A stretch of DNA of 64,000 nt, taken from Agromyces sp. NDB4Y10. Its GTDB lineage: Bacteria; Actinomycetota; Actinomycetes; Actinomycetales; Microbacteriaceae. A program made the position numbers and the translations under genes. The notes beneath the pieces were generated by a model, which saw only the letters and a list, made by a program, of their open reading frames with translations, did not search any database and was not told where the DNA came from. Shown here in pieces: positions 1 through 64,000 of the stretch (position 1 is its first letter; each line of letters opens with the position of its first letter). The stretch spans positions 1-64,000 of the forward strand of contig NZ_LQGY01000034.1 of NCBI RefSeq assembly GCF_001620055.1, written 5' to 3'.

Positions 1-685
1 GCCGGCGCCGCGCGGGCGCGGGCGCCGGCTCGGCCGCCGGCTCGGGCTCGGGCGCGCCGGTCGTCGACGACTTCGGCTCGGCGCCTCGCGACGTGGCGCG
101 ATCCTCGTCGTCCGCGACCGCCGCATCCGTGGCCAGCAGCGCGTCGTAGTCGGCGTACTCGTCGCACGCGGCGGTGAGCGCTCGACTCGTGCCGCCGGCC
201 ACGCCGATGCCGACGACGTAGCGGCCGAGCTTCTTGGCCTTCTGCGCGAGGGCGACGTAGTCGGAGTCGCCCGCGACGATCACGATGTGCGACAGGTCCT
301 GGATCATGAAGAGGTCCTCGATCGCGTCGACCGAGAGCCGGATGTCGGCGCCGTTCTTCGTCGCCGAGAGCGGGAACAGCTGCACGAGGTCGACCGCACG
401 GTCGATCAGCTGGCCGCGGTAGCTGGCGTTGACCGGCGTCGACCAGTCCGCGTAGGCGCGCGCGATCGCGATCGTGCCGAACGTCGCCGCGAAGTCGAGC
501 ACGGCGTCGATATCGACCGTGGCCTGCTGCAGGCGCTTCCACGCCTGGGTGCCCGGAGCGACCGTCTTGGTGCGGCTGGTGTCCTTGCGATACGAGCTGT
601 CGCCGTGCAACTGGTCGTACCGGGAGATGACGATGTTGTCGAAGTCGAAGTAGAGCGCGACCCGGGGTTCTGCCGTAGTGGCCAT
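1..685 (-). CDS. NYN-domain (LabA/DUF88-like) protein, C-terminus outside window
   Basis: Partial gene: 228 codons from the start are visible and no stop occurs before the window edge. The protein opens with an acidic strand (YFDFDN, residues 12-17), then KNGADIRLSVDA near residue 110 and VAGDSDYVALAQKAKKLGR near residue 140. This is the spacing of conserved Asp residues in NYN domains, PIN-like metal-dependent RNases. After about residue 185 the sequence becomes low-complexity, rich in Ala, Pro, Glu and Arg. The ATG at 685 follows a purine-rich GGAAGG. A nuclease role is inferred from the fold; the RNA target is unknown. The family call is good, the function is not proven. Confidence 0.8.
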   Translation of the reverse strand, partial: MATTAEPRVALYFDFDNIVISRYDQLHGDSSYRKDTSRTKTVAPGTQAWKRLQQATVDIDAVLDFAATFGTIAIARAYADWSTPVNASYRGQLIDRAVDLVQLFPLSATKNGADIRLSVDAIEDLFMIQDLSHIVIVAGDSDYVALAQKAKKLGRYVVGIGVAGGTSRALTAACDEYADYDALLATDAAVADDEDRATSRGAEPKSSTTGAPEPEPAAEPAPAPARRR

Positions 686-847
686 GTCGACCTTCCGTCG
701 GGGTGTCCTCCGATCGTAGGCCCCGTCCGTGATCGGCGCCGCCCGGTCGGCGCGGGCTCGGGGCTCGCGCGCCCGGATCATGGCGGCACCGCGACCACGC
801 CGGTACCGTGGACGCACCCTGCTGACCCAACCCTGCTGGAGGTCGTC

Positions 848-1798
848 ATGCCGCACCGTCCGCCGTCGGCCGCTCCCCGGTTCGTGCGTCTCCTCGCGAC
901 GGGCGCGGGCGCTGCACTCCTCCTCACCACGGCGATCACCGGCCCGCCGGCCGCCGCGATGCCCTCCGCCGCACCCGCGATGGCGCCCGTCCGACCCGTG
1001 ATGGCGCCGCAGGTGCCGAACGGCGGGCCGGACCGCGACTTCGACGGCGACGGCGTCGCCGACGTGCTCGCCATCGGCGGGACCGGTGAACTCCTCCTCT
1101 ACCGGGGCACCGAGGCCGGTCCGCTCCGCGCGGGTACCCGCGTCGGCAACGGGTGGGCCAACTTCGACCTCGTCTTCGCCGTCGGCGACTTCTCGGGCGA
1201 CGGCCGCCCCGACGTGATGGCGCGCGACCTCGGCGGCGACCTCTTCCTGTACCGGGGCGACGGCAACGGCGGCTGGCTCGGCGGCGGTCGCGTCGGCTAC
1301 GGCTGGCAGGGGTTCACCGCGATCCTCGGGGCGGGCGACTTCAACGGCGACGGGACGAGCGACGTGATCGGCCGCGACGCCTCCGGTCGACTCCTGCTCT
1401 ATCCCGGCAACGGCGCCGGCGGGTGGCTGCCCACCACCCAGATCGGCTCGGGCTGGGGCCGGCTGAAGTTCCTCTCCGCGGCGGGGGACATGGACTTCGA
1501 CGGAGCCGCCGACGTGCTCGCCGTCGCCTACGGCGAGGTCGAGGGTCCGGCCCCGGGCTGCGGCAGCGGCGCCGACCTCCTGCTCTACTCCGGCACCGGT
1601 CGCGGCGGCTTCGCCCGCTCCGGGGCGATCGGCTCGGGATGGTGCCCCTTCAACACCGTGATGGGCGGCGGCGACCGCGTCCTCATCGCCCGCGACGCCT
1701 CCGGTACCCTGCTCCGCTACGTGCGCACCGGACCCGCTTCGTGGGCGTCGCCCGTGGTCGTCGGCACCGGTTGGAGCAACCTGCGCATCGTCACCTGA
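848..1798 (+). CDS. Secreted FG-GAP/VCBS repeat protein (paralogue 1)
   Basis: 316 aa. Signal peptide: basic n-region, hydrophobic stretch around residues 15-32, Ala-rich cleavage region. The mature part holds about five repeats of D-x-[DN]-G-D-G-x-x-D-[VL] (for example DFDGDGVADVL, DFSGDGRPDVM, DFNGDGTSDVI, DMDFDGAADVL), each followed by LLLYxGxGxGG. These are FG-GAP/VCBS beta-propeller blades with calcium-binding loops, so the protein is probably a secreted seven-blade-like propeller. No catalytic domain is visible. The start at 848 has GGAGG 5 nt upstream and puts the signal peptide at the N-terminus; longer in-frame starts would run through non-coding DNA. The next gene is a close paralogue in tandem. 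Confidence 0.85.
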   Translation: MPHRPPSAAPRFVRLLATGAGAALLLTTAITGPPAAAMPSAAPAMAPVRPVMAPQVPNGGPDRDFDGDGVADVLAIGGTGELLLYRGTEAGPLRAGTRVGNGWANFDLVFAVGDFSGDGRPDVMARDLGGDLFLYRGDGNGGWLGGGRVGYGWQGFTAILGAGDFNGDGTSDVIGRDASGRLLLYPGNGAGGWLPTTQIGSGWGRLKFLSAAGDMDFDGAADVLAVAYGEVEGPAPGCGSGADLLLYSGTGRGGFARSGAIGSGWCPFNTVMGGGDRVLIARDASGTLLRYVRTGPASWASPVVVGTGWSNLRIVT

Positions 1799-1824
1799 GG
1801 TTCCGCGCGTGCTGGCAGATGCGG

Positions 1825-1847
1825 ATGTACCCCGAAGAGGGGTACAT
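1825..1847. promoter_or_regulatory. Perfect 9-bp inverted repeat upstream of second FG-GAP gene
   Basis: Arms ATGTACCCC (1825-1833) and GGGGTACAT (1839-1847) flank the 5-nt spacer GAAGA. It sits 27 nt after the first FG-GAP stop and 41 nt before the next start. There is no T-run after it, so an operator or RNA stem is as likely as a terminator. Confidence 0.5.
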
Positions 1848-1888
1848 TGAGCGAACCCTGCCGGATCCGGGACGTTCGGGAGACCCTG

Positions 1889-2806
1889 ATGACTGCACTG
1901 CCGCACGCTCGCCACCGTCGTTCGCTGATCGCCCTCGCGGGCATCGCGGCCCTCGTCGGACCGCTCGTCGCCGTCGCCGCCCCGGCGACCGCCGCACCCC
2001 CTGGTGGGCCGGTCGCCGCCGTGGTCGCCGCGCCGGGCTCCGGCCCCGAGCGGGACTTCTCCGGTGACGGCATCGACGACACCCTCGCGATCAGCGAGTC
2101 GGGCGATCTGCTCATGTACCGCGCCACCGGCAGCGGTTCGCTGACGGGCGGCGTGCGGATCGGCACCGGTTGGAGCGGGTTCGACCGCGTCTTCGTCCCC
2201 GGCGACTTCACCGGCGACGGGCGCGCCGACGTGATGGCGATCAACGCGGCGGGCGACCTCTTCGTCTACCCCGGCAACGGCACGGGCGGGTGGCTCGCGC
2301 CGTACCAGGCGGGGCGCGGCTGGCAGGGGTTCATCTCGGTGTTCGGCGCCGGCGACCTCAACAGCGACGGCGCGCCCGATGTCGCCGCCCGCGACCCCCA
2401 GGGGCAGCTGCTGTTCTATCCCGGCAACGGCCGTGGCGGATGGCTGACGCCGCGGGTCATCGGCACCGGCTTCGCCGATTTCCAGCACGTGGTCGGCGGG
2501 GGCGACCTCGACTTCGACGGGCGCGCCGATCTCGTCTCCACCCCGAGCGCCAACGACGAGGGCCAGACGATCGCCTGCGGGTACGACCTGCTCCTCTACT
2601 CCGGCACCGGCGACGGGTCGCTGCGCAACAGCGGCCCGATCGGCTCCGGGTGGTGCACCTTCACCGCCGTGACCGGCGGTGATCGCGTGCTGATCGCGCG
2701 CGACCCGTCCGGCGTGCTCTGGCGGTACGTCCGCACGGGGCCGTCATCGTGGACCACCGGGAACGCGATCGGCTCCGGCTTCAACTCGGTCCGCCTCGTC
2801 GGCTGA
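1889..2806 (+). CDS. Secreted FG-GAP/VCBS repeat protein (paralogue 2)
   Basis: 305 aa, clearly homologous along its whole length to the protein just upstream: signal peptide ending in an Ala-rich site near residue 35, then blades such as DFSGDGIDDTL, DFTGDGRADVM, DLNSDGAPDVA and DLDFDGRADLV with the LLLYSGTG blade ends. The last blade, GSGWCTFTAV followed by RVLIARD and WRYVRTGPSSW, matches the paralogue (GSGWCPFNTV, RVLIARD). Start 1889 has GGGAGA upstream; an in-frame TTG at 1847 lies inside the inverted repeat and is less likely. Recent tandem duplication is inferred. Ligand and role unknown. Confidence 0.85.
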   Translation: MTALPHARHRRSLIALAGIAALVGPLVAVAAPATAAPPGGPVAAVVAAPGSGPERDFSGDGIDDTLAISESGDLLMYRATGSGSLTGGVRIGTGWSGFDRVFVPGDFTGDGRADVMAINAAGDLFVYPGNGTGGWLAPYQAGRGWQGFISVFGAGDLNSDGAPDVAARDPQGQLLFYPGNGRGGWLTPRVIGTGFADFQHVVGGGDLDFDGRADLVSTPSANDEGQTIACGYDLLLYSGTGDGSLRNSGPIGSGWCTFTAVTGGDRVLIARDPSGVLWRYVRTGPSSWTTGNAIGSGFNSVRLVG

Positions 2807-2826
2807 CCCGTCGGTCGCTCGGGCGA

Positions 2827-3780
2827 TCAGGTGCGGAGCACGACGTTCCGCGGCTCCTCGCCGCGTCGCATCCGCTCGATCTGGTCTCGCAGCAGCCGCG
2901 CCATGCGCGGCATCATCGCGGTCGTGGCGCCGCCGACGTGCGGGGAGATCAGCACGTTCGGCAGCGCGAGGAGCGGGTGCCCGTCGGGCAGCGGCTCGGG
3001 ATCGGTGACGTCGAGCGCGAAGCGGAGCCGCCCGCTCGACGCCTCGGCGAGGATCGCCTCCGTGTCGGCGACCGGCCCGCGAGCGACGTTCACCACGAGC
3101 GCACCGTCGGGCAGCGCGGCGAGGAACTCCGCGTCCACGAGGCGGGCCGTGGCATCCGTCAACGGCACGACGACGATCACGATCTCGGCCCGGGGGAGCA
3201 GCGCGGGCAGCTCGTCGATGCCGTGGACGCGGCCGACCTCGTCGTCGCGCGCACGGCTGGCGACGCGGGTCAGCTCGACTTCGAACGGCGCGAGGCGGGC
3301 CTCGATCGCCCGGCCCACGCCGCCGTAGCCGACGAGGAGCACGCGTCGGTCGGCGAGGCTCGCGTGGCGCGCCGGCGCCCATCGCCCCTCGGTCGCCGCT
3401 CGTACGAAGTCGGGCAGGCCGCGCTGCGCCGCGATCGCGAGGCCCACCGCGAGCTCGGCCGTCGAGGTCTCGTGCACGGATGCCGCGTTGGCGAACACGT
3501 GCCCCGGCGGCAGTGCCGCCGCGATGTCGTCGTACCCGATCGACTGCGACTGCACGAGGCCCACGTCGAGCCCCTCGAGGGCGCCGAGCCGGCCGGACGC
3601 CCCCATGTACGGCGGCACCACCACGTCGATGCGGCGACCGGATGCCGCGCCGGGGGGCGGACCGGCCAGGTCCCACTCGACCAGCTCGACCCCGTCGGGC
3701 ACGCCGCCGGGCGTCTGTTCGAGCGCGCGACGGAGCGTCGCGCCGGGCACGGTGACGAGGAGGGGCCGGGTCTCGGTCAT
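2827..3780 (-). CDS. D-2-hydroxyacid dehydrogenase (NAD-dependent)
   Basis: 317 aa, normal length for the family. Rossmann motif GYGGVG at residues 151-156; catalytic triad visible as Arg234 (NVARG), Glu262 (DPEPLPDGHPL) and His281 (SPHVGG). Family reaction: reversible reduction of a 2-keto acid with NAD(P)H; the substrate cannot be read from sequence. The ATG at 3780 lies 6 nt after GAGGAT on the minus strand, so the transcript is probably leaderless. It is convergent with the FG-GAP gene and divergent from the small membrane protein at 3840. Confidence 0.88.
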   Translation of the reverse strand: MTETRPLLVTVPGATLRRALEQTPGGVPDGVELVEWDLAGPPPGAASGRRIDVVVPPYMGASGRLGALEGLDVGLVQSQSIGYDDIAAALPPGHVFANAASVHETSTAELAVGLAIAAQRGLPDFVRAATEGRWAPARHASLADRRVLLVGYGGVGRAIEARLAPFEVELTRVASRARDDEVGRVHGIDELPALLPRAEIVIVVVPLTDATARLVDAEFLAALPDGALVVNVARGPVADTEAILAEASSGRLRFALDVTDPEPLPDGHPLLALPNVLISPHVGGATTAMMPRMARLLRDQIERMRRGEEPRNVVLRT

Positions 3781-3839
3781 GCGACGATCCTCCCAGAACG
3801 TCCGCGCCGGCGACCGGCGCGGGTGGTACCGTGACGCGC

Positions 3840-4475
3840 ATGGACGAGAGGGCGGGAGCGCCCGACGGGGTGGGCGCGGCGCCGGCGGGTCGTCCTGACG
3901 CGATCGACGTCGACGGTGCTGCGGTGGCGGGGCATCCCGCGCGTCACGGACGTGCCCATCGGCTCCACCGGGAGCGCTCGCGGCGGCCGCGCGAGGAGCT
4001 CGCTGAGGCGCTGAAGGAACGCGTGTACGCGAGCTTCACGGGCCTCGCGATCGTGCTCGTGCAGCTCGAGAACGTGGAGCACGTCGGGGCGGCCCGCGCC
4101 ACCGCCACGCTGCTCATCGGCATCGTCGCGATCACCGCGGCGGGCTTCGTCGCCGACGTGGTCGCCCACGTCGCCGTGCACGGCGGATTCCCCGACCGCG
4201 CGGAGGTCGGCCGCATGCTGCGCGTCTCGGGCACCGCGATCGCCTCCGCTGCGGGACCGCTCGTGGTGCTGGCACTCGCCGCGTTCGGACTGTTCGACCT
4301 CGAGCCCGCGCTGCGAGCCGCCTCGATCCTCTACCTCGTGACGCTCGGCCTCATCGGGCTCGTCGCCGTGCGCCGCACGCGCGCCGAGTGGTGGAAGCAG
4401 TTGGTGGCGCTGGGCGCGCTGGTCGCCCTCGGTCTCGCGGTCGTCGCGCTGCAGCAGCTCGCGCACGGGCACTGA
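3840..4475 (+). CDS. Four-helix membrane protein of unknown function
   Basis: 211 aa. Basic, His/Arg-rich N-terminus (about 55 residues) followed by four predicted membrane segments starting at about residues 60, 85, 130 and 165, and a fifth weak one near the C-terminus. I do not recognise a family; the helix pattern and ELAEALKERVYASFTGLAIVL recall small integral proteins without enzymatic motifs. ATG at 3840 chosen because TACCGT lies 7 nt upstream (leaderless pattern); an in-frame GTG at 3831 would overlap that hexamer. Confidence 0.65.
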   Translation: MDERAGAPDGVGAAPAGRPDAIDVDGAAVAGHPARHGRAHRLHRERSRRPREELAEALKERVYASFTGLAIVLVQLENVEHVGAARATATLLIGIVAITAAGFVADVVAHVAVHGGFPDRAEVGRMLRVSGTAIASAAGPLVVLALAAFGLFDLEPALRAASILYLVTLGLIGLVAVRRTRAEWWKQLVALGALVALGLAVVALQQLAHGH

Positions 4476-4510
4476 TCCGCGCGGCGCGGCGGCCGCGCAC
4501 CGCGCGCAGC

Positions 4511-5950
4511 TCACGCCCGGTCGGGTGCGGTTCCCGCTCGAGCCGGTCGACCGGGGGTCGGCCCGAGGGCGAGCGGGCCGGTGCGTCGCGCGGCGACGTG
4601 CGCCGCGGACGGCGCCGCGGTGGGCACCGCATCCGGCCGGGTGACCGCGACCGGGCGCGTGACCGGCACCGCGATCGCCGCGGTCGGCGCCTCGGCGTAG
4701 TCGAGCCCGAAGCGCGGCATCCACCCGTCTGCCGGATGCCGGACGACCCGCAGCCCGCGCGCGACGATGAGCCAGCCGATCCCGATCAGCGCGGCGATAC
4801 CGGCCGCGACGGCGGCGACGCCGAGCGCCCAGCGCGGACCCCAGGCGTTCGCCACGGCGCCCACGATCGGCGCGCCGATGGGCGTGCCGCCGGAGAGGAT
4901 CGCCATGTACAGCGCCATCACGCGGCCGCGCAGCAGCGGGTCGGTCGTGGTCTGCACGTAGCCGTTCGCCGTAGTCAGCATGGTCACCACGCTGAAGCCG
5001 ATGAACACCGTCGACGCGGCGAACAGCCAGTACGTGGGCATGACGGAGGCCACCGTCGCGGCGACGCCGAAGAACGCGACCGCCGCGATGATGACGCGCA
5101 TGCGGGCGCGCTCGCGCTTGGCGGCGAGCAGCGCGCCGGTGAGCGAACCGATGGCGAGGATCGACGACAGCAGCCCGTACTCGCCTGCGCCGCGGCCGAA
5201 CTCGACGGCCATGGTCGAGGCGAAGATGGGGAAGTTCATGCCGAACGCGCCGACGAGGAACACGATGACGAACACGACCATGAGGTCGGGGCGGCCTGCG
5301 GCGTAGCGGAAGCCGGCGACGAACTGGCCGCGCTCGCGCGGCGCCCGCGGCATCCGTCGCAGCCTCGAAACGCGCAGCTTGGCGAGCGCCACGAGCACCG
5401 CCACGAACGTGATCGCGTTGATGACGAACACCCAGCCGGAGCCGACGAGGACGATGAGCAGGCCCGCGAGCGCCGGCCCGATCATGCGGGCGGCGTTGAA
5501 CGAGGCGGAGTTCAGGGCGACCGCGTTCGACATGTTCGACGATGACACGAGGTCGGCGACGAACGTCTGGCGGGCGGGCAGGTCGACGGCGTTGACGATG
5601 CCGAGGAGGCCGGCGAAGCCGTAGAGGTGCCACAGCTCGGCGTGGCCGAAGATGAGCAGCGCGCCGAGGGCGAGGCCGAGCGCCATGAGCGCCGACTGCG
5701 TGAACATGAGGACCTTGCGCCGCTCGAACCGGTCGGCGATGAGCCCGGTGACGGGCACGAGCAGGAGCTGGGGCGCGAACTGCAGCGCCATCGTGATGCC
5801 GACGGCGAACGCGTCGTTGTCGGTCAGCTCGGTGAGCACGACCCAGCTCTGGGCCGTGGCCTGCATCCAGGCGCCGATGTTGGAGATGAGCGCGCCGACG
5901 AACCAGATGCGGTAGTCGACCGACGCGAGGGAGCGGAACATGGCTTTCAC
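4511..5950 (-). CDS. MFS transporter (MFS_3/EntS-like exporter)
   Basis: 479 aa with about twelve hydrophobic segments. The N-terminal FRSLASVDYRIWFVGALISN and the loop LIADRFERRKVLM (MFS motif A variant, between helices 2 and 3) match the MFS_3 group of drug/siderophore exporters. The last 60 residues are a Pro/Ala-rich cytoplasmic tail. The GTG start at 5950 overlaps the stop of the MarR gene (GTGA), the classical arrangement for translational coupling; it is 3 codons longer than the alternative ATG at 5941. The substrate is unknown, probably a compound sensed by the adjacent MarR regulator. Confidence 0.88.
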   Translation of the reverse strand: MKAMFRSLASVDYRIWFVGALISNIGAWMQATAQSWVVLTELTDNDAFAVGITMALQFAPQLLLVPVTGLIADRFERRKVLMFTQSALMALGLALGALLIFGHAELWHLYGFAGLLGIVNAVDLPARQTFVADLVSSSNMSNAVALNSASFNAARMIGPALAGLLIVLVGSGWVFVINAITFVAVLVALAKLRVSRLRRMPRAPRERGQFVAGFRYAAGRPDLMVVFVIVFLVGAFGMNFPIFASTMAVEFGRGAGEYGLLSSILAIGSLTGALLAAKRERARMRVIIAAVAFFGVAATVASVMPTYWLFAASTVFIGFSVVTMLTTANGYVQTTTDPLLRGRVMALYMAILSGGTPIGAPIVGAVANAWGPRWALGVAAVAAGIAALIGIGWLIVARGLRVVRHPADGWMPRFGLDYAEAPTAAIAVPVTRPVAVTRPDAVPTAAPSAAHVAARRTGPLALGPTPGRPARAGTAPDRA

Positions 5951-6369
5951 AGGGTGGCGAGGTCTCCCATCAGTTCGGCGGCTCGGGCGAGGGTGGCGCG
6001 ATCCTCCTTCGACAGGTCTCGAAGGCGCGTGGTGAGCCACGCGTCGCGCTGCTTGAGGGTGGTGGTGACGATGTCGCGGCCGGTCCCGGTGAGGCGGATG
6101 TTGCTGCGCCGCCGGTCGGCCTCGTCGGCCTCGCGCACGAGGTAGCCGGACTCCTCGAGGCAGTTGACCGTGCGGTTCATCGAGGGCGCGGACACGCGCT
6201 CGTGCTCGGCGAGCTGCGTCAGCGTGAGCGGCCCGTGCTTGTGCAGCCAGCCCAGCACCGCGAACTGCCCGTCGGACAGGCTCGGGTCGACCCGCTCGGC
6301 GCGGAGCCGGCGGGCCAGTCGCAGCGTCGACATGCGGAGCGCGGTGCTCTGCTCGGCGATCGTCCCCAT
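5947..6369 (-). CDS. MarR-family transcriptional regulator
   Basis: 140 aa. Winged-helix core: LTLTQLAEHERVSAPSMNRTVNCLEESGYLVRE (recognition helix and wing) followed by DRRRSNIRLT, typical of MarR. It is first in a two-gene operon with the MFS exporter, overlapping it by 4 nt, and is transcribed away from the hydrolase gene at 6464. A palindromic site lies in its own promoter, which supports autoregulation with relief by a ligand that the pump exports. Start ATG 6369 chosen because upstream codons run through the AT-rich operator. Confidence 0.9.
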   Translation of the reverse strand: MGTIAEQSTALRMSTLRLARRLRAERVDPSLSDGQFAVLGWLHKHGPLTLTQLAEHERVSAPSMNRTVNCLEESGYLVREADEADRRRSNIRLTGTGRDIVTTTLKQRDAWLTTRLRDLSKEDRATLARAAELMGDLATL

Positions 6370-6376
6370 GGGTTCC

Positions 6377-6407
6377 TTAGCATAACAAATTAGCAATGCT
6401 AAGTAAA
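6377..6407 (-). promoter_or_regulatory. MarR operator overlapping sigma70-type promoter
   Basis: AT-rich island in GC-rich DNA. Reading the minus strand: -35 TTTACT (6402-6407), 17-bp spacer, -10 TATGCT (6379-6384). The spacer contains the perfect palindrome TTAGCA-A-TGCTAA (6390-6402), and a second half-site TTAGCAT (6377-6383) overlaps the -10. A dimer on the palindrome would block RNA polymerase. The predicted transcription start falls at or next to the ATG at 6369. Confidence 0.75.
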
Positions 6408-6463
6408 GCGGATGCCGCGCGGCGCCCGCCGCACCGCCCCCGGGTCGATGACAAGATGAGCGC

Positions 6464-7312
6464 ATGGCGACGTTCACCGATCCGTACGGGGTTCGCATCC
6501 ACTACGAGCACTGGCGCGTGCCCGAGCCGGTCGCGGTCGTGCAGCTCGTGCACGGCGTCGGCGAGCACATCGGCCGCTACGGCGAACTCGTCGCCGAGCT
6601 GAACGCCGCCGGGTACTCGGTGTGGGCCGACGACCACCGGGGTCACGGCCAGACCGGGTTCGAGCAGCACGGCGGCGACCTCGACCGCATGGGCCGGCTC
6701 GGTCCCGGCGGGCTGCGCGCCGCCATCGACGACGTGCACCGCTTCACGGGCGTCATCCGCGAGACCGAGGGCGACGAGGTGCCTCTCGTGCTGCTCGGCC
6801 ACTCCTGGGGCTCGCTCATGGCGCAGATCATCGTCAACCGCTCCGCCGAGGAGTACGACGCCGTCGTCCTCAGCGGCACCGCGTACCGGATGCCGCCGCA
6901 CATGAACTCGGGGGACCTCAACCGCCGACACCGCCACCTCGGCACGACCGGCCTCGAGTGGCTGTCGCGCGACCCGGCCGTCGCCGAGGCGTTCGTGCGC
7001 GACCCGTACACCACCGCCGTCCCGCTGCAGGAGCTCTTCGGACTCATCGAGGCCGCCCGGCTGGTGGGCCGCCCGCGCCGGTCGCTGCCCGCCGAGCTGC
7101 CCGTGCTCATCATGGTCGGCTCCGACGACTCGCTCGGCGGCGAGCAGAGCGCAGTCCGGCTCGCGAACGCGTACGCCCGTCGGTCGGGCCTCGTCGACGT
7201 CACCCTCGTGGTCTACGACGGCGCCCGCCACGAGATCTTCAACGAGACCAACCGCGAGGAGGTCCGCGCCGACCTCGTCCGCTGGCTCGACGAGCGCTTC
7301 GCCGTCGACTGA
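6464..7312 (+). CDS. Alpha/beta hydrolase (monoacylglycerol-lipase-like, serine hydrolase)
   Basis: 282 aa. VVQLVHGVGEHIGRYGELV at residues 25-43 carries the HG oxyanion region; nucleophile elbow GHSWGS with Ser114; acid near Asp221/Asp222 (VGSDDSLGG); base His256 (GARHEIFNE). This matches the Hydrolase_4 / monoglyceride lipase group. The substrate is probably a lipid ester but not provable. CAAGAT lies 6 nt before the ATG, so a leaderless start is likely. Divergent from the MarR operon. A three-box repeat element begins 5 nt after its stop. Confidence 0.85.
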   Translation: MATFTDPYGVRIHYEHWRVPEPVAVVQLVHGVGEHIGRYGELVAELNAAGYSVWADDHRGHGQTGFEQHGGDLDRMGRLGPGGLRAAIDDVHRFTGVIRETEGDEVPLVLLGHSWGSLMAQIIVNRSAEEYDAVVLSGTAYRMPPHMNSGDLNRRHRHLGTTGLEWLSRDPAVAEAFVRDPYTTAVPLQELFGLIEAARLVGRPRRSLPAELPVLIMVGSDDSLGGEQSAVRLANAYARRSGLVDVTLVVYDGARHEIFNETNREEVRADLVRWLDERFAVD

Positions 7313-7316
7313 ACCC

Positions 7317-7403
7317 CTTTTCAGGAGCGCTGCGGGCGTGTCCTGCCGACCGTCGGCGTGTCGTCCTGAGAAACCCGCCGAAACGGCCGTCGGTCCTGAA
7401 AAA
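7317..7403 (-). repeat. Three-box intergenic element, copy A (minus orientation)
   Basis: Read on the minus strand: box 1 TTTTTCAGGA (7394-7403), box 2 TTTCTCAGGA (7364-7373) followed by CGACACGCCG, then an inverted box 3 whose complement is CTTTTCAGGA (7317-7326). Box spacing (30 nt, then 47) matches copies at 24687 and 26082. It lies between two convergent genes. Confidence 0.75.
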
Positions 7404-7434
7404 GCACGTGCCCGAGAAGAAGCACGTGCCCGAG
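7402..7434. repeat. Two direct copies of a 15-mer
   Basis: AAGCACGTGCCCGAG occurs at 7402-7416 and 7420-7434 (period 18 nt), next to three-box element A and just before the histidine phosphatase stop. Non-coding as far as I can see. Confidence 0.6.
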
Positions 7435-7449
7435 CGAGCGGATGGCGGG

Positions 7450-8070
7450 TCAGGGGCGAGGCGGGATGTTGAAGCCGAGCAGGCGGGCGCGGCGCTCGCC
7501 GCCGAGTTCCTCGAACCGCAGGATCGTCGGCGCGCAGTTCCCGACGACCGGGAACAGCTCCCGGTAGCGGTCGGGGTCGATGCCGAGCAGCTCGCACAGC
7601 ACGAGCCGCATGAGCGTCGCGTGCGTGACCACGAGTACGCGCCCGTGCGGGAACTCGTCCACGAGCTCGAGCAGCGCCGGCAACGCCCGCGCGACGCCCT
7701 CGACCCCCGACTCGCCGGCGGGCATCGGCTGGCGGGCCGGATGCCGCTCGAAGGCCGCCCACTCCGCCGGCATCCGCTCGTCGAGCTCGCCCGGGGTGAG
7801 GCCCTCGCCCGCGCCGAAGTCGATCTCCACGAGCCGCGGGTCGATCCGCACGTCGAGGCCGGTGGCGGCCGCGGACGGCGCCGCCGTGAGCCGAGCCCGC
7901 TGCAGCGGTGAGGCGACGACCGCCGAGAGGCGCGCCCTGGCGGCCCACTCGGCGAGCTCGTCGGCCTGCGCGCGTCCGTGGTCGGTGAGCTCCACGTCGG
8001 ACGAGCCCGCGTACCGGTGCTCGGCGTGCCAGACGGTCTCGCCGTGGCGGACGAGGAGGAGCGTGCTCAT
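7450..8070 (-). CDS. Histidine phosphatase family protein
   Basis: 206 aa. Phospho-acceptor motif LLLVRHGET with His9 at the extreme N-terminus, ASPLQRAR near residue 55, and the second catalytic His in VLVVTHATLMR near residue 155. These are diagnostic for the phosphoglycerate-mutase-like phosphatase superfamily. Length fits broad-specificity phosphatases and not glycolytic PGM (about 250 aa). Substrate unknown. Confidence 0.88.
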   Translation of the reverse strand: MSTLLLVRHGETVWHAEHRYAGSSDVELTDHGRAQADELAEWAARARLSAVVASPLQRARLTAAPSAAATGLDVRIDPRLVEIDFGAGEGLTPGELDERMPAEWAAFERHPARQPMPAGESGVEGVARALPALLELVDEFPHGRVLVVTHATLMRLVLCELLGIDPDRYRELFPVVGNCAPTILRFEELGGERRARLLGFNIPPRP

Positions 8071-8132
8071 CGCGGCATCCGTTCTGTCGTCGGATCGGAC
8101 CTGGCCCGAGCCTACGCCCGGCCCCGGGTCCG

Positions 8133-8138
8133 TAGGCT
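8133..8138 (+). promoter_or_regulatory. -10 hexamer, leaderless start of lipoate ligase gene
   Basis: TAGGCT, then GGGCCC (6 nt), then ATG at 8145. The identical hexamer and spacing precede pheA at 26191. Confidence 0.65.
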
Positions 8139-8144
8139 GGGCCC

Positions 8145-9194
8145 ATGCACGGTGAGTACAAGGTTCCCGGCGGCAAGCTCGTGGTCGTCGACCTCGACGT
8201 GGTCGACGGCGCGATCCGCAACCCGCGCGTCGCGGGCGACTTCTTCCTCGAGCCCGACGAGGCGCTCGACGACCTCAATGCGGCGCTCGACGGGCTGCCC
8301 GCGGCATCCGAGGCGAAGCAGATCGCCGCGGCGATCACCAAGGGGCTGCGGGCCGACGCCGTCATGCTGGGCTTCTCGCCCGAGGCGGTCGCCGTCGCCG
8401 TGCGCCGGGCGTTGACGGATGCCACCACCTGGGCCGACTACGAGTGGGAGATCGTCCACGATCCCGCCGTGTCGCCGCGCCTGCACCTCGCGCTCGACGA
8501 GGTGCTCGCCACGCGGGTCGGCGAGGGGCGCCGCAAGCCCACGCTGCGGTTCTGGGAATGGGAGGAGTCGGCCGTCGTCATCGGCTCGTTCCAGTCCGTG
8601 CGCAACGAGGTCGACCCCGACGGCGCGGCGAAGTACGGCTTCGACGTGGTGCGCCGCATCTCGGGCGGCGGCGCGATGATGATGGAGAAGGGCAACGTCG
8701 TCACCTACTCGCTGTACGTGCCCGCCGAGCTCGTGCAGGGCATGAGCTTCGCCGACTCGTACGCGTTCCTCGACGACTGGGTGCTGCAGGGGCTGCGGGC
8801 GCTCGGCATCGAGGCGACGTACCAGCCGCTGAACGACATCGCGAGCCCCGCCGGCAAGATTGGCGGCGCCGCGCAGAAGCGCCTCGGATCGGGCGGCGTG
8901 CTGCACCACGTGACCATGGCGTACGACCTCGACAACGAGAAGATGCTCGAGGTGCTGCGCATCGGGCGCGAGAAGATCAGCGACAAGGGCATCGCGTCGG
9001 CCGCGAAGCGCGTCGACCCGCTGCGTTCGCAGACGGGCCTCGCGCGGGCCGAGATCATCGAGCGGCTGAAGCAGACGTTCGCCGAGCTGTACGGTGCGAC
9101 GTCCGGTTCGGTGACCGCCGACGAGCTCGCCGAGGCGGAGGCGCTCGTGGCCTCGAAGTTCGCGACCGAGGAGTGGCTGCAGCGCGTGCCGTGA
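8145..9194 (+). CDS. Lipoate-protein ligase with N-terminal accessory domain
   Basis: 349 aa. Residues 1-90 (GEYKVPGGKLVVVDL, then GDFFLEPDEALDDL) resemble the small C-terminal accessory domain of lipoate ligases. Residues 100-345 are the catalytic BPL/LPL domain with RRISGGGAM (170-178) and the lipoyl-AMP contact Lys238 in SPAGKIGGAAQKR. Domain order is therefore accessory then catalytic, the reverse of E. coli LplA but like the LplB-LplA gene order of archaeal bipartite ligases. Expected reaction: ATP-dependent attachment of lipoate (or octanoate) to E2/H proteins. No lipoylated partner gene is nearby. Leaderless start. Confidence 0.85.
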   Translation: MHGEYKVPGGKLVVVDLDVVDGAIRNPRVAGDFFLEPDEALDDLNAALDGLPAASEAKQIAAAITKGLRADAVMLGFSPEAVAVAVRRALTDATTWADYEWEIVHDPAVSPRLHLALDEVLATRVGEGRRKPTLRFWEWEESAVVIGSFQSVRNEVDPDGAAKYGFDVVRRISGGGAMMMEKGNVVTYSLYVPAELVQGMSFADSYAFLDDWVLQGLRALGIEATYQPLNDIASPAGKIGGAAQKRLGSGGVLHHVTMAYDLDNEKMLEVLRIGREKISDKGIASAAKRVDPLRSQTGLARAEIIERLKQTFAELYGATSGSVTADELAEAEALVASKFATEEWLQRVP

Positions 9195-9265
9195 GCCGCG
9201 TCGCCTCCTGCGAAACCCGTGGCCCCGGCTGGGGAACCGCTGAACGTGAGCGGATGTCACGCCGT

Positions 9266-9271
9266 TAGACT
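9266..9271 (+). promoter_or_regulatory. -10 hexamer, leaderless start
   Basis: TAGACT, 6 nt, then GTG at 9278. No Shine-Dalgarno sequence is visible, which supports the GTG over the in-frame ATG at 9290. Confidence 0.6.
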
Positions 9272-9277
9272 CGCCGG

Positions 9278-9598
9278 GTGGATTGGTGGATGGCGTTGCT
9301 CATCGCCGGCGCGGTGCTCGCGTTCGGCGCGCTCGCGGTGCGCCTGCGCTGGATCGACCTGTCGGACAAGACCAAGCAGGGCAAGCCGAGCGGCTCGGCC
9401 GTCCTCATGATCGGCGACGAGGTGTTCGCCCCGCGCAAGTACGAGGCGCAGGTCGAGGTCGACCGCCAGGCGCGCCTGCCCGTCCCGGCGCCGGTGCCCG
9501 GCGACGGCGACAAGGGCATCTCCTACGCGGCGGCCGACGCCGGCGACAACGACCCGGACCGGTTCCGCGGTCGCATCCGCCTCGACGTCGAGCGCTGA
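9278..9598 (+). CDS. Small single-pass membrane protein
   Basis: 106 aa. One N-terminal membrane segment (about residues 4-24: MALLIAGAVLAFGALAVRL), then a hydrophilic domain containing GSAVLMIGDEVFAPRKYEAQVEVDRQ and an acidic tail. I do not recognise it. Codon use (third-position G/C) is that of a real gene. GTG start supported by TAGACT 6 nt upstream. Short intergenic spaces on both sides; no operon evidence. Confidence 0.65.
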   Translation: MDWWMALLIAGAVLAFGALAVRLRWIDLSDKTKQGKPSGSAVLMIGDEVFAPRKYEAQVEVDRQARLPVPAPVPGDGDKGISYAAADAGDNDPDRFRGRIRLDVER

Positions 9599-9651
9599 GG
9601 CGCGGCATCCGCTGACGCGGAGCGCGCGCGGCCGCATCGCCGCAGCGCGCC

Positions 9652-10155
9652 CTAGGCGTCGACGAGCGTCGCCCCCCACTCGCGCGCCCGCGTGAGCTCA
9701 CCGTCGGCGACGGGGCCCGAGTAGCCGTGCACCCCGAACGTCACCGGGTGGTCCACCGGCCGGAACCCCTTCGAGACGAGCTTCTTCAACGCCTTCTTCG
9801 CGGCCGAACCGGGAAGGCGCGGCTTCACCGTGCGCGTGTCGAAGGTCGCGACCGCGATCGGCGACGACGGCGGGGCGAGCGCGTCGAGCCACTCGCGGAT
9901 CCCGCGCGCGGGAATCGTCGTCGCTCCCTGCTGGCGGGCGGACTCGCGCGTGGACTCGGTGGTCATCGAGAACGCGTGCGTCGGCCCGCCGACGATGACG
10001 AGGTCCACGTCGGGGTCGATCTCGTCCGCCGCCGAGACGGCCTCGACCACGTCGACCGCGTCCACGCCCTCGCTCGACCGCAACCCCTCGGCGATCGCAC
10101 GCGCGAGCTCGCCCGTGTTCCCCCAGATCGTCTCGTACACCACCAGCGCGCGCAT
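9652..10155 (-). CDS. Flavodoxin-like protein
   Basis: 167 aa. N-terminal MRALVVYETIWGNTGELARAIAEGL carries the FMN-phosphate loop (T/S-x-T-G-N variant ETIWGNTG), followed by VDLVIVGGPTHAFSM and a late GFRPVDHPVTFGVHGYSG. Flavodoxins carry electrons with bound FMN. The C-terminal half is shorter than in classical flavodoxins, fitting the flavodoxin-domain proteins of actinobacteria. Two consecutive ATGs exist (10158 and 10155); AGGAG is better spaced for 10155. Partner reductase not in window. Confidence 0.8.
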   Translation of the reverse strand: MRALVVYETIWGNTGELARAIAEGLRSSEGVDAVDVVEAVSAADEIDPDVDLVIVGGPTHAFSMTTESTRESARQQGATTIPARGIREWLDALAPPSSPIAVATFDTRTVKPRLPGSAAKKALKKLVSKGFRPVDHPVTFGVHGYSGPVADGELTRAREWGATLVDA

Positions 10156-10251
10156 CATGCTCCTCGCTCCTTCGTTCGGGTCCTGGCGGGCCACGTTACG
10201 GCGGCGCGTGCCGTGCCGAGTGGGACCTTCGGCCGGTGGCGTGCGCACTGG

Positions 10252-10257
10252 CAGACT
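10252..10257 (+). promoter_or_regulatory. -10 hexamer, leaderless start of methyltransferase
   Basis: CAGACT, 6 nt, then GTG at 10264. Confidence 0.5.
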
Positions 10258-10263
10258 TGACCG

Positions 10264-11166
10264 GTGCCCGTCGCCGAGCCCGACCGCGTCATCCACGCCG
10301 ACAACCTCGACGTGCTGCCGACGCTCGCCGACGGCTCGTTCACGCTCGTCTACCTCGATCCGCCGTTCAACACGGGGCGGGCGCAGTCACGGCAGTCCAC
10401 CCGGCACGTGCGGCAGGGCGCGACGGATGCCGCGGTGCCGGCGCCGTCCGGCACCATCACCGGGTTCGCCGGCAAGCGGTACGAGCGCATCCGGGGCGAC
10501 CTCATGCGGTACGACGACCGGTTCGACGACTACTGGGGCTTCCTCGAGCCGCGGCTGGTGGAGGCGTGGCGGTTGCTCGCCGACGACGGCACCCTCTACC
10601 TCCACCTCGACTACCGCGAGGCGCACTACGCCAAGGTGCTGCTCGACGCGCTGTTCGGGCGGGAGTGCTTCCTCAACGAGCTCATCTGGGCCTACGACTA
10701 CGGCGGGAAGTCGAAGCGCCGCTGGCCGACGAAGCACGACACGATCCTCGTCTACGTGAAGGATCCGGAGCGGTACTTCTTCGACTCGGCCGCCGTGGAT
10801 CGGGAGCCGTACATGGCGCCCGGTCTCGTCACGCCCGAGAAGGCGGCGGCGGGGAAGCTGCCGACCGACGTGTGGTGGCACACGATCGTCTCGCCGACCG
10901 GCCGCGAGAAGACGGGGTATCCGACGCAGAAGCCCGAGGGCGTGCTGCGTCGGATCGTGCAGGCGTCGAGCCGGCCCGGCGACTGGGTGCTCGACGCGTT
11001 CGCGGGGTCCGGCACGACGGGCGCCGTCGCGCGGTCGCTCGACCGGCGGTTCGTGCTGATCGACGAGCACGCGGACGCGATCGACGTCATGCGCCGCCGG
11101 TTCGCGGAGGCCGGCGGCATCCGCTTCGAACGCCCGACGCCGACCGACGCGGCCGCCGGAGCCTGA
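10264..11166 (+). CDS. Site-specific DNA methyltransferase (N4/N6, beta-class order), orphan
   Basis: 300 aa. Motif IV YLDPPFNTG at residues 30-38 comes before the SAM-binding motif I DAFAGSGTTG at 244-253. This order places it in the beta class of amino-methyltransferases (CcrM/HinfI-like), where DPPF is the catalytic loop. YPTQKPEGVLRRIV, just before motif I, is the conserved SAM-side motif of the same fold. No restriction endonuclease or specificity subunit flanks it (flavodoxin upstream, LacI downstream and convergent), so it is a solitary methylase. The recognition sequence is unknown. GTG start with leaderless promoter. Confidence 0.88.
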   Translation: MPVAEPDRVIHADNLDVLPTLADGSFTLVYLDPPFNTGRAQSRQSTRHVRQGATDAAVPAPSGTITGFAGKRYERIRGDLMRYDDRFDDYWGFLEPRLVEAWRLLADDGTLYLHLDYREAHYAKVLLDALFGRECFLNELIWAYDYGGKSKRRWPTKHDTILVYVKDPERYFFDSAAVDREPYMAPGLVTPEKAAAGKLPTDVWWHTIVSPTGREKTGYPTQKPEGVLRRIVQASSRPGDWVLDAFAGSGTTGAVARSLDRRFVLIDEHADAIDVMRRRFAEAGGIRFERPTPTDAAAGA

Positions 11167-11169
11167 GGC

Positions 11170-12195
11170 CTACGCCGACGCGCGACGCACGAGCCGCGTC
11201 GCCATGATGTTGCGATGCGGCACGTCCTCGCCGGCGAGCAGGCGCAGGAGCAGGTCGGCCATGAGGTAGCCCATCTCCTCCGAGGGCTGGTGCACGGTCG
11301 TCAGCGGGATCGCCGACGACGTGGCCGCGGGGCTGTCGTCGTAGCCGACCACGGCGATGTCCTCGGGCACCCGCCGGCCGCGCTCGCGGAGCACCGAGAG
11401 CGCGCCCGTGGCCATGAGGTCGCTCGCGACGAACAGCCCGTCGAGGTCGGGTGCGCGGTCGAGGAGTCGCCGGGTGGCATCCACCGCGCCGGCGACCGAG
11501 AAGTCGGCGGTCTCGACCGCGTCGTCGGGCAGGCCGGCGGTCGCGACCGCGCGCCGGTAGCCCTCGAGCCGGTCGACGGCGGCGGGCATGTCGAGCGGAC
11601 CCGTGATGGTGCCCACGCGCCGGCGGCCGATCGCCAGCAGCCGCTCGGTGGCGGTCATGCCGCCCTCGATGTTGTCGACGTCGACGAAGATGTCGTCGTC
11701 GGTGATGTTGGGCGGCCGGCCGCCGAACACCATCGGCATCTCGTGCGCGGCCTCGTGCAGCGAGTGGTCGCCCTCGTGGTGCGAGACCACGAGCGCGCCG
11801 TCGACGACGCCGGATCGCAGGTACCGGAGGGTCTTGCGCGTCGGGTCGCTCGTCGACAGCAGCAGGTTGAGCAGGTACTCGCTGACGTCGAGCCGGCGCG
11901 TGATGCCCTGCACGATCGCGGCGAAGTACGGGTCGCCGAAGAACCGGGTGGTGTCCTCCGGCACGACGAGCGCGATCGCGCCCGACGTGCGGCTCGCGAG
12001 CGAGCGCGCCGCCCGGTTGGGAACGTAGTTGAGCTTCGCGATCGCCTCGTTGACCACGCGCACGACCTCGGGCGAGACCTTCGGCGAGCCGTTCACGACG
12101 CGGCTCACGGTCGCACGCGACACGTTGGCCTCTCGCGCGACCATCTCGAGGGTCGGCGCGGGCGGACGCGCCCCGGACCCGATCACCCCCTGCAT
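11170..12195 (-). CDS. LacI-family transcriptional regulator, probable regulator of the beta-glucoside operon
   Basis: 341 aa. Helix-turn-helix PTLEMVAREANVSRATVSRVVNG (about residues 13-36) with the LacI hinge (YVPNRAARSLASR), then a periplasmic-binding-like effector domain ending in the PLTTVHQPSEEMG signature. It lies 57 nt downstream of the beta-glucosidase gene on the same strand but has its own TAGACT-N6-ATG start. Twin GAGAGCGCTCTC operators at the operon promoter (17041-17111) are the likely target. The effector is presumably a beta-glucoside or glucose derivative (inference). Confidence 0.9.
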   Translation of the reverse strand: MQGVIGSGARPPAPTLEMVAREANVSRATVSRVVNGSPKVSPEVVRVVNEAIAKLNYVPNRAARSLASRTSGAIALVVPEDTTRFFGDPYFAAIVQGITRRLDVSEYLLNLLLSTSDPTRKTLRYLRSGVVDGALVVSHHEGDHSLHEAAHEMPMVFGGRPPNITDDDIFVDVDNIEGGMTATERLLAIGRRRVGTITGPLDMPAAVDRLEGYRRAVATAGLPDDAVETADFSVAGAVDATRRLLDRAPDLDGLFVASDLMATGALSVLRERGRRVPEDIAVVGYDDSPAATSSAIPLTTVHQPSEEMGYLMADLLLRLLAGEDVPHRNIMATRLVRRASA

Positions 12196-12201
12196 GCCGT
12201 C

Positions 12202-12207
12202 AGTCTA
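12202..12207 (-). promoter_or_regulatory. -10 hexamer, leaderless start of LacI gene
   Basis: TAGACT on the minus strand, 6 nt (GACGGC), then ATG at 12195. This lets the regulator be made independently of the operon upstream. Confidence 0.6.
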
Positions 12208-12252
12208 TTTCCGGGTGGCACGCGGTGGTCGGGTCCGGGGGTCCGGCGGGGG

Positions 12253-13713
12253 TCAGCGAGCGGATGCCGCGGGCAGCGCGCGGTCGCGGATGACGGCCTG
12301 GTACGCCAGGCCGCTGTCCTTGATGGTGCGCTCCTGGGTCTCGTAGTCGACCCGGACGATGCCGAACCGCTTGTCGTAGCCCCAGGCCCACTCGAAGTTG
12401 TCGAGGATCGACCAGTAGAAGTAGCCGTGCACGGGCGTGCCCTCGTCGATCGCGTCGAGGATCGACGACAGGTGCGAGAGCAGGAAGCCGGTGCGCTCGA
12501 CATCGTGCACGGCCCCGTCGGGCGACACCTCGTCGTCGTAGGCGGCGCCGTTCTCGGTCACGAACAGGCGCACCCCGGCCGGCCCGGTGTACTCCCGGTG
12601 CACCCGGCCGAGCAGTTCGCGGAGGCCGTCGGGCTGCACCTCCCAGCCCATGCCCGTGCGCGGCAGGCCCTGCGAGTGGAAGTGCACGCCCTCGGCGGCG
12701 GGGAACGGCGACCGGGTCGGCCGGTCGGTGGGCGCCTGGCCCTCGACGGGGTTCGCCGCCGGACGGTCGCTCACGTACTCCCCGTGGTAGTAGTTCACGC
12801 CGAGCGCGTCGATCGGCGACGAGATCACCTCGAGGTCGCCGGGCTGCACGACCGCGTCGAGGCCCAGGGGCCCGACGTCCGCGAGCAGGTCGTCGGCGTA
12901 GTGCCCGCGGAAGAGGGGGTCGAGGAAGACGCGGTTGAACTGCCCGTCGATGCGGCGGGCCGCGTCGAGGTCGCCGGGGTGGGCCGGGTCGACGGGCTTC
13001 GCGACCGTGAGGTTCAGGGTGATGCCGAGGTCGAGCGAGGCGTCGCGCTCGCGCAGCGCCTGCACGGCGAGGCCGTGGCCGAGCAGCAGGTGGTGGGCCG
13101 CGGCGAGGCCCGCCGCGACATCCTGCCGGCCCGGCGCGTGCGCACCGCCCGTGTAGCTGAGGAACGACGAGCACCACGGCTCGTTGAGCGTCGTCCAGAT
13201 GCCCACGCGGTCGCCGAGCGCGTCGTGCACGCTCAGCGCGTAGTCGCGGAACCGGTACGCGGTGTCGCGGTTCGCCCAGCCGCCCTGCTCCTCGAGGGCC
13301 TGCGGCAGGTCCCAGTGGTAGAGGGTGAGCCACGGCGTGATGCCCGATTCGAGGAGCTCGTCGACGAGGCGCGAGTAGAAGTCGACGCCCTTCGGGTTGA
13401 CGGGCCCGCCGTCGGGACGCACGCGCGCCCACGACGTCGAGAACCGGTAGGCGTTGAGGCCGAGCTCGCGCATGAGCGCGACGTCGTCGCGGTAGCGATG
13501 GTAGTGATCGCACGCGACGTCGCCGTTGTCGGCGTTGACCACGGCGCCGGGCACGCGGCTGAAGGCGTCCCAGATGGAGTCCGTGCGCCCGTCCTCGTGG
13601 GCGGCGCCCTCGATCTGGTAGGCGGCCGCGGCCGCCCCGAGGAGGAAGCCCTCGGGGAAGCGGCGGACCGCCGCGGCGATCGGTTCGGCGGCGGGGTGGG
13701 TGGTGATGGTCAT
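12253..13713 (-). CDS. GH1 beta-glucosidase
   Basis: 486 aa, normal for glycoside hydrolase family 1. N-terminal FPEGFLLGAAAAAYQIEGA is the GH1 signature; acid/base Glu178 in TTLNEPW; nucleophile Glu387 in FVTENGAAYDD. No signal peptide, so it acts in the cytoplasm on imported oligosaccharides, hydrolysing beta-glucosides (beta-galactosides possible). It is the last of four overlapping or closely spaced genes; the ATG overlaps the stop of the permease upstream by 4 nt (ATGA). This identifies the cargo of the transporter as a beta-linked glucoside, most probably cellobiose-like (inference). Confidence 0.93.
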   Translation of the reverse strand: MTITTHPAAEPIAAAVRRFPEGFLLGAAAAAYQIEGAAHEDGRTDSIWDAFSRVPGAVVNADNGDVACDHYHRYRDDVALMRELGLNAYRFSTSWARVRPDGGPVNPKGVDFYSRLVDELLESGITPWLTLYHWDLPQALEEQGGWANRDTAYRFRDYALSVHDALGDRVGIWTTLNEPWCSSFLSYTGGAHAPGRQDVAAGLAAAHHLLLGHGLAVQALRERDASLDLGITLNLTVAKPVDPAHPGDLDAARRIDGQFNRVFLDPLFRGHYADDLLADVGPLGLDAVVQPGDLEVISSPIDALGVNYYHGEYVSDRPAANPVEGQAPTDRPTRSPFPAAEGVHFHSQGLPRTGMGWEVQPDGLRELLGRVHREYTGPAGVRLFVTENGAAYDDEVSPDGAVHDVERTGFLLSHLSSILDAIDEGTPVHGYFYWSILDNFEWAWGYDKRFGIVRVDYETQERTIKDSGLAYQAVIRDRALPAASAR

Positions 13714-14651
13714 CCCTTGACGGCTCCTTGCATGATTCCGGAAACGAGCTGCTTGCCCGCGACGACGAACAGCAGCAGCAGCGGGAGGGTCGACAGCAGC
13801 ACGCCGGCGAGCACGATCGAGTAGTCCACGAAGTGGTTGGACTGCAGGAGCGAGAGCGCGACGGGCAGGGTCGGGTCGCTGCGGTCGAGCACGATGAACG
13901 GCCAGAAGAAGTTGTTCCAGGCCGTCACGAACGTGAACAGGGCGAGCATGGCGGCAGCGGGCCGGGCGGCGACGACGCCGACGGTCCAGAACGTGCGGAT
14001 CATCGATGCGCCGTCGACGCGCGCGGCCTCGATGAGCTCGTCCGGCACGGCCTGGCGCAGGTACTGCGTCATCCAGAACACGCCGAAGGCGCTCGTGAGG
14101 GCCGGGACGATGATCGCCCCGATCGTGCCCGTCCAGCCGAGGTCGGCGAACAGGATGTACAGCGGCACCACGCCGAGCTGCATCGGCACGGCCATGGTCG
14201 CGACGACGAACACCAGCAGCGGCTTCGACCCGGGGAACCGCAGCTTGGCGAAGGCCCAGCCGGCGAGCGTCGAGGTGACGACGACGGATGCCGCGATGAG
14301 GGCCGAGCTGTAGATCGAGTTCCACAGCGCGGGCCAGAAGTTCACGGCCGGGTCGTTGACGACCGTCGCCGCGTTCTTCAGGAAGTTCCCGCCGGGGATC
14401 CACGACATGTCGGGGTCGTTCAGCGTCGACGCGTCGCCCGACCCGATGAGGAAGGACCAGTAGAAGGGGAACAGCGAGGCCAGGAGCACGGCCGTGAGGC
14501 CGCCGTACACCCAGAAGCCGGCGCGGGCGCCGCGGATGCGCGTGGTGCGCTGGCGGCCGCGGGGCGCCCGGCCACGCGGCATCCGCTCGGCTGCGCCCGG
14601 CGTCGCCTCGGGGGCGGGCGCCGAGGCGGGGGAGGTGTCGAGTGCGGTCAT
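13710..14651 (-). CDS. CUT1 sugar ABC permease (MalG type)
   Basis: 313 aa. Six membrane segments after a basic N-terminus of about 50 residues; EAA loop ELIEAARVDGASMIRTFWTVGVV couples to the ATPase; C-terminal KQLVSGIMQGAVKG is typical of MalG-like subunits. It follows the first permease by 2 nt and overlaps the beta-glucosidase by 4 nt. No ATP-binding subunit is encoded in the operon. Confidence 0.9.
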   Translation of the reverse strand: MTALDTSPASAPAPEATPGAAERMPRGRAPRGRQRTTRIRGARAGFWVYGGLTAVLLASLFPFYWSFLIGSGDASTLNDPDMSWIPGGNFLKNAATVVNDPAVNFWPALWNSIYSSALIAASVVVTSTLAGWAFAKLRFPGSKPLLVFVVATMAVPMQLGVVPLYILFADLGWTGTIGAIIVPALTSAFGVFWMTQYLRQAVPDELIEAARVDGASMIRTFWTVGVVAARPAAAMLALFTFVTAWNNFFWPFIVLDRSDPTLPVALSLLQSNHFVDYSIVLAGVLLSTLPLLLLFVVAGKQLVSGIMQGAVKG

Positions 14652-14653
14652 GG

Positions 14654-15631
14654 CTATCGCCGCCCTTCGTCGCGCACGAGTCGCCTCGTGACGAGCAGGT
14701 TGATGAGGCCGATGATCAGGATGATGAGGAACAGGATCCAGGCGAGCGCGGCCGCCCGGCCGAAGTTCCACTGGCCCCAGCCGATGTCGTAGAGGTAGAG
14801 CGTGATCGTGAGCCACTGCTGCGCGGCGCCGCCGCGGCCGAACTGGTCGTACATGCGCGGCTCGTCGAAGATCTGCAGGCCGCCGATCGTCGAGGTGATG
14901 ATCACGAAGATGAGCGTGGGCTTCAGCGACGGGAGGGTGATGCTCCAGAACTGGCGGAACGCGCCCGCGCCGTCGACCTTGGCCGCCTCGTAGTAGTCGC
15001 GCGGGATCGCCTGCATGGCCGCGAGCAGGATCAGGGTGTTGTAGCCGGTCCAGCGGAAGTTCACCATCGTCGCGATCGCGACGTGGCTCCAGAACGGGTC
15101 CTTGTGCCACGGGATCGGGCTGATGCCGATGTCGGCGAGCACGTTGTTCACGAGCCCGTGGTTGTCGCCGAACATGTTGCTGAAGATCAGCGCGACGGCG
15201 ACGGGCGCCATGACGAACGGCACGAGCACGCCCATGCGCCAGAAGGTCCTGGCGCGGATGTTGCGGTCGAGCATGGCGGCGATGAACAGCGCGACGATGA
15301 GCTGCGGCACGCTCGAGAGCAGGAAGATGCTGAAGGTGTTGCGCAGGGCGGTCCAGAACTGCGGCTGGCCGAGGATCCACGCGTACTGGTCGAAGCCGAT
15401 GAACTCGCCGGAGTTGCGGACCAGGTCCCAGTCCATGAACGAGATGACGGCCGTGAACACGATCGGGAAGAGCCCGACGATCGCGAACATGATGAAGAAC
15501 GGCGAGATGTAGAGGTACGGCGAGACCTTCAGGTCCCAGCGGCTGAGCCGCTGGCTGAACGAGATCACGCGCGGCTGGCGGGGCGGTCCGCTCGTCGGTG
15601 CGGCGGGCGGCCTGGTGGCGGTGGCGGTCAC
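14654..15631 (-). CDS. CUT1 sugar ABC permease (MalF type)
   Basis: 325 aa with six membrane segments and the EAA loop YYEAAKVDGAGAFRQFWSITLPSLKP. N-terminal cytoplasmic stretch ends in LKVSPYLYISPFFIMF, the usual MalF-type first helix. GTG start at 15631 with GGGGACTCC-type sequence upstream on the other side of a strong hairpin (15667-15702). Pairs with the MalG-type gene downstream. Confidence 0.9.
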   Translation of the reverse strand: MTATATRPPAAPTSGPPRQPRVISFSQRLSRWDLKVSPYLYISPFFIMFAIVGLFPIVFTAVISFMDWDLVRNSGEFIGFDQYAWILGQPQFWTALRNTFSIFLLSSVPQLIVALFIAAMLDRNIRARTFWRMGVLVPFVMAPVAVALIFSNMFGDNHGLVNNVLADIGISPIPWHKDPFWSHVAIATMVNFRWTGYNTLILLAAMQAIPRDYYEAAKVDGAGAFRQFWSITLPSLKPTLIFVIITSTIGGLQIFDEPRMYDQFGRGGAAQQWLTITLYLYDIGWGQWNFGRAAALAWILFLIILIIGLINLLVTRRLVRDEGRR

Positions 15632-15666
15632 GGGGACTCCCGGTGTGTGCGGTGGGCGATCGAGGG

Positions 15667-15702
15667 CGGGTGGGGGCCGTGCGGGCGCGCGGCCCCCACC
15701 CG
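15667..15702 (-). terminator. Strong hairpin between binding protein and permease genes
   Basis: 13-bp perfect stem CGGGTGGGGGCCG / CGGCCCCCACCCG with a 10-nt loop, 13 nt after the binding-protein stop. No T-run. Such intra-operon stems usually stabilise or attenuate the message so that binding protein exceeds permeases. Confidence 0.65.
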
Positions 15703-15714
15703 GTCAGCGGGGGA

Positions 15715-16980
15715 CTAGAAGGCGCTGACCTCGGTGACCCACGTGTTCCACGAGGTCGTCTGGTCCTCGACGCCGTCGAAGACGCGGGTGACCGCGTTCT
15801 GCAGGGCGTCGTGGAACTGGAAGAACTTCGGGCCCTTGAAGGTCGCGACGGTCACGGCCTCGGCGCGGGCGATGCCGATCTCACCGGTGGGGGCGTCGTT
15901 GAAGTACTCGTTGGTGAAGGCGGTGAGGTCCTCGTCGGCGTACGACTCGGTCTGGCTCGGGAAGGTGCCGGCGTTGGCGAACGCCTTGACCTGCTGCTCG
16001 GGCGCGGTGAGCCAGTCGGCGAGCTTCAGCGCCTCCTCGACGTGCTTGCCGTTGGCCGGGACGGTCAGGTACGAGCCGCCCCAGTTGCCGCCGCCGCCGG
16101 GGAAGACGTCGGCGACGTCCCAGCCCTCGATCTCGGGCGCGTTGCCGGAGATCACGCCGTGCATCCAGCCCGGGCAGAGCATGGCGGCGAACTCGCCGTT
16201 GGCCATCGAGGCGAACCAGTCGTCGCTCCACTGGCCGGCGTAGGCCGAGATCGGCACGGCGCGCTCGACGACGGTGTTGTACGCCTCCTCGATGTCGGCG
16301 TTCTCGGTCGCGACGATGGTGCCGTCCGGCTCCTCGTACGCGGTCTCGAGCTGGTTCACGATGCCCTGGAGGACCGAGTTCGCGGAGTCGATGAACGGCT
16401 TGCCCGTGGCGGCGGTGTACTGGTCGGCGACGTCGAAGAAGTTCTCCCAGTCGCCCTCGAGCAGGGCGGCGACCTCGCCGCGGTCGGTCGGGAGGCCGGC
16501 GGCCTCGAACAGGTCGGCGCGGTAGCAGACGCCCTGCGGGCCGATGTCGGTGCCGAAGCCCACGAGGCGGCCCTCGGCGTCGGTGGCTGCGGCCTCCTTC
16601 CAGTCGAGCCAGCGGCCCTTGGCGCTGTCGGGCACCTCGGCGAGCAGGTCGGAGTACTGCATCGCCTCGGTGAACCAGTCGACCTCGACGGCCTCGATGT
16701 CGGCGAGGCCCTCCTTGCCGAGCTTCTGGAAGTAGTTGGCGCGCGCGTCGTTGGAGGTGGCGGCGCGGTTGTGGACGATGGTGACGTCCGGGTTCTCGTC
16801 CATGTACTCCTGGAGGAGCTCGTCGGTGTACCCGAAGTCGTTGAACGTGGCGATGGTCAGCTCGACCGGGCCGCCCTCCTCCGAGGCGCTGTCGGCGCCC
16901 GAGGCGCAGCCGGTGGCGATGAGGGCGAACGAAGCGGCGCCGGCGACGGCCGCGAACGCCTTGGTGCGTCGTGAAAGCAT
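15715..16980 (-). CDS. Sugar ABC transporter substrate-binding lipoprotein (beta-glucoside operon)
   Basis: 421 aa. Lipoprotein signal peptide with lipobox ATGC (Cys near residue 25), then a family 1 extracellular solute-binding fold: LTIATFNDFGYTDELLQEYMDENPDV, the PxV..YRADLFEAAGLP hinge (GVCYRADLFEAAGLPTD) and a C-terminal tryptophan-rich stretch. First gene of the operon; ATG 16980 has AAGGGAG 8 nt upstream. Delivers the sugar to the two permeases below. Tethered outside the membrane. Confidence 0.92.
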   Translation of the reverse strand: MLSRRTKAFAAVAGAASFALIATGCASGADSASEEGGPVELTIATFNDFGYTDELLQEYMDENPDVTIVHNRAATSNDARANYFQKLGKEGLADIEAVEVDWFTEAMQYSDLLAEVPDSAKGRWLDWKEAAATDAEGRLVGFGTDIGPQGVCYRADLFEAAGLPTDRGEVAALLEGDWENFFDVADQYTAATGKPFIDSANSVLQGIVNQLETAYEEPDGTIVATENADIEEAYNTVVERAVPISAYAGQWSDDWFASMANGEFAAMLCPGWMHGVISGNAPEIEGWDVADVFPGGGGNWGGSYLTVPANGKHVEEALKLADWLTAPEQQVKAFANAGTFPSQTESYADEDLTAFTNEYFNDAPTGEIGIARAEAVTVATFKGPKFFQFHDALQNAVTRVFDGVEDQTTSWNTWVTEVSAF

Positions 16981-17040
16981 CACGGTCACTCCCTTGTGTG
17001 CGTGGTTGACGGGGGCCTCGCGAGCACGCGTCACCGAGTG

Positions 17041-17111
17041 GTGAGAGCGCTCTCACGATGCGGTTCCCGATGCTAGGGACCCGGAATGCGACTTGTCAAG
17101 AGAGCGCTCTC
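17041..17111 (-). promoter_or_regulatory. Promoter of the beta-glucoside operon with twin LacI operators
   Basis: Operator 1: GTGAGAGCGCTCTCAC (17041-17056), a perfect 16-bp palindrome. Operator 2: GAGAGCGCTCTC (17100-17111). On the minus strand, -35 TTGACA (17094-17099) directly follows operator 2, then an 18-bp spacer and -10 TAGCAT (17070-17075). Operator 1 lies just after the predicted transcription start. Operator centres are 57 bp apart, compatible with looping. The central CG is the LacI/GalR hallmark. Confidence 0.88.
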
Positions 17112-17256
17112 ACAGATGTCGCGCCGTGACCTGATCGTGACCGGCGGGGCGCGGCATCCCGCGGCGTCGGGGAGCCCGCCGCCGGTCCCGGCGTCTGCCC
17201 ACCTCGCACTCAGGCCCAGCGGATGCCGCTCCCGGCGTCCTCGGAGCCGGCGCGGT

Positions 17257-17262
17257 TAGCGT
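17257..17262 (+). promoter_or_regulatory. -10 hexamer, leaderless start of amidase-domain lipoprotein
   Basis: TAGCGT, 7 nt, then GTG at 17270. Excludes the in-frame GTG at 17261, which overlaps the hexamer. Confidence 0.5.
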
Positions 17263-17269
17263 GGCCCGC

Positions 17270-17944
17270 GTGATCCGAACCCTCCTCGCCGCCGGCTTGG
17301 CCGCGGGACTCGCGCTGTGCGCGACCGGCTGCGCCGGCATCCCCCCGCTGCCGCCGCAGGCGACCTCGCCCGACGCCGCCGCCTCCGTGCCGCGCGCCGG
17401 CGTCGCGGGTTCGGGCGAGCGGTCGGACGTCGAGTCCGAGTACGTCGCGGACGAGACGTCGGACCCGGCCGTGCTGGCGCAGCTCGAGTACGTCCTCGCA
17501 TACTGGTCGGATTACAACGACGAGGAGTGGGGCGTGCTCGAGGGCAACGACTGCGTGAACTTCGCCAGCCAGGCGCTGGTCGTCCGCGGCTGGGAGCAGG
17601 ACGACGAGTGGTTCCACGGTGGTGACCCCTACGCGTCCAGCCCGACCTGGCGCAGTTCTACGGCGATGCACGAGTGGCTCTCGACCCGCCCCGACCTCGC
17701 GACGCCGCTCGACGACTCGGATCGTGCCGACGTGCAGCTCGGCGACCTCGTCCAGTTCGACTGGGACGACTCGGGGGACCGCGACCACACCGGCATCGTC
17801 ACGCGCATCGAGCGCAGCGACGACGGCGACGTGAAGGTCTACTTCGCCGGGCACACGCGCGACAGCGACTACCGCGACGTCGACGTGGCCATCACGGAGG
17901 AGCACCCCGGGGCCTCGGTCTACTACTGGCGCCTGGCCGGCTGA
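17270..17944 (+). CDS. Lipoprotein with Amidase_6-type domain
   Basis: 224 aa. Lipobox in the first 22 residues (LALCATGCAG). The domain contains YWSDYNDEEWGVLEGNDCVNFASQAL with candidate nucleophile Cys95, and the downstream DRDHTGIVTRIE (His) and VYFAGHTRDSDYRDVDVAI. This is the Cys-His arrangement of the putative amidase domain (NlpC/P60-like fold) found in actinobacterial envelope proteins. Probably acts on peptidoglycan or a cell-wall peptide (inference). The next gene starts inside its stop codon (TGATG), so the two are coupled. Confidence 0.78.
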   Translation: MIRTLLAAGLAAGLALCATGCAGIPPLPPQATSPDAAASVPRAGVAGSGERSDVESEYVADETSDPAVLAQLEYVLAYWSDYNDEEWGVLEGNDCVNFASQALVVRGWEQDDEWFHGGDPYASSPTWRSSTAMHEWLSTRPDLATPLDDSDRADVQLGDLVQFDWDDSGDRDHTGIVTRIERSDDGDVKVYFAGHTRDSDYRDVDVAITEEHPGASVYYWRLAG

Positions 17945-18762
17945 TGTCGGAGGGAACCGGACCCAGCCCCGAGGTGCAGCGACGACGGCTCATCGTGGCG
18001 TCCGTGCTCAGCGTCGTCCTGATCATCGGCTCGTTCACCGCGCTCATCGCGACGGGCGCCGGGACGGCCGGTCGCGGGGCCGACGGCGAGCCCGCGGCAT
18101 CCGCCGAGGCGACGCTCGCCCCCGCGACCGAACGCCCCGCGCCCGCCGAGACCGCCACGCCGGAGCCGGTGGTGCCCGCGTTCGACAAGGGTGCGCACTC
18201 GATCGACGACCCCGCGAGCATCTGGGTCGTCGTCGACAAGCTGCGCCCGCTGCAGCCGCAGGACTACGAGCCGGCCGACCTCGTCGCCGTGCCCGTCGCC
18301 CACACCTGGGAGCCGCTGCTGCGCCAGGAGGCGGCCGACGCCGCCGTCGCCATGTTCGACGCCGCCGCGCAGGAGGCCGGTCTCGCGCTCGCCTCGAACA
18401 GCGCCTACCGCTCGTACGGCGCCCAGGAGAGCATCTACGCCGGCGACGACGACCTCACCGCACGCCCCGGCTTCAGCGAGCACCAGACCGGACTCGCCAT
18501 CGACATCGGCCCCGAGTCGGGCGTGTGCTCGCTCGACGTGTGCTTCGCCGACACGCCCGAGGGGCAGTGGCTGCGCGACAACGCCCACCGGTTCGGGTTC
18601 ATCCTGCGCTACCCGGCCGACAAGCAGGCGGTGACCGGGTACCAGTTCGAGCCGTGGCACTTCCGCTACGTCGGCACGGACCTCGCGGCCGAGATGCGGA
18701 CCCAGGGCATCACGACGCTCGAGGAGTTCTTCGGCCTCCCGCCGGCCCCCGAGTACGGCTGA
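17944..18762 (+). CDS. D-alanyl-D-alanine carboxypeptidase (VanY family)
   Basis: 272 aa. One N-terminal membrane anchor (residues 16-38), an Ala/Pro/Glu-rich linker, then a VanY domain: SAYRSYGAQ, GFSEHQTGLAIDIG with zinc ligands His180 and Asp187, and EPWHFRYVG with the third ligand His239. Cleaves the terminal D-Ala of peptidoglycan stem peptides outside the membrane. Coupled to the amidase-domain gene by a one-base overlap, so the two probably act together in wall trimming. Confidence 0.92.
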   Translation: MSEGTGPSPEVQRRRLIVASVLSVVLIIGSFTALIATGAGTAGRGADGEPAASAEATLAPATERPAPAETATPEPVVPAFDKGAHSIDDPASIWVVVDKLRPLQPQDYEPADLVAVPVAHTWEPLLRQEAADAAVAMFDAAAQEAGLALASNSAYRSYGAQESIYAGDDDLTARPGFSEHQTGLAIDIGPESGVCSLDVCFADTPEGQWLRDNAHRFGFILRYPADKQAVTGYQFEPWHFRYVGTDLAAEMRTQGITTLEEFFGLPPAPEYG

Positions 18763-18811
18763 GCGTTCACCCGGTTCCCAGCCAGTGCGAGGGATCCTCA
18801 CACGGCGCCGT

Positions 18812-18851
18812 GTTCTCATGGTCATGTCCCCCTTAATGCCGACATGAGAAC
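18812..18851. promoter_or_regulatory. Inverted repeat in front of hypothetical gene
   Basis: GTTCTCAT (18812-18819) and ATGAGAAC (18844-18851), with a nested TCATGTC/GACATGA pair able to form an alternative stem. Function unknown; could be an operator. Confidence 0.35.
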
Positions 18852-18862
18852 CCCCGCCCACC

Positions 18863-19297
18863 GTGCCTCGTAAGATCCTCCTCCCCACGTTCCGCCGCTC
18901 GACCTTCCGCGCCCCCGATCCCGAGGCCGCCGCGCGCTTCGACCTCGCCCTGCCCGGGGCCAGCGTCGACGACGACCGCCGACCCGCCGCCGAACTCGCC
19001 GAGCTCGACGACCTGCGGAGCCAGTCGATCGAGACGGCACTGCTCGAGCAGCGGCGACTCGTCGAGGAGCGCCTCGCCGCCGAGGCGGCCGAGGACCGCG
19101 CGGCGGCGGCGCGTCGCCACGGCCTCGCCGGCGAGCAGGCGGCCACCGGAACGAGCGCACCGCGGCCGCAGGTCGCCCGGTCGTCGTTCGTCGCCGGGCC
19201 CGCGGGGGAGCGCCCGCGGCATCCGCGCCACCGCGCCGACCGCGTCGGCAACCGCCGCCCGACGAGCGGCCCCCGCCGCACCGTCGTCGTGGGCTGA
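18863..19297 (+). CDS. Hypothetical charged protein
   Basis: 144 aa, not recognised. Codon third positions are almost all G/C in this frame, which favours it over the opposite strand. The middle (about residues 45-90) is an Ala/Glu/Arg-rich probable helix or coiled coil (ELDDLRSQSIETALLEQRR); the C-terminus is basic and disordered. No membrane segment or signal. GTG start at 18863 with no clear ribosome site, so the start is uncertain. It sits between two sites sharing a TTCCCAGC motif. Confidence 0.5.
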   Translation: MPRKILLPTFRRSTFRAPDPEAAARFDLALPGASVDDDRRPAAELAELDDLRSQSIETALLEQRRLVEERLAAEAAEDRAAAARRHGLAGEQAATGTSAPRPQVARSSFVAGPAGERPRHPRHRADRVGNRRPTSGPRRTVVVG

Positions 19298-19340
19298 CGC
19301 CCGACCGCGTCCAGCGAGCGACCCTCCGGCCCTCACCGCA

Positions 19341-19385
19341 TTCCCAGCAAGCCGTAGCGAATCGTCAACCTCGCGACCATATGAT
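19341..19385 (+). promoter_or_regulatory. Candidate promoter region of glycosyltransferase pair
   Basis: TTCCCAGCAAG followed by GCGAATCGTCAAC (19341-19370) and a -10-like TATGAT at 19380-19385. A similar TTCCCAGCCAG block occurs at 18775, upstream of the preceding gene. Confidence 0.4.
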
Positions 19386-19466
19386 CCGCGAGGGGGCGGC
19401 ATTCCGGCGCCCGCACCGGTGTCACGCCGCGGAGCCCGCCCGCGCGTGCCGACGAGGGGACCACCG

Positions 19467-21638
19467 ATGGGCGTTCAGACCGCACTCGACGCCGTCACGG
19501 GCGCGCCGGCCATCGTCGATGCGATGCGCCTGGCCGATGACCTCGCCTTCGAGGCGAGCCGCGATCCCGGACTCCGCACCGTGCGCGTGCTCGCGCAGGC
19601 CTTCCAGGGCGACGACGAGCTCACCGCGATCGCGGCGACGCACGCGCTCGCCGGGGTGTTCGACGCGGGGGCGGCGAAGCTGCTCGTGCGCCTGCTGTCC
19701 GACGAGCGCGCGTTCCTCCGGGAGCACGCCGCATGGGCGCTCGCATCAGGTCTGCCGCGGGCCGACGCGATGGGCGCGCTGCTCCGCCTCGTGACGGACG
19801 GCGGCTTCACGGGCATGATCGCGCAGCGCCCCCTCGAGCAGTGGGCCGAGTCGAACGCCGACCCGCTCGTCGTCGGCGTCGAGGGCGCCCTCCTCGGGGT
19901 TCGCGAGCCCGCAGCCCGCGCCCGGCTCGTCGAGACGCTCGGCCTCGTCCGCGACCCGATCGCGACGGCCGCGCTCGTCCGGGTGGCGACGGATGCCGCC
20001 GAGCCCGAGCCCGTCCGCGTGGCCGCGATCGCCGCGCTCGGCGACCGCCCCGCGAGCCCCGAGCCGCTCGCCGAGCTCGAGCGCCTCGCGGACGGCGACG
20101 GGCTCCTGGCGGACGTGGCCCGCCTCGCGCTGGCGGACCTCGCCCAACCCGCGCCCGACGCGGCGACCCGGACGGCCCGCTCCGGCATCACGGTCGCGCA
20201 GCTCTTCCTGCACGCCGACATCGACCCCGCGCTCAGCGCGGCGGGCGCGGGCGACAACGGGGGCATCGCCACGCTGCTGGTCCGGCTCGGCGATGCGCTC
20301 GCGGCGTCGCCGGACGCGGGGATCCGGCGCGTGCTCACCCTCTCGCGCGGATCGGCACGGCAGGCGGTCGTCGACCTCGACGCCCTCCGCGAGGACGCCG
20401 CGGGCCACGTGTACGGCCGCATCCCGCTGCTGCACGACCCGGTGCCGTCCGCGGCGGCGTGGCCGCTCCGGGTTCCGGCCGAGCGCGCCATCCGTCGCGT
20501 GCTCCGCGCGGCCGGGCGCGTGGACGCGCTGCACCTCCGGATGGCCGACGTGGGGACGCTCGCCGCCGTCGAGGCCGCCCGCGAGCTCGGCATCCCCGTG
20601 GTGTTCTCGCTCGCTCCCGACCCCCACGGGGTCATCGAGACCCTCGACCGCGCCGGCCGGCTCACGCGCGAGAACTTCGGGCGCACCGACCTCGCCGAGC
20701 ACTTCTGGTTCCGCGCGCGGCTCGTGCAGCGCGTCGCGGCGAACGCCGCCCACACGGTGCTGTTCCCGCGGCCGCGACTCGAGGAGGACCTGCTCCGGCT
20801 CGTCGGCGTCGACCTGACCGCGCATGCCGAACGGCACACGATCGTGCCCGAGGGCGTCGACTTCGCGACGATCGAGGGGGCCGTGGCCGAGGCGACCGGT
20901 CACGCCGACGGCGGCGCGCCGAGACCGGCGATCGCCGAACTCCGCGACCTCCTCGCCGACCTCGCCCCGGAGCGCCGCGGACTCCCGATCGTCATCAGCG
21001 TCGGGCGGCTCCACCGCGTGAAGGGCATGGCGGCGCTCGTCGAGGCGTGGGCCGGCAGCGGGCTCGCATCGCGAGCGAACCTGCTCATCGTGGGAGGCGA
21101 CCTGCGGCATCCGTCACCCGACGAGCGCGAGCAGCTCGACCGCATCGACGCCTGCGTGCCGCCGGCCGATCGCGCCGCCGCCGGACTGATCCTCGCGGGC
21201 CACCGGCCGAACGGCGTCACCGCTCGCTGGATGGCGGCCGCCCGCGTCGGCCTGCCGGACCTCGCCGCCCCCGGCGGAGTGTATGCCTGCGCCAGCATGA
21301 AGGAGGAGTTCGGCCTCGCGATCCTCGAGGCGATGGCGACCGGCCTCTTCGTCGTCGCCCCCGACGGCGGGGGACCGGCGACGTACGTCGACGACGGCGT
21401 CACCGGCATCCTCACCGCGACGTCCGAACCGGACCGCCTCCGCGCGGCGCTGTCCGCCGCGCTCGACACGGCCGGCGGCGAAGCGGCGGCGGGCGACGAC
21501 TCGCGAGCCGACCTGTCCCGGGCGACGGTGCGGGCCGAATTCACCATCGAGCGGATGTCGCAGGCGCTCGCCGGCGTCTACGACGGCGTCGCCCGGGCCG
21601 AGGCCGAACTGCTCCGCCGCGCCGAGGCGGTCGCATGA
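19467..21638 (+). CDS. HEAT-repeat / GT4 glycosyltransferase fusion
   Basis: 723 aa. Residues about 15-225 form four or five HEAT-like helical repeats (for example ELTAIAATHALAGVFDAGAAKLLVRLLSDERAFLREHAAWALASG and PVRVAAIAALGDRP). From about residue 235 there is a GT-B glycosyltransferase: VISVGRLHRVKGMAALVEAW (start of the nucleotide-sugar half) and SMKEEFGLAILEAMATGLFVVAPDGGGPATYVDDGVTG with the E-x7-E donor motif of family GT4. Start 19467 has GAGGGGA upstream. No membrane segment. Acceptor unknown. ATGA overlap with the next glycosyltransferase implies a common product. Confidence 0.82.
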   Translation: MGVQTALDAVTGAPAIVDAMRLADDLAFEASRDPGLRTVRVLAQAFQGDDELTAIAATHALAGVFDAGAAKLLVRLLSDERAFLREHAAWALASGLPRADAMGALLRLVTDGGFTGMIAQRPLEQWAESNADPLVVGVEGALLGVREPAARARLVETLGLVRDPIATAALVRVATDAAEPEPVRVAAIAALGDRPASPEPLAELERLADGDGLLADVARLALADLAQPAPDAATRTARSGITVAQLFLHADIDPALSAAGAGDNGGIATLLVRLGDALAASPDAGIRRVLTLSRGSARQAVVDLDALREDAAGHVYGRIPLLHDPVPSAAAWPLRVPAERAIRRVLRAAGRVDALHLRMADVGTLAAVEAARELGIPVVFSLAPDPHGVIETLDRAGRLTRENFGRTDLAEHFWFRARLVQRVAANAAHTVLFPRPRLEEDLLRLVGVDLTAHAERHTIVPEGVDFATIEGAVAEATGHADGGAPRPAIAELRDLLADLAPERRGLPIVISVGRLHRVKGMAALVEAWAGSGLASRANLLIVGGDLRHPSPDEREQLDRIDACVPPADRAAAGLILAGHRPNGVTARWMAAARVGLPDLAAPGGVYACASMKEEFGLAILEAMATGLFVVAPDGGGPATYVDDGVTGILTATSEPDRLRAALSAALDTAGGEAAAGDDSRADLSRATVRAEFTIERMSQALAGVYDGVARAEAELLRRAEAVA

Positions 21639-22948
21639 CGCTCCTCGTGATCAGTCCCGACTACGCCTCGCACCTGCTGCCGCTCGCCACGCTCGCCACC
21701 GCGTGGCGCGATCGCGGCGAGCGCGTCGTCGTCGCGACCGGGCCGGCCACGGCCGCCATCGTCGAGGAGTTCGGGCTCGAGCGGGTCGACCTGCGGCTGG
21801 GTCGCGGCAGCAACCCTGGCGTCATCGCCGCCGACGAGCAGCCAGTCGGCGAGGGCGAGTCGCTGCGCGGCTTCTTCGCCGCGACCCGGGACGGGGCCGT
21901 GCCGACCCTCGCGTACCAGGCCGCGGAACGGCTCACCGACCTCATGTCGCGGCCCGTCGAGGCGGCCCGTGCCGTGCGCCGCATCGTCGACGAGGTGCGT
22001 CCCGACCGCGTGATCGTCGATCACCTGGCCTTCAGTGCTCGGCTCGGGCTGCAGACCGGGGGCGTCCCGCACGGCGACGTCGTGCTCGGCCACCCGACCG
22101 CCCTGCCCGTCGGCGACGAGGTGTACGGGTATCCGCCGGCGTGGCCGTCCGCCTTCCGTCCCGAGCCCGCCGAGCTCGCAGGCCTGCGGGAGCTCTGCGA
22201 GCGGGTCTCGGCGCGCTTCACCGCCGAGTGGAACGCCGCCGCACGCGAGCTCGCCCCGTCGCACCCGCCGACGGCCGACGCGTTCGCCGAGCACGGGCCC
22301 CTCGTCCTGTACAACTCGCCGGCCGAGCTGGCCGACGACGACAGACGGAACCTCCTGCCGCCGCACCGGTTCCTCGGCTCCGCCCGGCGGATCGAGCGGG
22401 TCGACGACGACATCGAGCGGTGGATCGCCGGCGCCGGGCCGTTCGTCTACGTGAGCTTCGGCAGCTTCCTCTCCGTGCGCGGCGACGTGCTGCGCCGGGT
22501 CGTCGAGGCGCTCCGGAAGCTCGGTCTGCGGGCGGCCGTGGCCACCGGGTCGACCGTTGCCGCGGAGCTCGGCGACCTCCCGGACGACTGGCTGGTGCGC
22601 CGCTACCTGCCGCAGGTGCGCCTGCTGGACGACGCCGCGGCGGCCGTCACGCACGGCGGGAACAACTCGGTGACCGAGGCGATCGGCGCCGGGGTGCCGC
22701 TCGTCGTGCTGCCGTTCTCGACCGACCAGTTCGCGGGTGCCGCGTCGATCGAGCGTGCCGGGTTCGGGGTCGCGCTCGACCCGAACGCGGCATCCGTCGA
22801 CGACCTCGCCGTCGCGCTGCGCCGCGTGCTCGACCTCGACCCCGCCGCGCGGTCGCGTCTGGACGACGCCGCGGCGCGCCAGGCCGAGCGGCCTGGACCC
22901 GAGCTCGCGTACGAGGCGCTCGTCGAAGGCGCGCGCTCGGCCGCCTGA
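21635..22948 (+). CDS. GT1/UGT-like glycosyltransferase
   Basis: 437 aa. N-terminal ISPDYASHLLPLATLATAWRDRGERVVVATG and C-terminal FVYVSFGSFLS, then YLPQVRLLDDAAAAVTHGGNNSVTEAIGAGVPLVVLPFSTDQF, the donor-binding signature of the MGT/UGT group (HGG..S..E, DQ). Usually transfers a sugar from a nucleotide donor to a small molecule or lipid. Overlaps the HEAT-GT4 gene by 4 nt. Together they could build a glycolipid or a glycosylated metabolite (inference). Confidence 0.85.
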   Translation: MTLLVISPDYASHLLPLATLATAWRDRGERVVVATGPATAAIVEEFGLERVDLRLGRGSNPGVIAADEQPVGEGESLRGFFAATRDGAVPTLAYQAAERLTDLMSRPVEAARAVRRIVDEVRPDRVIVDHLAFSARLGLQTGGVPHGDVVLGHPTALPVGDEVYGYPPAWPSAFRPEPAELAGLRELCERVSARFTAEWNAAARELAPSHPPTADAFAEHGPLVLYNSPAELADDDRRNLLPPHRFLGSARRIERVDDDIERWIAGAGPFVYVSFGSFLSVRGDVLRRVVEALRKLGLRAAVATGSTVAAELGDLPDDWLVRRYLPQVRLLDDAAAAVTHGGNNSVTEAIGAGVPLVVLPFSTDQFAGAASIERAGFGVALDPNAASVDDLAVALRRVLDLDPAARSRLDDAAARQAERPGPELAYEALVEGARSAA

Positions 22949-22994
22949 GGCGGCCGGGTCGGCGCCCCGCCGGCCGGCGTCGAGGGCGCGCGCG

Positions 22995-24629
22995 TCAGCC
23001 CGCGGACTGCAGCGCCGCGTCGACGATCCGCTTCGCCTCGGCCTGCACCTCGGCCAGGTGCTCCGGCCCGCGGAACGACTCGGCGTAGATCTTGTACACG
23101 TCCTCCGTGCCGCTCGGGCGGGCCGCGAACCACGCGTGCTCGGTCGCGACCTTCACGCCGCCGACCGCCGCGCCGTTGCCCGGCGCCGACGAGAGCTTCG
23201 CGAGGATCGGCTCGCCCGCGAGCTCGGTGGCCGAGATGGCGGCGCCGTCGAGCTTGCCGAGCGCGGCCTTCTGCGCAGCGGATGCCGCGGCATCCGTTCG
23301 CTCGTAGGCCGGGTCGCCGAACCGCTCGACGAGCTCGGCGTACAGCTGCGAGGGGCTCTTGCCCGTGACCGCGCGGATCTCGGATGCGAGCAGGCACAGC
23401 AGGATGCCGTCCTTGTCGGTGGTCCACACCGTGCCGTCCTTGCGGAGGAACGAGGCGCCCGCGCTCTCCTCGCCGCCGAAGGCGACCGAGCCGTCGAGGA
23501 GGCCCGGCACGAACCACTTGAACCCGACCGGCACCTCGACGAGCTTCCGGCCGAGCGCCTCGGCGACCCGGTCGATCATCGAGCTCGAGACGAGGGTCTT
23601 CCCGATCGCGGCATCCGCCGGCCAGCCGGGACGGTGCGTGTAGAGGTACTCGATCGCGACCGCGAGGTAGTGGTTCGGGTTCATGAGTCCGCCGTCGGGC
23701 GTGACGATGCCGTGCCGGTCGGCGTCGGCGTCGTTGCCGGTGAGGATGTCGAAGCGGTCGCGGTTGGCCAGCACCGACGCCATCGCGTTCGGGCTCGAGG
23801 GGTCCATGCGGATCTTGCCGTCCCAGTCGAGCGTCATGAACGACCAGCGCGTGTCGACCTTCTCGTTCACGACCTCGAGGTCGATGCCGTACCGGTCGCG
23901 GATGGCGCCCCAATAGCCCACCGACGCACCGCCGAGCGGGTCGGCGCCGATGCGGATGCCGCTCGCCCTGATCGCGTCGAAGTCGATGATCTGCGCCAGG
24001 TCCTCGACGTAGTTGCCGCGGAAGTCGTACGTCTCGACGGCGCTCGGCTCGGCCTGGTTCACCTCGCGGAGCGAGCCGGCGATGAGCTCGTTGGCACGGT
24101 CCGCAATCCACTTCGTGGCATCCGAGTCGGCCGGGCCGCCGTGCGGCGGGTTGTACTTGATGCCGCCGTCCTGGGGCGGGTTGTGGCTCGGCGTGATGAC
24201 GATGCCGTCGGCCTCGCCCTCGGCGCGCCTGGCGGGGTCGTTGTTCCACTTCAGGATCGCGTGGCTGAGCGCCGGCGTGGGGACGTAGTCGTCGAACTCG
24301 TCGGCGAGCACGCGCACGCCGTTGGCGACGAGCACGTCGAGCGCCGTGGTCTGGGCGGGGCCGCTCAGCGCGTGCGTGTCGGCGCCGATGAACAGCGGGC
24401 CGGTGATGCCCTGGCTGTTCCGGTAGTCGACGACGGCCTGCGTGATCGCGAGGATGTGGTCCTCGTTGAAGGCGGTGTTGAGGCTCGACCCGCGGTGCCC
24501 CGAGGTGCCGAACACGACGCGCTGCTCCGGGATCGAGACATCCGGATGCCGGTCGTAGTACGCCCTGAGCAGGGCCTCCACGTCGATCAGGTCGGATTCG
24601 GTCGCCGGAGTTCCCGCTCGCTCGTGCAT
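22995..24629 (-). CDS. pgm: Phosphoglucomutase (alpha-D-glucose phosphate-specific)
   Basis: 544 aa, typical of the E. coli Pgm type. Phosphoserine loop TPSHNPP with Ser148; metal loop [10 protein letters not shown] with Asp300/302/304; sugar-binding GGEESAG; phosphate-binding [16 protein letters not shown] near the C-terminus. Interconverts glucose-1-P and glucose-6-P, linking glycogen and trehalose metabolism with glycolysis. Start 24629 is fixed by CAGGAT-N6-ATG. Three-box element B lies between this gene and the DUF445 gene upstream. Confidence 0.95.
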
Positions 24630-24635
24630 GCCCCC

Positions 24636-24641
24636 ATCCTG
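24636..24641 (-). promoter_or_regulatory. -10 hexamer, leaderless start of pgm
   Basis: CAGGAT on the minus strand, 6 nt, then ATG at 24629. The same hexamer and spacing precede ligD. Confidence 0.5.
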
Positions 24642-24686
24642 CCGCGCCCTCCGGATCGGCGACACCCCTTGCGCCTCCCTCGCACT

Positions 24687-24773
24687 CTTCTCAGGAGCGG
24701 CGCGGCGGAACGGAACCTTTCTCAGGACGACACGCCGGCGACACGCGCCGCCGGACGCAGGACTCCTGAGAAG
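24687..24773 (+). repeat. Three-box intergenic element, copy B
   Basis: Boxes CTTCTCAGGA (24687-24696), TTTCTCAGGA (24718-24727, followed by CGACACGCCG) and the inverted TCCTGAGAAG (24764-24773). Spacing 31 then 46 nt between box starts. Lies between the DUF445 stop and pgm start, both on the minus strand. Confidence 0.78.
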
Positions 24774-24777
24774 GGGC

Positions 24778-26067
24778 TCACGCGAGGGACTGGACGGTGG
24801 TCGCGATCGCGTGGATCGTGAGGCCCGCGAGCGCCCCCACGACGGTGCCGTTGATGCGGATGACCTGCAGGTCGCGCCCCACCTGCAGTTCGAGCTTCTC
24901 GGTCGTCTCCGTGGGGTCCCACCGCTCGACGGTCTCGGTGATGAGCCCCGCGATCTCGTGACGGCTGCGGCCGACGACGTAGGTCGCGGCATCCGTCACC
25001 CACGCGTCGACCTTCGCCGCGAGCGCCGCATCGGTCGCGAGTCGCGTGCCCAGCTCGGCGAGCGCCCGGCGAGCCCGGCGCCGCAGGTCGCTGTCGGGGT
25101 CGTCGAGCGCGGCGGTCACCGTCTCCTTGATCGACGACCACGCCTCGCCGGCGAACTCGCGCAGCCGCGGGCTGTCGGCGAGGTCGTGCTTCAGCTGCTC
25201 GACGCGCGCGATCACGGCCGGGTCGTGCTGCAGGTCGTGCGCGAGTTCGGCGAGCCACTCGTCGATGGCGAGGCGCAGCGGATGTCGCGGGTCCTCCCGC
25301 ACCCCGGCCACGAACCCGACGATCTCGCGGTGGGCCCGGTCGTCTACGACGCGGCCGACGAAGCCCGGCATCCAGCGGGGGAGCCGCTCGGACACCATGC
25401 TCCCGAACGCCTCCGGGTGCTCGGCGAGCCAGGCCTCGGCGCGCTCGAACACCGCGTCCACCGCGGCGCGCTGCTGGTCGGCCTCGACGAGTCGCGCGCC
25501 GACCCGGCCGATCGCGGGTCCCCACTCGGGTTCGAGCAGGTGCCGTCGGGCGAGCTGCTCGAGCACCTCGGCGACGTCGTCGTCGGAGAGCAGGGTGAGC
25601 ACGCCGCGCCCGGCGACGGATGCCTCGGTGACGACCCGTTCCGCGTTGGCGGGCTCGCGCAGCCACTCGCCCGCGCGCCGGGCGAGCCCCATGCGCTGCA
25701 GCTTGTCGCGCACGACGTCGTCGCGCAGGAACTCGTCCTGCACGAACGCGCCGAGCGCCGCGCCGATCTCGTCCTTGCGGTTGGGGATGATCGCGGTGTG
25801 CGGAATCCGCAGGCCCATCGGGTGGCGGAAGATCGCGGTGACCGCGAACCAGTCGGCGAGCGCGCCCACCATCGCGCCCTCCGCGGCGGCGCGCACGTAG
25901 CCCAGCCAGGGCACGGAGTCCTGCAGGGCGAACGCGAACGCGAACACCACCGCGGCCACGAGCAGCAGGCTCGTCGCGAGCCGCTTCATGCGCACGAGGG
26001 CGTCGAGCCGCTCGGCGTCGGTCGGCAGCGTGCGACGCCGCGTGGCGGCATCCGTCGTCTCGGTCAT
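24778..26067 (-). CDS. DUF445 family membrane protein
   Basis: 429 aa. N-terminal hydrophobic segment (about residues 30-60, [19 protein letters not shown]), then [43 protein letters not shown], the DUF445 signature. A long helical region follows, and a C-terminal membrane segment near residue 410. Function of the family is unknown. Flanked on both sides by copies of the three-box element. Confidence 0.88.
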
Positions 26068-26081
26068 CGCTGCACCATCCC

Positions 26082-26167
26082 TTTCTCAGGAGTGTTCGCC
26101 GCATCTGCCGCTTTCTCAGGAGAACACGCCGCACCCTGCCCCGACCCGCCGAAGAACTCCTGAGAAA
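26082..26167 (+). repeat. Three-box intergenic element, copy C
   Basis: Boxes TTTCTCAGGA (26082-26091), TTTCTCAGGA (26112-26121, followed by GAACACGCCG) and the inverted TCCTGAGAAA (26158-26167). Spacing 30 then 46 nt. Occupies the divergent region between the DUF445 gene and pheA. Confidence 0.8.
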
Positions 26168-26178
26168 AGCGTGCGCCG

Positions 26179-26184
26179 TAGGCT
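26179..26184 (+). promoter_or_regulatory. -10 hexamer, leaderless start of pheA
   Basis: TAGGCT, 6 nt (GGGCGC), then ATG at 26191. The -35 region coincides with the inverted box of three-box element C. Confidence 0.65.
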
Positions 26185-26190
26185 GGGCGC

Positions 26191-27150
26191 ATGACGGATG
26201 CCGCGACGCCACGACCCGACGAGACGTACTCGTACCTGGGCCCGGCCGGCACCTTCACCGAGGCCGCGCTCAAGCAGGTGCCCGAGGCCGCCGGCAAGCA
26301 CTGGCGCAGCGTCAACAACGTCGGGGAGGCGCTCGCCGACGTGCTCGCCGGGCGCTCCACCGCCGCGATGATCGCGATCGAGAACTCCGTCGACGGCGGC
26401 GTGACCGCCACCCAGGACGCGCTCGCGACCGTCCCGGGCCTGCGCATCGTCGGCGAGTACCTCGTGCCGGTCAACTTCGTGCTCGTCGCGCGCCCCGGCA
26501 CGCGGCTCGACGAGGTCCGCGTCGTCAACGCGCACCCGGTCGCGTACGCGCAGTCGCGGGGCTGGCTCGAGCGCCACCTGCCCGAGCACGGCCACATCCC
26601 GGCGACGAGCAACGTGCAGGCCGCGGCATCCCTCTTCGAGAACGGCCTGGCGGATGCCGCGGTCGCCCCGCCCGGCATCGTCGACCACCTCGACGTCGAC
26701 GTGCTCGCCGAGTCGATCGGCGACAACCCGAACGCGATGACGCGGTTCGTGCTCGTGAGCCGGTCGCGCCGGATCGCCCCGCGCACGGGCGCCGACAAGA
26801 CGAGCCTCATCGTCGAGCTGCCCGATGACGAGCCCGGATCGCTGCTGGCCATGCTCGAGCAGTTCTCGACGCGGGGCGTGAACCTGTCATTGCTGCAGTC
26901 CCGCCCGATCGGCGACGAGATGGGCCGGTACCGGTTCGTCGTCGACCTCGAGGGCCACGTGGAGGACGAGCGGGTCGCCGACGCGCTGCTCGGCCTCCGC
27001 CGCTTCAGCCCGAAGGTCATCTTCCTCGGCTCGTACGCCCGCGCCGACCGGCGCGAGGCGCAGTACCACTCCAAGTACGAGGACGACATCTTCATCGAGG
27101 CGCGCGACTGGCTGCGCGGCATCCTGAGCGGCGAGCCCGAGGAGGACTGA
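26191..27150 (+). CDS. pheA: Prephenate dehydratase
   Basis: 319 aa, monofunctional actinobacterial type. [18 protein letters not shown] at the N-terminus; catalytic-domain motifs [18 protein letters not shown] and [15 protein letters not shown]-terminal ACT domain ([21 protein letters not shown], then [12 protein letters not shown]) binds phenylalanine for feedback inhibition. Converts prephenate to phenylpyruvate. Neighbourhood with serS resembles the pheA-serS region of mycobacteria (Rv3838c-Rv3834c). Confidence 0.95.
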
Positions 27151-27187
27151 CGCGTGCGGTCCCGCGGTCGCGCCGGCTGACCGGGGT

Positions 27188-28429
27188 CTACCGCTCGGCG
27201 TCGTCCCGCTCGGACGCCGCCACGTCGGCGGCGGCGATCTCCGCGGTCGAGATCTCGCCGGACACGGGCTGGGTCGCGACCGCCTCCTCGGCGGCGGCCT
27301 CGGCCGCCTCGAGCTCCGCCTCGTCGAGTTCGCTGTCGAGTTCCTCGTCGGCCGGCGGTTCACCCGCGGCCGCCTTCTCGGTCGCGCGTTCCGTGGCCTC
27401 CTCGGACGCCCGCTCGGCGGTCTGCTCGGCGACGCGGACGACGAGCGCCTTCGGGTCGATCGCGAAGCGGGCGGCGGTGATCTGCCCCATCTCCTCGCCG
27501 TCGATCTCGAACTCCTGCGCCTCGCCGTCGATCACGATGTCGACCGTGCGACCGCTGGCGTACACCACCTCGCGGCGCTTGTTGCCGCCGGTCAGGTCGA
27601 TGAGCTGACGGCCGAGCGCGGTCTTTCGCAGCACCCGGTTCTCCCACGCGACCTTCCGCCACACCATGAGCCAGCCCCACACGTTCCGCGGCTGCAGGCG
27701 GACGACGTCGAGCCGGCCGTCGTCGATGGCCGCCTCGGGGATGAGCTCGATGTTGCCGGGGAGGTACCCCAGGTTGGCGATGAGCACGCTGGCCACGCGC
27801 GACCGGTGCGTGCGGCCGTCGTCCATGCGGTGGGCCACGCGGAAGGGCGCCGAGTTCGGGATGGCGCGGATGCCCGCGTCGACGTAGGCGAGCCAGCCGA
27901 CGCGCTTCTTCAGGTCGGGGTCGGTGTTGGCGATCATGGCGGCGTCGAACCCGATGCCGCTCATGACGAGCGAGACCTCGGTGTGCGTGGTGCCGTCGGG
28001 GCGCCGCACGCGCGCGCGGAGGACGTCGACGGCGCGGTCGACGCCCGTGAACGCGAGCGCGGTCGCGGCGGGGATGTCGTTCACCGGGATGTCGAGGTTG
28101 CGGGCGAAGAGGTTGCCGGTCCCGAGCGGGATCAGTCCGACCGGGATGCCCGAGTCCTCGAGGCCCTCGACCGCCGCGCGGACCGTGCCGTCGCCGCCGG
28201 CGGCGATGACGAGGTCGACGCCCTCCTCGACGGCCTTCCGCGCCTGCCCGGTGCCCGGGTCCTCCGGTGTCGTCTCGAGCCACAGGGTGGGGCCGAAGCC
28301 GTGCTCCCGCTCGACCTCCGTCACCACGGTGCGGAGTTCCTCCACACCCTCCTTGATCGGGTTGAAGATCACCGCGGCGCGCTTGCTGCCGCCCGCGGCA
28401 TCCGTCACCTGTTCGTCGCCAGCCCTCAT
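27188..28429 (-). CDS. Diacylglycerol kinase / YegS-like lipid kinase
   Basis: 413 aa. [11 protein letters not shown] at residues 18-27, nucleotide-binding [17 protein letters not shown] at 74-90 and [12 protein letters not shown] at 101-112 define the DAGK catalytic domain; IEFEIDGE-like [16 protein letters not shown] closes it. The last 75 residues are acidic Ala/Glu-rich and probably disordered. Phosphorylates a lipid alcohol (diacylglycerol or a sphingosine-like lipid) at the membrane. Start fixed by TAGATT-N6-ATG. Confidence 0.88.
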
Positions 28430-28435
28430 GGGTTG

Positions 28436-28441
28436 AATCTA
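28436..28441 (-). promoter_or_regulatory. -10 hexamer, leaderless start of lipid kinase
   Basis: TAGATT on the minus strand, 6 nt, then ATG at 28429. Confidence 0.6.
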
Positions 28442-28524
28442 GGGCATGGTCGCCGCGAGCGAGCCGTGCGGCCGTCTTCGCGCCGGGGGCTTGACCGCGC
28501 GGGGGTGCCGCCGGATGCCGCGAC

Positions 28525-28530
28525 TACACT
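28525..28530 (+). promoter_or_regulatory. -10 hexamer, leaderless start of serS
   Basis: TACACT, 7 nt, then GTG at 28538. Confidence 0.6.
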
Positions 28531-28537
28531 TGCACGG

Positions 28538-29806
28538 GTGATCGACCCGCTGCTGCTCCGCGAGAACCCAGACCTGGTCAAGCGCTCGCAGGAGGCGCGC
28601 GGCGAGTCTGCCGCCCTCGTCGACGAGGCGGTGGCCGCGGATGCCGCGCGCCGCGCCGCCATCGCGTCGTTCGAGACCCTCCGCGCCGAGCAGAACGCGT
28701 TCGGCAAGCAGGTCGCGAAGGCGCCGAAGGAGGAGAAGGCCGCCCTGGTCGCGCAGGCGCAGGAGCTCGCGGCGAAGGTCAAGCAGGCCAACGCCGACGC
28801 GAGCGCCGCCGAGGAGGCCTTCGGCGCGGCCGTCCAGCGCATCGGCAACGTCGTCATCGAGGGCGTGCCGGCCGGCGGCGAAGAGGACTTCGACATCCTG
28901 CGCGAGGTGGGCGAGATCCCCGCGTTCGGCTTCGAGCCGCGCGACCACCTCGAGATCGGCGAGCTGCTCGACGGCATCGACATGGCCCGCGGCGCCAAGG
29001 TGTCGGGTGCGCGCTTCCACTTCCTCAAGGGCGTGGGTGCCCGCCTGCAGCTCGGGCTCATGAACATGGGACTCGACAAGGCGATCGCGAACGGCTTCAC
29101 GCCGCTCATCACGCCCACGCTCGTCCGGCCCGAGATCATGCAGGGCACCGGCTTCCTCGGCGCGCACGCCGAGGAGGTCTACCACCTGCCGGCCGACGAC
29201 CTCTACCTCACGGGCACGAGCGAGGTCGCGCTCGCCGGGTACCACGCCGACGAGATCCTCGACCTGTCGAACGGCCCCATCCGCTACGCCGGCTGGTCGA
29301 CCTGCTACCGCCGCGAGGCGGGCAGCCACGGCAAGGACACGCGCGGCATCATCCGCGTGCACCAGTTCGACAAGCTCGAGATGTTCTCGTACGTCGACCC
29401 GGCCGACGCCGAGGTCGAGCACGAGCGGCTCCTCGGATGGCAGGAGGAGATGCTGCAGGCGCTCGGCCTGGCGTACCGCGTGATCGACGTCGCCGCGGGC
29501 GACCTCGGCTCGAGCGCGGCGCGCAAGTTCGACGTCGAGGCGTGGGTGCCGACGCAGCAGGCGTACCGCGAGCTCACCTCCACGTCGAACTGCACGACGT
29601 TCCAGGCCCGGCGCCTCGACATCCGCCACCGCACCCAGAGCGGGAAGACGGCGCCGGTCGCGACCCTCAACGGCACGCTCGCCACGACCCGGTGGATCGT
29701 CGCGATCCTCGAGACGCACCAGCAGGAGGACGGCTCGGTCGTCGTGCCCGAGGCCCTCCGCAGCTACCTCGGCGGCCTCGAGGTGCTCCGCCCCGTGGAG
29801 CGATGA
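28538..29806 (+). CDS. serS: Seryl-tRNA synthetase
   Basis: 422 aa. GTG start gives the canonical [23 protein letters not shown]-terminal helical hairpin (about residues 30-100) for the long variable arm of tRNA-Ser; class II motif 2 around [27 protein letters not shown]; motif 3 [16 protein letters not shown]. Charges tRNA-Ser. Both tRNA-Ser genes of this window lie within 5.4 kb downstream. The HAD gene overlaps its stop by 4 nt. Confidence 0.97.
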
Positions 29807-30660
29807 GCGAGCGGATGCCGCGCAGCGCGGCTCGACGGGACGCCCCCGCCCCCGCGACCGAGGCCGACCGCTGGTTCGTGGCGCTCGACGTCGACGGCAC
29901 GATCATGCATGAGGACGAGTCGATCGACGCGCGCGTGGCCGACGCCGTGGCATCCGCCGTCGCCCGCGGCCACCGCGTCACCCTCGCGACCGGCCGATCG
30001 TGGTCGACCACGAGGCCCGTGCTCGAGCACCTCGAGCTCGACCCCGAGTACGTGGTGTGCGCGAACGGCGCCATGACCATGCGGCGCGACCCCTCGTCGC
30101 CAGACGGCTGGGTGCAGGCGCACGTCGAGACGTTCGACGCCACGCCGGTGCTGCGGCAGATCCGCGAGGTCCTGCCGAGCGGCCGCTTCCTCGTCGAGCT
30201 GGCCGACGGCTACCGGCTCTTCACCGAGGGCATGACCGACTGGAACCTCGAGCGTGCCCGCAAGGTCGAGTTCGACGAACTGCTCGGGCAGCCCGCCATC
30301 CGCGTCGTCGCGACGTCGATCGACCACGAGCTCGACGAGTTCTTCGCGATCGTCGACGAGATGGGCCTCAACCACGTCAGCTACGCCGTCGGCTGGACGG
30401 CCTGGCTCGACATCGCCCCCGACGGCGTGAACAAGGCGACGGCGCTCGAACGCGTGCGCGGCTGGCTCGACGTGCCCCTGCGCCGGGTCATCGCGGTCGG
30501 CGACGGACGCAACGACATCGAGATGTTCCACTGGGCGAAGGCGGCGGGTCGCGCCGTCGCCATGGGGCAGGCGCCCGGCGAGGTGCTGGCGGCCGCGAGC
30601 GAGGCGACCGGCACGATCGACGACGCGGGACTCGCGGCGGTTCTCGACTCCCTGCCCTGA
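29803..30660 (+). CDS. HAD-superfamily (Cof-type) hydrolase
   Basis: 285 aa. Motif [11 protein letters not shown] with nucleophile Asp29 and Asp31; motif II around LATGRS; motif [15 protein letters not shown] and [13 protein letters not shown]. The large C2 cap between residues 90 and 205 makes it a Cof/sugar-phosphatase type. ATGA overlap with serS implies co-translation, but a functional link with seryl-tRNA synthetase is not established. Substrate unknown. Confidence 0.9.
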
Positions 30661-30683
30661 CGGCCGTGCCGCCCCGCCGCGAG

Positions 30684-30689
30684 TAGGAT
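30684..30689 (+). promoter_or_regulatory. -10 hexamer before LCP gene 1
   Basis: TAGGAT, 5 nt, then GTG at 30695. A second possible start, ATG 30710, has GGGGGA upstream. Confidence 0.45.
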
Positions 30690-30694
30690 CGACG

Positions 30695-32179
30695 GTGGGG
30701 GACACGCGAATGGGCGATGAGGATCCGGGTCCGCGTGATGCGGAGCGCGACGGGGCGGCGCCGGCGACGGACGGCGACGCGGGCACGGATGCGCCCGAGA
30801 CCGATGCGCCCACGAGCGATGCGCCGATCGACGCTGCGCCCGCGGCCGATGCGCCCGCCGGTGATGGGCTGATCGACACGCCCGTGCCGCCCGCGCCCTC
30901 ACGGACGCACACGGGCACCCCGGTGCTCGGCGAGGCCGACGTGCCGCCGGCCCGTCACGGGCGTCTCACCCGTCGTTCGACGGTGCGCACGGTCGCGAAG
31001 GTGGTCGGCGCCGCGGTCGCCGTGGTCGCCGTGAGCGCGACGGCGGTGGGCGCGTACGCCGTCGGCAACCTGGTGCGCGGCGTGCAGCCCGGCGTCGTGT
31101 TCGAGAGCGAGGAGATCCTCGCCGACGTGCCTGACATCGGCGCGATGGAGGGCGGCCTCAACTTCCTCCTCGTCGGCAGCGACAAGCGACCCGCCGACGG
31201 GTCGTTCGGCGACCCCGAGATCGACTCGGCCGAGCTCAACGACGTCACGATGCTGCTGCACATCTCCCAGGACCACTCCCACGTCGAGGTGGTGAGCTTC
31301 CCGCGCGACATGCTGGTCGACGTGCCCGAGTGCACCGACCCGGCCGACGCCTCGAGCACGCTTCCGCCGGGCTACGACGTGAAGCTCAACCAGGTGCTCT
31401 CCTGGGGCGGCCTGCCCTGCGTGGCGAAGACCATCGAGCAGCTCACCGGCATCACCATCCCCGTCGGCGGCATCGTGCAGTTCAAGGGCGTGGCGGCGCT
31501 GTCGGAGGCGGTCGGCGGCGTCGAGGTGTGCCTCGTCGACCCGATCGACGACCCGCGCTCCGGGCTGAAGCTCGACGCCGGGCGCCACAAGATCTCCGGC
31601 TACGACGCGCTCGCCTTCCTCCGCACCCGCCACGGCGTCGGCGACGGCAGCGACCTCGGCCGCATCTCGGTGCAGCAGACCTTCCTGGCGTCGCTGGCGC
31701 GGACCCTGCAGTCGAGCGGCACGCTTCGGGATCCGGTCAAGCTCTACGGCATCGCGCAGGCCGTCCTGCAGAACATGACGCTGTCGACGTCCCTGCAGGA
31801 TCCGGGCCGGCTCATCTCGGTCGCGCGCACGCTCGCCGACGTCGACCTCGAGAAGATCGCCTTCATCCAGTACCCGACCGCCTACACGTGGGACTTCTCG
31901 GCCGTCGAGCCGACGTCGTCTGCCGACATCGTGAACCGGGCGCTGCAGCAGGACGAACCCGTGGTGTTCGACCCGAACGCCACGAGCGAGGCGTCGTACG
32001 GCACGGCCGACCCGAACGCGCCGCCGACGGATGCCGCGAACCAGCCGCCCGCATCGGACCCCGCCGACACGCCCGTGCCCACGGTTCCCGCGACCGTGCC
32101 CGCCGCGGAGCAGCTGCCGCAGGACGTGACCGGCCTCACCGCGGCCGAGGAGCGCTGCGCCACGGCGAATCCCGGCTGA
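30695..32179 (+). CDS. LytR-CpsA-Psr (LCP) family envelope protein 1
   Basis: 494 aa. About 90 residues of disordered, Asp/Ala/Pro-rich cytoplasmic N-terminus with a near-repeat TDAP/ADAP, one membrane segment (about residues 103-128), then an LCP domain with NFLLVGSDKR, HVEVVSFPRDMLVDVP, and the late YDALAFLRTRHGVGDGSDLGRISVQQTFLASL. LCP enzymes transfer undecaprenyl-linked glycopolymers to peptidoglycan, using Arg/Asp residues of the PRD motif. Ser/Pro/Thr-rich tail. A second LCP follows one tRNA away. Confidence 0.92.
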   Translation: MGDTRMGDEDPGPRDAERDGAAPATDGDAGTDAPETDAPTSDAPIDAAPAADAPAGDGLIDTPVPPAPSRTHTGTPVLGEADVPPARHGRLTRRSTVRTVAKVVGAAVAVVAVSATAVGAYAVGNLVRGVQPGVVFESEEILADVPDIGAMEGGLNFLLVGSDKRPADGSFGDPEIDSAELNDVTMLLHISQDHSHVEVVSFPRDMLVDVPECTDPADASSTLPPGYDVKLNQVLSWGGLPCVAKTIEQLTGITIPVGGIVQFKGVAALSEAVGGVEVCLVDPIDDPRSGLKLDAGRHKISGYDALAFLRTRHGVGDGSDLGRISVQQTFLASLARTLQSSGTLRDPVKLYGIAQAVLQNMTLSTSLQDPGRLISVARTLADVDLEKIAFIQYPTAYTWDFSAVEPTSSADIVNRALQQDEPVVFDPNATSEASYGTADPNAPPTDAANQPPASDPADTPVPTVPATVPAAEQLPQDVTGLTAAEERCATANPG

Positions 32180-32262
32180 TCCGACCGGATCGGCGCGGCG
32201 CGCCATCCGTTTCAGCGCTCCCACAGGCACGCCGTGGCAGGCTTTCGGAAGTGCGCGTCGGC

Positions 32263-32268
32263 TAGAAT
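32263..32268 (+). promoter_or_regulatory. -10 element of tRNA-Ser(TGA) promoter
   Basis: TAGAAT, about 50 nt before the mature tRNA. The -35 is weak (GGCTTT, 17 nt upstream). Confidence 0.55.
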
Positions 32269-32319
32269 CGGGGCCTGTCCGCCACTCGGCACCGCCCAGC
32301 CGGCGCCGATGCGCGGCGA

Positions 32320-32404
32320 GGAGGGCTGTCCGAGCGGCCGATGGAGCCGGTCTTGAAAACCGGTGGGCAGCAATGCCTCGTGGGTTCGAATCCCACGCCC
32401 TCCG
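32320..32404 (+). tRNA. tRNA-Ser(TGA)
   Basis: 85 nt. Acceptor GGAGGGC pairs with GCCCTCC; anticodon loop CTTGAAA with anticodon TGA at 32354-32356 flanked by CCGGT/ACCGG; long variable arm GGGCAGCAATGCC; T arm GTGGGTTCGAATCCCAC. CCA not encoded. Lies between the two LCP genes. Confidence 0.96.
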
Positions 32405-32459
32405 CACCACAAGACCCTGATCAGCAACGACTTCGACGAGCCGAGAGGAGATCCCCGGA

Positions 32460-33764
32460 GTGAGCCGCCAGCGAACCACTCGTGGCGCCGACGACGCGCC
32501 GGCGATCGCCCGTCACGGCCGTCTTCGCCGTCACGGCGTCTGGGGCACGGTCGCGAAGGCGACCGCCTCGGTGCTCGCCGTCGTCCTCGCGTCGGGCACG
32601 GCCGTCGCCGCGTACGCCGCGTTCGACCTCGCCGCGACCGCCAAGCCGACGATCGAGCTCGGCAACGAGTCGGCGCTCGACGGCATCCCCGACGTCGGCG
32701 CCATCGAGGGCGGCGTGAACCTGCTCGTCATCGGCAGCGACAGCCGCGAGGGCCAGGGCGACGGGTTCGGCGACCCCGACCTCGAGACGAGCGTGCTCAA
32801 CGACGTCAACCTGCTGCTCCACATCTCGCAGGACCACACGCACGCGTCCGTCGTGAGCTTCCCGCGCGACATGCTCGTCGACGTGCCCGCGGGCTGCACC
32901 GACCCCGAGACGGGCGAGGAGCTCTGGGAGCAGTACGGCGTCAAGCTGAACTCGGTGCTCGACTACGGCGGGATGCCGTGCGTGGTGAAGACCGTCGAGA
33001 ACCTGACCGGCGTCACGGTGCCGTTCGCGGGCATCGTGCAGTTCATGGGTGCGGCGGCCATCTCGGAGGCCGTCGGCGGTGTCGAGGTGTGCGTGGCCGA
33101 GCCCATCGAGGACGAGCACACCGACCTCTACCTCACTGCCGGCTCGCACGAGCTGAAGGGCCTGCAGGCGCTGCAGTTCCTCCGCACGCGCTACGGCGTC
33201 GGCGACGGGTCCGACCTCGGCCGCATCTCCAACCAGCAGGTCTTCATGTCGGCGCTCGCCCGTGAGCTGCAGTCGAACGGCACGCTCACCGATCCGACGA
33301 AGATGTACTCGATCGCCAAGGCGGCGCTCGACAACATGCAGCTGTCCAACTCCCTCGCCGACCCGACCAAGATGGTCTCGATCGCCAAGGCGGCGAAGGA
33401 CATCGACCTCGCCAAGATCGCGTTCGTGCAGTACCCGACCGCGTACTCCGAGGACTGGAGCGCGGTGATGCCGACCGACTCGGCGGAGGCGGTCAACCTC
33501 GCGCTCCAGCAGGACGTGCCGATCGTGCTCGACCCGACGGCGCTCGAGGACAACTCGTACGCGTCGGTCGGCGACCCGAACGCGCCCGCGCCCGAGGCTG
33601 CGCCCGAGACGGCGACCGAGACCGGCGACGCGGAGACAGGCGAGACGGGCGAGACCGGCGAGGCCGCGCCCGCGCCCACCGAGCAGGCCCTGCCCTCCGA
33701 CGTCACCGGCCAGACCGCCGCCGAGACGCGTTGCTCGGCCGGTCGCACGCTCGCCGACCAGTAG
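32460..33764 (+). CDS. LytR-CpsA-Psr (LCP) family envelope protein 2
   Basis: 434 aa, close paralogue of the LCP protein upstream: membrane segment about residues 30-58, NLLVIGSDSREGQGDGFGDP, HASVVSFPRDMLVDVPAGCTD, LRTRYGVGDGSDLGRISNQQVFMSALA. The short N-terminus lacks the disordered extension of paralogue 1; the C-terminus carries a TGE/TGD-rich acidic linker and ends like paralogue 1 (LPSDVTGQTAAETRC versus LPQDVTGLTAAEERC). GTG start with GGAG upstream. Confidence 0.92.
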   Translation: MSRQRTTRGADDAPAIARHGRLRRHGVWGTVAKATASVLAVVLASGTAVAAYAAFDLAATAKPTIELGNESALDGIPDVGAIEGGVNLLVIGSDSREGQGDGFGDPDLETSVLNDVNLLLHISQDHTHASVVSFPRDMLVDVPAGCTDPETGEELWEQYGVKLNSVLDYGGMPCVVKTVENLTGVTVPFAGIVQFMGAAAISEAVGGVEVCVAEPIEDEHTDLYLTAGSHELKGLQALQFLRTRYGVGDGSDLGRISNQQVFMSALARELQSNGTLTDPTKMYSIAKAALDNMQLSNSLADPTKMVSIAKAAKDIDLAKIAFVQYPTAYSEDWSAVMPTDSAEAVNLALQQDVPIVLDPTALEDNSYASVGDPNAPAPEAAPETATETGDAETGETGETGEAAPAPTEQALPSDVTGQTAAETRCSAGRTLADQ

Positions 33765-33813
33765 GCCGCCACGCGGCATCCGTGCCCGAATCGCCATCGC
33801 AGCGGATGCCGGT

Positions 33814-33819
33814 TATGAT
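33814..33819 (+). promoter_or_regulatory. -10 element of tRNA-Ser(GCT) promoter
   Basis: TATGAT, 32 nt before the mature tRNA. No convincing -35. Confidence 0.5.
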
Positions 33820-33850
33820 GGCAGTCGCGTGCGCCTCCGGGTTCGCGCAT

Positions 33851-33939
33851 GGAGACGTCGCATAGTCCGGTCGAGTGCACCACCCTGCTAAGGTGGAGTC
33901 CCCGTAAGGGGACCGCGGGTTCAAATCCCGCCGTCTCCG
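33851..33939 (+). tRNA. tRNA-Ser(GCT)
   Basis: 89 nt. Acceptor GGAGACG pairs with CGTCTCC; anticodon loop CTGCTAA with anticodon GCT between CCACC and GGTGG; long variable arm GTCCCCGTAAGGGGAC; T arm GCGGGTTCAAATCCCGC. CCA not encoded. Terminator follows at 33950. Confidence 0.96.
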
Positions 33940-33949
33940 CTCGATGAGA

Positions 33950-33969
33950 GGCCGCCCCGAGGGGCGGCC
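33950..33969 (+). terminator. Terminator of tRNA-Ser(GCT)
   Basis: GGCCGCCCC-GA-GGGGCGGCC followed by TTCGTCGT: 9-bp perfect stem, tiny loop. Confidence 0.75.
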
Positions 33970-34075
33970 TTCGTCGTATCCGCCATGGGTCGGGGCCGTC
34001 AGGCGCAACCCCCCGGGCCCTGTCGGCGCCGCTGAGTAGACTCCATCTGTTTCACGAGAACACGGAGGAATACGC

Positions 34076-34534
34076 ATGCGACGCATCGCCATGCCTGCCG
34101 CACTGGTCTTCGCCGGTGCCCTTGCCCTGTCGGGCTGCGCAGCCGAGGGCGGCGGAGACACCGCCGGCTCGAGCGGCGACACCTGCACCACGGTCGCGAG
34201 CGAGGTGCGCGACGTCTCGAACGGCGTGCAGAACACGCTCGCATCCGCGTCGTCGACCGACGAGATCGAGTCCTACCTGAGCGACGCGCAGTCGCGGGTC
34301 GACGCCGCCGCCGAGGAGGCGGGCGACGACGACGACCTGAAGTCCGCGGTCGAGGACTTCAAGAGCGAGCTCGACGCGGTCGGCGAGTACGCCGGCGGCC
34401 TCACGGAGGCGCCGACCGAGGACGACCCGTCGGTCACCGCGATCGAGCAGGACCCGGAGGAGCTCGCCGAGCGCCAGACCGCCGTCCAGGAGGCGGCCGG
34501 CGAGGTCACGGCCGTCTGCGGCGAGGACCGCTAG
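34076..34534 (+). CDS. Small acidic lipoprotein, unknown function
   Basis: 152 aa. Lipobox LSGCA with Cys near residue 21. The mature part is helical and acidic, with two Cys (DTCTTVASEV and AVCGEDR) that could form a disulphide, and heptad-like segments SYLSDAQSRVDAAAEEAG and DLKSAVEDFKSELDAVGEYA. ATG has CGGAGGAA upstream. No recognised family. Followed by a strong terminator, so monocistronic. Confidence 0.78.
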   Translation: MRRIAMPAALVFAGALALSGCAAEGGGDTAGSSGDTCTTVASEVRDVSNGVQNTLASASSTDEIESYLSDAQSRVDAAAEEAGDDDDLKSAVEDFKSELDAVGEYAGGLTEAPTEDDPSVTAIEQDPEELAERQTAVQEAAGEVTAVCGEDR

Positions 34535-34554
34535 CCGGTCCGCGAACCACGACC

Positions 34555-34598
34555 GGCGCGGGCCGGGTGCGATACCGCATCGACACCCGGCCCGCGCC
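34555..34598 (+). terminator. Terminator after lipoprotein
   Basis: 15-bp perfect stem GGCGCGGGCCGGGTG / CACCCGGCCCGCGCC, 14-nt loop, then TCTCGTCGTCT. Confidence 0.7.
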
Positions 34599-34705
34599 GT
34601 CTCGTCGTCTCGGCGCACCTCCAACCGGACCATCCGGTTCGGGGGCCGTACGACGCACCGGGCGCTGGCGCCTACGATGACCTGAAGCTGACCGTTGGGG
34701 GATGC

Positions 34706-36909
<2,204 letters not shown>

Positions 36910-36913
<4 letters not shown>

Positions 36914-39306
36914 GCCGGGCGCCGCGGCGCGCGCCGCGCTCGACGTACCGGCTGCAGGTGCGGCCGTCGTTCGACCTGCACGACGCGGCATCCGTCGTCG
37001 ACTACCTCGACGCCCTCGGCGCCGACTGGGTCTACCTGTCGCCGATCCTGCCGTCGCGTGCGGGCTCCGACCACGGCTACGACGTCGTCGCGCACGACCG
37101 GGTCGACCCGGCGCGCGGCGGCGAGGCGGGCCTCGAGGCGGTGGCGGATGCCGCGCACGCTCGCGGCCGCGGCATCCTGGTCGACATCGTCCCGAACCAC
37201 GTGGGCGTCGCGGATGCCGCGCAGAACCCGGCCTGGTGGAGCCTGCTCCAGCACGGGCCAGAGTCGCCCCACGCCGACACGTTCGACGTCGACTGGGCGC
37301 TGACGGGCGGGCGGGTGCGCCTGCCGGTGCTCGGCGGCACGGTCGAGGAGGCGGCCGCCGCGGGAGACCTGCGGGTGGAGCACGGCGAGCTGCGGTACTT
37401 CGAGCACCGGTTCCCGCTCGCGCCCGGCTCGGCCGATGACGGCGCCGACGCGCTGAACGTGCACGGACGACAGCACTACGAGCTCGTGAACTGGCAGCGC
37501 GCCGACGCCGAACTCAACTACCGGCGCTTCTTCGCGGTGAACGAGCTCGCCGGCATCCGCGTGGAACGGCCCGACGTGTTCGACGGCACGCACGCCGAGA
37601 TCGTCCGCTGGGTGCGCGAGGGCCTCGCCGACGGGCTGCGGGTCGACCACCCCGACGGGCTGGCCGCGCCGGGGGACTACCTCGACCGACTGGCCGACGC
37701 GACCGACGACGCCTACGTGCTCGTCGAGAAGATCCTCGAGGGCGACGAGCCGCTGCCGCCGCACTGGCGCACCGACGGCACGACCGGCTACGACGCGCTC
37801 GCCGACGTCGACCGGGTCCTGGTCGACCCGGCGGGGGAGGCCGCGCTCGACGCCCTCGACGCCCGCCTCCGCGCCGAGACCGGCATCGACGGCCCGACCG
37901 ACTGGCACGAGCTGATCCACGGCACCAAGCGCGGCATCGCCGACGGCATCCTCCGCAGCGAGGTGCTCCGGCTCGAGCGGATGCTGCCCGACCCCCGACC
38001 GGCCGACGCCGCCGACGCGCTCGCCGAGCTCCTCGCGTGCTTCCCGGTGTACCGCTCGTACCTCCCGGCCGGCCGCGAGCACCTCGACGAGGCCGCGCGG
38101 CTCGCGCGCGAGCACCGGCCCGACCTCGCGGCATCCGTCGACGCGCTGCTGCCCGTGCTCGCCGATCCGACCCATCCGGTCGCCATCCGGTTCCAGCAGA
38201 CGAGCGGCATGGTCATGGCGAAGGGCGTGGAGGACACGGCGTTCTACCGCTTCACGCGCCTCGGATCGCTCACCGAGGTCGGCGGCGACCCGTCGGAGTT
38301 CGCGATCGACGTCGCGGCCTTCCACGCCCGCCAGCTGCGGCGGCACGCGGCGTGGCCGGCGTCGATGACGACCCTCTCGACGCACGACACCAAGCGCGGC
38401 GAGGACGTCCGCGCCCGCATCGACGTGCTCGCCGAGATCCCGGAACGCTGGTCGCTCGAACTCGACGGGCTGCGCGCGACGGCCGGTTCCACGGGCGACG
38501 GCCCCTTCGACGCCCTGCTCTGGCAGGCGATCGTCGGAGCGTGGCCGCTCGAGCGCGAACGGGCGCACGCCTACGCCGACAAGGCGTCGCGCGAGGCATC
38601 CGTGTCGACGCACTGGACCGCGCCCGACGAGGCGTTCGAGCGGCGCATGCACGAGGTCATCGACCGGGCGTTCGACGTGGCGGCCGTGCGCGAACGCCTC
38701 GACGCGTTCGTGGCGTGGCTCGCCCCCGCCGGCTGGTCCAACTCGCTCGCCGCGAAGCTGCTGCAGCTCACCATGCCGGGCGTGCCCGACGTCTACCAGG
38801 GCAGCGAGCTGTGGGAGACGAGCCTCGTCGACCCCGACAACCGCCGGCCGGTCGACTTCGACCTGCGGCGGCGCCTCCTGCGCGAGGTCGACGCCGGCTT
38901 CGAGCGCGGCGAGCTGCCGGACGTCGACGGGACCGCTGCGGCGAAGCTCCTTCTCACGTCGCGCGCCCTCCGGCTGCGGCGCGACCGCCCCGAGCGGTTC
39001 ACGAGGTACACCCCGCTCGAGGTGGTCGGCGATGCGGCACGGCACGCGGTCGCGTTCGATCGCGGCGGCGCGATCACCGTGGCCACGCGACTCCCCGTCG
39101 CCCTCGCCGAGCGTGCCGGGGGCGACCCCGCGGCATCCGTCGGCCCCGAGGCCTGGGGCGACACCGAGGTGCTCGTGCGGCGGATGCCGCTGCGGGACGC
39201 ACTCACCGGCCGGCGGTTCGACGGCGGCCGGGTGCGCCTCGCCGACCTGCTCGCGACCTATCCCGTGGCCCTGCTCACCCCCGCCGAATCCGAGGAGACC
39301 CGATGA
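36910..39306 (+). CDS. treY: Maltooligosyltrehalose synthase
   Basis: 798 aa. [37 protein letters not shown] is the TreY N-terminal signature. Catalytic set Asp246 ([11 protein letters not shown]), Glu273 (VLVEKIL) and Asp493 (STHDTKR). [10 protein letters not shown] and [13 protein letters not shown] follow. Converts the reducing end of maltodextrin into a trehalose unit (alpha-1,4 to alpha-1,1 transglycosylation). GTG start overlaps the glgX stop by 4 nt; stop overlaps the treZ start by 4 nt. Confidence 0.95.
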
Positions 39307-41054
39307 CCGTGGAGCTCTGGGCGCCCATCCCGCAGCGGGTGGTGCTCCGCCGGCCCGGCCACGACGACCTGCCGATGCGGCGCGACGACGCCGGTCACTG
39401 GCGCGCCGAGGTCGACCTCGCCGTCGGCGACGAGTACGGCTTCGTCCTCGATGACGACGACCGGGCCCTGCCCGACCCGCGGTCGCGCCGCCAGCCGCGC
39501 GGCGTCCACGACCTCAGCGCGGCCGTCGACCTCGGGGCGCACGAGTGGGCGGATGCCGCATGGCCGGGCCGCGAGCTCGCGGGCGGGGTGATCTACGAGC
39601 TGCACCTCGGCACGTTCACGCCCGAGGGCACCCTCGACTCCGCCATCGACCGCCTCGACCACCTCGTCGACCTCGGCGTCGACTTCGTCGAGCTGCTGCC
39701 CGTGAACGCGTTCAACGGCACCCACAACTGGGGCTACGACGGCGTGCTCTGGTATGCCGTCCACGAGGGGTACGGCGGGCCGGCCGCCTACCAGCGGTTC
39801 GTCGACGCGTGCCACGCGCGCGGCCTCGGCGTGATCCAGGACGTCGTGTACAACCACCTCGGCCCGAGCGGCAACTACCTGCCGCGGTTCGGACCCTACC
39901 TCCGCGCGGCCGAGCGCAACACCTGGGGCGACTCGGTGAACCTCGACGAGCCCGAGGTGCGCCGCTACATCGTCGACAACGCGATGATGTGGCTGCGCGA
40001 CTTCCACGTCGACGGCCTGCGGCTCGACGCGGTGCACGCCCTGCGCGACGGCTCCGAGCGGCACATCCTGCAGGAGCTGGCGGAGCACGCGGACGCGCTC
40101 TCGGTAGACCTCGGCCGACCGCTCACGCTCATCGCCGAGTCCGACCTCAACGACCCGAAGCTGATCACCCCGCGCGACGCCGGCGGCTACGGCCTCACCG
40201 CGCAGTGGAGCGACGACCACCACCACGCCATGCACGTCGCGCTCACGGGCGAGACGGCGGGCTACTACGCCGACTTCGCGTCGCTCGACGCGCTCGTGAA
40301 GACGACGACGCGGGGGTTCTTCCACGACGGCACCTTCTCGTCGTTCCGCGGCCGCGACCACGGCTTCCCCATCGACCCCGCGACGCCCACGTGGCGCCTC
40401 GTCACGTTCACGCAGGACCACGATCAGGTGGGCAACCGCGCGACGGGCGACCGCATCTCGCAGACCCTGTCCGAGCCGCGGCTCGCGATCGCGGCGGTCC
40501 TGAACCTCACGACGCCGTACACGCCCATGCTCTTCATGGGCGAGGAGTGGGGCGCGTCGACGCCGTGGCAGTTCTTCACGTCGCATCCGGAACCCGAGCT
40601 CGGGCGGGCCACCGCCGAGGGCCGCATCGCCGAGTTCGCCCGCATGGGCTGGGATGAGTCGGTCGTGCCCGACCCGCAGGATCCCGAGACGTTCCGCCGG
40701 TCGAAGCTCGACTGGGCCGAGCCGACGGATGGCGCGAACGCCCGCCTGCTCGACCTGCACCGCCGCCTGATCGCCCTCCGCCGCGCGCGGCCCGAGCTCA
40801 CCGACCCGGCGTTCGGCCACACGAGCGCCTGGGCGGATGACGCGACCAAGCGGTTCCGCATGGAACGCGGTGCGCCCGGCGCGCCCGAACGCGTCGTCGT
40901 GCTGGCGAACCTCGGCCCCGACGCCTGGCAGGTCGAACTCGGCGAACCCGCGAGCATCCTGCTGACCACGGGCCCGGCGCTCGCCGACGAGGTCCCGGCC
41001 GACGGAGTGCTGGCGCTGCCCGCCGAGTCGGCGGCCGTCCTGCTCGTGCACTGA
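39303..41054 (+). CDS. treZ: Maltooligosyltrehalose trehalohydrolase
   Basis: 583 aa. N-terminal beta-domain, then GH13 barrel: [18 protein letters not shown], Asp242 ([11 protein letters not shown]), Glu279 ([10 protein letters not shown]) and Asp374 (TQDHDQVGN). [18 protein letters not shown] is typical of TreZ. Releases trehalose from the TreY product. Last gene of the coupled operon, so the three enzymes together convert branched glucan into trehalose, a stress protectant and envelope-lipid precursor. Confidence 0.95.
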
Positions 41055-41169
41055 TCGCCGGGACGGCGCCGACTCGGGGGCCGCCCTGAGGACGACGTCG
41101 GGACCGGCCCCCTACTGTTCGGCCATGGACACCCTTCACCACGAGCGCTCCTCCGGAGGCGCCCGCACC

Positions 41170-42252
41170 ATGACCCGACGCCCGACGACGATGGTCGGCA
41201 TCGTCGTCATCCTCGGTGCACTCGCGTTGAGCGCGTGCACCGGTCTTCCGTCCGCGCCCGCCGAGACGACGGATGCCGCTCCGCCCCCGACCGAGACGGC
41301 CACGCCGGCCCCGACGCCGGTGCCCGGATCGGTCGCGCCGGAGTCGCGCTACGACCTCGACTGCGACGACCTCGTCCCGGCGGACCTCGTGTCCGCGCTG
41401 ATGGGCGATGCGGTCGGTCCCGCCGACCCCCTCGCGACGGCCGCGAGCGCCGGACCCTCGATTCCGCGCATGACCTCCGTCGTCGCCATCGGCGGCCTCG
41501 CGTGCGAGTGGAGCAACGGCGAGCCCAACAACAGCCAGTTCGGCACCAACCCCGCGTACGTCGGGCTGCTCGTGACGGTGGTCCCGATGCCGGATGCCGG
41601 TTGGTCGTCCCGCGCGACGAAGTACGGGATGCCGCAGCCGGGGGAGTGGTGCGAGGCGAGCTTCTGCTCGATGACCCGCGCGACGGCCGACGCCTGGGTC
41701 GCCGCGGAGAGCCGCCTCGGTGAGGAGGTCGCCGCCGACTCGGCCGCCGCCGCCGCGGTCGCGGATGCCGCGGCCGCCGCGATCGAGGCGGCGAGCCCGT
41801 CCGCCGCCCCGACGCAGCCCGACTCCGCGATCCCGACGGAGTGCGAGGCGCTCGTGCCGACCACCGCCGTCGAGTCGCTCACCGGGACGAGCGGTCTCGT
41901 CGCCACCACGTCGGCCGGGGGCTGGAGCGAGTGGGCCGAGGCCATGTCGATCGCGGGGAACGGCTGGTGCCGGTGGACCACTCCCGACACCGAGGAGTCG
42001 GTGGCCGCCGTCTCGTGGATCCGCGGCGGTCGCTGGGCCGCCGACCGCCTGGACGAGGCGGGGGCGCTCGTGCCGGCGGGATCCGACCCGGGGCTGGATC
42101 TCACCGCACCCGACCGCGCGCTCCTGCGATGCACCGAGTACACGTGCACGGTGGACCTCGTCGTAGGCGCGGACTGGCTCCAGGTGCAGTCTGACGACGA
42201 GGGCCAGGCGGTCGCGATCGCGCGCGAGGTCGCCGCGGGACTCCTCGGCTGA
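41170..42252 (+). CDS. Large lipoprotein of unknown function
   Basis: 360 aa. Signal peptide TRRPTTMVGIVVILGALALSAC with lipobox Cys near residue 23; Pro/Thr-rich linker. The mature protein has two related halves: CDDLVPADLVSALMG...ACEWSNGE and CEALVPTTAVESLTG...WCRWTTPD, each a Cys-x-x-L-V-P start and a Cys-x-W end, which suggests an internally duplicated domain (similar to DUF3558-like sensors, not certain). ATG 41170 has GGAGG 9 nt upstream. An in-frame ATG at 41125 follows TACTGT by 6 nt (leaderless pattern) and would add 15 residues; unresolved. Confidence 0.75.
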   Translation: MTRRPTTMVGIVVILGALALSACTGLPSAPAETTDAAPPPTETATPAPTPVPGSVAPESRYDLDCDDLVPADLVSALMGDAVGPADPLATAASAGPSIPRMTSVVAIGGLACEWSNGEPNNSQFGTNPAYVGLLVTVVPMPDAGWSSRATKYGMPQPGEWCEASFCSMTRATADAWVAAESRLGEEVAADSAAAAAVADAAAAAIEAASPSAAPTQPDSAIPTECEALVPTTAVESLTGTSGLVATTSAGGWSEWAEAMSIAGNGWCRWTTPDTEESVAAVSWIRGGRWAADRLDEAGALVPAGSDPGLDLTAPDRALLRCTEYTCTVDLVVGADWLQVQSDDEGQAVAIAREVAAGLLG

Positions 42253-42273
42253 TCCAGAACGGCCCGGTCGGAC

Positions 42274-42585
42274 TCAGCTCCGACCGGGCAGGTTCAGCTC
42301 GTCGGGATCGACCTCGACGTCGCCCGCGTCGTCGGGGCCACCAGTGCCCGGCACCGCGCGGATCCGCGACTCGTCGACGTCGTCGGCGACCCGGTCGGGG
42401 ACGGGGTCGGACTGCTTGGCCGCCGTCTCGTTCTCCGAGCTCGGGCTCGTGCGCTCGTCGTCCGGATTCGTGTTGGCGCCGGGGATGTCGTCGCCGGACC
42501 CGCTCGTGTCCGCCCGGGGCGGCGGCGGGCCGTCCTCGCCCTCGCCGGCGGCGAAGCGCGAGAGGATGTCGTCGTTGTCGCTCAT
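42274..42585 (-). CDS. Hypothetical disordered acidic protein
   Basis: 103 aa, rich in Asp, Pro, Gly, Glu; no hydrophobic core, so intrinsically disordered. No family recognised. A TAGCGT-N6-ATG leaderless start gives independent support that the ORF is expressed. Convergent with the lipoprotein gene. Confidence 0.65.
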   Translation of the reverse strand: MSDNDDILSRFAAGEGEDGPPPPRADTSGSGDDIPGANTNPDDERTSPSSENETAAKQSDPVPDRVADDVDESRIRAVPGTGGPDDAGDVEVDPDELNLPGRS

Positions 42586-42591
42586 GGCGCC

Positions 42592-42597
42592 ACGCTA
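42592..42597 (-). promoter_or_regulatory. -10 hexamer, leaderless start
   Basis: TAGCGT on the minus strand, 6 nt (GGCGCC), then ATG at 42585. Confidence 0.55.
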
Positions 42598-42647
42598 CGT
42601 CGGCGCGACCGCGAGGGCACAGGGGTTGACGCTCCCGCGGCGGGCCG

Positions 42648-43589
42648 TCAGCCCGCCTTCTTCGACGTGCGGCGCTTCGCCGCGGGCTTCTCCTCGTCGT
42701 CGCCCTTCGACGAGCCCTTGGCGGCGCCCTTGGCGGTGGACTTCCGCGCGGCGGGCTTCTTCGCGGGCTTCTTCTCCGCGTCCTCGTCCTCGGCGGCGCC
42801 TCCGCCCCCGCGCTTCGCGGCGATGGACTGCCGCAGGGCCTCCATGAGGTCGATGACCTCGCCGCCCTCCTCCTCGGGCTGCTCGCCGAACGTCGCCGCG
42901 GTGTCGATCGCGTCGCCCTGTTCGAGCTTCGCCTGGATGAGGGTGCGCAGTTCCTGCTGGTACTCGTCGACGAACTCCTCGGGGTCGAAGTCGCTCGAGA
43001 GGCTCTCGATCAGCTGCTTCGACAGCTCGAGCTCCTTCGACGTGATCTTCGCGGGCTCGTCGAGCGCGGGGAACTTCGCCTCGCGGACCTCGTCGCTCCA
43101 CCGCAGCGTCTGCACCATGAGCACGTCGCCGAACACGCGGAGCGCCGCGAGCCGCGTCTTCTGCCGCAGCGCCATCCGCACGACCGCCGTGCGCTCGGTG
43201 GACTCGAGCGCCTCGCGCAGCAGCACGTAGGCCTTGTTCGATGCCGAGTCGGGTTCGAGGTAGTAGCTGCGGTCGAACATGATCGGGTCGATCTGCTCGG
43301 TGGGCACGAACTCGACGACCTCGATCTCGCGGCTTCGCTCGGCGGGCAGCGACTTCAGGTCCTCGTCGGTGATGATGACGGTGCGGTCCCCGTCGTCGTA
43401 CGCCTTGTCGATGTGCTGGTAGGGCACGACCTCGCCGTCGATCTCGCACACGCGCTGGTAGCGGATCCGACCGCCGTCCTTGTCGTGCACCTGGTGCAGG
43501 GACACGTCGTGGTCCTCGGTGGCGCTGTACAGCTTGACGGGCACATTGACCAGGCCGAATGTGACCGCCCCTTTCCAGACGGCTCGCAT
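42648..43589 (-). CDS. ku: Ku protein, NHEJ
   Basis: 313 aa. MRAVWKGAVTFGLVNVPVKLYSATEDHDVSLHQVHDKDGGRIRY is the bacterial Ku N-terminus. The core beta-barrel runs to about residue 255, followed by a Lys/Ala-rich basic tail (KKPAKKPAARK..., AAKRRTSKKAG) as in actinobacterial Ku, which helps threading on DNA. Binds DNA double-strand ends as a homodimer and recruits LigD, encoded divergently 70 nt away. Confidence 0.95.
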   Translation of the reverse strand: MRAVWKGAVTFGLVNVPVKLYSATEDHDVSLHQVHDKDGGRIRYQRVCEIDGEVVPYQHIDKAYDDGDRTVIITDEDLKSLPAERSREIEVVEFVPTEQIDPIMFDRSYYLEPDSASNKAYVLLREALESTERTAVVRMALRQKTRLAALRVFGDVLMVQTLRWSDEVREAKFPALDEPAKITSKELELSKQLIESLSSDFDPEEFVDEYQQELRTLIQAKLEQGDAIDTAATFGEQPEEEGGEVIDLMEALRQSIAAKRGGGGAAEDEDAEKKPAKKPAARKSTAKGAAKGSSKGDDEEKPAAKRRTSKKAG

Positions 43590-43647
43590 CCCTTTAGTAG
43601 ACACCCGCGGATGCCGCCAGCGGTACCCCTTGCGGGATCCGGCCCGG

Positions 43648-43653
43648 CAGGAT
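43648..43653 (+). promoter_or_regulatory. -10 hexamer, leaderless start of ligD
   Basis: CAGGAT, 6 nt, then ATG at 43660. Confidence 0.5.
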
Positions 43654-43659
43654 GGGGTC

Positions 43660-46146
43660 ATGGCGCAGGGCCCGTACCAGATGGTCGACGTCGACGGACG
43701 GCGGCTGCGCCTGACGAGCCTCGACAAGGTCATGTACCCGGAGACGGGCATGACCAAGGGCGAGATGATCGCGTACTACGCCGAGATCGCCCCGGTTATG
43801 CTGCCGCACCTGGCCGGTCGGCCGATCACGCGCAAGCGGTGGGTGAACGGCGTGGGCACGCCGCAGCATCCGGAGCAGGCCTTCTTCGAGAAGCACCTCG
43901 AGGAGCACGCGCCGGACTGGATCCGCCGGGGCGTGCAGCACCACAGCGACGGCGACAAGTCGTACCCGATGGCCGACAGCCGGGCGACGCTCGTCTGGTT
44001 GGCGCAGATGGGCGCGATCGAGCTGCACGTGCCGCAGTGGCGATTCACGCCCGCGGGCGACCAGGGCAACCCGGACCGGATGGTCTTCGACCTCGACCCG
44101 GGCGAGGGCATGGGGCTGCCCGAGTGCGCGGAGGTCGCCCGCATGGTCCGCGGCATCCTCGCGGGCATGGGGCTCGACGCGGTGCCCGTCACGAGCGGCA
44201 GCAAGGGCATCCACCTGTACGCCGCGCTCGACGGCTCGCAGACCTCGGAACAGATCTCCGCGGTCGCGCACGAGCTGGCGAAGGCGCTCGAGGCCGACCA
44301 CCCGGACCTCATCGTGTCGAGCATGAAGAAGAGCATCCGCGGCGGCCGGGTGCTCATCGACTGGAGCCAGAACAACGGGAAGAAGACGACCATCGCGCCG
44401 TACTCGCTGCGGGGCCGGTTCCGCCCCACCGTGGCGGCGCCGCGCACGTGGGAGGAGCTCGACGACCCGGAGCTGCGGCACCTCGAGGCCGACGAGGTGG
44501 TCGCCCTCGTCGCCGAGCGGGGCGACCCGATGCTGGCGGTGACGCAGGCGTCGGCCGAGGGCCCGCTCAGCACGTACCTGTCCATGCGCACCGCGGGCGC
44601 GACCCCCGAGCCGATGCCCGAGTCGCCGTGGGGCGTCGCGAACGACGGCGACCCGCGGTTCGTGATCCAGGAGCACCACGCCCGCCGGCTCCACTACGAC
44701 CTGCGGCTCGAGCGGGACGGCGTGCTGAAGAGCTGGGCGGTGCCGAAGGGCGTGCCCGAGACGGCCCAGCGCAACAGCCTCGCCGTGCAGACCGAGGACC
44801 ACCCGATGGAGTACCTCGTCTTCGAGGGCACCATCCCCGACGGACAGTACGGTGCGGGCTCGATGACGGTGTGGGACACCGGCACGTACGAGACCGAGAA
44901 GTGGCGCGACGACGAGGTCATCTTCACGCTCTCCGGTCGCGTCGGCGGTCCGCTCGGCCGCGTGCGGCTCGCGCTCATCCGGACCGAGGGCGAGGGCGAG
45001 AAGAGCCAGTGGCTGCTGCACCGCATGAAGGAGCAGCAGCACGCGTCGGCCGCGGAGCCGACCCGGGCCGAGACGGAGCCCGCCGCCCGGGCCACGGTCG
45101 CCGACCCCGCGCCGCCGGCCGCCCGCCGGCCGCGGGCCCGCGGCGGATCCGCGCCATCCGCTCGACTGCCGGCCGTGCCGAAGCCGATGTTGGCGACCTC
45201 GGGCACCATCGGCCGCGTGACGGGCGACGACTGGGCGCTCGAGTGGAAGTGGGACGGCATCCGCGTGATCGCCCAGGTCGAGGACGGCGAGACCCGGCTC
45301 GTGAGCCGGAACGGCATCGACGTCACCGCCACCTATCCGGAGCTCGGCGAACTCGCACGCGTGCTCCGCGCCGACGCGGTCGTCGACGGCGAGATCGTCG
45401 CGCTCGACGAGGCCGAGCGCCCCGACTTCGGGCTGCTGCAGCGGCGCATGAACCTGTCGAAGCCGCGCGAGATCGAGGCGGCCGCGGCATCCGTGCCGGT
45501 CGTGCTGCACCTGTTCGACGTGCTCGAGGTCGCGGGCACGGCGACGGTCGACGAGCCGTACGAGCGGCGGCGCGAGCGGCTCGAGCGGCTCGTGCGGCGT
45601 CGCGACGACGTCCCGGTCGACCTGCCGGCCGGCGTCGGGATGCCGCCCGAGGAGGCGCTCGAGGAGGCCCGCCGCCTCGGCCTCGAGGGGCTCGTCGCCA
45701 AGCGCCGCCGGTCGACCTACCGTCCCGGGGCGCGCAGCGACGACTGGGTGAAGGTCAAGCTGTCGCGCACGCAGGAGGTCGTGGTCGTGGGGTATCGGCG
45801 GGGCGTGGGCGGCCGTGCCGGTCGCATCCGCTCGCTGCTGCTCGGCGTGCCGACGGCCGAGGGCGGATGGCGCTACGCGGGCCGGGTCGGTTCGGGCCTG
45901 CGTGAGCGCGACGCCGAACGCCTGCTCGAGCGGCTCGACGGGATGAGCGTGCCGGAGCCGCCGGTGCCGGGCGTCCCCGGCGAGGATCTCGTCGACGCCG
46001 TCTGGGTCCGACCCGAGCTGGTGGGCGAGATCGAGTTCGGCGAGTGGACGCGCACGGGGGTCGCCCGGCACCCCAGGTGGCGCGGACTGCGACCCGACAA
46101 GCGGCCGGAGGACATCCGGCTGGAGGAGCCGCAGGACGGCGCCTGA
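43660..46146 (+). CDS. ligD: Multifunctional NHEJ DNA ligase LigD
   Basis: 828 aa, domain order polymerase, phosphoesterase, ligase. Residues about 10-295: primase-like polymerase (DKVMYPETGMTKGEMIAYY, DLDPGEG with catalytic Asp pair, TSGSKGIHLY). About 325-460: 3-prime phosphoesterase (FVIQEHHARRLHYDLRLE). An Ala/Arg/Pro linker, then ATP-dependent ligase with adenylated Lys530 in EWKWDGIR, and a C-terminal OB fold. This order is the mycobacterial one. Fills, trims and seals broken ends held by Ku. A DUF7882 gene follows 111 nt downstream. Confidence 0.95.
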   Translation: MAQGPYQMVDVDGRRLRLTSLDKVMYPETGMTKGEMIAYYAEIAPVMLPHLAGRPITRKRWVNGVGTPQHPEQAFFEKHLEEHAPDWIRRGVQHHSDGDKSYPMADSRATLVWLAQMGAIELHVPQWRFTPAGDQGNPDRMVFDLDPGEGMGLPECAEVARMVRGILAGMGLDAVPVTSGSKGIHLYAALDGSQTSEQISAVAHELAKALEADHPDLIVSSMKKSIRGGRVLIDWSQNNGKKTTIAPYSLRGRFRPTVAAPRTWEELDDPELRHLEADEVVALVAERGDPMLAVTQASAEGPLSTYLSMRTAGATPEPMPESPWGVANDGDPRFVIQEHHARRLHYDLRLERDGVLKSWAVPKGVPETAQRNSLAVQTEDHPMEYLVFEGTIPDGQYGAGSMTVWDTGTYETEKWRDDEVIFTLSGRVGGPLGRVRLALIRTEGEGEKSQWLLHRMKEQQHASAAEPTRAETEPAARATVADPAPPAARRPRARGGSAPSARLPAVPKPMLATSGTIGRVTGDDWALEWKWDGIRVIAQVEDGETRLVSRNGIDVTATYPELGELARVLRADAVVDGEIVALDEAERPDFGLLQRRMNLSKPREIEAAAASVPVVLHLFDVLEVAGTATVDEPYERRRERLERLVRRRDDVPVDLPAGVGMPPEEALEEARRLGLEGLVAKRRRSTYRPGARSDDWVKVKLSRTQEVVVVGYRRGVGGRAGRIRSLLLGVPTAEGGWRYAGRVGSGLRERDAERLLERLDGMSVPEPPVPGVPGEDLVDAVWVRPELVGEIEFGEWTRTGVARHPRWRGLRPDKRPEDIRLEEPQDGA

Positions 46147-46230
46147 GGTCGTTCAGGGGAACGCGGTTGCCCGAACGACCTGTGAATCGACGTACAGAGC
46201 GGTCATTGTGGAACAAGATGAGTGCGGTCG

Positions 46231-46250
46231 CCCCCGAACGGGGGTACCGT
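46231..46250 (+). promoter_or_regulatory. Palindrome abutting leaderless -10
   Basis: CCCCCG-AA-CGGGGG (46231-46244) touches TACCGT (46245-46250), which lies 7 nt before GTG 46258. Possible operator for the DUF7882 gene. Confidence 0.45.
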
Positions 46251-46257
46251 GTGCCCC

Positions 46258-46605
46258 GTGGGCACTCTCTATTACGGCGATTCCGGTACTCCGGTCGAGG
46301 TCGAGGATCGCGCGCTCGCGCATCTGAAGATCGCGATCACGACGAAGCTGCGACGCGGCGAGAGCTTCATGCTCTCGTGGCGCCACGGCCACGACCAGCC
46401 TCGCGGGCGCAGCTCGCTCTGGCTGCACCCCGCCATCCCGCTCCGCTTCGTCTTCGAAGAGGTCGAGGCCGGCGAACTCAGCCGCGACTGGATCGAAGAA
46501 CTCATGCGGTCCGCGAACTCCGGCGGCGGCATCCAGCTCGACCCCGAGCGGATGGCGAAGGAACTGGGCACGCACGTCGGGCCGAAGCCCGTCGAAGCGG
46601 CCTGA
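46258..46605 (+). CDS. DUF7882-type small protein (paralogue 1)
   Basis: 115 aa. Family pattern: MGTLYYGDSGTPVEVEDRALAHL, TTKLRRGESFMLSW, RSSLWLHPAIPLRFVFEE, SRDWIEELMRSANSGGG. It is shared with proteins at 50636 and 51968. Such proteins are common in Microbacteriaceae and were often labelled ATP-dependent DNA ligase in databases (from memory), though they lack any ligase motif. Function unknown; predicted beta-rich. GTG start fixed by TACCGT 7 nt upstream. Confidence 0.85.
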   Translation: MGTLYYGDSGTPVEVEDRALAHLKIAITTKLRRGESFMLSWRHGHDQPRGRSSLWLHPAIPLRFVFEEVEAGELSRDWIEELMRSANSGGGIQLDPERMAKELGTHVGPKPVEAA

Positions 46606-46632
46606 CCCGGGGGGTACGCCGGTCCGACGCAT

Positions 46633-46658
46633 CCGGCCGTCCGCTACGGGACGGCCGG
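46633..46658. terminator. Bidirectional terminator hairpin
   Basis: CCGGCCGTCC / GGACGGCCGG, 6-nt loop, between the convergent DUF7882 and desaturase genes. Confidence 0.65.
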
Positions 46659-46672
46659 CATTCGCCATGCCG

Positions 46673-47914
46673 TCAGCGGCGGCGCAGCTCGCCCGCCGCG
46701 GGGCAGTCGAAGGGATCCCGGGCGGCGAGCCCGACCCGGTTCAGGTACTCCACGACGATCCCGTACGAGCGCATGAGGGTCGTCTCGGTATAGGGGATGT
46801 CGAGGGAGCGGCAGTGCTCCCGCACGATGTCGCGCGCCTTGCCGAGGTGCGGGCGCGGCATGCTCGGGAACAGGTGGTGCTCGACCTGGTGGTTGAGACC
46901 GCCCATCAGCGGGCTGGTCCACCGGCCCGTGATGTTGCGCGAGGTCAGCACCTGCTTGCTCAGGAAGTCGAGCTTCGCGCCGGCCGGCACGAGCGGCATG
47001 CCCTTGTGGTTCGGGGCGAACGAGGCGCCCATGTAGACGCCGAAGACGGCCAGCTGCACCCCGAGGAACGCGAACGCCATCCCGAGCGGCAGGAACCAGA
47101 ACACGACGCCCACGTACAGTGCGAGACGCGTGCCGATGAGCCCGAGCTCGAGCGCACGGCCGGGCACGGCGCGCCGCTCGAAGAGCGACCGGATCGACGT
47201 CACGTGCAGGTTGATGCCCTCGAGCATCAGCAGGGGGAAGAAGAGCCACCCCTGGCGCTGTGTGATCCAGCGGATGAGACCGCGCTGCTTCGCCGCCGAC
47301 TCCTCGGTGAACGAGACGGTGTCGAACTCGATGTCCGGATCCTTGCCGACCTGGTTCGGGTTGGCGTGGTGCCGGGTGTGCTTGGTCATCCACCACTGGT
47401 AGCTGATGCCCACCACGGCGGTCGCGACCACCCGGCCGACACGGTCGTTCGCCTTGCCCGACGACATCACCGCGCGGTGCGAGGCCTCGTGCGCGAAGAA
47501 CGCGAACTGCGTGAAGATGATGCCGAGCGCCGCGGCGATGAGCAGCTGGAACCACGAGTCGCCGAGCAGGACGAACCCGGCGATGGCGCCGCCGAGGGCG
47601 ACTGCCAGCCCGCCCACGAGCAGGCTGTAGAACCACGGCGTGCGTCGCAGCAGGCCGCTCTCCTTGATGACCTGCGAGAGCGCGGAGTAGCTCTGGGTGA
47701 CCGCGGGACGGTTCCCGCGGGGCGAGGTGGAGCGAACGGCACCGAGGTGCGCGGAAGGGCTGAGCGTCGTGATGATCCGGCCTGTCGTCGTCGTCGACTT
47801 CCCAGCCGGTGTAGCACGAGCGAATGCCCGCTGCAGATATCGCAAGCGTACGTCGGAGTGCGTACCGCGTGGGGCATGTCCGGCAGATCCCCAGCAGACC
47901 GCCACCCGGCACAC
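46673..47914 (-). CDS. Fatty acid desaturase (acyl-lipid/acyl-CoA type)
   Basis: Membrane desaturase with three histidine boxes in order: HEASH, HTRHH and HQVEHH, holding the di-iron site, and about four membrane helices. HQVEHHLFP is typical of front-end-like/linoleoyl desaturases of actinobacteria. Introduces a double bond to adjust membrane fluidity. The start is unresolved: the given coordinates use GTG 47914, but that lies in a hairpin just after the topoisomerase stop; TTG 47845 is an alternative, and the conserved part (TTLSPSAHLGAV..., about 47770) has only ATC codons in front of it. Confidence 0.82.
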   Translation of the reverse strand: MCRVAVCWGSAGHAPRGTHSDVRLRYLQRAFARATPAGKSTTTTGRIITTLSPSAHLGAVRSTSPRGNRPAVTQSYSALSQVIKESGLLRRTPWFYSLLVGGLAVALGGAIAGFVLLGDSWFQLLIAAALGIIFTQFAFFAHEASHRAVMSSGKANDRVGRVVATAVVGISYQWWMTKHTRHHANPNQVGKDPDIEFDTVSFTEESAAKQRGLIRWITQRQGWLFFPLLMLEGINLHVTSIRSLFERRAVPGRALELGLIGTRLALYVGVVFWFLPLGMAFAFLGVQLAVFGVYMGASFAPNHKGMPLVPAGAKLDFLSKQVLTSRNITGRWTSPLMGGLNHQVEHHLFPSMPRPHLGKARDIVREHCRSLDIPYTETTLMRSYGIVVEYLNRVGLAARDPFDCPAAGELRRR

Positions 47915-47923
47915 GGGTGGGCG
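47900..47923 (-). terminator. Hairpin after topoisomerase IB
   Basis: CGCCACCCG and CGGGTGGGCG (one bulged base), 5-nt loop, starting 4 nt after the topoisomerase stop on the minus strand. Confidence 0.5.
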
Positions 47924-47926
47924 ATG

Positions 47927-48910
47927 CTACGACTCCTCGGAGACGTCGTCGACGAGCAGCTGGAGCAGCGCCGTCTCGCGGGTGCCGCGGAGGTTCACGA
48001 GCCGCCCGTGCTCGTACGCCTCGATCACCCGCGGGTCGACGTAGCTCGCCTTCGCGATCGCCGGGGTGTTGCCCAGCACCTCGCTCGCGTGCACGATCGC
48101 CTCCTTGACGGATGCCGCTCGAGCCCGCTTGGTGCCGGCGGTGCCGAGTTGTGCGAGCCGGTCGGCCGCGGCGACGGTGCCGCGCAGCGTGCGGAAGTCC
48201 TTCGCCGTGAAGTCGCCGCCCGTGCGACCGCGGATGTCCTCGTTCACGTCGACCGGCCCGAGCGGCCGCATCCGGCGTCCGTGACTGAACGCGTACAGCC
48301 GGGAGCTGGGGGAGCGGCCCTCCATCGCCGCGATGAACGCCGCGAGCGACTCGTCCGAGAGCTTGAGGTCCTGCGAGATGCCGCCCTTCGCGCGGAACTT
48401 CAGGCGCACCACGTCCTCGCCCTCGAGCCGGGCGTTGCGCACGAGCAGCGTCGTCAGGCCGCGGCTGCGCGCCGTCGCGAGCGACTCCTCCGAGCCGATG
48501 CGGATGGCGCCGAGGTCGAGGGTCCGGAACGCCGCCGCGAGCACGCGCTCGCGCACGAGTTCCGCGAGGGCCAGGTCGCGGCGCACGCTGCGCCGGGCAC
48601 CCGGCAGCGCCTCGGCGAGGGCGGTCATCCGCAGGAACTTCTCCATGTCCTGCTGCTCGCGCCACACCGGGTGGTACAGGTACTGCCGGCGCCCGGCGGC
48701 ATCGACGCCCACCGCGAGGATGTGCGCGTTCGGTGCCTCGGCGATCCAGACGTCGTCCCAGGCGGGCGGGATGGCCAGGTCGGCGATCCGGTTGCGGTCG
48801 ACGCGGTCGACGGGCGTGCCGTCGGCGTGCCGGTAGGCGAAGCCGCGACCCCGGCGGAGCCGCGTGATGCCGGGCGACGCGTACGGTTCGACGCGTCGCA
48901 GTCGCGGCAT
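47927..48910 (-). CDS. DNA topoisomerase IB
   Basis: 327 aa, size of the bacterial/poxvirus type IB enzymes. N-terminal domain YASPGITRLRRGRGFAYRHADGTPV and IPPAWDDVWIA; catalytic domain with LKFRAKGG, DFTAKDFRTLRGT and the nucleophile Tyr290 in KASYVDPRVIEAYEHG. Relaxes supercoils via a 3-prime phosphotyrosine. Last gene of an SDR, Rho_N-like, topoisomerase run; its SD (GAGGGG) overlaps the stop of the upstream gene. Confidence 0.93.
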   Translation of the reverse strand: MPRLRRVEPYASPGITRLRRGRGFAYRHADGTPVDRVDRNRIADLAIPPAWDDVWIAEAPNAHILAVGVDAAGRRQYLYHPVWREQQDMEKFLRMTALAEALPGARRSVRRDLALAELVRERVLAAAFRTLDLGAIRIGSEESLATARSRGLTTLLVRNARLEGEDVVRLKFRAKGGISQDLKLSDESLAAFIAAMEGRSPSSRLYAFSHGRRMRPLGPVDVNEDIRGRTGGDFTAKDFRTLRGTVAAADRLAQLGTAGTKRARAASVKEAIVHASEVLGNTPAIAKASYVDPRVIEAYEHGRLVNLRGTRETALLQLLVDDVSEES

Positions 48911-48920
48911 CCGCTGCCCC

Positions 48921-49193
48921 TCAGTGGTTGCGCAGGGCGCTGATGAGCTCGCCCTTGCGCTTGCTGCTGTACCCGGAGAGGCCGAGTTCCTTCGCCCGCT
49001 TCTTCAGCTCGGGCACGGTCCAGTCCTCGTAGTCGCCCGACTTGCCGCCCTTGCGACCGACCGAGCTGCGGCCGCGCGCAGCGGCGGCGTTGGAGATCCG
49101 GGCCGCCTTCTCCTTCGAGTTCCCCTCGTCGCGGAGCTTCTCGTAGAGCTCCGGGTCTTTCAGGGACGACTGTCCCCGTCGATTCGCCGGCAT
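48921..49193 (-). CDS. Small basic protein with Rho_N/SAP-like motif (DUF7218 type)
   Basis: 90 aa. N-terminal half SSLKDPELYEKLRDEGNSKEKAARISNAAAARG is a conserved actinobacterial block; the C-terminal half YEDWTVPELKKRAKELGLSGYSSKRKGELISALR is a Rho N-terminal/SAP-like helix-extended-helix, a nucleic-acid binding unit. Probably a small DNA-associated stress protein (inference). ATG has AAGGAG upstream. Sits between SDR and topoisomerase IB genes with 37- and 10-nt gaps. Confidence 0.85.
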   Translation of the reverse strand: MPANRRGQSSLKDPELYEKLRDEGNSKEKAARISNAAAARGRSSVGRKGGKSGDYEDWTVPELKKRAKELGLSGYSSKRKGELISALRNH

Positions 49194-49230
49194 GACCTGC
49201 TCCTTCCTCGTTGCTGCGGCCGCCCGTGGC

Positions 49231-50112
49231 TCAGAGCGGCTTGCCCCCGGTGACCGGGAGGATCGCCCCGGACGTGTACGACGCGTCGTCCGAGGCGAGG
49301 TAGACGTATGCGCCGGCGAGCTCGGCCGGCTGGCCGGCACGGCCGAGGGGCGTGTCCTGGCCGAACTTCGGCAGCTTGTCGGGCCATCCCGTCGCCGGGA
49401 TGAGCGGGGTCCAGATGGGACCCGGCGCGACCGAGTTGACGCGGATGCCGCGGGGCCCGAGCTCCTCGGCCAGCGCGCGCGTGAACGCGACGAGCGCCGC
49501 CTTCGTCATCGCGTAGTCGACGAGGCGCGACGACGGGTCGAAGCCCTGGATCGACGAGGTCGTGATGATCGACGCCCCCGCCTGCATCCTCGGCACGGCG
49601 GCCCGGGCGAGGAACACGCTCGCGTAGAGGTTGATGCGCATGACGGCGTCGAAGTCGGCCGAGGGCACCTCGTCGATGCCGCCGCGGTCGCGCTGATGGG
49701 CCGCGTTGAGCACGAGCAGGTCGATGCCGCCGAACGCGTCGCACGTGCGGTCGACGAGGTCGGCGCAGTGCTGCTCGTCGCGCAGGTCGCCCGGCAGCAG
49801 CTCGGCCTTGCGACCGGCGTCGGTGACCCAGCGGGCGGTCTCCTCCGCGTCGGCCTGCTCCGACTCCAGGTAGGAGATGGCGACGTCGGCGCCCTCGCGG
49901 GCGAAGGCGATGGCGACGGCGCGGCCGATGCCGGAGTCGCCGCCGGTGATGAGGGCCCGGCGGCCGGTCAGCCGACCCGAGCCGCGGTAGCTGTACTCGC
50001 CGTGGTCGGGCTGCGGCGACATCGCCGGCGTGAGGCCGGGCGGCTGCTGCTCCTGCCGAGGGAACGGCTCGGCGGCGTGCTTGGTGGTCGGGTCGATCAG
50101 GTGGTCGGTCAT
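49231..50112 (-). CDS. SDR family oxidoreductase (YhdF/glucose-dehydrogenase-like)
   Basis: 293 aa with the long N-terminal extension (about 45 residues, PFPRQEQQPPGLTPAMSPQPDHGE) of the general-stress YhdF-type SDRs. NADP-binding TGGDSGIGRAVAIAFAREGADV, NAAH, TSSIQG (catalytic Ser), DYAMTKAAL (Tyr and Lys) and RVNSVAPGPIWTPL. Substrate unknown. GAGGTCCC before ATG. First gene of the run leading to topoisomerase IB. Confidence 0.9.
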   Translation of the reverse strand: MTDHLIDPTTKHAAEPFPRQEQQPPGLTPAMSPQPDHGEYSYRGSGRLTGRRALITGGDSGIGRAVAIAFAREGADVAISYLESEQADAEETARWVTDAGRKAELLPGDLRDEQHCADLVDRTCDAFGGIDLLVLNAAHQRDRGGIDEVPSADFDAVMRINLYASVFLARAAVPRMQAGASIITTSSIQGFDPSSRLVDYAMTKAALVAFTRALAEELGPRGIRVNSVAPGPIWTPLIPATGWPDKLPKFGQDTPLGRAGQPAELAGAYVYLASDDASYTSGAILPVTGGKPL

Positions 50113-50394
50113 GGGACCTCCTCGTGTCGGTTCCAGCTCGTCCGGACCATGCCACCGTACGCGCGGCCAACGGCCGCCGCGAAGGGTTGACAGGCGCCGC
50201 CGAGGCGCTGCGCGGCGGGGGCGGGGCGAGCGGATGCCGCGCGGGTATCACGCGCCGCGAAGCAGCGGCAACCCCTCGCGACCGGCGTCGCGTCCCCCGT
50301 ACGGTCGAGGGCACGAGGCCACTGGCTGCCTCGGAGGCCCGCCGAGCCCGGCGGGCCGTGAACCGTCCACGCGACGGAACCCGAAGGAGAGATC

Positions 50395-50559
50395 ATGAAC
50401 ATCCTCATCGCCATCATCGCCATCGCCGCCATCGTGCTGCTGATCACGGGCGGCGTCGTGCAGTCCCTGCAGTTCCTGCTCTGGGTCGGCCTCGTGCTCG
50501 CGGTCCTGGCCGTCATCGTGTTCCTGGTGCGCTACCTCGGTGGGAAGAAGGCGGTCTGA
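50395..50559 (+). CDS. 54-aa two-helix membrane protein
   Basis: Short ORF: residues 2-21 (NILIAIIAIAAIVLLITGG) and 24-46 (SLQFLLWVGLVLAVLAVIVF) are two membrane segments, ending in RYLGGKKAV, a positive inside tail. GAAGGAGA with 4-nt spacing precedes the ATG. All third positions are G/C. Similar tiny hydrophobic proteins (DUF2207-unrelated, often called hydrophobic protein) accompany stress genes in actinobacteria. Function unknown. Confidence 0.75.
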   Translation: MNILIAIIAIAAIVLLITGGVVQSLQFLLWVGLVLAVLAVIVFLVRYLGGKKAV

Positions 50560-50635
50560 CCGACCGCACCGACCTCACGGCGGGCGTCTCCTTCGGGAGG
50601 CGCCCGCCGTCGTCGTGCGGGAGTACCCTCGGGGC

Positions 50636-51001
50636 ATGGGCACGCTGTTCTACGGCGACGCCGCGACCCCGATCGGCATCGAGGATCGCGCGCTCGCTCA
50701 TCTCAAGGTCGCGATCATCACGAAGCTGCGCCGGGGCGAGTCCTTCACGGTCTCCTGGCAGCACGCCGACGACCAGCCACGCGGGCGATCGACGCTCTGG
50801 CTGCATCCCAACATCCCGCTGCGGTTCGTGTTCGACGAGCCGGAGCCTCCGGAGCTCAGCCGGGCGTGGATCGAGGAGCTGATGCGGTCGGCGAACTCCA
50901 CCGGCGGCATCCGACTCGTGCCGGAACAGCTCGACACCGGGCCGATCGCGACGGTGGACCCGCTCGCGATCGAACCCGGTGTCGGGGCGCGCGCCGACTA
51001 G
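50636..51001 (+). CDS. DUF7882-type small protein (paralogue 2)
   Basis: 121 aa. MGTLFYGDAATPIGIEDRALAHLKVAIITKLRRGESFTVSW, RSTLWLHPNIPLRFVFDE and SRAWIEELMRSANSTGG align with the copies at 46258 and 51968. The C-terminal 25 residues are unrelated to the others. Start fixed by TACCCT-N6-ATG (leaderless). Convergent with the SRPBCC gene, 4 nt apart. Confidence 0.85.
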   Translation: MGTLFYGDAATPIGIEDRALAHLKVAIITKLRRGESFTVSWQHADDQPRGRSTLWLHPNIPLRFVFDEPEPPELSRAWIEELMRSANSTGGIRLVPEQLDTGPIATVDPLAIEPGVGARAD

Positions 51002-51005
51002 TGCG

Positions 51006-51599
51006 TCAGGCGCGGAGGTCGGGGTCGCTGCCGGCGACGCCGTCGCTCGTGGGCGGGTTCACGGAACCCGGTGCGGCGGTGCCGCCGCCCATCCCGGCGC
51101 CCGCGGTGCCGGTGCCGCCGGTGCCCGGCGTGGTCTCCTGACCGCCGTGCACCTCGCCGCGCCAGGCCCCGGTGGGGGCGTTGCGGTCCTCGATGAACTC
51201 CTTGAACCGGTGCAGGTCGCGCTTGACCTGCGCGTCGTCGAGCTGAAGTGCAGCGCCGGCCTTCTCGATGAAGCCCTCGGGCTCCCACTCGATGGTGAGG
51301 TCGATCCGGGTGCGTCCGTCCGATCCGGGCCGGAAGTCGACGCGGCCGCGGTGCTGGACCTCGGCGGCGGTGCTGCGCCATGCGACGTGGTCGTCGGGCA
51401 CCTGGTCGGAGACGTCGGCGTCGAACTCGCGCTTCACGCCCGCGATCGAGACCACCCAGTGCGTGGTGGTGTCGTCGACCTGCGTGACGGACTCGACGCC
51501 GCTCATGAAGTGCGGGAACGACTCGAACTGCGTCCACTGGTCGTAGGCCACGCGAACGGGCACGTCCACCTCGATGTCAGCGGTGACGGTCGTGCTCAT
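51006..51599 (-). CDS. SRPBCC/polyketide-cyclase-like protein
   Basis: 197 aa. Residues 1-145 have the START/SRPBCC pattern: ADIEVDVPVRVAYDQWTQFESFPHFMSGVESVTQVDD, VAWRSTAAEVQHRGRVDFRPG, RIDLTIEWEPEGFIEKAGAAL. The tail (about 50 residues) is Gly/Thr-rich and disordered. This Cyc/START group binds hydrophobic ligands or lipids; enzymatic activity is not evident. GGAGGATCAGC precedes the ATG. Confidence 0.85.
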   Translation of the reverse strand: MSTTVTADIEVDVPVRVAYDQWTQFESFPHFMSGVESVTQVDDTTTHWVVSIAGVKREFDADVSDQVPDDHVAWRSTAAEVQHRGRVDFRPGSDGRTRIDLTIEWEPEGFIEKAGAALQLDDAQVKRDLHRFKEFIEDRNAPTGAWRGEVHGGQETTPGTGGTGTAGAGMGGGTAAPGSVNPPTSDGVAGSDPDLRA

Positions 51600-51736
51600 G
51601 CTGATCCTCCGTTCCGGGCACGCTCGGTGCGCGCCCAGACCTCACGCTAGGCAGGCGCCTCCGAGGGGTCGAGGGGTTGCAGCATCCGTCGGCCGCTGAT
51701 ACCACGGAGGGACGACGACAGCTCGGGGGTGCGCGA

Positions 51737-51940
51737 ATGGGTGATCAGGCGACGGATGCCGAGCGGTGGTGGCCGCACGTGTCGATCGAGGCGAAGCACG
51801 CCATCCTCGACGACCTGGAGGGCGACCTGCCCGAGAACGTGCGACGCGAGATCGCGGAGCACTCGGACGGGGAGGCGCCCGAGCGGCTCTCCGACGCCGA
51901 CGTGCGGTTCATCCGCACGCAGATCGAGCCGGTCGACTGA
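51737..51940 (+). CDS. 67-aa conserved hypothetical protein
   Basis: MGDQATDAERWWPHVSIEAKHAILDDLEGDLPENVRREIAEHSDGE... ends in DADVRFIRTQIEPVD. Helical and acidic, no membrane segment. I recognise the WWPHLS-type opening as a recurring small actinobacterial protein without function. Start chosen at 51737 since upstream codons have no gene-like bias; ribosome site weak (CGGGGG, 8 nt). Downstream is convergent DUF7882 paralogue 3. Confidence 0.65.
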   Translation: MGDQATDAERWWPHVSIEAKHAILDDLEGDLPENVRREIAEHSDGEAPERLSDADVRFIRTQIEPVD

Positions 51941-51967
51941 CCGGCTCGAACCTCGGCGCGACGCGCG

Positions 51968-52291
51968 TCACTCGATCTCGAGGGGCTCGTCCTCGGTGGG
52001 CTCGGGCACGTACTGCAGCCCGGCCGTGCTGTTCGCCGACAGCAGCAGCTGTTCGATCCACAGGCGGTTGAGCTTCGGCGGACGATTGCCGCTGAAGACG
52101 AACTGCAGCGGGATCGACTCGTGCAGCCAGAGGGTGGTGCGACCGCTTCCGTGCTCGATGCCGTGCTCCCAGGTCATGGCGAAGCTCTCGGAACGGCGCA
52201 GCTTGTTGATGATCGCCACGCGCAGGTGCGCGAGGGTCCGGTCCTCGATCTCGATCTCGCGGTTCGAGGAGTTGTAGATGAGCTTGCCCAT
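51968..52291 (-). CDS. DUF7882-type small protein (paralogue 3)
   Basis: 107 aa. MGKLIYNSSNREIEIEDRTLAHLRVAIINKLRRSESFAMTW, RTTLWLHESIPLQFVFSG, NRLWIEQLLLSANSTAGLQYVPEPTEDE. The C-terminal YVPEP is the standard family ending, so this is the closest of the three to the canonical form. TAGAGT-N6-ATG (leaderless) fixes the start. Confidence 0.86.
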   Translation of the reverse strand: MGKLIYNSSNREIEIEDRTLAHLRVAIINKLRRSESFAMTWEHGIEHGSGRTTLWLHESIPLQFVFSGNRPPKLNRLWIEQLLLSANSTAGLQYVPEPTEDEPLEIE

Positions 52292-52297
52292 GCCGAG

Positions 52298-52303
52298 ACT
52301 CTA
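52298..52303 (-). promoter_or_regulatory. -10 hexamer, leaderless start of DUF7882 paralogue 3
   Basis: TAGAGT on the minus strand, 6 nt, then ATG at 52291. Confidence 0.55.
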
Positions 52304-52396
52304 ACGCGCCGGAGGGCCTGATCCCCGTACCATGACGGCGGCGAGGGGGTGTCAACCCCCTGACGCCTCGCGGCAGGGCCCGCTGGGATGGCACGC

Positions 52397-53578
52397 ATGA
52401 GAGCCGTGACCTGGCACGCTGCCCGAGACATCCGCGTCGACGAGGTCGACGACCCGCGCATCGTCGATCCGACCGACGCCATCGTGCGGGTCACGTCGAC
52501 GGCGATCTGCGGATCCGACCTGCACCTGCTCGACGTGTTCGGCCCGGTCATGCACCGGGGCGACATCCTCGGCCACGAGGCGATGGGCGTCGTCGAGGCG
52601 GTCGGGTCGGCCGTGGAGCGCGTGGCGGTGGGCGACCGCGTCATCGTGCCGTTCGTGATCTCGTGCGGCGCGTGCTCGATGTGCCGGCGCGGCCTGAACA
52701 CGCAGTGCGAGACGACCCGCAACGTGGACCAGGGCACCGGCGCCAAGCTGTACGGGTACACCGAGCTCTACGGGCGGGTCATGGGCGGGCAGGCCGAGGC
52801 ACTCCGGGTGCTGCTCGCCGATGCGAACCTGCGCGTCGTCGGGCGCGACCTGCCCGACGAGCGGTACCTCTTCCTCACGGATGTCGCACCGACGGCCTGG
52901 CAGGCAGTGGAGTACGCGGGGCTCGAGCCGGGCGACACCGTCGCGGTGGTCGGCCTCGGCCCGGTCGGCCAGATGGCCGCGCGCATCGCCCGCCACCGCG
53001 GGCATCGGGTCCTCGGGGTGGACCCGGTCGAGGAGCGCCGGCTCATGGCCGAGCGGTACGGCGTCGAGACGCTCGATTACGCGGGCCACGAGGAGGCCGT
53101 GGACGGCCTCCTGAGCGCGACCGGCGGCGCGGGGCCGGACGCCGTCATCGACGCCGTCGGCACGGAGGCGCACGGCAGTCCGGGTGCGGCGCTCCTGCAG
53201 AACGTCGTCGGGTCGCTGCCGAAGGGACTCGCCAAGGGCATGCTGATGAAGGCCGGGGTCGATCGGCTCTCCGCGCTGAACCTCTCGATCGACGGCGTCC
53301 GCCGCGGGGGTCGGCTGTCGGTGGTCGGGGTGTACGGCGGGAACGCCGACCCCATGCCGATGATGACGATCTTCGACAAGCAACTCACCGTGCGGTTCGG
53401 CCAGGCCAACGTGCAGCGGTGGCTCGACGACCTCGTGCCCCTGGCCGAGGCCGACGACGACCCGCTGGGGTTCGCCGACTTCGCGACGCACCGCGCCCCC
53501 CTCACCGAGGCGGCGGCCATGTACGACCTCTTCAAGGAGAAGCGCGAGGGCTGCGTGAAGGTCGTCCTGAAGCCCTGA
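52397..53578 (+). CDS. Zinc alcohol dehydrogenase, glutathione-independent formaldehyde-dehydrogenase-like
   Basis: 393 aa. Catalytic zinc ligands Cys38 (AICGSD), His60 and Glu61 (GHE); structural zinc Cys90/93/96/104 (CGACSMCRRGLNTQC); NAD motif VGLGPVGQMAARIARHRG. The insertion NVDQGTGAKLYGYTELYGRVMGGQAEALRV resembles the FDH/threonine-like branch that oxidises aldehydes or alcohols. An ATG three codons upstream (52388) is an alternative. A strong hairpin lies 22 nt after the stop. Confidence 0.9.
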   Translation: MRAVTWHAARDIRVDEVDDPRIVDPTDAIVRVTSTAICGSDLHLLDVFGPVMHRGDILGHEAMGVVEAVGSAVERVAVGDRVIVPFVISCGACSMCRRGLNTQCETTRNVDQGTGAKLYGYTELYGRVMGGQAEALRVLLADANLRVVGRDLPDERYLFLTDVAPTAWQAVEYAGLEPGDTVAVVGLGPVGQMAARIARHRGHRVLGVDPVEERRLMAERYGVETLDYAGHEEAVDGLLSATGGAGPDAVIDAVGTEAHGSPGAALLQNVVGSLPKGLAKGMLMKAGVDRLSALNLSIDGVRRGGRLSVVGVYGGNADPMPMMTIFDKQLTVRFGQANVQRWLDDLVPLAEADDDPLGFADFATHRAPLTEAAAMYDLFKEKREGCVKVVLKP

Positions 53579-53600
53579 GCCCGCCCATCCGGAGCCGATC

Positions 53601-53642
53601 GGCGAAGCGGTTGTCCCCCGGCGAGGGGACAACCGCTTCGCC
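53601..53642. terminator. 18-bp perfect hairpin after ADH, possibly also an operator
   Basis: Stem GGCGAAGCGGTTGTCCCC / GGGGACAACCGCTTCGCC, 6-nt loop, no T-run. The inner part TGTCCCC...GGGGACA recurs in front of the amylosucrase gene (60136), so it may also be a binding site for regulation of the downstream sugar operon. Confidence 0.7.
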
Positions 53643-53644
53643 AG

Positions 53645-53656
53645 AGAAGCGCTTCT
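53645..53656. promoter_or_regulatory. LacI-type operator upstream of sugar operon 2
   Basis: AGAAGCGCTTCT, a perfect 12-bp palindrome with central CG, 82 nt before the binding-protein gene; a TAGCTT hexamer at 53691 may be the -10. No LacI gene adjoins, so the regulator would act in trans. Confidence 0.6.
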
Positions 53657-53738
53657 GTCAAGGCCCTTCTCGGCACCGCCCGCACCCGCCTAGCTTTGCT
53701 CCGTCCGGGGGACGTGGACGCAGACGAATGGGGTTGGC

Positions 53739-55124
53739 ATGGGTATCGATCGACGCGCACGTGCGCTGGGGGTGTTCGCCGCGGCAGGTCTGCTGCTGAG
53801 CGGATGCGCCGTCGGCACGGGCGGACAGTCCGGGGGAACCGACGCCGAGTTCGACTCCGGTGCGGAGCTGTCGGGCGACCTGACGGTGATGGGATTCTCG
53901 GGCGTGGACGAGGTCGCGACCTCGCGCATGGAACTCGCCGAGTCCGAACTGGGCGACGTGAACGTCAAGCTCATCGAGGGCGAACTGGACATCCAGCAGT
54001 TCCTCTCCGCCGTCGCGACGGGCGACCCGCCCTCGCTCCTGTACGCCGACCGCGACCAGATCGGCTCGCTCGCCGCCCGCGGCGCGATCCTCCCGCTCGA
54101 GGACTGCATCGACGGCGAGGGGATCGAGACCGGTGACTTCGTCGAGTCCGCGCTCAACCAGGTGACGCTCGACGGCACCGTCTACGGCATCCCCGAGTTC
54201 AACACCGTGCAGCTCACGATGGCCAACGCCGACCTCCTCGAGGCGGCCGGCATGAGCATCGACGACGTCAACGGGTCGGACCGCGAGGCGATGACCGAGG
54301 CGGCGGCCGCGATGGCCCAGAACGACGGCGGCAAGGTCAGCGTCATCGGCGTCGACTCCAAGCTGCCCGAGTTCCTTCCGCTGTGGGTGGCCGCTGCGGG
54401 CGGATCCGTCATGAGCGAGGACGGCCGCACCGCCCAGCTCGACGACGAGACGACCATCGAGTCGCTCGAGTGGGCGGTCGACATCTACGAGCAGCAGGGC
54501 GGGTTCAGCGCGATCAAGGCGACCCGCGACGCGGCCGACTTCTTCGGCGGCGGCAACCAGTTCGCCACGAACACGCTGGGCGCCATGCCCATGGAGCAGT
54601 GGTACCTCAACGTGCTGAACGAGGTGTCGCCCGACGCGCCGATGGCCTTCGACACGGTCCGCACGACCGAGGGCGAGCCCATCGCCTTCGCCGGCGGTTC
54701 GGCGTGGGCGATCCCGGCCGGCAGCGACAACCCCGAGGCGGCCTGCCGCTGGGCGCGCGTCATGACCTCGGTCGACGCCTGGCGCGCCGCCGCCGATGCG
54801 CGAGTCGCGCTCCGCGAGGAGGAGGGCCTGCCCTTCACCGGCATCCTCACCGGCAACACGGTCGCCGACGAGGAGATCGAGGGCATGACCACCGCCGACG
54901 AGGCGCCGTGGAGCGAGGGCGTCGCCGCGATGTACGAGGCGAACCAGAACACCCGCACGCTCCCCGCGAACCCGGCCGACGCCGAGTTCGACGACGCGAT
55001 GCAGGAGGCGGTGAACCGGGTGCTGAACGGCCAGGCCGAGCCGGCCGAGGCGCTCGCCAAGGCGCAGCAGACCGCGCAGGCGGCGCTCGACGAGGCATGG
55101 GCGGAGCTCGAGGGCGGTGACTGA
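53739..55124 (+). CDS. Sugar ABC transporter substrate-binding lipoprotein (operon 2)
   Basis: 461 aa. Lipobox LLLSGCAVG (Cys near residue 24), then an extracellular solute-binding protein family 1 fold: FNTVQLTMANADLLEAAGM hinge, PLWVAAAGGSVMSEDG and late FAGGSAWAIPAGSDNPEAACRW. First gene of a three-gene CUT1 operon; the permease starts inside its stop codon (TGATG). Sugar unknown; amylosucrase at 58170 suggests an alpha-glucoside such as sucrose or a maltodextrin (inference). Confidence 0.9.
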   Translation: MGIDRRARALGVFAAAGLLLSGCAVGTGGQSGGTDAEFDSGAELSGDLTVMGFSGVDEVATSRMELAESELGDVNVKLIEGELDIQQFLSAVATGDPPSLLYADRDQIGSLAARGAILPLEDCIDGEGIETGDFVESALNQVTLDGTVYGIPEFNTVQLTMANADLLEAAGMSIDDVNGSDREAMTEAAAAMAQNDGGKVSVIGVDSKLPEFLPLWVAAAGGSVMSEDGRTAQLDDETTIESLEWAVDIYEQQGGFSAIKATRDAADFFGGGNQFATNTLGAMPMEQWYLNVLNEVSPDAPMAFDTVRTTEGEPIAFAGGSAWAIPAGSDNPEAACRWARVMTSVDAWRAAADARVALREEEGLPFTGILTGNTVADEEIEGMTTADEAPWSEGVAAMYEANQNTRTLPANPADAEFDDAMQEAVNRVLNGQAEPAEALAKAQQTAQAALDEAWAELEGGD

Positions 55125-56131
55125 TGACCACGGCGACCCGGCCGGGCGGCGTCAGCTCCCAGCCGGATGACTCGAAGCCCCCGGTCGGCGGCGCGCGCGT
55201 CGCGCCGCCGACCGGGGCGGCTCCCCGCAACCGGGCGCGGGCGCGGCGACGCAACCTCTTCTCGGCGCTGCTGTTCCTCAGCCCGTGGATGATCGGCTTC
55301 CTCGTCTTCACGGCGTGGCCGATGATCTACAGCGCGTACCTCTCGCTGACCGACTACGACGTGATCAACAATCCCGAGTTCGTCGGGATCGAGAACTACG
55401 TGGCGATGGCCTCGGACGAGAAGCTCCTCCTCGCGCTCGGCAACACGGCGTTCTTCGCCCTGCTCCAGGTGCCGATGTACGTGGTCGTCTCGCTCGGCCT
55501 CGCCCTGCTCCTCGACCGCGCCGGCCGGGCGTCGGGCTTCTTCCGCACGGTGTTCTTCCTGCCGAAGATGACGCCTCCGGTCGCGGTGGGCGTGCTGTTC
55601 CTCCTGCTGTTCAACGGTTCGAACGGCATCGTGAACGCCGCGCTCGGGATGGTCGGCATCGACGGTCCGTCGTGGACGACCGACCCGAACTGGGTGAAGC
55701 CGGGCCTCGTGCTCATGTCGCTCTGGACGGTCGGCGCGTCGGTGATCATCCTGCTCGCCGCCCTCCGCAACGTGCCGAAGGAGCTCTACGAGTCGGCACA
55801 GCTCGACGGTGCGGGCTTCTGGCGGCAGGCGACGAGCGTGACCCTGCCGATGATCAGCCCGGCACTGTTCTTCATCATCGTCGTCAACACGATCGCGGCG
55901 CTGCAGACGTTCGACGAGGCGTACACCGCGTTCTTCGGCGCAGGCAACTCCACGTACAGCAACGACGCGGCCCTGTTCTACGTCATCTACCTGTTCCAGC
56001 AGGCGTTCGAGTTCCTGAACATGGGCTACGCGTCCGCCATGGCGTGGCTGCTGTTCCTCGTCATCATGATCATCACCGCGATCCAGCTCGTCGTCTCGCG
56101 CCGGCTCGTCTACTACGAGGGGGACCGATGA
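55124..56131 (+). CDS. CUT1 sugar ABC permease (MalF type, operon 2)
   Basis: 335 aa. About 45-residue cytoplasmic N-terminus, then six membrane segments (LLFLSPWMIGFLVFTAWPMIYSAYLS is the first) and the EAA loop ELYESAQLDGAGFWRQATSVTLPMISP. One-base overlap with the binding-protein gene and ATGA overlap with the second permease. Confidence 0.9.
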   Translation: MTTATRPGGVSSQPDDSKPPVGGARVAPPTGAAPRNRARARRRNLFSALLFLSPWMIGFLVFTAWPMIYSAYLSLTDYDVINNPEFVGIENYVAMASDEKLLLALGNTAFFALLQVPMYVVVSLGLALLLDRAGRASGFFRTVFFLPKMTPPVAVGVLFLLLFNGSNGIVNAALGMVGIDGPSWTTDPNWVKPGLVLMSLWTVGASVIILLAALRNVPKELYESAQLDGAGFWRQATSVTLPMISPALFFIIVVNTIAALQTFDEAYTAFFGAGNSTYSNDAALFYVIYLFQQAFEFLNMGYASAMAWLLFLVIMIITAIQLVVSRRLVYYEGDR

Positions 56132-57072
56132 GCACCGACATCCGCGTGGCGGCCGCCGAATCCGAGGCGGTGCAGCCCGATCGAAGCGGCACGGATGCCG
56201 CCACCCGGTCGGTCCCGGCCGGCCCCCGGGGCCGGGCGCGAACCAAGCGACGCGTGGGCACGGTGCTCGCGTGGGTCGCGCTCTCGCTCCTCGGCATCGT
56301 GTTCGTGTACCCGTTCGTGTGGCTGGTCAGCGCATCCTTCAAGCCGCGCAGCGACGTCTTCGACAACCGGCTCATCCCGGAGACGTTCACCTGGGACAAC
56401 TACTTCCAGGTGTGGCAGGAGGCGCCGCTCGCGCTCTGGATCCTGAACACCGCGATCGTCACGGTGCTCGCGGCCGTGACGGTCACGATCTCGAGCGCCA
56501 TGGTCGCGTGGGGATTCGCCTACTTCCGCTTCCGGGGCCGCGGGGTGCTGTTCGGGCTCGTGCTGGCGACCATGATGCTGCCGGGCGCGGTGACGATGAT
56601 CCCGACGTTCCTGATCTGGAACGCGCTCGGACAGGTGGGCACGCTCACCCCGCTGTGGGCGGGCAACCTCTTCGGCAGCGCGTTCTACATCTTCCTGCTG
56701 CGGCAGTTCTTCCTCGGGCTGCCGCGCGACCTGTTCGAGGCGGCGCGCATCGACGGGGCGAGCCAGTGGGGCGTCTTCTGGCGCATCGCCCTGCCCCTCA
56801 CGGGTCCGGCGCTCGCCGTGGTGCTCGTGTTCGAGGTGCAGGCGGTGTGGACCGACCTCATGCGCGCGCTGATCTACCTGCGCGACTCGTCGACGTTCAC
56901 GGTGCCGCGCGGCCTCAAGTCGCTCGTCGACGCCTACGGCTTCGGCGGCGAGTGGCACTGGGAGATCATCGTCACGGCAAGCGTGATCACGACGATCCCG
57001 CTGATCATCGTGTTCTTCCTCGCGCAGAAGCGGATCATCGACGGGGTCGCCTCGACGGGACTCAAGGGCTAG
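56128..57072 (+). CDS. CUT1 sugar ABC permease (MalG type, operon 2)
   Basis: 314 aa, six membrane segments, EAA loop DLFEAARIDGASQWGVFWRIALPLTGP, C-terminal QKRIIDGVASTGLKG as in MalG-like subunits. As in the beta-glucoside operon there is no ATPase gene; a shared MsiK-type ATPase elsewhere is the expected partner. Confidence 0.9.
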   Translation: MSTDIRVAAAESEAVQPDRSGTDAATRSVPAGPRGRARTKRRVGTVLAWVALSLLGIVFVYPFVWLVSASFKPRSDVFDNRLIPETFTWDNYFQVWQEAPLALWILNTAIVTVLAAVTVTISSAMVAWGFAYFRFRGRGVLFGLVLATMMLPGAVTMIPTFLIWNALGQVGTLTPLWAGNLFGSAFYIFLLRQFFLGLPRDLFEAARIDGASQWGVFWRIALPLTGPALAVVLVFEVQAVWTDLMRALIYLRDSSTFTVPRGLKSLVDAYGFGGEWHWEIIVTASVITTIPLIIVFFLAQKRIIDGVASTGLKG

Positions 57073-57077
57073 ACGAG

Positions 57078-57128
57078 CGGATGCCGCGGGGCCGGCCGCG
57101 CCCCCCACGCCCCGCCTCGCGGCATCCG
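57078..57128. terminator. Hairpin built from GGATGCC/GGCATCC arms
   Basis: CGGATGCCGCG (57078-57088) and CGCGGCATCCG (57118-57128), 11-bp perfect stem between convergent permease and DUF6766 genes. Confidence 0.5.
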
Positions 57129-57129
57129 T

Positions 57130-57798
57130 TCAGCCCTCGACCGCGGTGACGTCGTGCGGCGTGCCCACGGGCTTCGACTCGCTCGAGCCGCGCTGTCGCA
57201 GGACGATGGTCAGGGCGACCATGCTGCCGACGGCGAGGAACTCCGACTGCCAGTTCTGCAGGGTGCGGTTCCAGAAGTCCGGGTTCACGACGTACTCCGC
57301 GAGGGTGACGGCAGGCTCGCCGTGCATGGCCTGCTCCTCGTTGTAGACGACCTGTCCGGTGAGGGCCTGCGCGAGCCACGAGAGCAGGAAGATCGCGCCC
57401 ATCGTCACCAGGAGCGAGTTGCTGTAGAGCCACAGACGCCAGCCGCCGACGCGAGCCCAGCGAGGCGAGTCCGGGAGGGCGTGCCGGCCGACGTGCTGCT
57501 CGTCGTCGCCCTCCACGCCTTCCTCGCCGGGCTGCTTCGACTCGGGCGACCCGCGCTGCACGAACCAGATCGTCGCGAGGATGAAGGCGAAGAACTGGAG
57601 GTACTCGGACTGCCAGTTCTCGGCGACGTCGACCACGAAGTCGGACGAGGTCACGAACTGCACCCAGGTCTCGACCGGCTGGCCGTGCTCGACGTGCTCC
57701 TCGTTCACGACCGCGAGACCGGCGAGGGACTGCAGGCCCAGCGAGATCAGGAACAGCGCGGCGAAGACGATGCTGAGCAGGTGCTGGCGGACGCGCAT
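57130..57798 (-). CDS. DUF6766 membrane protein with internal duplication
   Basis: 222 aa. Two repeats of one unit, each with two membrane segments: LQSLAGLAVVNEEHVEHGQPV...FVVDVAENWQSEYLQFFAFILATIWFVQRGSPESKQPG and AQALTGQVVYNEEQAMHGEPA...FWNRTLQNWQSEFLAVGSMVALTIVLRQRGSSESKPVG. Four helices in total with a charged loop around residues 95-115. No known function. The SD GGGAGGT contains the TAG stop of the 27-aa ORF just upstream, so translation is probably coupled. Confidence 0.85.
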   Translation of the reverse strand: MRVRQHLLSIVFAALFLISLGLQSLAGLAVVNEEHVEHGQPVETWVQFVTSSDFVVDVAENWQSEYLQFFAFILATIWFVQRGSPESKQPGEEGVEGDDEQHVGRHALPDSPRWARVGGWRLWLYSNSLLVTMGAIFLLSWLAQALTGQVVYNEEQAMHGEPAVTLAEYVVNPDFWNRTLQNWQSEFLAVGSMVALTIVLRQRGSSESKPVGTPHDVTAVEG

Positions 57799-57800
57799 GG

Positions 57801-57884
57801 CTACCTCCCGGAGAGTGCGACGGCGAACATGTACGCGAGCCCGGCGAAGATGCCGACCACCCACGCGGTGAACACGAGCCTCAT
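57801..57884 (-). CDS. 27-aa single-helix membrane peptide upstream of DUF6766
   Basis: MRLVFTAWVVGIFAGLAYMF and then AVALSGR: one membrane helix with a basic end. Not visible by ORF-length thresholds. TACGTT-N6-ATG gives a leaderless promoter, and its stop codon lies in the ribosome site of the DUF6766 gene 2 nt before that ATG, so both genes share one transcript. Function unknown; a small partner subunit or a leader peptide are the two obvious ideas. Confidence 0.6.
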   Translation of the reverse strand: MRLVFTAWVVGIFAGLAYMFAVALSGR

Positions 57885-57890
57885 GCTCGG

Positions 57891-57896
57891 AACGTA
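57891..57896 (-). promoter_or_regulatory. -10 hexamer, leaderless start of 27-aa ORF
   Basis: TACGTT on the minus strand, 6 nt (CCGAGC), then ATG at 57884. Confidence 0.55.
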
Positions 57897-57975
57897 CTCC
57901 CCGAGCAGCGCGTTCCGGCATGGGCTTGACGGGAGGCGGTCGGGCCGTCGATTGGCGCCGCGGCGGCGGGTGGGT

Positions 57976-57981
57976 TAGAGT
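57976..57981 (+). promoter_or_regulatory. -10 element of tRNA-Arg promoter
   Basis: TAGAGT, 46 nt before the tRNA; -35 candidate TTGGCG 18 nt upstream. Confidence 0.55.
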
Positions 57982-58026
57982 AACGGGGTTGCCTGATGAG
58001 CGGAGATCGCGCAGGCGACATCCCAT

Positions 58027-58099
58027 GCGCCCGTAGCTCAATGGATAGAGCATCTGACTACGGATCAGAAGGTTGGGGGTTCGAGTCCCTCCGGGCGCG
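58027..58099 (+). tRNA. tRNA-Arg(ACG)
   Basis: 73 nt. Acceptor GCGCCCG pairs with CGGGCGC; D arm with GGATAGAGC; anticodon loop CTACGGA with anticodon ACG at 58060-58062 between TCTGA and TCAGA; T arm GGGGGTTCGAGTCCCTC. CCA not encoded. Confidence 0.96.
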
Positions 58100-58111
58100 C
58101 GGAACCACTGA

Positions 58112-58133
58112 ACGGCCCGCTTCGGCGGGCCGT
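58112..58133 (+). terminator. Terminator of tRNA-Arg
   Basis: ACGGCCCGC-TTCG-GCGGGCCGT, 9-bp stem with UUCG tetraloop, followed by TCGTCGTTT. Confidence 0.8.
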
Positions 58134-58169
58134 TCGTCGTTTCCGGGTGCGGCCCGCCGGAGCGGTCGG

Positions 58170-60107
58170 CTAGAAGCGCGGCGGCGCGTCGGCCGGCCGC
58201 ACGTGCAGCCACGCCACGTGGCACGGGTCGAGCACGATGCCGCGGTCGAGCGTGATGCGCCGGTCGGTGATGAGCTCGTGCGCCTCCGGCGCGAACCCGG
58301 AGAGGGTCAGCGCGTCGACGGTCGCGGGCGCGTCACCCACGTTGGCCAGGCAGAGCACGACCGTGGTGTCGGCGGATGCCGCGGCATCCGCCCCGCCCGG
58401 CCGCTGGTAGCCGAGCACCGTGGGGTGCTTCGCGTCGAACGGGACGAGCCGCCCGCCCGCGAGCTCGGGCGTGGAGCGCCGCACCTGCACGAGGCGACGC
58501 AGCCCCGCGTAGACGGCGCCCGCGGGCGTCGACGGGTCGTGGCGGCGCGCGTACGCCTCGGCGGGGTAGTGCGGTCGGTTCACCCAGCGGCTGTCGTCGG
58601 CGAGCGCCGGGTCGTCGACGTACGAGTAGTCGTTCTGCTGCGCGACCTCGTCGCCGAGGTAGATGAGCGGGATGCCGCCCGTCGACAGCGCGATCGCGTG
58701 GGCGAGCAGCACCCGGTCGACGCCGTGCGGGTCGCCGGCCTCGATGCCGGCGAGCGAGGCGGTGGTGCCGGCCACGCGCGCGTCGCCCGTGCGCGGGTTC
58801 TCCTGGAAGGGGACGCCGCGCGCGAAGCTGCCCGGGAACCGGTTGACGTAGAACGCGTTGAGGAACCGGCGGTGGTCGAACCCGTCGATGCCGAACTCGG
58901 CGGCATCCTCGTCGGCGAAGGTCCAGCCGATGTCGTCGTGGCCGCGAACGTAGTTCACCCACGCGCACCCGTCGGGCAAAGCGTGCCGGCGCTCCAGCGC
59001 CTGCCGCAGCATCCGCGGGTCGCGCGTCGCGAGCGCCTCCCAGGTGAGCGCCATCTGCAGCGGGTTGTACGAGAGCTGGCACTCGCCGAGCGAGATGTAC
59101 TCGACGACCTCGTCGGGGTGCACGATCGCCTCGGACTTGAACAGCAGGCTCGGCGCGGCGATGCGCAGCACGGCGTTGAACGCCTGCAGCAGCAGGTGCG
59201 CCTCGGGGAGCGACTCGCACGGCGTGCCGAGTCGCTTCCAGATGAACGCGACCGCGTCCATGCGCAGCACGTCGACGCCGAGGTTGGCGAGGAAGAGCAT
59301 CTCGCCGGCCATCGCGCGGAACACCGCCGGGTTGGCGTAGTTCAGGTCCCACTGGAACGAGTGGAACGTCGCCCAGATCCAGCGGCCGTCGGGCAGCTGC
59401 ACGAACGAGCCGGGGTGGTCGTCGGGGAAGATCTCCCGCACGGTCCGCTCGTAGGCGTCGGGCATCGTGCGGTCGGGGAAGATCAGGTAGAAGTCCTCGT
59501 ACGCGGGGTCGCCCGAGACCGCGCGCTCGGCCCACTCGTGGTTCGACGCCGTGTGGTTGAAGATGAAGTCGAGCACGAGCGAGATGCCGTTGGCGCGGAG
59601 TTCGGTCGCGAGCTGCTGCAGGTCGTCGATCGTGCCGAGGTGCGGCGCGACCGCCCGGTAGCTGGTGACCGCGTAGCCCCCGTCGGAGTTGCCCTCGGGC
59701 ACCGCGAACAGCGGCATGAGGTGCAGGTAGGTGAGGCCGAGCTCGACGAACTCCGGGATCTTCGCGCGCACGCCCTCGAGGTCGCCGGCGTAGCGGTCGA
59801 CGTAGCAGACCCCGCCGAGCATCCGGTTCGACAGGTACCATCCGGTGTCCTGCTCGCGGCGGGCGTCGGCGGCCTTGAGGTCGGCCGGACGGGCCGCCCA
59901 CGACGCACCGGCGTCGGCGACGACGCCCGTCAGGGCCTCGAGCGCGTCGGGCCGGTCGCCGTACAGGCGTCGGAACAGCCCGTGCAGGGTGGGGAAGTGC
60001 GCGGCGAGGCGCGCCCCGAACGCCGCATCGGCGGTGACGGATGCCGCGGGCAGCGCCCGGCGGATGTCTGCGAGATCACGTGCGGCGTCGGTTCCCAGGC
60101 GTGCCAT
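58170..60107 (-). CDS. Amylosucrase-type GH13 enzyme
   Basis: 645 aa. All-helical N-terminal domain (about residues 1-90) as in amylosucrase; GH13 barrel with MLGGVCYVDRYAGDL, nucleophile Asp284 (VLRMDAVAFIWK), acid/base Glu326 (LFKSEAIV) and His390-Asp391 (NYVRGHDDIGW). The RGHDDIGW and FIWKRLGT motifs are the subfamily GH13_4 marks. Amylosucrase makes alpha-glucan from sucrose; sucrose hydrolase is the close alternative. CAGTCT-N6-ATG leaderless start. Confidence 0.88.
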   Translation of the reverse strand: MARLGTDAARDLADIRRALPAASVTADAAFGARLAAHFPTLHGLFRRLYGDRPDALEALTGVVADAGASWAARPADLKAADARREQDTGWYLSNRMLGGVCYVDRYAGDLEGVRAKIPEFVELGLTYLHLMPLFAVPEGNSDGGYAVTSYRAVAPHLGTIDDLQQLATELRANGISLVLDFIFNHTASNHEWAERAVSGDPAYEDFYLIFPDRTMPDAYERTVREIFPDDHPGSFVQLPDGRWIWATFHSFQWDLNYANPAVFRAMAGEMLFLANLGVDVLRMDAVAFIWKRLGTPCESLPEAHLLLQAFNAVLRIAAPSLLFKSEAIVHPDEVVEYISLGECQLSYNPLQMALTWEALATRDPRMLRQALERRHALPDGCAWVNYVRGHDDIGWTFADEDAAEFGIDGFDHRRFLNAFYVNRFPGSFARGVPFQENPRTGDARVAGTTASLAGIEAGDPHGVDRVLLAHAIALSTGGIPLIYLGDEVAQQNDYSYVDDPALADDSRWVNRPHYPAEAYARRHDPSTPAGAVYAGLRRLVQVRRSTPELAGGRLVPFDAKHPTVLGYQRPGGADAAASADTTVVLCLANVGDAPATVDALTLSGFAPEAHELITDRRITLDRGIVLDPCHVAWLHVRPADAPPRF

Positions 60108-60113
60108 ACGTCA

Positions 60114-60119
60114 AGACTG
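60114..60119 (-). promoter_or_regulatory. -10 hexamer, leaderless start of amylosucrase gene
   Basis: CAGTCT on the minus strand, 6 nt, then ATG at 60107. Confidence 0.5.
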
Positions 60120-60135
60120 CACCATTCCGGGCCCG

Positions 60136-60156
60136 TGTCCCCCGGTTTGGGGGACA
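60136..60156. promoter_or_regulatory. Inverted repeat upstream of amylosucrase gene
   Basis: TGTCCCCC-GGTTT-GGGGGACA, about 30 nt upstream of the gene, near the -35. The arms match the core of the hairpin before sugar operon 2 (53612-53631), and both are followed by ACCGC. Confidence 0.6.
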
Positions 60157-60296
60157 ACCGCGCTTTCCGCGTGATCACGCGGATCTGCGGCGATCGGGGC
60201 CTCCCGCGGGCCGTCCCGAGGCGAAACGCGATGTCGCGCACTCAGGACTCCCGGATACCCTCGGAACCGGCTTGTCTTCCGCGATCGGGGTCGACT

Positions 60297-61520
60297 ATGA
60301 GGGGTACCACCACGATCGGCCAGGCGCCGATCATCCGTCGCGCGGCGATGCTCGCCGCCATGACCGCCATCGCGTTCGCGGTGGCCGTCGCCGTCGTGCA
60401 GTTGCTGCTGCGATGGTCGGGACGGGCGATCGGCGCGGTCGATGCGGCGGTGGCGACCGCATGCCTCATCGTCGCGGTCGTCGTCGCGACGGTGCTGCTC
60501 GGGGCGCTGATCGTCGCCGGCGCCGACCACCGGCCTCCGGCCGAGGTCGCGTCGCGCGGCAGCCTCCGGCTCACGAGCGGCCGCCGCGCCGCGGCGAACG
60601 CCGCGGTGTGGGCGGCGATTGCGGCGCTCGCGGTCGGCGCGGCGGGGGACGCCTTCACCCCGCTTCCCGGCGGTGCGGTCGTCGCGGCCGCGCTGATCGC
60701 GGGTGCGCTGGCCGCCGTCACGGGCGCCGTGCACCGGCGGGCGCACCGGCAGTCGGCGTACCGGTCGTTCAACGTCGTCGCCATGCTGCTCGCGGCCGGC
60801 TGCCTGGCGAGCATGAGCCTGACGTCGACGGGCGACTGGTGGTCCCTGAACTTCAGCACCCTGGGCACCTCGAACGACATCGCCGCGGCGTGCTTCAACC
60901 TCGCCCTCATCCTCTCCGGCGGCGCCATGGCCGCGATGTCGGGCCGACTCGCCAGCGGCATCGCCCGACGCGCCTACGACGCCCGGCGCGGCGCGGTGCC
61001 GACCGTCCGGGCGCTGATCGCGGTCATCGGCGTCGCGCTCGCCGGGGTGGGCGTCGTGCCGATCGACACCGACGAGGTGCTGCACAACGTGTTCGCGTGC
61101 GGCGCCGGTGCGGCGTTCGCGCTGCTCGCCTCGCTCACGCCCGTCCTGGTGCGACGGATGCCGCGGGTGCTGGTCCGCACGTCGCGGGCGTCGCTCGCGC
61201 TCGAGGTGTCGGCGTTCGTCATCTACGAGCGGCTGGGGCTCGTGTCGCTGACGGTGTTCGAGATCGTCGCGTTCGCCCTCGTCTTCGTATGGCTGATCAC
61301 CCTCGTGGTGACGACGCACCCGGTGGTGATCCACGAGCTCGCCGAGCTCGAGCCGCTGGTCGACGAACCGGCCGGCGAGTCGATGCGCGGCGCCGTGGAC
61401 GGCACCGCGGTGCTCGAGCCGGCGGGTGCGTCGCGTGGACCCGCCCGCCGCGCGGCATCCGTCGTCTCACCGCCGGGAATGGCCGGGGCGTTCGCGCGGT
61501 TGACTCCGATCAGAACTTGA
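60297..61520 (+). CDS. Multi-pass membrane protein (DUF998-like)
   Basis: 407 aa with about nine membrane segments between residues 15 and 340. STGDWWSLNFSTLGTSNDIAAACFNLALILSG and VGVVPIDTDEVLHNVFACGAGAAFALLA match the DUF998 pattern (FS..G.....N..L...G; P.....HN....). A 65-residue hydrophilic tail follows. Function unknown. ATG 60297 has GGGG 7 nt upstream; an ATG at 60231 is in frame but has weaker support. Confidence 0.75.
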   Translation: MRGTTTIGQAPIIRRAAMLAAMTAIAFAVAVAVVQLLLRWSGRAIGAVDAAVATACLIVAVVVATVLLGALIVAGADHRPPAEVASRGSLRLTSGRRAAANAAVWAAIAALAVGAAGDAFTPLPGGAVVAAALIAGALAAVTGAVHRRAHRQSAYRSFNVVAMLLAAGCLASMSLTSTGDWWSLNFSTLGTSNDIAAACFNLALILSGGAMAAMSGRLASGIARRAYDARRGAVPTVRALIAVIGVALAGVGVVPIDTDEVLHNVFACGAGAAFALLASLTPVLVRRMPRVLVRTSRASLALEVSAFVIYERLGLVSLTVFEIVAFALVFVWLITLVVTTHPVVIHELAELEPLVDEPAGESMRGAVDGTAVLEPAGASRGPARRAASVVSPPGMAGAFARLTPIRT

Positions 61521-61576
61521 GTCGAGCCGACTCAATTCGTACGATTGTGGTAGAGCATGAGTCGATGCGACTCAAC
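61516..61576 (+). promoter_or_regulatory. hsp20 promoter with two HAIR (HspR) boxes
   Basis: Box 1 CTTGAGT-N7-ACTCAAT (61516-61536) is one base from the HAIR consensus CTTGAGT-N7-ACTCAAG. Box 2 CATGAGT-N7-ACTCAAC (61556-61576) differs at two. Between them: -35 TTGAGT (61517-61522, inside box 1), 17-bp spacer, -10 TACGAT (61540-61545). Box 2 covers the transcription start region. Strong evidence for HspR repression. Confidence 0.88.
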
Positions 61577-61604
61577 TTCGCCGCGACCGAAAGGAGATCC
61601 GATC

Positions 61605-62057
61605 ATGGCCACCAACGACCCGTTCCGCGACCTGGACCGCCTCGCGTCCGCGATCTTCGACACGACGCGCCGAGGGCCGCGTCGCATGCCGATGGACCTG
61701 TACCGCGACGGCGACCACTACGTGCTGACCGCCGACCTGCCGGGCATCGACCCGGGCTCGGTCGACATCGACGTCGACGGGCAGCTGCTCACGATCCGCG
61801 CCGAGCGCACGCTGCCCTCGGGCGACGACGTCAAGTGGATCACGCGTGAGCGCGAGGCCGCCTCGTTCCTGCGCCAGCTGAGCCTCGGCCAGGGCGTCGA
61901 CACCGAGCGCATCTCGGCCAGCTACGCCAACGGCGTGCTCAGCGTCACCATCCCGGTGAGCGAGAAGGCCAAGCCGCGCAAGGTCGTCGTCGAGTCGGCC
62001 GACTCGACGCGGTCCGTCGCCGCGGGCGGCGAGTCCATCCAGCCGGTCGAGTCGTGA
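61605..62057 (+). CDS. hsp20: Small heat-shock protein Hsp20
   Basis: 150 aa. Alpha-crystallin domain from about residue 25 to 120: MDLYRDGDHYVLTADLPGIDPGSVDIDVDGQLLTIRAER, SLGQGVDTERISASYANGVLSVTIPVSEKAKPRKVVV (the A-x-x-x-n-G-V-L motif). ATP-independent holdase. AAGGAG 8 nt before the ATG at 61605; an in-frame ATG at 61557 lies inside the HAIR box and is excluded. The GNAT gene overlaps the stop (GTGA). Confidence 0.94.
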   Translation: MATNDPFRDLDRLASAIFDTTRRGPRRMPMDLYRDGDHYVLTADLPGIDPGSVDIDVDGQLLTIRAERTLPSGDDVKWITREREAASFLRQLSLGQGVDTERISASYANGVLSVTIPVSEKAKPRKVVVESADSTRSVAAGGESIQPVES

Positions 62058-62371
62058 CCGACACCGGGGTGCGGTTCCGTCGAGACGACGAGGCTCGCCG
62101 CTACGAGATGCACGTCGACGGCGAGCTCGCCGGATTCGCCGAGTTCCGCATCCGGCCGGAGGGCACCATCGTGTTCACCCACACGGTGGTGCTCCCCGGC
62201 CGCGAGGGGCAAGGGCTGGGCAGCATGCTCGCCCGCCACGTCCTCGACGACGCGGTCTCCCGCGGGGAGCGCATCGTGCCGCGCTGCCCGTTCATCGCCG
62301 CGTACCTGCGTCGCCACGACGGCTACGAGGCGTCGGTCGACTGGCCCGAGGGCGCGCCGCGCGAGGGCTGA
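62054..62371 (+). CDS. GNAT-like N-acetyltransferase (YjdJ type)
   Basis: 105 aa. YEMHVDGELAGFAEFRI, FTHTVVLPGREGQGLGSMLARHVLDDA (acetyl-CoA pyrophosphate loop) and PFIAAYLRRH match the small GCN5-related YjdJ/NATD1 group. GTG start overlaps the hsp20 stop by 4 nt, so it is under the same heat-shock promoter. Target unknown. Confidence 0.88.
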   Translation: MTDTGVRFRRDDEARRYEMHVDGELAGFAEFRIRPEGTIVFTHTVVLPGREGQGLGSMLARHVLDDAVSRGERIVPRCPFIAAYLRRHDGYEASVDWPEGAPREG

Positions 62372-62806
62372 CCCGGGCCGTCCGGGCGTGACCCCCGCTC
62401 TGGGGCGGTGTGCCGGGCACGCGCGGGACGATACGATCGCTCAACACCCGAGCCGGGTCCCCGAGCCCGGCAGTCGTCGAAAGACGCCGCATGCGACCGG
62501 ATGTCCCAGCAGAGGTCGCTCGGGATCCAGCTCGCCGAGCTCAGTTCGGGTCGCTCGGCGGGGAGGGCCTCTTGCGAGGCCGCGGTGGGGCGGGAGGTAG
62601 GGTTCCCGCCCCACCGTCATTCCGCCGGGAGCTCAGGGTCGATCTCCGCGAGCCGACTGTCAAGCCCCTCAACGCTGACGAGCCCGGAACGTACCGTGGC
62701 CCCCACGTCCGCCAGGGGAGGGCATCGGCGACTCGCCGCTTCCGTCGTTCGGTGGGCTTCAGTGCGCGTCTGCGTCGACTGAACGTCACGAACGAGGGGA
62801 CCATCC
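62372..62806 (+). other. 435-nt gap: candidate small RNA region, no convincing ORF
   Basis: Contains GATACGAT at 62428-62435 (possible -10), a GCCGGG/CCCGGC hairpin near 62453, and a strong terminator-like stem at 62584-62615. No frame combines gene-like codon bias, a start site and sensible length. The right end (62700-62806) is the manganese catalase leader, with GAGGGG 8 nt before its ATG. Confidence 0.4.
62584..62615. terminator. Perfect 12-bp hairpin
   Basis: GGTGGGGCGGGA / TCCCGCCCCACC with an 8-nt loop. Lies 213 nt after the GNAT stop, so it either ends that transcript or a separate RNA. Confidence 0.6.
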
Positions 62807-63688
62807 ATGTTCTTCCACCGACAGGAACTCCAGCACTCCGCGAAGCCCGACGCACCGGACGCCGCCTACGCGCGCAAGCTCCAGGAGGTGCTCGGCGGAC
62901 AGTACGGCGAGATCACCGTGGCCATGCAGTACCAGTTCCAAGCGTGGAACATGCACCTGCCGGGCAAGTACCGCGACCTGGTGTTCGGAATCGGAGCGGA
63001 GGAGATGGGCCATGTCGAGATGCTCGCCGTGATGATCGCCCAGCTCCTCGAGAAGGCGCCGCTCGGCATCACCGGCGACGCCGTCCAGGACGACCCGACG
63101 GTGGCCGCGGTCATCGGCGGCACCGACGTGCAGCAGGGAATCGTCGCCGGGGCCGGAGCGCGCCCGGTGGACAGCAACGGCAACCCGTGGCAGGGGAGCT
63201 ACATCACCGCGAGCGGCAATCTACTCGCCGATTTCACCGCGAACGCCAACGCCGAGATGCAGGGACGCGTCCAGGTCGCCCGGCTGTACCACATGACCGA
63301 CGACCACGGCATCCGGGACCTGCTCGCGTTCCTCCTCGCGCGCGACACCATGCACCAGAACCAGTGGCTCGCCGCCGCGGCGGAACTCCGCGAGGAGGGC
63401 GTCGAGGAACTGCCCGTGCCGAGCAACTTCCCGCTCTCCAAGGAGAAGCGCGACGTCGCCTACCAATACCTCAACTTCAGCGACGGGGTCGCCGCTGCGG
63501 AGGGGAGTTGGGCGTCCGGCCCCACGCCCGACGGCAAGGGCGAGTTCAGCTACCACGACGGCCCGACGACGTCCGCGCCGATGCCGCCGCCCACCCGTCC
63601 CGATGCGCGGTTCTACGGCACGACCGACGTTCCGAACACCGTGGAGAAGGTGGCCGGCCGCTTTCAGGACAAGCTCAACAAGGAGTGA
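62807..63688 (+). CDS. Manganese catalase
   Basis: 293 aa, usual length. Ferritin-like four-helix bundle with di-manganese ligands Glu35, Glu66, His69, Glu150 and His183 (QYGEITVAMQYQFQAWNM; GAEEMGHVEM; NANAEMQGR; DTMHQNQWLAA). C-terminal FRYNNFSDG-like YQYLNFSDGVAAAEGSW and a Pro-rich tail. Disproportionates hydrogen peroxide in the cytoplasm. Placed after the heat-shock operon and next to a MarR gene that may regulate it (inference). Confidence 0.94.
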   Translation: MFFHRQELQHSAKPDAPDAAYARKLQEVLGGQYGEITVAMQYQFQAWNMHLPGKYRDLVFGIGAEEMGHVEMLAVMIAQLLEKAPLGITGDAVQDDPTVAAVIGGTDVQQGIVAGAGARPVDSNGNPWQGSYITASGNLLADFTANANAEMQGRVQVARLYHMTDDHGIRDLLAFLLARDTMHQNQWLAAAAELREEGVEELPVPSNFPLSKEKRDVAYQYLNFSDGVAAAEGSWASGPTPDGKGEFSYHDGPTTSAPMPPPTRPDARFYGTTDVPNTVEKVAGRFQDKLNKE

Positions 63689-63697
63689 CGCGCGGCA

Positions 63698-63728
63698 CTG
63701 ACCGCGCGCCCGTTCGACGCGCGGTCAG
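63698..63728. terminator. Bidirectional terminator hairpin
   Basis: CTGACCGCGCG / CGCGCGGTCAG, 9-nt loop, between convergent catalase and MarR genes; the right arm includes the MarR stop codon. Confidence 0.65.
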
Positions 63729-64000
63729 TCCACTGCCGGCGTGTTCGAGCGCGTCCGAGCCGCGCGTTCCTCCTGCGCCTCGCGGAGCCGGTCGCACAGG
63801 GCGGTCAGCTCGCGCAGCTCATCGTCCTCGAGAGCGGTGCCGACGCGGTCGGTGATCGACTGCATGTGCAGGATCGCGGCGCGCCGGAACTGCTCGAACC
63901 CGTGCGGGGTGAGGCGGACCAGGGTGCCGCGGCCGTCGTTCGGGTCGTCGGACTTCTCGACGAGCCCGCGTCCGGCGAGGCGGTCGATGAGCCGGCTCAC
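63725..64000 (-). CDS. MarR-family regulator, N-terminus outside window
   Basis: 91 C-terminal residues. MSRLIDRLAGRGLVEKSDDPNDGRGTLVRLTPHG is the end of the recognition helix plus the wing with the D-x-R-x-x-x-V-x-L-T pattern, followed by the C-terminal dimerisation helices. The start lies beyond 64000, so the visible ATG is internal. Family call firm; ligand unknown. Confidence 0.85.
   Translation of the reverse strand: MSRLIDRLAGRGLVEKSDDPNDGRGTLVRLTPHGFEQFRRAAILHMQSITDRVGTALEDDELRELTALCDRLREAQEERAARTRSNTPAVD

Follow-up and report, generated by a model that had tools for sequence, protein, structure and literature searches.

A conserved 27-residue membrane peptide encoded before DUF6766 in actinobacteria, with a putative leaderless start in one lineage

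Results

A small open reading frame before the DUF6766 gene of Agromyces

The analysed stretch of DNA (hereafter the window) comprises 64,000 nucleotides from Agromyces sp. NDB4Y10. Positions 57130–57798 of its minus strand encode a membrane protein of 222 aa built of two tandem halves. We assigned it to DUF6766 (PF20554) on the basis of a profile match over residues 3–219 of 222 (311 bits against a curated cut-off of 27); the motifs NWQSE and QRGSxESK occur in each half. Directly before this gene, at 57801–57884 on the minus strand, lies the 27-codon ORF described in the original prediction. It reads out as a single-helix membrane peptide, MRLVFTAWVVGIFAGLAYMFAVALSGR, and ends with TAG; its identification as a gene comes from the comparison across loci given below.

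The junction between the two frames reads ...TCC GGG AGG TAG CC ATG, with the TAG 2 nt 5′ of the DUF6766 ATG. As read from the sequence, GGGAGG (57804–57809, minus strand) forms the codons for Gly26 and Arg27 of the peptide and the ribosome site of DUF6766 at once, which bears out the earlier claim that the stop codon is embedded in that site.

On the other side of the mini-ORF, a −10-like hexamer, TACGTT (57891–57896, minus strand), stands 6 nt 5′ of the ATG. This is the predicted TACGTT-N6-ATG geometry, and it has the form of a leaderless start, with the hexamer directly before the ATG and no ribosome site. Further upstream, CAAGCCCATGCCGG (57915–57928, minus strand) resembles, by eye, a CAAGGsCCTGCCGG-like block that precedes the peptide in several Leucobacter and Agromyces loci; it is perhaps the −35 region of the mini-ORF promoter. 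A generic sigma-70 promoter and terminator scan of window positions 57000–58100 returned no site. A SigR/SigH-type reading was also considered, based on what we take to be a match of GGAAC-N18-GTT to the consensus, and was dropped by eye: relatives keep TANNNT, often not GTT. A divergent tRNA-Arg (acg) gene is located upstream of the mini-ORF, at 58027–58100 on the plus strand.

G or C occupies 26 of the 27 third codon positions, as had been pointed out. Here this is weak evidence when taken alone, because other frames around the mini-ORF are open too and this part of the window is rich in spurious ones. Searches with the peptide against Pfam and NCBIfam gave no family at E ≤ 1 in either database, and short queries are hard for such searches.

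The peptide is conserved in sequence, length and place

We examined the best 80 of 302 DUF6766 relatives found by a tblastn-confirmed scan of species-level genomes. For the peptide profile we used 64 clean copies, the window's own and 63 taken from these loci, which makes the profile scores, though not the positions of the matches, partly circular. The profile reached at least 11 bits directly before DUF6766 in 78 of these 80 best relatives, and a similar ORF is present in 79 of the 80. The additional locus, L050, scores only 6 bits, but its 27-codon hydrophobic ORF stands at the right place and is plain by eye. The sole negative is L054 (Virgisporangium), where no peptide ORF is found beside DUF6766. 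Fourteen of the 80 loci looked odd or peptide-less at first, mostly since the fetched match began off the true start, and 12 of them later reached at least 11 bits. At one of the sampled starts, in Plantibacter (L021, about 2912–3000), the 80–90 nt between the peptide and the fetched DUF6766 start resemble a partial copy of that start (MRHLRDHALS repeated).

For further comparison we used the 89 loci that reach 10 bits, drawn from the 80-locus sample and 11 further loci, among them the window's own copy (L081). The ORF is exactly 27 codons long from the aligned start in 82 of them and 29 codons long in two; the other five (four Agrococcus, one Actinophytocola) lack a start codon there and must extend further at the N-terminus. 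The alignment needs no internal gap. The most conserved positions, by weight, are Gly15 and Leu16 (96% each) and Phe5 (92%), and position 2 is Arg or Lys throughout. In 29 non-overlapping close pairs pN/pS was 0.48 (223 nonsynonymous and 175 synonymous differences; binomial p 5e-13), and in 250 pooled close pairs the ratio was 0.61 in frame vs. 0.97 and 1.30 in the other frames. Judging from these ratios, which are uncorrected and moderate, selection on the peptide is purifying. Along the peptide, conservation is periodic with its maximum at 100 degrees per residue (permutation p 0.00095), the pattern that a helix constrained on one face would give.

These results leave a negligible probability that the mini-ORF is a chance open frame in G+C-rich DNA. 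Spurious frames are indeed frequent in this part of the window, but conservation before DUF6766, selection in frame and helix periodicity refute such an origin. Homologous loci, in which the absence of a conserved hydrophobic mini-ORF would have spoken against the original prediction, keep it in sequence, length and place. We consider it practically certain that the mini-ORF is a real gene, one for a conserved 27-residue, putatively single-span membrane protein.

The peptide accompanies one group of DUF6766 proteins

One even draw of 396 actinobacterial genomes was searched with both PF20554 and the peptide alignment. PF20554 matched in 22 of the 396, in 12 of them over its full length. At E ≤ 0.01 the peptide alignment matched in 10 genomes, belonging to classes across the phylum, with a single match in each; nine of these ten matches adjoin DUF6766. 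The tenth (E 0.0075) lies inside an 862-aa frame and is not credible. Altogether the peptide stands beside 10 of the 12 full-length DUF6766 genes: nine were found by the search, and one (genome G121) scores 12 bits in its locus. The two full-length genes without a peptide in this draw are those of G298 and G042 (loci L084 and L088). In three genomes with a peptide-less full-length DUF6766 we searched for a displaced copy; there was none in G298, and the other two gave weak matches inside long frames. The genome of L054 has no credible peptide elsewhere either.

Among plasmid records, 106 contain a DUF6766 match, and we examined 17. Both Streptomyces loci in this set have the peptide, which was not found at the 15 loci of Pseudomonadota, Deinococcota and Bacteroidota. 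Counting these 15 together with L084 and L088, DUF6766 outside the peptide-bearing group stands without a peptide in 17 of 17 loci. One of them, on a Spirosoma plasmid (L108, 3001–3642), is possibly broken: an in-frame stop interrupts the matched stretch, for which the record lists no gene. We left this one out of the protein comparison, which covers 16 peptide-less proteins. The two Streptomyces plasmid records also touch on the suggestion that gene callers would miss the peptide. Neither lists it in its gene table, which agrees with the suggestion as far as it goes, but the table is stated to be incomplete.

In a FastTree phylogeny of 106 DUF6766 proteins, the 16 peptide-less proteins fall on one side of a branch with support 1.0, and the 89 peptide-bearing ones together with L054 on the other. 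A tree of 92 proteins likewise separates L084 and L088 (100/100), but on long branches that leave their placement unsure. Twenty-five residues separate the two groups. Ten of them lie within residues 52–80, the second helix of the first repeat (hypergeometric p 0.0003, for a stretch picked after looking), and four in the matching part of the second repeat (173–203). The group difference is confounded with phylogeny, with other phyla supplying 14 of the 16 peptide-less proteins.

The DUF6766 protein of L054 is of the peptide-bearing type at eight of nine diagnostic residues checked, and its locus keeps the lipoprotein gene described in the next section, which here stands directly before DUF6766 with no peptide between. 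The peptide has thus been dispensable at least once. Six further actinobacterial loci (L094–L099) match only the first part of the DUF6766 profile (within positions 2–108) in frames of 125–220 aa, with no peptide alongside, and are perhaps half-length relatives.

Two gene arrangements, with and without a lipoprotein gene

In 49 of the 89 loci (among them L036–L040, L042–L049, L051–L053 and L104) a lipoprotein gene lies upstream of the peptide. Profile E-values range from 7e-58 to 2e-26 and are partly circular, 29 loci having supplied the profile. The lipoprotein is 124–155 residues long in the 29 aligned copies, with an invariant lipobox Cys after the signal peptide and four further invariant Cys. 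Pfam gave no match better than E 0.011. The structural model of the lipoprotein (pLDDT 88.7) has NTF2-like proteins as its top Foldseek matches, which are weak (best E 7e-3, TM about 0.4). We regard the family as undescribed and, from the model, its fold as probably NTF2-like. When PDB sequences were searched, the alignments of the lipoprotein and of DUF6766 found one match each, neither of them credible (E 0.08 and 1.4).

In 47 of the 49 loci the distance between the lipoprotein stop codon and the peptide start is −4 to +14 nt, and 21 have the overlap TGATG; the exceptions are L038 and L073, where the lipoprotein gene ends 92 and 59 nt before the peptide. In 28 of the 49, the DUF6766 frame permits a start that overlaps the peptide stop by 4 nt, if the earliest possible start is taken.

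At the other 40 loci, the window's included, no lipoprotein gene was found upstream of the peptide. Ten of these genomes were searched whole, and the lipoprotein was absent but for one weak match (E 9e-4, genome of L001); it was not found in the window genome. Three lipoprotein-bearing genomes, which served as positive controls in the same search, gave strong matches.

The two arrangements differ in their signals, as shown by counts that come from related rows and are not independent events. TANNNT stands 6–7 nt before the peptide ATG in 27 of the 40 lipoprotein-less loci vs. 0 of the 49 lipoprotein-bearing ones; the background, taken over the remaining ATGs of the lipoprotein-less loci with peptide starts excluded, is 40 of 5,165. 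A ribosome-site motif precedes the peptide start in 4/40 and 33/49, respectively. The leaderless pattern is missing in 13 of the 40, including the four Agrococcus loci, whose peptide must start elsewhere than at the aligned position. The leaderless promoter of the original prediction is real as a pattern, but it is confined to one sub-lineage.

The 3′ ends differ as well. The peptide ends with Gly-Arg in 39 of 40 lipoprotein-less loci vs. 4 of 49 lipoprotein-bearing ones, and the last 12 nt of its ORF plus the stop contain a ribosome-site motif in 21/40 vs. 0/49. The C-terminal Arg is encoded by AGG or AGA in 21 of 39 cases, compared with 31 of 381 Arg codons in the DUF6766 frames of the same group. 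This codon bias calls for caution, as the same two codons are also frequent for the Arg at position 2 of the peptide (16/26), where no ribosome site is involved.

All lipoprotein-less rows but L087 (39 of 40) group together in the tree of 92 DUF6766 proteins (94/74, not strong), and lipoprotein-bearing Herbiconiux, Cryobacterium and others are placed just outside this group. As judged from these sequences, the simplest reading would be that the lipoprotein gene was lost in this lineage and a promoter came to be placed directly on the peptide start codon. The leaderless start thus looks like a later feature of one lineage.

Predicted structure and gene neighbourhood

We modelled the peptide and DUF6766 as a fused chain, using the Paeniglutamicibacter sequence read through with Trp for the stop (52 alignment rows, 17 paired). 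The model is of moderate confidence (pLDDT 75, pTM 0.60, peptide blocks 63–74). In this relative, the peptide forms a helix over residues 2–24, and each DUF6766 half consists of two long helices with a short one between them. From the modelled helix and the periodic conservation, the peptide is predicted to be a single membrane-spanning helix with a constrained face. The model neither supports nor refutes docking, because no contacts were obtained and the forced short linker would bias them. A Foldseek search with it returned no related solved fold (best E 2.2), and for that reason the fold suggests no function for DUF6766. A search of an open-access literature collection for 'DUF6766' and 'PF20554' found no paper on either.

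Plasmid-borne DUF6766 genes, in some alphaproteobacterial and Streptomyces records, have neighbours encoding ferritin-like, hemerythrin, Hsp20, CBS-domain and metal or iron transport proteins. These neighbours are a hint that a DUF6766 complex may have a role in stress physiology. We clustered the neighbours of 92 loci and inspected the 14 largest clusters by eye: the largest consists of a shadow frame, another holds the lipoprotein, and several are confined to Nonomuraea and close relatives. No stress-type neighbours of the plasmid kind were recognised by eye among these 14 clusters of actinobacterial loci. An isochorismatase-like frame, labelled by eye, occurs near DUF6766 in eight loci (four Paeniglutamicibacter, one Arthrobacter and three Streptosporangiaceae), one of them at 4546–5212 of L031 (reverse-strand coordinates). 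DUF6766 on the Agrobacterium At plasmid is followed by a gene of the isochorismatase family.

Discussion

What the peptide may do

We believe that the peptide is probably a small accessory subunit of DUF6766, as had been suggested. The suggestion fits the linkage of the two genes, the one-sided conservation of the helix and the tie to one DUF6766 group; physical association of the two proteins stays putative.

It seems unlikely that the peptide is a real small membrane protein merely co-expressed with DUF6766 and acting on the lipoprotein, on further copies of itself in an oligomer, or on the envelope more broadly. A conserved helix face calls for a partner without naming which, and the lipoprotein gene does precede the peptide in more than half of the 89 loci. 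Yet the peptide is kept where the lipoprotein gene is missing (in the ten genomes searched whole, apart from the weak match of L001), it has no credible copy away from DUF6766 in the 396 genomes, and it is tied to one DUF6766 group. Still less probable is a mainly translational role, in which reading the mini-ORF supplies ribosomes for the DUF6766 start and its product is idle. The peptide stop in or beside the DUF6766 ribosome site would suit such a role, as would the embedded motif in 21 of the 40 lipoprotein-less loci, and there is a mycobacterial precedent in which placement and coupling are kept and the sequence of the small protein is not (PMC4633059). Here the reverse is seen. The sequence and length of the peptide are kept while the start mechanism changes, the junction with DUF6766 ranges from a possible 4-nt overlap to a 66-nt gap (L129), and all 49 lipoprotein-bearing loci keep the peptide without the embedded motif. 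Since sequence and length persist while start and junction vary, the product, and not just its translation, seems to be selected.

Some type I toxin–antitoxin pairs have short hydrophobic peptides of similar look, and this resemblance is what speaks for a toxin-like peptide with DUF6766 as its antidote. We find that idea very improbable. The peptide occurs across classes of the phylum at a fixed length, with a single match in each of ten genomes, it is a member of a three-gene unit in 49 of the 89 loci, and its supposed antidote stands without it in all 17 loci outside the peptide-bearing group.

If the peptide is an accessory subunit, the window locus could work as follows. A two-gene transcript with the mini-ORF as its first cistron would begin with the first base of its ATG or right beside it. 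Ribosomes would start at this leaderless end, stop inside GGGAGG(TAG) and feed re-initiation at DUF6766 2 nt downstream. The helix may then pack against the four-helix DUF6766 protein through its conserved face (F5, W8, I12, G15/L16, M19, I22/G23), the likeliest docking region being around the second helix of the first repeat, and would stabilise or tune that protein.

The other arrangement places the gene for a lipid-anchored, probably NTF2-like lipoprotein immediately ahead of that for the peptide, so that a three-part envelope complex was probably the original unit. We tentatively offer a fuller account, to which we give somewhat less than an even chance. It proposes a previously undescribed actinobacterial complex of an NTF2-like lipoprotein, a 27-residue helix and the four-helix DUF6766 protein. 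The lipoprotein gene would have been lost in one lineage, which takes in most of the sampled Microbacteriaceae and Micrococcaceae and a few others. There, a new promoter on the start codon of the tiny gene would have turned a coupled second cistron into a leaderless first one, and its last two codons would have become the ribosome site of DUF6766.

If the peptide is indeed a subunit, work on DUF6766 alone would address an incomplete unit. Moreover, the same small protein found under two modes of translation start offers a natural comparison on whether an upstream ORF is selected for its product or for being translated.

Comparison with known systems

Small accessory subunits are a known kind of protein, and KdpF and AcrZ are single-helix accessory proteins of membrane transporters. 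The peptide would resemble them in kind, and DUF6766, unlike their partners, is not a known transporter; the peptide itself matched no described family in either database searched. The product of the upstream gene is comparable to NTF2-like lipoproteins in its invariant lipobox Cys and in the best Foldseek matches of its model. It departs from them in that no Pfam match falls below E 0.011 and the Foldseek E-value is only 7e-3, and the gene was not found in the window genome.

Another parallel is CydX, a 37-aa subunit of cytochrome bd oxidase that is reported to be essential and whose presence follows one CydA subtype (PMC4325964). CydX, too, is tiny, has a single helix and shares an operon with its membrane partner; few of its residues are strongly conserved (PMC4325964). 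CydX, however, belongs to a known enzyme and its gene comes last in cydABX, whereas the peptide gene precedes DUF6766 and its subunit role is putative.

The start of the mini-ORF recalls the leaderless, coupled small ORFs of mycobacteria. In these, the ATG stands at the transcript start after a −10 hexamer, the products are 5–50 residues long and unannotated, and the stop lies at or near the next start; ribosome-site sequences embedded in coding sequence at operon junctions are noted there as well (PMC4633059). The window has the same ATG after a −10 hexamer and a stop near the next start, and its start is predicted to be leaderless. The peptide family differs from the mycobacterial ORFs in that it spans many actinobacterial families, and its leaderless start looks like a later development in a single lineage.
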